Assembly (NCBI GenBank): GCA_025936205.1
Contig: JAICTU010000151.1
Location: forward strand, 1 to 17,704
Length of the DNA stretch: 17,704 nt
Source: Polyangiaceae bacterium
GTDB lineage: Bacteria; Myxococcota; Polyangia; Polyangiales; Polyangiaceae
Reading direction: 5' to 3'
Part shown: positions 1 through 17,704 of the stretch, piece after piece
Numbering within the stretch: the stretch's first letter is position 1
Layout of the letters: each line of letters opens with the position of its first letter
Notes under the pieces: model-generated
The model's database searches: none
What the model was told of the DNA's origin: nothing
The model's input: the letters and a program-made list of their open reading frames with translations, nothing else
Position numbers and translations under genes: made by a program

Positions 1-63
1 GGCCTGGGCACGACGCCGCCGCACGGACCCTCCCCGCTGCTGGTCTCGCTCTTTTCGCGATGA
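1..63 (+). CDS. Possible C-terminal end of an upstream gene (partial)
   Basis: Frame 1 is open from the window edge to a TGA at 61-63 and reads GLGTTPPHGPSPLLVSLFSR. Most codons end in G or C, as in the real genes here, and the other forward frames look less gene-like. Only 20 residues are visible, so no family can be assigned. It could equally be non-coding DNA. Sequence to the left of the window would settle it. Confidence 0.3.
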   Translation, partial: GLGTTPPHGPSPLLVSLFSR

Positions 64-321
64 ATTCGTGGGGATCTCTCAGGGCCCGGCCCAAAACCAA
101 ACGCAAAGAGCCCCATGACAGGCGGGAGCCCGCCCCCGCGCTCAGCGCCGTAACCTCGCGTAAGGGCGACCCCACCAGTTGCGAGCCCACTCCAGCACTG
201 GGAGGCAAGCGGGGCTGGGGCCCCGCGCGCAGCGCCCGCGCCGCGCGGGCGGAAGGCGGGGGAGGGAACCCGCAGCGAAGCTGCGGGAACCGGGGGTCTG
301 CCTCAGACCCCCAAAGAAAAA
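64..321. other. Non-coding stretch with a cluster of hairpins
   Basis: I see no convincing gene between the possible leftmost tail and the small leftward gene ending at 322. Rightward open frames here are rich in Arg, Pro and Ser and look like by-products of GC content. The right half (233-312) carries three successive perfect inverted repeats, listed separately. No T-tract follows the hairpins on either strand in the way expected of an intrinsic terminator. Confidence 0.6.
233..312. repeat. Three tandem perfect hairpins
   Basis: Hairpin 1 pairs 233-240 with 244-251 (CGCCCGCG/CGCGGGCG, loop CCG). Hairpin 2 pairs 269-276 with 280-287 (CCCGCAGC/GCTGCGGG, loop GAA). Hairpin 3 pairs 292-300 with 304-312 (GGGGGTCTG/CAGACCCCC, loop CCT) and is followed on the plus strand by an A-rich run (313-321). 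All three have perfect 8-9 bp stems and 3-nt loops. They lie just past the stop of the leftward gene at 322, so they could protect or end its transcript. They could also be a copy of a dispersed intergenic repeat. Confidence 0.6.
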
Positions 322-609
322 TCAGCCCGTCGACGCGTCTTCGAGCGTGCGCTCGCGATCGCGGATCTCGAGGCGATAGCGGCTGTTCACGGTCTCGATG
401 TAGAAGACATCCCGTGCAGCCATGCGCAGGACACGCTTCACCGGAGTCGTCACGTACTCGTGCATTCCATCCGGGAACTCGATGACGACCACCGAGCCCT
501 TGCGGGGTGCGCGAACCAGCCGACCCGAGACCGCTCGCGAACCTCGTCCGAGCTTGCGTAGAACGACCTGCACGATTTTGACTCTAGCAACCGCCGGGCA
601 GCCGCGCAC
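322..609 (-). CDS. Small hypothetical protein, 95 aa
   Basis: I do not recognise a family. The frame is open for 95 codons from a GTG at 609, with an alternative GTG at 573 giving 83 aa. The core reads like a real folded protein: a basic N-terminal third (KLGRGSRAVSGRLVRAPRKG), then alternating hydrophobic strands (SVVVIEFPDG, EYVTTPVKRVLRM, DVFYIETVNSRYRLEI) suggesting a small beta-rich domain, then an acidic/basic tail. GGGAAGTGA just upstream of the 609 GTG could serve as a ribosome-binding site. It lies 161 bp downstream of the transpeptidase gene on the same strand. No signal peptide or membrane segment is seen. Function is unknown. Confidence 0.55.
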   Translation of the reverse strand: MRGCPAVARVKIVQVVLRKLGRGSRAVSGRLVRAPRKGSVVVIEFPDGMHEYVTTPVKRVLRMAARDVFYIETVNSRYRLEIRDRERTLEDASTG

Positions 610-739
610 TCACTTCCCGGCCCGGCCCCCAATTTTTGTCTCACGTTGGAGCCTTTTGGAGAGCCCGGCCGGGACCGCAGGGCAGGCGTCCGGAGAGCAA
701 GGGTGAAGCGTCCTGCACCGATGCGAGCTTGCCAGTCTG

Positions 740-751
740 GGAAGCGCTTCC
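740..751. promoter_or_regulatory. 12-bp perfect palindrome, possible operator
   Basis: GGAAGCGCTTCC is a perfect palindrome with a central CG step, sitting in the 161-bp gap between the small gene at 322-609 and the transpeptidase stop. Its shape resembles operators of LacI-family regulators (symmetrical half-sites around a central CG). It could control the small leftward gene, but no such regulator is in the window and the assignment is speculative. No T-tract follows, so a terminator role is unlikely. Confidence 0.25.
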
Positions 752-770
752 AAGGCGCCCCAGAGCCCGC

Positions 771-2030
771 TCAGGGCGGCGTCACCCCGGCTTCACCCCG
801 CTCCGCGAAATAAGCGCGTAGCACGTCGCGCGCCAGCTGCGGCGCCTTCATTCGCCAGATGGGCGTGTTGACAATCAGCGCGGCCACCGCGACTTCCGGA
901 TGGTCCGCGGGCGCAAAGCCCACAAACCAGGTGTAGAAGCGGTTTTGCTCGTTGCGCGTGAGCGTGCCCGTCTTGCCTGCCACGTGCACTTCGCCCAGAT
1001 AGGGCCTGCCGCCAGGGCCGCGGAACGACTTGGTGGCGGAGCCGCTCGCCACCGTTTCGCGCATCATCTTGTTCAGCTCGTGCGCGCGCGCCTCCGGCAC
1101 GACGCGGCGCAAGCGGACGGGCTCGCTGCTCGACTGCCACTCGAGCTGATCGCCGGAGTACACGGCGCGCACGATACGGGGACGCAACGCGACGCCGCCC
1201 GAGGCCACGGTCTGCGCGATCGACACGGCACCCAACGGCGAGAGCGTGGTGTGCCAGAAGCCCGCCGCGGCCCGCGCGAACTCCAGCGGATCGCTCGGCA
1301 GCTCGATGCTGGGCGCGTCGCTGGGCACGTCGAAGGGCGTGGCCGCGCCAAAGCCGAAGGCGCTGGCGGTCTCGTGCAGCGCCCGCGGGGTCAGATAGTG
1401 CTGCGCCAGCCGCGCGAAGACGATGTTCAAGCTGCGGCCGAGGGCCTCCGCCATGGTGGCGCAGACATGGTCGCGATTGGGATCTTCGCGCAGGTCTGCA
1501 GCGTTGATCCGGCTCTGCCCGCCACCGCGATAGCACTGCTCCGTCTGCGCGTTGAGGGAGGGCGTCTGCAGCAGCGAGGCAGCCGTCACGATCTTGAAGA
1601 CGCTGGCTGCGGGGGCCTCTGCTCGAACATTGACGTCGAACGGCTCGCCCTCGCGCACCTGGCTCGCATAGACGAGCAGATTGCCCGTGCGAGTGTCCAT
1701 GAGCACCGCGCCGGCTTCGGGCAGCGCATAGCGTTTCATCACGCTCAGCGTTTCACGCTGCAGTCGAGCATCCAGCGTGAGCTCCGCGCTGCGCCCGTGC
1801 GACAGCGGGGCGGTGACGCGATCGCCTTGCAGATCGAGGCGCAACAAGTCCAGGCCGCTGAAATCGGGTTCTGCCGGAGGCTCCGGGGTGGGCGCAGGCG
1901 CCTCACTGAGGCGCTCCAGCGCGGGTACGGGCGCTGGCTCGGCCTGCTGTTGCTCGATCGCCTTGGGGACGAGCGCGTAAATGACGCCTAACCCCGCCCC
2001 CAGCCCCAACCACCGCTGCCAGCCTTCCAT
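771..2030 (-). CDS. Penicillin-binding transpeptidase-domain protein, membrane-anchored
   Basis: A 419-aa serine acyl-transferase of the penicillin-binding protein family, expected to cross-link peptidoglycan stem peptides in the periplasm. The three signature motifs are present and correctly spaced: SxxK as S143-V-F-K146 (S143 the nucleophile), SxN as S200-L-N202, and KTG at 353-355. Residues 7-23 form one hydrophobic segment, likely an uncleaved anchor. A Pro/Glu/Ala-rich linker follows to about residue 55, and the catalytic domain runs from about 85 to the end. No glycosyltransferase domain is seen, and there is no room for the large dimerisation module of typical class B PBPs, so it is a compact variant. 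The ATG at 2030 is preceded by GAGAGAAG, a weak ribosome-binding site. It is divergent from phoH. Which cell-wall process it serves (elongation, division, sporulation) cannot be read from the sequence. Confidence 0.9.
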   Translation of the reverse strand: MEGWQRWLGLGAGLGVIYALVPKAIEQQQAEPAPVPALERLSEAPAPTPEPPAEPDFSGLDLLRLDLQGDRVTAPLSHGRSAELTLDARLQRETLSVMKRYALPEAGAVLMDTRTGNLLVYASQVREGEPFDVNVRAEAPAASVFKIVTAASLLQTPSLNAQTEQCYRGGGQSRINAADLREDPNRDHVCATMAEALGRSLNIVFARLAQHYLTPRALHETASAFGFGAATPFDVPSDAPSIELPSDPLEFARAAAGFWHTTLSPLGAVSIAQTVASGGVALRPRIVRAVYSGDQLEWQSSSEPVRLRRVVPEARAHELNKMMRETVASGSATKSFRGPGGRPYLGEVHVAGKTGTLTRNEQNRFYTWFVGFAPADHPEVAVAALIVNTPIWRMKAPQLARDVLRAYFAERGEAGVTPP

Positions 2031-2193
2031 GCTTCTCTCGACGTATCTGCGGCTCTACCAAATGGGCAAAAAAGCCAAGCACTTGGGGCCGGTGCAGCGC
2101 TGGGCGTCCGGTTGGCCGCCTGTGCTCTCGAGCCGCGTTCGCCGAGGAATCTGGGGAGGCCTCCGGATCTGTAGTAGGTAGCGTGACATAAAG
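2031..2193. promoter_or_regulatory. Divergent promoter region, transpeptidase / phoH
   Basis: This 163-bp gap separates two divergent genes and must hold promoters for both unless phoH is read from elsewhere. I see no clear -35/-10 pair. A 10-bp palindrome GGAGGCCTCC (2155-2164) lies 30 bp before phoH, and an A6 run sits at about 2068-2073. No strong ribosome-binding site precedes the phoH ATG. Confidence 0.45.
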
Positions 2194-3291
2194 ATGAGGC
2201 AGAGCGCAGAGCTGGAGGTTCACGATACGTCTGTCCTGATGTCGCTCACTACCCCCAATGGGCGACTGCTCGAAGAAGTCTCGCGTTGTGCGCGCGCTCA
2301 GGTCGACTTTCGCGGCAACAAGATCCTGGTCTCCGGCGAGGAGCCCAACGTGGAGCTGGCGCGGCGCTTTCTCGCCGACGCCGCGGAGTTGATCGCGAAG
2401 GGCGTGCCCGTCGGGCCGCAGGATGTGGCGAGCGCCATCCGCTCGCTGCGCGACGACCCCGCTTCGACGCTCACCTCGCTGCTGGAGGACTCGATCCTGG
2501 TCGGCGCGCGGCGCCGCGCGGTGGTGCCCAAGAGCCGTGCGCAGCGCGACTACGTGCGCTGCATCCGCGAGTCGGATCTGACCTTCGGCATCGGTCCCGC
2601 GGGCACCGGCAAGACATACCTGGCCATGGCGATGGCGGCCTCCGCGCTCACGCAGCGTCTGGTCAAGCGCGTAGTCTTGACGCGGCCGGCGGTGGAGGCG
2701 GGCGAGCGGCTCGGCTTCTTGCCGGGCGATCTGGCTGAGAAGGTGAGCCCGTATCTGCGCCCGCTCTACGACGCGCTCAATGACATGCTCGAGTTCGACA
2801 AGGTCGAGCAGTTGCGCGAGCGGGGTCAGATCGAAGTGGCGCCGCTCGCGTTCATGCGCGGACGCACGCTGAACAACGCCTTCGTGATCCTGGATGAAGC
2901 GCAGAATGCCACGAGCGAGCAGATGCGCATGTTCCTCACGCGCCTGGGATTTGGGTCCAAGGCAGTGGTGACCGGTGACGTTACGCAGACGGATCTTCCG
3001 CCCGGTGCCCGACCTGGGCTGAAAGAAGCGGAAGAGTTGTTGTCCGGCATCGAAGGCATCAGCTGCTGCCGTTTCACCGATGCGGATGTGGTGCGGCATC
3101 CGTTGGTGCAGAAGATCGTCGTCGCTTACGAGCGCAGCGATCAGCGCCGGGCAGAGTCTCAACCTCGCGAGCGGCGCGGACAGGCCGGGCGGAGTGACAA
3201 TGCGCGCAATGGGCCGCGGCGTAACGATGCCGGATCAAGCTCCGCTGAAGCCACTGGTGACGAGCCGGAGTCTGAAGACAGTTCGGCCTGA
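2194..3291 (+). CDS. phoH: PhoH family ATPase (PhoL/YbeZ type)
   Basis: A 365-aa cytoplasmic P-loop ATPase of the PhoH family, related to the helicase superfamily and linked in other bacteria to RNA and ribosome metabolism with YbeY. Walker A is GPAGTGKT at 134-141, Walker B is VILDEAQN at 231-238 (D234, E235), and the sensor-like VTGDVTQTDLP lies at 259-269. Residues 17-70 form the small KH-like N-terminal region of the YbeZ-type branch. Residues from about 318 on are a charged, low-complexity tail rich in Arg, Ser and Glu, probably disordered. The ATG at 2194 lacks a good ribosome-binding site, but the N-terminus fits the family. The usual partners (an HD-domain membrane protein and ybeY) are absent. 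Instead eno follows after 33 bp on the same strand, suggesting co-transcription. Confidence 0.93.
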   Translation: MRQSAELEVHDTSVLMSLTTPNGRLLEEVSRCARAQVDFRGNKILVSGEEPNVELARRFLADAAELIAKGVPVGPQDVASAIRSLRDDPASTLTSLLEDSILVGARRRAVVPKSRAQRDYVRCIRESDLTFGIGPAGTGKTYLAMAMAASALTQRLVKRVVLTRPAVEAGERLGFLPGDLAEKVSPYLRPLYDALNDMLEFDKVEQLRERGQIEVAPLAFMRGRTLNNAFVILDEAQNATSEQMRMFLTRLGFGSKAVVTGDVTQTDLPPGARPGLKEAEELLSGIEGISCCRFTDADVVRHPLVQKIVVAYERSDQRRAESQPRERRGQAGRSDNARNGPRRNDAGSSSAEATGDEPESEDSSA

Positions 3292-4596
<1,305 letters not shown>

Positions 4597-4618
4597 GCCA
4601 GCAGGAGTGGCGGCACCT

Positions 4619-5356
4619 TCAGCTCGGCCCGAATCGAAAACGATTGAATCGAAAACGATTGAATCGAAAACGATACAGCCGAGCGAGGTGCCGCAGATAC
4701 AGCATCTGCTGCTGCAGCGTCAGCTTGCTCTCGCCATGCTCGCGATTCGCGAAGTGAATGGGCACCTCGCGCACGTTCCGGCAGCGGCAGCGCACCAGGA
4801 GCTCGAGCCCGATCTTGTAACCGAGGGGGCTCGGGCTCTCGGCTCGGGCGAAAACGGAGCGCGGCAGCGCAAAAAAGCCGCTCATCGGATCGGATACGCT
4901 GGTCAGCGGCCGTGCCAGGTACGTGGCCACCTTGCTGTTCAGGTAGCGAAACAAGCCCCAGCCCTCGGCTGTGGTGCCGCCGCTGACGTAGCGCGAGCCG
5001 AGCACGAAATCTGCGCCCGCGCGCAGCGCAGCGAGCATGTCCGGGATCACCTCCGGCGGGTGGCTGAGGTCGGCGTCCATCACCACCAGCGTTTCGCCCC
5101 GAGCGCGGGCGAGCCCGAACAACACCGCCTGGCTCAGACCGCGATCCTCGCGCCGCACGAACAGCTGTAGCCAGGGCTCCGAACGGGCCGCCATCAAGGC
5201 CTCCGTTCCGTCGCGGCTATCGTCGTCGACGATCAGGAGCTCGAGCTCCAGGTTCGAGCGCTCTCGCAGGAGAGCCACGCGCTCGATCAGCGAGGGAAGC
5301 GATTCCGCCTCGCGGAACGTCGGGACCACGATGGAGATGCTGGGGGGCTGGGCCAA
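4619..5356 (-). CDS. Glycosyltransferase family 2, polyprenol-phosphate mannosyltransferase-like
   Basis: A GT-A fold glycosyltransferase resembling dolichol/polyprenol-phosphate mannose (or glucose) synthases, which load a sugar from a nucleotide donor onto a lipid phosphate at the membrane. With a TTG start at 5356 (245 aa) it begins MAQPPSISIVVPTFREAESLP. The donor-site acidic motif is DDDSRDGT at 44-51 and the metal-binding DAD is at 94-96, followed by LSHPPEVIP. SDPMSGFFAL (about 155-164) and NREHGESKL (about 204-212) are typical of the family. No transmembrane segment is seen. A TTG at 5437 would add 27 residues and overlap the upstream stop; the shorter form starts at the conserved strand and has GGAAA 5 nt upstream. 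The C-terminus is odd: three in-frame RFRFN-type units (about 228-242) from a 15-bp tandem repeat. It is the last gene of the leftward operon from 9027. Sugar and lipid acceptor are unknown. Confidence 0.88.
   Translation of the reverse strand: MAQPPSISIVVPTFREAESLPSLIERVALLRERSNLELELLIVDDDSRDGTEALMAARSEPWLQLFVRREDRGLSQAVLFGLARARGETLVVMDADLSHPPEVIPDMLAALRAGADFVLGSRYVSGGTTAEGWGLFRYLNSKVATYLARPLTSVSDPMSGFFALPRSVFARAESPSPLGYKIGLELLVRCRCRNVREVPIHFANREHGESKLTLQQQMLYLRHLARLYRFRFNRFRFNRFRFGPS
4631..4675. repeat. Three 15-bp tandem repeats, each a small hairpin
   Basis: Units GAATCGAAAACGATT (4631-4645), the same again (4646-4660), and GAATCGAAAACGATA (4661-4675). Within each unit AATCG and CGATT can pair around an AAAA loop; the last unit loses one pair. 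The block is AT-rich against a GC-rich background. It lies inside the 3' end of the glycosyltransferase gene and translates in frame on the minus strand as repeated RFRFN, so unit length 15 keeps the frame open. It is 34 bp beyond the enolase stop, where the two genes converge. Confidence 0.9.
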
Positions 5357-5411
5357 GGGTTTCCAAACTTGGTTGTCACGTCGCGCCCGTGCCGTAAAGG
5401 GAGATTTGCCT

Positions 5412-7310
5412 TCACAGGGTATTGAAGGCCTGGCCAAACGTGGCCATCACGCTGATGTGGCCGCCGGGGGAATTCGCGGGGACCGGAAAGCCCACATCGA
5501 CGCGGAAGACGTCGCGGTCGAGCTCCGGCAGCAAGAAGCGCAAGCCGAAGCCGACCCCGTGCAGCAGGTGCAGGTCTCCGATGCGGTTGAAGGCATCGCC
5601 CATGTCGTGGAAGACCACCCCCGCCAGCTGTGCAGACCAGAGCTGCAGCGGGCGGCTCCGGAACTCCAGATTGCTCACCACCGCGTTCCAACCCGAGGCC
5701 GCCACCGCGACATAGCCGCGCAGGCGGCCGGTGCCGCCGAGGACCTGGTAGCCGTTCGAGTAGTTGCGGTAGGTGTCGACGACGCGAGCATCGTAGACGA
5801 AGCGGCCCGGCAAGAGCCTCGGCGAGTTGAAGTGCAGGCCGAGGGTGAGCCGTGCATCCGTCTCGTTCAGCTGGCTGAGCTCGATGACTTGGCCCGCGGT
5901 GGCCTTCAAGTAGCCGGTGTCGACCGCCATCGCGTAGCTGAGCGAGGCCGAAATCCCCAGCAAGTTGCGGCTCGACCCGAGATCCTTCAGCGCCGGGTAG
6001 ATCTTCAGATTCGCGATCTGACCGAGCCGATAGCTCTCTTGCAGAGCGAGCGTGTCCGCGTTCAGGTCGACGTGGTACCGAGTGGTGTACGAAGTGATCT
6101 GGAGGTAGGGGCTGATGCGCGTGCTGCTCCTGGGCAGCAGGTAGTTATAGCGACCCTCGACCTGACTGATCTCGTAGGGCGTCAACTCGCCGGGCACATC
6201 CGAGCGCCCAGCGCGGATGCCCGAGAGATCGACGGCGCGCGCGGCGAAACGAGTCGCTTCCAGCCCGAAGCTCAGGTCGGTCTTGTAGCGAATCCCGTAC
6301 GAGCGCGTGAAGTTCTGGCTGAAGGACTGGCTGTCGTAGATGAAGAGGTTGGGGTAGAGGCCGGTCTTGCCACTGCTGGGAATCACCCAGGGCGAATAGT
6401 CTGGTGCCTCGACGGAGCAGATGGCGCCCACCGCATTGTTGTTCACGTCGAACGGTGATTGCCCGTTGCGCCAGGCCACGCTGGTCCCGTAGGACCACCT
6501 GGAGCGACTGGAGTACAGCGGGTGCTCGTAGTCGAAGCTGCCCTGCGTGCCCTGGAGCTTGCCCGAGCCGCAGTCGAACGTCGCGTCGAAGCGCGCGCTC
6601 AAGTACAGATGGGCGTCGGCGAGCCGGGGCTCGATGAAGCCGGCGCCGAGGGTATAGGTGCGTCGACTGAAGACGGCCGAGCCAAACAACCTGCGACCCG
6701 TACCCAGCAGGTTGAACTCGGTGGGGGAGAGCGCGAGGTAGTCCACGACACCCTCATTGATGCGCCCGTCCCAGCCCACGCGCAGGCTCCACAGGTCCTT
6801 GGTGATCACCAGGTAGCGGACGCTCGACTCGCTGCTGCCCTGCATGGGCAGCGCCAGCACCACGGAGAACAAGCCGAGTCCGCGCAGGTTGCGTTCGGTC
6901 TCGTCGGACAGAGACTGGTCGTAGGATGAGCCCACGCGCAGCAAGAGCTCGCGCTCGATCACGCGTTGCTGCGTGGTCGGATGGAACCAATTGACGAACT
7001 GTGGGACCGGGTCCTCCGGCTCGAACACCTCCAGCGCGACAATCTCGATCGACTCGATGCGCTTGTTCCCGGGGTGCAGGTCGAGCTTGCCGTGCTGTCG
7101 CTCCAGGGCGCGCCGGATGCGCTCTTGCTCGAGCGGCGAGAAGCGGCGGTTGGCGATGGAGTTGTCGCCGCTCTGCGCGGCGGACGAGGAGGCGAGGGTC
7201 AGCAGGCAGCAGAACAGCGCCGGCAGCCAAGCTCGGGCCGCGAGTGACCAGGCCGCAAGTGAGCGGGCACGCAGCGTCAATGGGGCTCGCGGGATCACTC
7301 TCGGGCTCAA
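5412..7310 (-). CDS. POTRA / Omp85-type outer-membrane beta-barrel protein
   Basis: A 632-aa predicted outer-membrane protein of the BamA/TamA superfamily, whose members insert or translocate proteins or lipids at the outer membrane. Residues 1-45 look like a signal sequence (basic N-terminus, hydrophobic ALFCCLLTLASSSAA). About 84-176 matches one POTRA domain (RIESIEIVALEVF, then LLLRVGSSYDQSLSDETERNLRGLGLFSVVLAL). The remainder shows alternating aromatic/polar strands of a barrel. The superfamily loop-6 signature appears as GRLRGY (R531, G532, Y533), followed by VVSNLEFRSRP. With one POTRA it is shorter than BamA and nearer the accessory Omp85 types. The C-terminus ends AFNTL rather than in the usual terminal aromatic residue. 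A TTG at 7310 overlaps the NAD kinase stop as TTGA; GTG at 7298 is an alternative. The substrate is unknown. Confidence 0.82.
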   Translation of the reverse strand: MSPRVIPRAPLTLRARSLAAWSLAARAWLPALFCCLLTLASSSAAQSGDNSIANRRFSPLEQERIRRALERQHGKLDLHPGNKRIESIEIVALEVFEPEDPVPQFVNWFHPTTQQRVIERELLLRVGSSYDQSLSDETERNLRGLGLFSVVLALPMQGSSESSVRYLVITKDLWSLRVGWDGRINEGVVDYLALSPTEFNLLGTGRRLFGSAVFSRRTYTLGAGFIEPRLADAHLYLSARFDATFDCGSGKLQGTQGSFDYEHPLYSSRSRWSYGTSVAWRNGQSPFDVNNNAVGAICSVEAPDYSPWVIPSSGKTGLYPNLFIYDSQSFSQNFTRSYGIRYKTDLSFGLEATRFAARAVDLSGIRAGRSDVPGELTPYEISQVEGRYNYLLPRSSTRISPYLQITSYTTRYHVDLNADTLALQESYRLGQIANLKIYPALKDLGSSRNLLGISASLSYAMAVDTGYLKATAGQVIELSQLNETDARLTLGLHFNSPRLLPGRFVYDARVVDTYRNYSNGYQVLGGTGRLRGYVAVAASGWNAVVSNLEFRSRPLQLWSAQLAGVVFHDMGDAFNRIGDLHLLHGVGFGLRFLLPELDRDVFRVDVGFPVPANSPGGHISVMATFGQAFNTL

Positions 7311-8296
7311 ACGGGACGCCGCCGCGCTTTCTTGCGGGGGCTCGAGGCTTTCGCTTTGCGCCCGAGCCCGGGTACGAAGCTGCGCGGCGCGGCGTCACCG
7401 CGCCGGCGGCCCAGCCCGAAAATGGTCAGCGGCTCGTCGGAGACGCTGCACACCACGCGATCCCCCAAGCCCACCGGCATCTGCCGGTAGGGACCATCCA
7501 GATAGAGCCGTGCATCCGCCATCTTGCTCGTCAGGAGCAGGCTCTGTGGCGGCTCGAAAACCAGGCGGGCCAGCTCCAGCGGCGCGGGGGCCGGCTGACG
7601 CCGCAGCTCGAGATAGGGCTCGCGCACGACCAGTTGCAGCTTGTCGGAAGCGAAGGGCAGGACGCGCCCTCCCGCCGAGCGTGCGGCCCCGGTCGAGCCC
7701 GCCGCCGTACACACCCAGACTCCGCTGGAACGCTGGTCTTCCGTACGCCCATCGAACGTGACCAGATAGCGTGAGGTGGCGGCCGGGATGGCGTGACAGA
7801 ACAGTGCCTCGTTCAGCACGCGGCGGGAACAGATCCGGTCGTTGACACTGACCTGCATGCGCGCCAGGCGAACGCTCGGCAACGAGCCCTCCAGCGCGCC
7901 CTCGAGCGTGGTCGCGAGGTTTCCGACGTGCGCCGGACAGAAGAAGCCGACGCTGTGCACGGGGGAGCTGTTGACGCCCAGGATCGGGATCGAGCCGACG
8001 TGGTGCGACGCCGCGAGCAGCGTGCCGTCCCCGCCAACGCTCACGACCAGTGAGGCATCCGAGGCGTCGAACACGACGCCGGGGCTGCGCAGCACCATCA
8101 GCCGGGCGCCGAGTGAGCGCAGGACCTGCTGTACTTGTTTGAGCGTACGCTGATGGGCGAGGTGCGCCTGACGCCAGCGCGCCACGCTGATGTCGTGACG
8201 TTGGAACAAGGCCACGGCCTTCGGATCGCTACGCTCCTGGATGAAGCGCTCGTACATCGAGCGCTTGGCGACCACGACGACGAGCGGCCGGTTCAC
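7307..8296 (-). CDS. nadK: NAD kinase
   Basis: A 329-aa ATP-NAD kinase family protein, which phosphorylates NAD to NADP in the cytoplasm. The nucleotide-binding GGDGT motif is at 88-92 (VVSVGGDGTLLAASHHV), the conserved acidic NE pair at 162-163 (VLNEALFCHAIPAATSRY), and the glycine/serine loop TAAGSTGA at 197-204 followed by ARSAGG. The loop differs from the commonest TPTGSTAY form, so this is a divergent branch. The last 30 or so residues are strongly basic (KAKASSPRKKARRRPV), an unusual tail. The frame is open much further upstream, but that part overlaps the Nudix gene. The GTG at 8296 overlaps the Nudix stop as GTGA and directly precedes the first beta strand (NRPLVVVVAK), so I choose it. 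Translation is probably coupled to the Nudix gene. Confidence 0.9.
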   Translation of the reverse strand: MNRPLVVVVAKRSMYERFIQERSDPKAVALFQRHDISVARWRQAHLAHQRTLKQVQQVLRSLGARLMVLRSPGVVFDASDASLVVSVGGDGTLLAASHHVGSIPILGVNSSPVHSVGFFCPAHVGNLATTLEGALEGSLPSVRLARMQVSVNDRICSRRVLNEALFCHAIPAATSRYLVTFDGRTEDQRSSGVWVCTAAGSTGAARSAGGRVLPFASDKLQLVVREPYLELRRQPAPAPLELARLVFEPPQSLLLTSKMADARLYLDGPYRQMPVGLGDRVVCSVSDEPLTIFGLGRRRGDAAPRSFVPGLGRKAKASSPRKKARRRPV

Positions 8297-9027
8297 TCGT
8301 TTGACCGCGCCTCGGGACGAAGTCCCAGGGAAGCATCGTTGGACGGGGTCAGAGTTTCCGCCAGGCGCCTCAGGCCCAGCTCGGTCTTCGAATCCTCGAG
8401 ACGCCCCGTGCGGCACAGGTGCAGCGCGCGGTCGAGAGGGACCGCGACGACGCGCCCATCGCGTTCGAGTGCCGAGCCGTCCAGGCTCGGTTCTCCGCGC
8501 CGCTCCGGGCTCACTTCCAGATGTACGAAGAACAGCCGCTCGCTGATGATCCCCGGCGAGACCCAGGTGGGCGGACCCAGCCACTGAAAGTCGGTCTCCA
8601 GCGCCATGAAGCCCAGCTCCTCGCGCAACTCGCGGCAGCTCGCCCGCAAGACGCCGCCGGTGCTTTGCTCCCCCGGCTCGATCAACCCCGCGGGCAACTC
8701 CCAGAGTGCGCCCGTCTCACGCGCGCCGCCGGGAGAGCGCGCCGGGTCACGGAAGCGTAACGGTGGCCGTAGCGCGCTGCGCAGATACACCCAGCGCTGT
8801 CCATCCTGCATGTAGTGCGCAGCGATCACCACGGCGTCGATCGCGCGCCGATCGACCTCGTCGTAGACGAATGGCTCGCTGCGTTCACCATCCGGGGAGC
8901 GAATCCGCAGACGCCGCCGGATGAGACGCAGGAAGCCTGCCGGGGCGAGCGGCGAGATGTCCTCCACCAGCTCGAGCTCCAGCTCCGGCAAGCGGAGGTC
9001 GACTTCCGGAGGAACGGCGCGGCTCAT
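8293..9027 (-). CDS. Nudix hydrolase with extended Nudix box
   Basis: A 244-aa Nudix-fold pyrophosphohydrolase, probably acting on a nucleoside-diphosphate derivative (ADP-ribose or NAD(P)H type) in the cytoplasm. The Nudix helix-loop-helix lies at 114-140: G114, E120, then R132-E133-L-R-E136-E137-L-G139-F140. The catalytic REUxEExGU half is intact, but the segment between E120 and R132 is 11 residues (QSTGGVLRASC) instead of the usual 7, a four-residue insertion confirmed in the DNA. The preceding GALWELPAGLIEPGE is typical of ADP-ribose pyrophosphatase-like members. ATG start at 9027. It heads the operon leading to NAD kinase, which makes a role in pyridine nucleotide or ADP-ribose turnover plausible, though the substrate cannot be read directly. 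Confidence 0.9.
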   Translation of the reverse strand: MSRAVPPEVDLRLPELELELVEDISPLAPAGFLRLIRRRLRIRSPDGERSEPFVYDEVDRRAIDAVVIAAHYMQDGQRWVYLRSALRPPLRFRDPARSPGGARETGALWELPAGLIEPGEQSTGGVLRASCRELREELGFMALETDFQWLGPPTWVSPGIISERLFFVHLEVSPERRGEPSLDGSALERDGRVVAVPLDRALHLCRTGRLEDSKTELGLRRLAETLTPSNDASLGLRPEARSNE

Positions 9028-9109
9028 GGGGTTCCCGCATTGTCGCCCGCATGCGCCCGTCGCGCCAGGCCTGCTCGCCGTCCCGTTGGGATTTCTCCGC
9101 TTCCGAGCC

Positions 9110-9133
9110 CGCGAGGGTTGTATAAACCTCGCG
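9110..9133. promoter_or_regulatory. Inverted repeat around a TATAAA box in the divergent promoter region
   Basis: CGCGAGG (9110-9116) and CCTCGCG (9127-9133) form a perfect 7-bp inverted repeat around an AT-rich 10-bp spacer, GTTGTATAAA. TATAAA (9121-9126) is a plausible rightward -10 box, and the reverse strand reads TATACA in the same place, so the element could serve both the chaperone operon and the Nudix operon. No clear -35 element is seen. If transcription starts just past it, the GTG at 9133 would be nearly leaderless and a later start of the DUF2760 gene (GTG 9166 or ATG 9172) would be favoured. The symmetry suggests a repressor or activator site. Confidence 0.4.
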
Positions 9134-9678
9134 TGAATTCAGAGATTCTGCCCTGGTGGAGTCGCGTGGGCATGGCCTTCAGCGCGTTCTTCCGCATCCT
9201 GTTCAACGGCCGGCTTGCTGCAGCTTGGGACCGATTTTCGAGCTCATCGGCTGCTGCATCCAAGACGAGTGCAGCGGATGAGGGCATGGGGAGCGGCGCC
9301 TCACCGGACTCGGCGTTGCTGCTGCTGAGCTTGCTGCAAGGGGAGGGCCGTTTCGTCGACTTCGTTCAGCAGGACATCGCCGCGTTTCCCGATGCCGAGG
9401 TGGGCGCCGTGGCGCGGGTCGTGCACGCGGGGTGCCGCAAGGTTTTGCGCGCGCACTTACAGATCGAGCCGATCCGTGCGGAGTCGGAGGGACAGCCGGT
9501 CACACTGGAGGCTGGCTTCGACCCCAGTCGCGTCAAGCTGACGGGCAATGTCGGCGCGCAGAGCCGTGTCCAGGGCGTGCTGCGGCACCGCGGCTGGCAA
9601 GCGTCGGACGTACATTTGCCGCTGCTCGTGGACCCCGCAGGAAGCCGCGTGCTCTGCCCCGCGGAAGTCGAGATGTGA
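9133..9678 (+). CDS. DUF2760 domain protein
   Basis: A 181-aa protein of the DUF2760 family, which from memory is typically encoded next to atypical Hsp70 genes, as here. No biochemical function is known to me. The N-terminal segment (about 7-26, WWSRVGMAFSAFFRILFNG) is hydrophobic/amphipathic and may contact a membrane or partner. A low-complexity Ser/Ala/Gly linker follows (about 36-57). The conserved core begins at LLSLLQGEGRFVDFVQQDI (65-82), with HAGCRKVL, LTGNV (136-140), LRHRGW (150-155) and the terminal CPAEVEM. I use GTG 9133 because the family similarity (SRVGMA) starts before the first ATG. GTG 9166 or ATG 9172, with GGTGGA at 9155-9160, are real alternatives. It is first in a three-gene operon; the next start is one base past its stop. 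Confidence 0.82.
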   Translation: MNSEILPWWSRVGMAFSAFFRILFNGRLAAAWDRFSSSSAAASKTSAADEGMGSGASPDSALLLLSLLQGEGRFVDFVQQDIAAFPDAEVGAVARVVHAGCRKVLRAHLQIEPIRAESEGQPVTLEAGFDPSRVKLTGNVGAQSRVQGVLRHRGWQASDVHLPLLVDPAGSRVLCPAEVEM

Positions 9679-9679
9679 A

Positions 9680-11494
9680 TTGAGCGCTCGATTTTCCGTG
9701 GGCATCGATCTGGGCACCACGCACTGCGCCCTGGCGCAGGCACCGCTCGAGGGCGAGCCGGAGAGCCCGCAAACGCAGCCACTCTTGCAGCTGGTGGCTC
9801 GCGACCGCGTCGATTCGGCGCTGCTGCTGCCCTCCTTCCTGTATTTCCCGCCGCCGACCGAAGGCGGGCTGGCGCTGCCCTGGGATGCCAGTGCTCCGCT
9901 CGCCGTGGGCCAATATGCGCGGCGGCGCGCGGCGGAGTCCCCCGGCCGCGTCGTGGCGAGCTCGAAGAGCTGGCTGTCTCATCCGGCGATCGATCGGCAC
10001 GCGCCGGTGCTGCCAGTGAACGCGGCGGAGGACATCACGACGCTCTCTCCCGTCGAAGCAGCATATCGGCTGCTCGATCACATGAGTGAGGCCTGGCACG
10101 CGCGCAGCGACGGTCTGCGCCTCGGCGATCAGGAGGTGGTGCTGACTGTCCCGGCCTCGTTCGATGCCGCGGCGCGCGAGTGCACGGTGGAAGCGGCGCT
10201 CGCCGCCGGGCTCGACCAGCTGACGCTGCTCGAGGAGCCCCAGGCAGCGTTTTACGCCTGGCTCGATCAGCGCGGTGACGCCTGGCGCACGGATCTGCGC
10301 GTGGGCGATCTGGTGCTGGTCGTGGACGTTGGCGGCGGCACCACGGACTTTGCCGCGATCCAGCTGGGCGAGCAGGACGGCAGCCTGGAGCCGCGGCGCG
10401 TGGCCGTGGGGCAGCACCTGTTGCTCGGCGGCGACAACATGGATCTGGCGCTCGCCCACCTGGTGCGCCAGAAGCTCGAGGCTCAGGGCTCCCTGATCGA
10501 CGCCTGGCAACTCACCGCCCTCACGCATGCCGCGCGCGAGGCAAAGGAGTCGCTGCTGTCGCCTGCCGCGCCCGAGAGCGTGAACGTGGTGGTGCCGAGC
10601 CGCGGCTCGCAGCTGCTCGGGGGTACGCTGCGCTCCACGCTGACGCGCGCGGAGGTGGAACGCTACGTGCTGGACGGCTTCTTTCCGGCAGTGCCTTGGC
10701 AGCAGGAGCCGCGGCAGCGGGCGCGCACGGCGCTGCGCCAGCGCGGTCTGCCGTATGCCGAAGACCCGGCGATCACCACGCAGCTGGCGGCCTTCCTGCG
10801 CGGGCACGCGGGAGTACGGGGAGAAGGGGCGCGCCAGCTGGGGCTGCTCGCCCCGAGCCACGTGTTGTTCAACGGTGGCGTGTTCCGTTCGGAGTTGCTG
10901 CGGCAGCGCTTGCTGGAGACGCTCAACTCCTGGCTCTCCGCCGTGGGCGCTCCTCCGGCGCGCGCGCTGCCCAATGCCGACTACGACTTGGCGGTGGCGC
11001 GGGGCGCCAGCTACTACGGCCTCGTGCGGCGCGGCCGCGGCATCCGCGTGCGCGGCGGTACCGCCCAGGCGTTCTACGTGGGCATCGAGAGTCCAATGCC
11101 GGCCGTGCCTGGCATGGAGCCGCCGATCAATGCATTGTGCGTGGCGCCCTTCGGCATGGAGGAAGGCAGCCGGGTGCTGCTTCCGCAGGCCGAGCTTGCC
11201 GTGGTCGTGGGCGAGTCGGTGACGTTTCGCTTCTTTGGCTCCAGCACGCGGCGCGATGATGCCGCCGGCACGCTGCTGGAGTCCCCCGAGCGCGAGCTGG
11301 AGGAGCTGGCGCCGATCTCGATCACCCTGCCGACTCAGGGCAGGAGCGCCGGCGATCTGGTGGGGGTCACGCTGGAGGCGGTGATCACGGAGGTCGGCAC
11401 GCTGGCCTTATTTGCCAGGCCGCTCGAGCCGCGCGTCGCCGATGAGCACTGGAAGGTCGAGCTCAGTGTGCGCGGTGGAGCCAGCGCGCCGTGA
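9680..11494 (+). CDS. Hsp70-like ATPase A (DnaK/YegD-related)
   Basis: A 604-aa atypical Hsp70 with an intact actin-fold ATPase. Phosphate-1 is VGIDLGTTHC at 7-16, K96 in SSKSWL matches the catalytic lysine of DnaK, LEEPQAAF is at 184-191, phosphate-2 is VDVGGGTTD at 215-223, and the adenosine motif is VLFNGGVF at 395-402. LLLGGDNMDLA stands where DnaK has its LGGEDFD segment. After the ATPase domain the DVTPLSLG interdomain linker is absent; the equivalent position reads AFYVGIES and leads into a beta-rich region to the end, so the substrate domain is not the DnaK type. I choose TTG 9680, one base after the DUF2760 stop; GTG 9698 is possible but cuts into the phosphate-1 strand. It is translationally coupled to Hsp70-B. 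Client and partner are unknown. Confidence 0.9.
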   Translation: MSARFSVGIDLGTTHCALAQAPLEGEPESPQTQPLLQLVARDRVDSALLLPSFLYFPPPTEGGLALPWDASAPLAVGQYARRRAAESPGRVVASSKSWLSHPAIDRHAPVLPVNAAEDITTLSPVEAAYRLLDHMSEAWHARSDGLRLGDQEVVLTVPASFDAAARECTVEAALAAGLDQLTLLEEPQAAFYAWLDQRGDAWRTDLRVGDLVLVVDVGGGTTDFAAIQLGEQDGSLEPRRVAVGQHLLLGGDNMDLALAHLVRQKLEAQGSLIDAWQLTALTHAAREAKESLLSPAAPESVNVVVPSRGSQLLGGTLRSTLTRAEVERYVLDGFFPAVPWQQEPRQRARTALRQRGLPYAEDPAITTQLAAFLRGHAGVRGEGARQLGLLAPSHVLFNGGVFRSELLRQRLLETLNSWLSAVGAPPARALPNADYDLAVARGASYYGLVRRGRGIRVRGGTAQAFYVGIESPMPAVPGMEPPINALCVAPFGMEEGSRVLLPQAELAVVVGESVTFRFFGSSTRRDDAAGTLLESPERELEELAPISITLPTQGRSAGDLVGVTLEAVITEVGTLALFARPLEPRVADEHWKVELSVRGGASAP

Positions 11495-14316
11495 GCGGAG
11501 CGCCGAGCTCGCTCCCCCTCGGCGTCGTCGGCATCGATCTGGGAACGAGTCACACGGCGCTCGGCTGGTCGCTGGTGGGAGCGGCGGCAGAGCCGCTCCA
11601 GCTGCAGATCCCGCAGTGGGTGGCCGGTCGTCGCAGGGCCGCGCAGGCGCTCTTGCCCTCGGTGCTGTATGCGCCGCTGCCGGGCGAAATGCCCAGCGAA
11701 GGCGAGGCCGAGCCGGACTGGGTCGTCGGTGAATACGCTCGCGTTCGCAGTCAGGAGACCCGCGGGCGCGCCATCAGCTCCGCCAAGAGCTGGCTCTGTC
11801 ATTCCGGCGTCGATCGTCTGGGGCCGATCTTGCCCTGGGGCGCAGACGAGCTCGGCGCTGCGCCCAAGCTCTCGCCGGTGGAGGCGAGCCGTCGGCTCCT
11901 GGAGTACGTGCGTGCTCAGTTGCAGGCGCATTTGCAGACGCAGCCGCAGGCGCAGCACCTGGTTCTGGAGCGGCTCAGCGTGGTGCTCACCGTGCCGGCG
12001 TCATTCGACCAGACGGCGCGCAAGCTCACGCTGCTCGCGGCCGAGCGTGCGCAGCTGCGGGTGCGTCTGCTGGAAGAGCCTCAGGCCGCGTTCTACGAGT
12101 ACATCGGGCGCTCGCACGGCGAGCTCGAGGCGCTGGTGCGCCAGCGCGGCCCGCTGCGCGTGCTGATCTGCGACGTCGGCGGTGGCACCACGGATCTGAG
12201 CCTGATCGACGTCGAGCCAGGCGCAGGCCAGCTCGAGTTTCGGCGCAGCGCCGTGGGCCGGCATCTCCTGCTCGGCGGCGACAACATGGATTTGGCGGTG
12301 GCGCGTCGGGCGGAGAGCAAGGGCGGTGCGCCGCTGGAGCCGGACCGCTTTGGGCAGCTGTTGCTCGCCGCGCGCAGCGCCAAGGAGCAATTGCTCTCCG
12401 CAAATGCGCCGGCGACCTTGCCGGTGCGTCTGCTCGGAGCGGGCGCCGAGCTGTTCGGCGGGAGCTGGTCCGCGGAGCTCGAGCGCAGCGAAGTGCAAGA
12501 GCTGGTGCTCGACGGCTTCTTTCCGTTCAGCGCCGCCGGGGAGCTACCGAGCGGACGCCGTTCCGGCATCACGACCTTCGGCCTGCCCTACGAGCGCGAT
12601 CCGTCCATCACGCGCCACATCGCCGAGTTCATTGCGCGTCAGGCCGGTGGCCAGCTGCCGGACGCTCTGCTGCTGAACGGCGGCGTCATGCAGTCCGAGC
12701 TGGTGCAACGGCGTCTGCTCGAGGTGTTTCGGCGCTGGGGTGCGCGCGAGCTGACGCTGCTGTCGGCGCCGGATCCGATGCTGGCCGTGTGTCGGGGCGC
12801 GGTCCGCTTTGGCCTGGCGCTGCTCGGTCAGGGGCCGCGCATCGTGGGCGGGTCCGCCCATGGCTATTATGTGGGGGTCGAATCCGCGAGTGGAGCGGAG
12901 CGCCAGGCGCTGTGTCTGGTGCCCCGGGGCTCGAAGGAAGGCGAGCGACACCAGCTCGGCGATCAGCGCTTCGAGCTGCTGCTCGGGCGTCCCGCCCGCT
13001 TTGAGGTTTACGCCTCGGACACCGCGCTGCACGCGCCGGGCGAGCGGGTGGAGCTCGATGCCGACTATCAACGGCTGCCACCGGTGACCGCCGAGCTGCC
13101 CGCTGCCGCCAGCGAAACGCGCGCCGAGGTCCAGCTGGACGGGGAGCTGAGCGCCGTGGGTACGCTCGAGCTGGGGTGCACGCTGCTCGGTGCCCTTGGC
13201 GGCGAGTCCGCGCCCCGGCGCTTCTCGCTGGCGTTCGAGCTCTCTGCGCCTGCGGCGGGCGCGAATCGTGCTGCGGAGAACCGTGCTCCGAGCGGCCGTG
13301 CTCCGAGCGGCCGTGCTCCGAGCGGCCGTGCCCCGAGCGGCCGTGCCCCGAGCGGTCGTGCGGCGCCCTCTGCAGATACGGCACGGTTCCAGGATGCGGA
13401 GGAGAGCGTGGCGCGCGTCTTCGGCAAGGGGCGCAAGGACGTGCCGGAACGCGAGGTGAAGGACCTGCGCAATTCGCTCGAACGCACGCTGGGACCACGC
13501 AAGAACTGGGATCTCGAGCTCAACCGCCGGCTCGCGGATCGCCTGATCGCCGCCCAGAAAGGCCGCACCCGCTCCGAGGAGCACGAGCGAGCCTTCTGGA
13601 TGCTGCTGGGCTACTGCCTGCGGCCGGGTTTCGGCCACGCGCTGGACGCGCAGCGCATCGGGCAGCTCTGGCCGGCGTTCGATGCCGGGCTGACGCACCG
13701 GGAATCGGAGCGCAACTGGCAACAATACTGGATCGCCTGGCGTCGCATCGTGGGGGGCCTCGACGAAGGGATGCAGCAGCGCATCCGTGAGCTGGCCGAT
13801 CCGGTCCTCGCTCCCGTCGAGCTCAAGCTGAAGAAGGCCAAGGGCTTCCGGCCCCTGGCGCTCGACGAGCTGCTGGGGCTCGCGAGCCAGCTGGAGCGAG
13901 TGGAGCCCGAGGCCAAGAGTCAGCTCGGCCGCTGGCTGCTGGAACGCACCTGGCATGACCGCGATCCGCGGCTCTGGACCCACCTCGGGCGCCTGGGCGC
14001 GCGCGTGCCAGCCTACGCCAGTGCCCACTACGCGCTGAAGGGCAGCAGCGTGGAGCGCTGGGTGGAGCAACTGCTGCGAGAGCGCTGGTCCGAGGTGAAC
14101 ACGGCGGCCGCGTGCGGGCTGAGCCTGGCGCGGGTGACCGGTGATCAGGTGCGAGATCTGGCGCTACGCTGGCGGACCGAAGTCGCGGCAGCCCTGGGCA
14201 AGGCAGGTGCTCCGGAGGCCTGGCAGCACGCCGTGCTGGAGCTCACGCCTCTGAGTGACGCGGAGCGGGTCGAACAGCTCGGCGAGGATTTGCCACTCGG
14301 GCTCCGGTTGCTCTGA
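11491..14316 (+). CDS. Hsp70-like ATPase B fused to a DUF3731-type C-terminal region
   Basis: A 941-aa protein: Hsp70-like ATPase plus a long C-terminal extension resembling the DUF3731 (DnaK-related protein) family. Phosphate-1 is VGIDLGTSHT at 13-22, K99 lies in SSAKSWL, LEEPQAAF is at 194-201, phosphate-2 is CDVGGGTTD at 227-235, and the adenosine motif is LLLNGGVM at 393-400. The position of the DnaK linker reads GYYVGVES (458-465). A beta-rich region runs to about 585, then a flexible linker with five RAPSG repeats (about 598-623). A charged, Trp-rich helical domain follows to the end (KNWDLELNRRLADRL, AFWMLLGYCLRPGFG, NWQQYWIAWRRIVGG). GTG 11491 overlaps the Hsp70-A stop as GTGA. It is clearly paralogous to Hsp70-A over the first 450 residues. 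Its own stop is 27 bp from the convergent coiled-coil gene. Confidence 0.9.
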   Translation: MSGAPSSLPLGVVGIDLGTSHTALGWSLVGAAAEPLQLQIPQWVAGRRRAAQALLPSVLYAPLPGEMPSEGEAEPDWVVGEYARVRSQETRGRAISSAKSWLCHSGVDRLGPILPWGADELGAAPKLSPVEASRRLLEYVRAQLQAHLQTQPQAQHLVLERLSVVLTVPASFDQTARKLTLLAAERAQLRVRLLEEPQAAFYEYIGRSHGELEALVRQRGPLRVLICDVGGGTTDLSLIDVEPGAGQLEFRRSAVGRHLLLGGDNMDLAVARRAESKGGAPLEPDRFGQLLLAARSAKEQLLSANAPATLPVRLLGAGAELFGGSWSAELERSEVQELVLDGFFPFSAAGELPSGRRSGITTFGLPYERDPSITRHIAEFIARQAGGQLPDALLLNGGVMQSELVQRRLLEVFRRWGARELTLLSAPDPMLAVCRGAVRFGLALLGQGPRIVGGSAHGYYVGVESASGAERQALCLVPRGSKEGERHQLGDQRFELLLGRPARFEVYASDTALHAPGERVELDADYQRLPPVTAELPAAASETRAEVQLDGELSAVGTLELGCTLLGALGGESAPRRFSLAFELSAPAAGANRAAENRAPSGRAPSGRAPSGRAPSGRAPSGRAAPSADTARFQDAEESVARVFGKGRKDVPEREVKDLRNSLERTLGPRKNWDLELNRRLADRLIAAQKGRTRSEEHERAFWMLLGYCLRPGFGHALDAQRIGQLWPAFDAGLTHRESERNWQQYWIAWRRIVGGLDEGMQQRIRELADPVLAPVELKLKKAKGFRPLALDELLGLASQLERVEPEAKSQLGRWLLERTWHDRDPRLWTHLGRLGARVPAYASAHYALKGSSVERWVEQLLRERWSEVNTAAACGLSLARVTGDQVRDLALRWRTEVAAALGKAGAPEAWQHAVLELTPLSDAERVEQLGEDLPLGLRLL
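13282..13356. repeat. Five 15-bp tandem repeats in the Hsp70-B linker
   Basis: Three perfect copies of CGTGCTCCGAGCGGC (13282-13326) are followed by two copies with CGTGCCCCG (13327-13356), the last ending in GGT. Each unit encodes one RAPSG step in frame, making a flexible, positively charged linker between the Hsp70 and C-terminal regions. Near-identity at synonymous positions points to recent expansion by slippage, so copy number may vary among strains. Confidence 0.95.
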
Positions 14317-14343
14317 GCCGCGACGTTCCAGCGAGCCGGAGCT

Positions 14344-14547
14344 TCAGGCGGGTTCTTCGCTGCTGCCTTCGGTATCCTGCATGGAGATCAGGGTACCGAG
14401 CGCCTCGATCTCGCGCTTGGTCCGGATCTCTTTCTGCCGAAGCTTCTTGAGCTCCGTGTCCAGCTTGCGCTGCTCGGTTTCGAGCTCGCGCAGGGCGTCC
14501 TTCAACCGATCGCGCTCGGCTTTGAGGGTGTCTGCATCAATCGGCAC
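14344..14547 (-). CDS. Small coiled-coil protein, 67 aa
   Basis: A short, highly charged protein dominated by one long helix: from about residue 6 to 50, LKAERDRLKDALRELETEQ and RKLDTELKKLRQKEIRTKR show heptad spacing of Leu/Ile typical of a coiled coil. An acidic tail follows (DTEGSSEEPA). I recognise no family. A GTG at 14547 is chosen because AAGGAG lies 6 nt upstream (complement of 14554-14559); the upstream extension of the frame has no such support. It follows the diguanylate cyclase gene by 54 bp on the same strand with a hairpin between, so it may be the third gene of the c-di-GMP operon. It could serve as an oligomerisation partner, but that is inference. Confidence 0.8.
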   Translation of the reverse strand: MPIDADTLKAERDRLKDALRELETEQRKLDTELKKLRQKEIRTKREIEALGTLISMQDTEGSSEEPA

Positions 14548-14571
14548 GGCCAACTCCTTGGTGGCCGCGAA

Positions 14572-14590
14572 CGTACTTCTGGGAAGTACG
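14572..14590. promoter_or_regulatory. Perfect 8-bp inverted repeat between cyclase and coiled-coil genes
   Basis: CGTACTTC (14572-14579) and GAAGTACG (14583-14590) pair around TGG. The repeat lies between the FHA-GGDEF stop (14602) and the coiled-coil start (14547). No T-tract follows on the minus strand, so it is not a standard intrinsic terminator. It may be an operator, an mRNA processing or stability hairpin, or a partial attenuator that lowers expression of the last gene. Confidence 0.55.
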
Positions 14591-14601
14591 CGTAGCAATC
14601 C

Positions 14602-15564
14602 TCAATCGCTGGAGATGACCCGGTTTCTGCCGCTTTCCTTGGCGCGGTACAGGCGGCGGTCGGCCGTCTCCAGCAGGACGTCACCCACGGCGCCCTGACA
14701 GCAGCTGAGGCTGGCGCAGCCGAAGGAGGCCGTGACGTTGAAGCGGGTCTCGCCGTGTACCACGGCCTGGCTCTCGAGCGACACCCGGAGCCGATCCGCC
14801 ACTGCCGCCGCGCGCTCCACCGAGATGCCGCGCAGCAGGATCACGAATTCCTCTCCGCCGTAGCGAGCGAGCAGGTCCTCCGTGCGTAGAGCCTTGGCAA
14901 AGACGTTGGTCAGGTGCACCAGCGCCGCGTCCCCGCCCAGATGTCCGTGGGTGTCGTTGACCTTCTTGAAGAAGTCGATGTCGAGCAAGATCACCGACAG
15001 GGGCGTGGCGTGGCGGGCCGCGTAAGCGACCTCGCTGCTGAGCTGCGAAGAAAAATAGTGGCGGTTGAACGCGCCCGTCAGCGGGTCGCGCACGCTCGAC
15101 TCATAGAGTTGCTTGAGGACCCGCTCCTCGTGCGCCGTTGCGGAGGAGAAGCGAAAGGACACGCGCGGGCCGAGGTTGAGCGTGTCGCCGTTGTTCAGCT
15201 CACAAGACGTGACGCGGCGCCCGTTGATGTAGGTGCCGTTGCTGCTGCCCAGATCTTCGACCCAGTACTTCTCTCCGTCGACCGAGATGCGCGCGTGAAA
15301 GCGGCTGATGCCGTCGTCGTCGATGCAGGCTTGATTGTCGGGGTGGCGCCCCAGGCCGAACTTGGGCCCGTCCAGCTTCAGCACTTGGCCGGCATTCTGC
15401 GCATCGGTGCGCACCAGCAACGCGCGATCGCGCTGCTCGGGCGTGGTCATGTGCCGCTGTGTTGCCCGCAGATTATTGGTCTTGTTCACCAGGGCCGCGG
15501 AGGCGGGCCGGGCGCTGGAGAAGGGGACCGCGGGATCAGGCTTGGAAGATGCGGCGTCGCTCAC
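14602..15564 (-). CDS. FHA-GGDEF diguanylate cyclase
   Basis: A 320-aa cytoplasmic protein with an N-terminal FHA (phosphothreonine-binding) domain and a C-terminal diguanylate cyclase, which makes c-di-GMP from two GTP. FHA residues about 64-139: R73 in GLGRH, S87 and H90 in ISRFHARI, and the SSNGTYING loop with N109, all consistent with phosphopeptide binding. The GGDEF domain (about 158-318) has metal-site D195 in LLDIDFFKKVND, D212, and active-site GGEEF at 236-240. An RTED at 227-230 stands exactly five residues before it, the position of the inhibitory c-di-GMP-binding I-site RxxD. It is therefore likely active and product-inhibited. The GTG at 15564 overlaps the REC-EAL stop as GTGA; ATG 15450 is an alternative start just before the FHA domain. 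No membrane segment is present. Confidence 0.92.
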   Translation of the reverse strand: MSDAASSKPDPAVPFSSARPASAALVNKTNNLRATQRHMTTPEQRDRALLVRTDAQNAGQVLKLDGPKFGLGRHPDNQACIDDDGISRFHARISVDGEKYWVEDLGSSNGTYINGRRVTSCELNNGDTLNLGPRVSFRFSSATAHEERVLKQLYESSVRDPLTGAFNRHYFSSQLSSEVAYAARHATPLSVILLDIDFFKKVNDTHGHLGGDAALVHLTNVFAKALRTEDLLARYGGEEFVILLRGISVERAAAVADRLRVSLESQAVVHGETRFNVTASFGCASLSCCQGAVGDVLLETADRRLYRAKESGRNRVISSD

Positions 15565-16814
15565 CACTTCACCGTCGGGAAGGCAACGTTGGGCTTGGCG
15601 AACAGGTAGCCCTGCAGCAGGTCGCAACCGAGATGGATCAGCGAATCGCGCTCTTCCGCCGTCTCGACGCCTTCTCCCACGACCATCATGCCCATGTCGT
15701 GAGCCAGCTGCGTCATCGAGCGCACCAGCTTTTGTTTGGTCGAGCTCAGGTGCACATCGCGCACCAAGGTCATGTCGAGCTTGACGATCTCGGGCTCCAG
15801 CAGCGCAAAGCTGGTGAGTCCCGCGTAACCCGCTCCCAGGTCGTCCACGGCGATCCGGAAGCCCATCTCACGCAGCGCGGCCACGCGGGCGCGCACGTCC
15901 TTCACCTGATCGAGCGAGGCGCGCTCGGTGATCTCCAGCACGACGTTCTTGGCGATCTTGGATAGCGGCGTATCCGGTGACATCAGCGTCGGATCGAGCA
16001 GATCCGTCGTGTGCAGGTTGACGAACAGCACCGTGCCCTCGGGCGCGTTCTGCATCGGGCCTGCTGAGCGCTCCCGGATCGTGCGGCCCAGGATGTCGAG
16101 CATGTTCAGGCGTTCGGCGGCATCCAGCACAGCGCCGGGGTGGGGTAGGGATGCCTCCTTGCTGCGCAGCAGGGCCTCGTAACCGTAGACGTGGCCGTCC
16201 TGCGCTCGCAGGATGGGATGGTACGCCATCCACAGCGAGTCGAGAGCCTTGAAGAAGCTGTTCTCCAGCGGAGCGCGGCTCGCGCTGGGCAGCGTCCGCT
16301 CGATCAACTCCGCCGCTTGACGCTTCATGCGCGCCATCCGGCGCAGACAAGCTGCCTTGTCGACCACCTCTTCCAGGTTGCCGAGTGGAATGGGCTTGGT
16401 CAGATAGTGAAACGCGCCGTACTCGAGCGCCTTCACGGCGGTGCTCACGGCGGGCTCCCCGGTGATCAGCACCACGGGCACATCAGCGTCGTGCTCGCGC
16501 AGCTGACGCAACAGCTGGATGCCGTCCATTTGCGGCATCGCGATGTCCGTGACGATGACGTCGAACTCGCGCGAACGGAAGGTATGAAGTGCGGCCTCGC
16601 CGTCACGCTCGCACACGACGTTGTAGCCCCGGTCGGTCAGAAGGCGACTGATCCCCCGCAACAGCGTCGGTTCGTCATCTACGACGAGGATGTCTCCTCG
16701 GCTCCCCTCCGTACCCCCCACCACCACTTTCCCGTTACGGGTCACTGGGTCGGCGCCGCGGGACACCGCGGGCACGGACGAGACCAACGCGGATTCATCG
16801 ACTGCGGTGGTCAT
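15561..16814 (-). CDS. REC-EAL response regulator, predicted c-di-GMP phosphodiesterase
   Basis: A 417-aa two-domain regulator. The receiver (about 41-158) has the acidic pair D46-D47, phospho-acceptor D90 in VIVTDIAMPQMDG, T118 and K140 in YLTKP. The EAL domain (about 195-412) should hydrolyse c-di-GMP to pGpG: E213 in EALLR, N266 in FVNLH, E294 and E297 in LEITE, D324-D325 in AVDDLGAGY (consensus DDFGTGY), K345 in VKLD, E381 in GEGVET and Q401 in LQGYLF. All metal and catalytic positions I can align are kept, so it is probably active, with phosphorylation likely controlling it. No histidine kinase is in the window. The first 38 residues are a non-conserved Ser/Val-rich leader. ATG 16814 has no clear ribosome-binding site. 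The next gene, a cyclase, starts on its stop codon. Confidence 0.93.
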   Translation of the reverse strand: MTTAVDESALVSSVPAVSRGADPVTRNGKVVVGGTEGSRGDILVVDDEPTLLRGISRLLTDRGYNVVCERDGEAALHTFRSREFDVIVTDIAMPQMDGIQLLRQLREHDADVPVVLITGEPAVSTAVKALEYGAFHYLTKPIPLGNLEEVVDKAACLRRMARMKRQAAELIERTLPSASRAPLENSFFKALDSLWMAYHPILRAQDGHVYGYEALLRSKEASLPHPGAVLDAAERLNMLDILGRTIRERSAGPMQNAPEGTVLFVNLHTTDLLDPTLMSPDTPLSKIAKNVVLEITERASLDQVKDVRARVAALREMGFRIAVDDLGAGYAGLTSFALLEPEIVKLDMTLVRDVHLSSTKQKLVRSMTQLAHDMGMMVVGEGVETAEERDSLIHLGCDLLQGYLFAKPNVAFPTVKW

Positions 16815-17113
16815 GGCTTTTTTAACGGCAGCTGGTGGTGCACCTAAAGGAGTTGATTATTGGGCTGCTGCAAACCGGGATGCTCCGTTTTGGCGCGCTG
16901 ATTTCAGCGCACGAAAGCCGCCAGCTTTCGCTGCTTTTTTTGCGGCTCGGCGCGTCGAGCCGAGGCCCGTTTCACAGATGCAATGGCAAGCGGCGCGTAC
17001 GACATCACCCCGCGGTGGTCGCGGCCGCGCGTTTCCATCGGCAGCTGGGAGATGCAGTTTTCCCGGTCCGGGACGCTGTCGCATTTTGGAGCGGAGCCTG
17101 CGGCGGCGAACGC
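16815..17113. other. 299-bp non-coding gap upstream of the REC-EAL gene
   Basis: No convincing protein gene spans this gap. The part next to REC-EAL (16815-16945) is clearly richer in A+T than its surroundings. It carries a plus-strand Shine-Dalgarno-like AAAGGAG, a 13-codon open frame, two hairpins and a T7 run, described separately. On the minus strand the same hairpins would lie in a REC-EAL leader, one of them containing CAGC-GAAA-GCTG, a GNRA-type tetraloop stem. I looked for the conserved parts of the c-di-GMP-I riboswitch and did not find them. The promoter of REC-EAL presumably lies here but no clear boxes are visible. Confidence 0.5.
16895..16941 (+). terminator. Intrinsic-terminator-like double hairpin with T7 run
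   Basis: Hairpin I is GCGCTGA (16895-16901) / TCAGCGC (16904-16910) around TT. Hairpin II is CGAAAGC (16912-16918) / GCTTTCG (16924-16930) around CGCCA, followed by CTGC and seven T (16935-16941). The order hairpin-then-T-run fits a rightward terminator. No rightward protein gene of normal size lies immediately upstream, so it would end an antisense or small transcript, or the 13-codon frame at 16860-16901. Chance formation cannot be excluded. Confidence 0.4.
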
Positions 17114-17473
17114 CTACGGCTCGTGCGGAGCTCGCACCAGGCTGCCCTGGGGACCGACACTGAAGTAGCTGCGCTGCACGTTCTGTGGCGCCGAGCGCCC
17201 TGCCTTCCACAGGTATGCGAGGGGATCACGCTGGACCGTGCCGCCGGGCCGTGACTCGACGCGCATCAGTCTCGTGCCGGTGGGCAAGCACACGACGACC
17301 CGCCGTTGCCAGACGACACCGGGGTTACGGTCTCCCAGATCCACGCGCGCGCCTGGGTAGCTCGCGGCGGCCAGCCAGCGCGCGCCCTGGGCTACGTGCC
17401 AGCTGACGCGACGCGTTCCACCGTCAGCAACGGCTTCGAACATCTGCAGCTCGATCTCGTGTTCCATCTGCAC
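17114..17473 (-). CDS. Hypothetical protein, 119 aa
   Basis: I do not recognise a family. The frame starts with GTG at 17473 immediately after the stop of the upstream Nudix gene (TGA-GTG), with an ATG two codons later, and ends with TAG at 17114. The protein looks folded and soluble: VSWHVAQGARWLAAASYPGA, then alternating strands (ARVDLGD, GVVWQRRVVVCLPTGTRLMRVES), then RDPLAYLWKAG and a YFSVGPQGSLV tail. No signal peptide or membrane segment is seen. Abutting genes on one strand argue for co-transcription with the Nudix gene. Function is unknown. Confidence 0.72.
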   Translation of the reverse strand: MQMEHEIELQMFEAVADGGTRRVSWHVAQGARWLAAASYPGARVDLGDRNPGVVWQRRVVVCLPTGTRLMRVESRPGGTVQRDPLAYLWKAGRSAPQNVQRSYFSVGPQGSLVRAPHEP

Positions 17474-17704
17474 TCATTCGAGGGCGTGCCGGCCCGCGCG
17501 CGCGTCCGCTAGCAGGTCCGTCATCGCGAGCGACAGCGCGGCCGGCAATTCCGCGCTTTCAAACTGGCGCACCTCGGCGATCTCCAGCGGGTTCTTCGGC
17601 GGCTGGCGAGGCTCGCTGACGCGCGCCTTCACCAGCACCGTGACGGCGTGAAAGCGGTAGTCTCGCTCGGGCTTGGAGTACACGCCGCTCAGCTCCAGCG
17701 CCCC
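17474..17704 (-). CDS. Nudix hydrolase, C-terminal part (5' end outside the window)
   Basis: The frame is open from the right edge to the TGA at 17474-17476, giving 76 residues of a longer protein. The pattern GVYSKPERDYRFHAVTVLVKARV followed by NPLEIAEVRQFESAELPAALSLAMTDLLADA matches the end of many Nudix proteins: a YS-P-RD turn, the strand HAVTVLVKA, the E-x-x-E/Q-W/F segment before an ELP turn, and a final helix. The Nudix box itself would lie just outside the window, so identity and activity cannot be confirmed here. It is unrelated in detail to the Nudix gene at 8293-9027. Confidence 0.75.
   Translation of the reverse strand, partial: GALELSGVYSKPERDYRFHAVTVLVKARVSEPRQPPKNPLEIAEVRQFESAELPAALSLAMTDLLADARAGRHALE

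What the first reader, a model, noticed from the sequence alone, without database searches (positions are those of the whole stretch)
9133..14316. Three-gene operon of DUF2760 protein and two atypical Hsp70s: a candidate stand-alone chaperone system
Two Hsp70-like ATPases with intact nucleotide-binding motifs are encoded in tandem, coupled by a GTGA overlap, behind a conserved small protein whose stop lies one base before the first Hsp70 start. Neither has a DnaK-type linker, and no J-protein or GrpE gene is in the window. From memory, DUF2760 and DUF3731 genes co-occur with such Hsp70s in other bacteria, but I know of no assigned function. The tight order suggests a heteromeric Hsp70 machine with DUF2760 as adaptor or membrane link (inference).
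Basis: partly seen in the sequence, partly recalled or inferred. Interest (0 to 1): 0.75.

Follow-up and report, generated by a model that had tools for sequence, protein, structure and literature searches.

The report
Twin Hsp70 machine with membrane partner
Three neighbouring bacterial genes, two unusual Hsp70-type ATPases and a small probably membrane-associated protein, are inherited together in several phyla even where they lie far apart on the chromosome, so they very probably form one chaperone-like system whose working is unknown.

Summary
Confirmed: DUF2760 (D, 9133-9678), lid-less Hsp70 (A, 9680-11494), Hsp70 with C-terminal DUF3731 (B, 11491-14316). A follows D in 79 of 80 named-genome loci (the other is cut off). 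In four draws of 767 genomes, D and B occur together in 154, D alone in 3, B alone in 5. In 8 of 34 D-bearing genomes of one phylum D is unlinked from A, yet A and B exist elsewhere in all 8. A and B form one Hsp70 family that keeps the ATPase residues but replaces DnaK N170 in 157 of 157 sequences, T173 in most, and the hydrophobic linker; I infer loss of J-protein control. DUF3731 is predicted as an armadillo/HEAT-like solenoid; DUF2760 has an amphipathic or transmembrane-type N-terminus. My reading: D-A is the core, B a regulatory partner. Against an obligate heteromer: Thiohalocapsa and Thiospirillum genomes have D-A without DUF3731. Physical contact is untested. A GrpE relation of DUF2760 found no support. 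Searches for DUF2760 and DUF3731 found no paper.

The parts
9133..9678 (+). D: DUF2760 protein, 181 aa; N-terminal helical hairpin (model residues 8-42, first helix amphipathic), less certain linker (about 43-57), helical plus beta domain (59-181)
   Evidence: Pfam PF10816 154.5 bits; AF2 model pLDDT 91.4, pTM 0.65; hydrophobic moment
9680..11494 (+). A: atypical Hsp70, 604 aa; intact NBD, no DnaK-type linker, C-terminal domain of about 145 aa, no helical lid
   Evidence: Pfam HSP70 66.4 bits; alignments; C-terminal domain
11033..11491 (+). A linker region and C-terminal domain; homologous to the same region of B, not significantly similar to DnaK SBD-beta
11491..14316 (+). B: Hsp70 of the same family with C-terminal DUF3731, 941 aa; GTGA overlap with A
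   Evidence: Pfam HSP70 45 bits, DUF3731 235 bits
13281..13361 (+). 15-bp repeat, 5.4 copies, encoding RAPSG repeats; probably a flexible tether between B's Hsp70 part and DUF3731
   Evidence: TRF; translation
13414..14313 (+). B C-terminal alpha-solenoid: DUF3731 plus about 50 residues before it

Best explanation
D, A and B form one conserved ATP-driven, Hsp70-derived system. Shown by computation: co-inheritance of the three; A and B belong to one distinct Hsp70 family; catalytic residues are kept while J-protein-responsive residues and the hydrophobic allosteric linker are replaced; DUF3731 is predicted as an alpha-solenoid; D has an amphipathic or transmembrane-type N-terminus. Inferred: D anchors the system at the inner membrane and acts as A's dedicated partner in place of a J-protein (about 0.4). 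A is the client- or target-binding motor. B, a relative of A carrying an armadillo-like arm instead of a lid, binds A and adjusts its nucleotide cycle or brings clients, much as Hsp110 or HspBP1 do for eukaryotic Hsp70 (about 0.3 for the exchange-factor reading). The role is stress or developmental protein quality control at or near the membrane. Functional unit: about 0.95. Direct D-A contact: about 0.65. Direct A-B contact: about 0.5.
For: D/B co-occurrence: both 90, D-only 1, B-only 3 of 146 (Fisher 1e-34); 34, 0, 1 of 194 (4e-37); 8, 1, 1 of 229; 22, 1, 0 of 198 at the curated cut-off. Co-inheritance without linkage: A found at 730-780 bits elsewhere in 8 of 8 genomes where D stands apart, while Hsp70s other than A and B score below 90. 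D-A gap of -4 bases in 57 of 93 loci. A/B NBD identity 47% against 26% to other M. xanthus Hsp70s. N170 is E in 157/157; T173 is Q in 94/94 A and 54/63 B; E171, D194, T199, D201 kept in 157/157. R167-D393-D481 is the contact set a J-domain acts on in DnaK (PMC7289447, passages). Solenoid. D-A-B on three plasmids, one beside groES-groEL. Deletion of the probable B of M. xanthus, MXAN_5323, lowers sporulation and H2O2 survival (PMC8265645).
Against: D-A occurs without any DUF3731 match in six Thiohalocapsa/Thiospirillum genomes, so B is not obligatory. D-only and B-only genomes exist (G154, G004, G655; G035, G343). No complex was modelled. MXAN_5323 was matched to B by length (925 aa) and by its description as a long divergent Hsp70, not by sequence; its mutant phenotypes are mild and shared with the other hsp70 mutants of that study. 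A's C-terminal domain is not demonstrably a peptide-binding SBD (P 0.06; no significant PDB match), so chaperone activity is inferred. B keeps the R167 equivalent in 37 of 63, so the J-site is not uniformly lost in B.
Confidence: 0.55

Rival explanations
1. Same pathway, no complex: the three proteins act at separate steps of one response and are co-inherited for that reason, without direct contact.
For: All three unlinked or partly unlinked in 8 genomes; DUF3731 missing from six D-A genomes; B lies more than 500 bases from A in 9 of 80 loci and is absent from the stretch held in 19.
Against: Four-base D-A overlap in 57 of 93 loci and A after D in 79 of 80 favour translational coupling of partners, at least for D-A.
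Confidence: 0.25
2. Not a chaperone: A and B are actin-fold ATPase switches (sensor or scaffold) that use their own C-terminal domain for a specific target, with D as membrane receptor.
For: Linker and J-site replaced; C-terminal domain not recognisable as SBD-beta; no lid in A; A also matches MreB_Mbl (29.1 bits, cut-off 27).
Against: The NBD profile matches solved DnaK best (93.8 bits); the C-terminal domain aligns with SBD-beta over a stretch, though not significantly; one plasmid copy sits beside groESL; the probable B mutant has an oxidative-stress phenotype.
Confidence: 0.25
3. DUF2760 is a diverged GrpE-type nucleotide exchange factor that opens A's nucleotide-binding domain.
Against: hhalign P 0.2-0.5; 53 and 65 of 150 column-shuffled GrpE profiles score at least as high; rmsd of the 3a6m alignment 19.5; GrpE is not among the 25 of 37 Pfam families shown for 100 DUF2760 members.
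Confidence: 0.1

Closest known systems
DnaK-DnaJ-GrpE (canonical bacterial Hsp70)
   Same: Hsp70 NBD with the catalytic residues; works with partner proteins (inferred here)
   Different: No N170/T173 of the J-site, no hydrophobic linker, no helical lid in A; co-inherited partner is DUF2760, not a J-protein or GrpE
Hsp110/Grp170 with Hsp70 (eukaryotes)
   Same: Two Hsp70-type proteins, one larger with an extended C-terminal alpha-region
   Different: Bacterial; A and B are each other's close relatives; the alpha-region is a predicted solenoid, not a helix bundle; exchange activity unknown
HspBP1/Sil1 armadillo exchange factors
   Same: Armadillo-like solenoid of similar size (NEF domain about 260 residues, PMC4753570, passage) in an Hsp70 context
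   Different: DUF3731 is fused to an Hsp70; no sequence relation found in PDB or in the Pfam families listed; HspBP1 not among the 50 rows shown
Ribosome-associated complex Ssz1-Zuo1 (recalled, no call)
   Same: Hsp70-type protein in a stable heteromer
   Different: That complex contains a J-protein; here the ATPase residues are intact in both Hsp70s

Membership tests
Canonical DnaK-type Hsp70 | ATPase catalytic residues (E171, D194, T199, D201) | tested here: met
   157 of 157 A and B sequences (set not made non-redundant)
Canonical DnaK-type Hsp70 | J-protein interface residues N170 and T173, with R167 | tested here: not met
   N170 replaced by E in 157/157; T173 by Q in 94/94 A and 54/63 B; R167 kept in 5/94 A but 37/63 B. 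R167 from PMC7289447; N170 and T173 as interface residues are recalled
Canonical DnaK-type Hsp70 | Hydrophobic interdomain linker (LLLDVTP) | tested here: not met
   Absent in the 16 A and 16 B sequences aligned; mostly an R-[IV]-x-G-G-[TS]-A type segment instead
Canonical DnaK-type Hsp70 | SBD-beta peptide-binding domain | tested here: inconclusive
   hhalign P 0.056 (A) and 0.092 (B); four weak unrelated PDB matches of the domain profile, E 0.078-1.2
Canonical DnaK-type Hsp70 | SBD-alpha helical lid | tested here: not met
   A ends after its C-terminal domain; B carries DUF3731 instead
GrpE | Sequence-profile relation of DUF2760 to GrpE | tested here: not met
   hhalign not significant, shuffles score as high; small profiles, so distant kinship is not excluded
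GrpE | GrpE fold | tested here: inconclusive
Hsp110/Grp170 | Hsp70-like protein with extended alpha-region that acts as exchange factor for a partner Hsp70 | not testable with these tools
   B's architecture fits loosely; activity needs biochemistry
HspBP1/Sil1 armadillo exchange factors | Armadillo-repeat solenoid | tested here: inconclusive

The most novel reading that the evidence does not exclude
D-A-B is a J-protein- and GrpE-independent Hsp70 machine held at the membrane by DUF2760, in which B is a bacterial Hsp110/HspBP1-like exchange factor: an Hsp70 whose lid has become an armadillo-like arm that opens A's nucleotide site. A 2015 review says bacteria have only one known type of exchange factor, GrpE (PMC4753570, passage).
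Probability: 0.2. Interest if true: 0.85.

Novelty: new variant of a known kind. Interest (0 to 1): 0.62.

Why it matters
Hsp70s are thought to need a J-protein and, usually, an exchange factor. A widespread bacterial Hsp70 family that keeps the ATPase but has replaced much of the J-site and the linker, and that travels with its own two partners, would show another way to run the Hsp70 engine and give two unnamed domains (DUF2760, DUF3731) a testable role. M. xanthus DK1622, where a deletion of the probable B has been published, makes it directly testable.

Tried and rejected
Natural fusions: ORFs of 1561-1564 aa carrying DUF3731 in four genomes looked like A-B fusions; they are B in a long stop-free frame, with A in a separate ORF of 600-921 aa. 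Fusions were not searched systematically.

DUF2760 as a GrpE homologue: suggested by a look at motifs and by the helix-plus-beta fold; profile comparison, shuffles and fold search gave no support. Kept only as a functional rival.

DUF2760 against PDB by sequence: two BurrH chains only (E about 1e-8), many short sub-threshold stretches in a repeat protein, judged an artefact. DUF3731 profile: four weak PDB matches, E 0.14-0.88, unrelated. HspBP1 was not among the rows shown; this is no evidence against it.

Co-folding of D with A or A with B was not run; the tool takes single chains. Reading a stop as a residue in loci where D and A share a frame was considered and not done.

Promoter and terminator scan of 8700-14700: no promoter-like site; two terminator-like sites, both inside B, where shuffles give 2.3 on average.

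Literature: DUF2760 and DUF3731 gave 0 papers; Pfam accessions and 'DnaK-related protein' gave 5 papers, all matched on the latter; four were read by passage.
Full report
What is there. The window encodes DUF2760 (D, 9133-9678), an Hsp70-type protein (A, 9680-11494) and a second Hsp70-type protein with a C-terminal DUF3731 domain (B, 11491-14316) on the + strand. Around the set lie a penicillin-binding transpeptidase, a PhoH-like protein, enolase, a glycosyltransferase, an Omp85-like protein, a NAD kinase, a Nudix protein, an FHA-GGDEF-type protein and a response regulator with EAL domain; the nearest genes on both sides are on the other strand.

Conserved order. A protein search with D gave 5220 relatives among 6212 candidates, the best 120 listed. 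A scan of named genomes with a DUF2760 alignment gave 80 loci (80 kept of 119 confirmed relatives), with record titles that name Myxococcota or Deltaproteobacteria, Pseudomonadota, Verrucomicrobia and Planctomycetota. A lies directly downstream of D on the same strand in 79 of 80; in L024 the contig ends 166 bases after D. B begins within 500 bases of A in 42, further away in 9, is not in the stretch held in 19, and the stretch ends soon after A in 9. These loci were found through relatives fairly close to the window's DUF2760, so the count leans to close kin. In the 93 loci where both D and A could be read whole (start codons chosen by rule), the gap is -4 bases in 57 and between -60 and +20 in 79.

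Co-inheritance. To escape that bias I counted the two Pfam families in draws of whole genomes. Phylum of the M. xanthus AM003 genome (L069), 146 genomes: D 91, B 93, both 90. Phylum of the Verrucomicrobiales genome (L046), 194 genomes: D 34, B 35, both 34; the extra B, G524, is a fragment with a stop. Class of Thiohalocapsa marina (L029), 229 genomes: D 9, B 9, both 8. Phylum of the Planctomycetota genome (L073), 198 genomes: at the curated cut-off D 23, B 22, both 22; one sub-threshold match each in other genomes (G760, G769) is left out. Sum of 767: both 154, D only 3 (G154, G004, G655), B only 5 (G035, G108, G114, G524, G343), neither 605. Fisher tests were run for the first two groups (1e-34, 4e-37); genomes are related, so these are not independent trials. 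In two of the B-only cases (G108, G114) the B gene lies at a contig end where A and D would be; G035 shows no A. In the four PF10816 and four PF12531 group searches none of the 14 control genomes matched.

Co-inheritance without linkage. Of the 34 D-bearing genomes in the Verrucomicrobiales phylum, A is next to D in 26 and not in 8. A profile of A finds an A elsewhere in all 8 (730-780 bits; Hsp70s other than A and B below 90), and all 8 have B. In G480 the three genes lie at 2.10, 3.90 and 4.16 Mb of one 5.73 Mb contig. In G516 A sits next to B, on another contig than D. This is the strongest evidence that the set is functional and not a hitchhiking operon. Counter-cases: of 25 genomes chosen mainly because no B was seen beside D-A, 8 had no DUF3731 match at all: five Thiohalocapsa, Thiospirillum and two metagenome-assembled genomes (L051, L078); A was confirmed in the first six. 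So D-A is the core and B can be missing.

Plasmids. tblastn with B finds 11 plasmid-collection records, some of them very large replicons. Four were opened: D-A-B in a Comamonadaceae plasmid and in two Bradyrhizobium plasmids typed as conjugative, one with groES-groEL downstream; and D-A without B in the stretch shown of a Thiodictyon plasmid, among genes annotated as anti-phage. The module can be carried as a unit and reaches Alphaproteobacteria.

What A and B are. The nucleotide-binding domains of 16 A and 16 B are 47% identical to each other on average and 26% to nine other M. xanthus Hsp70s; A and B together sit on a very long branch; A is monophyletic (support 0.86), B is not resolved as a clade with this distant outgroup. 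Their C-terminal domains are homologous (hhalign 3.5e-41) but not significantly similar to SBD-beta of DnaK-type proteins (P 0.06 and 0.09) and have no significant PDB match. At positions mapped to DnaK, E171, D194, T199 and D201 are kept in 157 of 157; N170 is E in 157 of 157; T173 is Q in 94 of 94 A and 54 of 63 B; R167 is kept in 5 of 94 A and 37 of 63 B; six other M. xanthus Hsp70s keep all three (sequences not made non-redundant). The linker is replaced, mostly by an R-[IV]-x-G-G-[TS]-A type segment, in the 32 sequences aligned. In DnaK, R167, D393 of the linker and D481 form the contact that the J-domain disturbs (PMC7289447, passages). That N170 and T173 belong to the J interface is recalled. 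Inference: A, and less clearly B, is not run by an ordinary J-protein.

DUF2760. Modelled with 100 sequences: mean pLDDT 91.4, pTM 0.65; two N-terminal helices, a looser linker, three helices and a small beta part. The window's first helix is amphipathic (moment 0.51); 38 of 144 relatives have a 19-residue stretch of transmembrane-type hydrophobicity in the first 60 residues, none in the last 123 residues (starts chosen by rule, set not made non-redundant). No fold match. A likeness to the GrpE beta-domain was tested and found no support. In some solitary loci D lies beside a YugP-like zinc peptidase and a membrane transporter, again membrane company.

Biology. In M. xanthus AM003, B reads 925 aa from an ATG preceded by CGGAGG. 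MXAN_5323 of DK1622 is a 925-aa Hsp70 distant from DnaK (PMC8265645: abstract, parts 1 and 2 of 6 of the text, section 8, and passages). Identity by sequence was not tested. Its deletion is reported, with those of the other hsp70 genes studied, to reduce sporulation and H2O2 survival; swarming and predation are near normal; it does not replace E. coli dnaK; it is one of two other hsp70 genes excepted from 'unchanged or decreased' after heat in the transcriptome, although qPCR saw no obvious increase; it rises in development. Vibrio cholerae VC1373 and VC1374 are called DnaK-related, and VC1373-1375 appears once in a screen for genes repressed in biofilms (PMC5816637 and PMC9201469, passages); whether they are D-A-B was not tested.

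Verdict. That D, A and B are one system is well supported; that they touch, and how they work, is inference. I rate it a new variant of a known kind (Hsp70 machines).

Noticed in passing
L145, L146, L147, L148 (upstream of solitary DUF2760): Where DUF2760 is unlinked from the Hsp70s it follows a YugP-like zinc metallopeptidase (PF04298, Pfam-checked in L145; similar by eye in L146, L147); a Mem_trans-type transporter is near it in L145 (Pfam-checked) and, by eye, in L147 and L148.
   Followed up: partly
L035:12370-15766, L037:4053-5249; similar ORFs in L025, L034, L056, L079: In Competibacter-group genomes genes lie between A and B: a DEAD helicase with a weak phosphoribosyltransferase match (L035) and a DprA-like protein (L035, L037).
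   Followed up: partly
L077:9779-10624: A protein kinase gene lies between A and a second, truncated Hsp70-type ORF of this family in one Polyangiaceae genome.
   Followed up: no
L208 (plasmid pTs485, Thiodictyon): D-A without B sits among genes annotated as anti-phage (DUF1156, phospholipase D-like) and a TIR protein.
   Followed up: no
L207 (plasmid pCB82_1, Bradyrhizobium): Plasmid D-A-B is followed by groES and groEL, which hints at a mobile protein-quality-control cargo.
   Followed up: no
window 14344-14547, - strand: Small ORF (67 codons, GTG start), read by eye, that looks like a charged coiled coil, directly downstream of B on the other strand.
   Followed up: no
window 9680-11494 and 11491-14316; alignment A2: A and the window's B share a segment absent from DnaK by eye (GLPYAxDPxITRHLAAFL in A); A has a conserved PAVPGxEPP segment near the start of its C-terminal domain. 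Neither has an assigned role.
   Followed up: no
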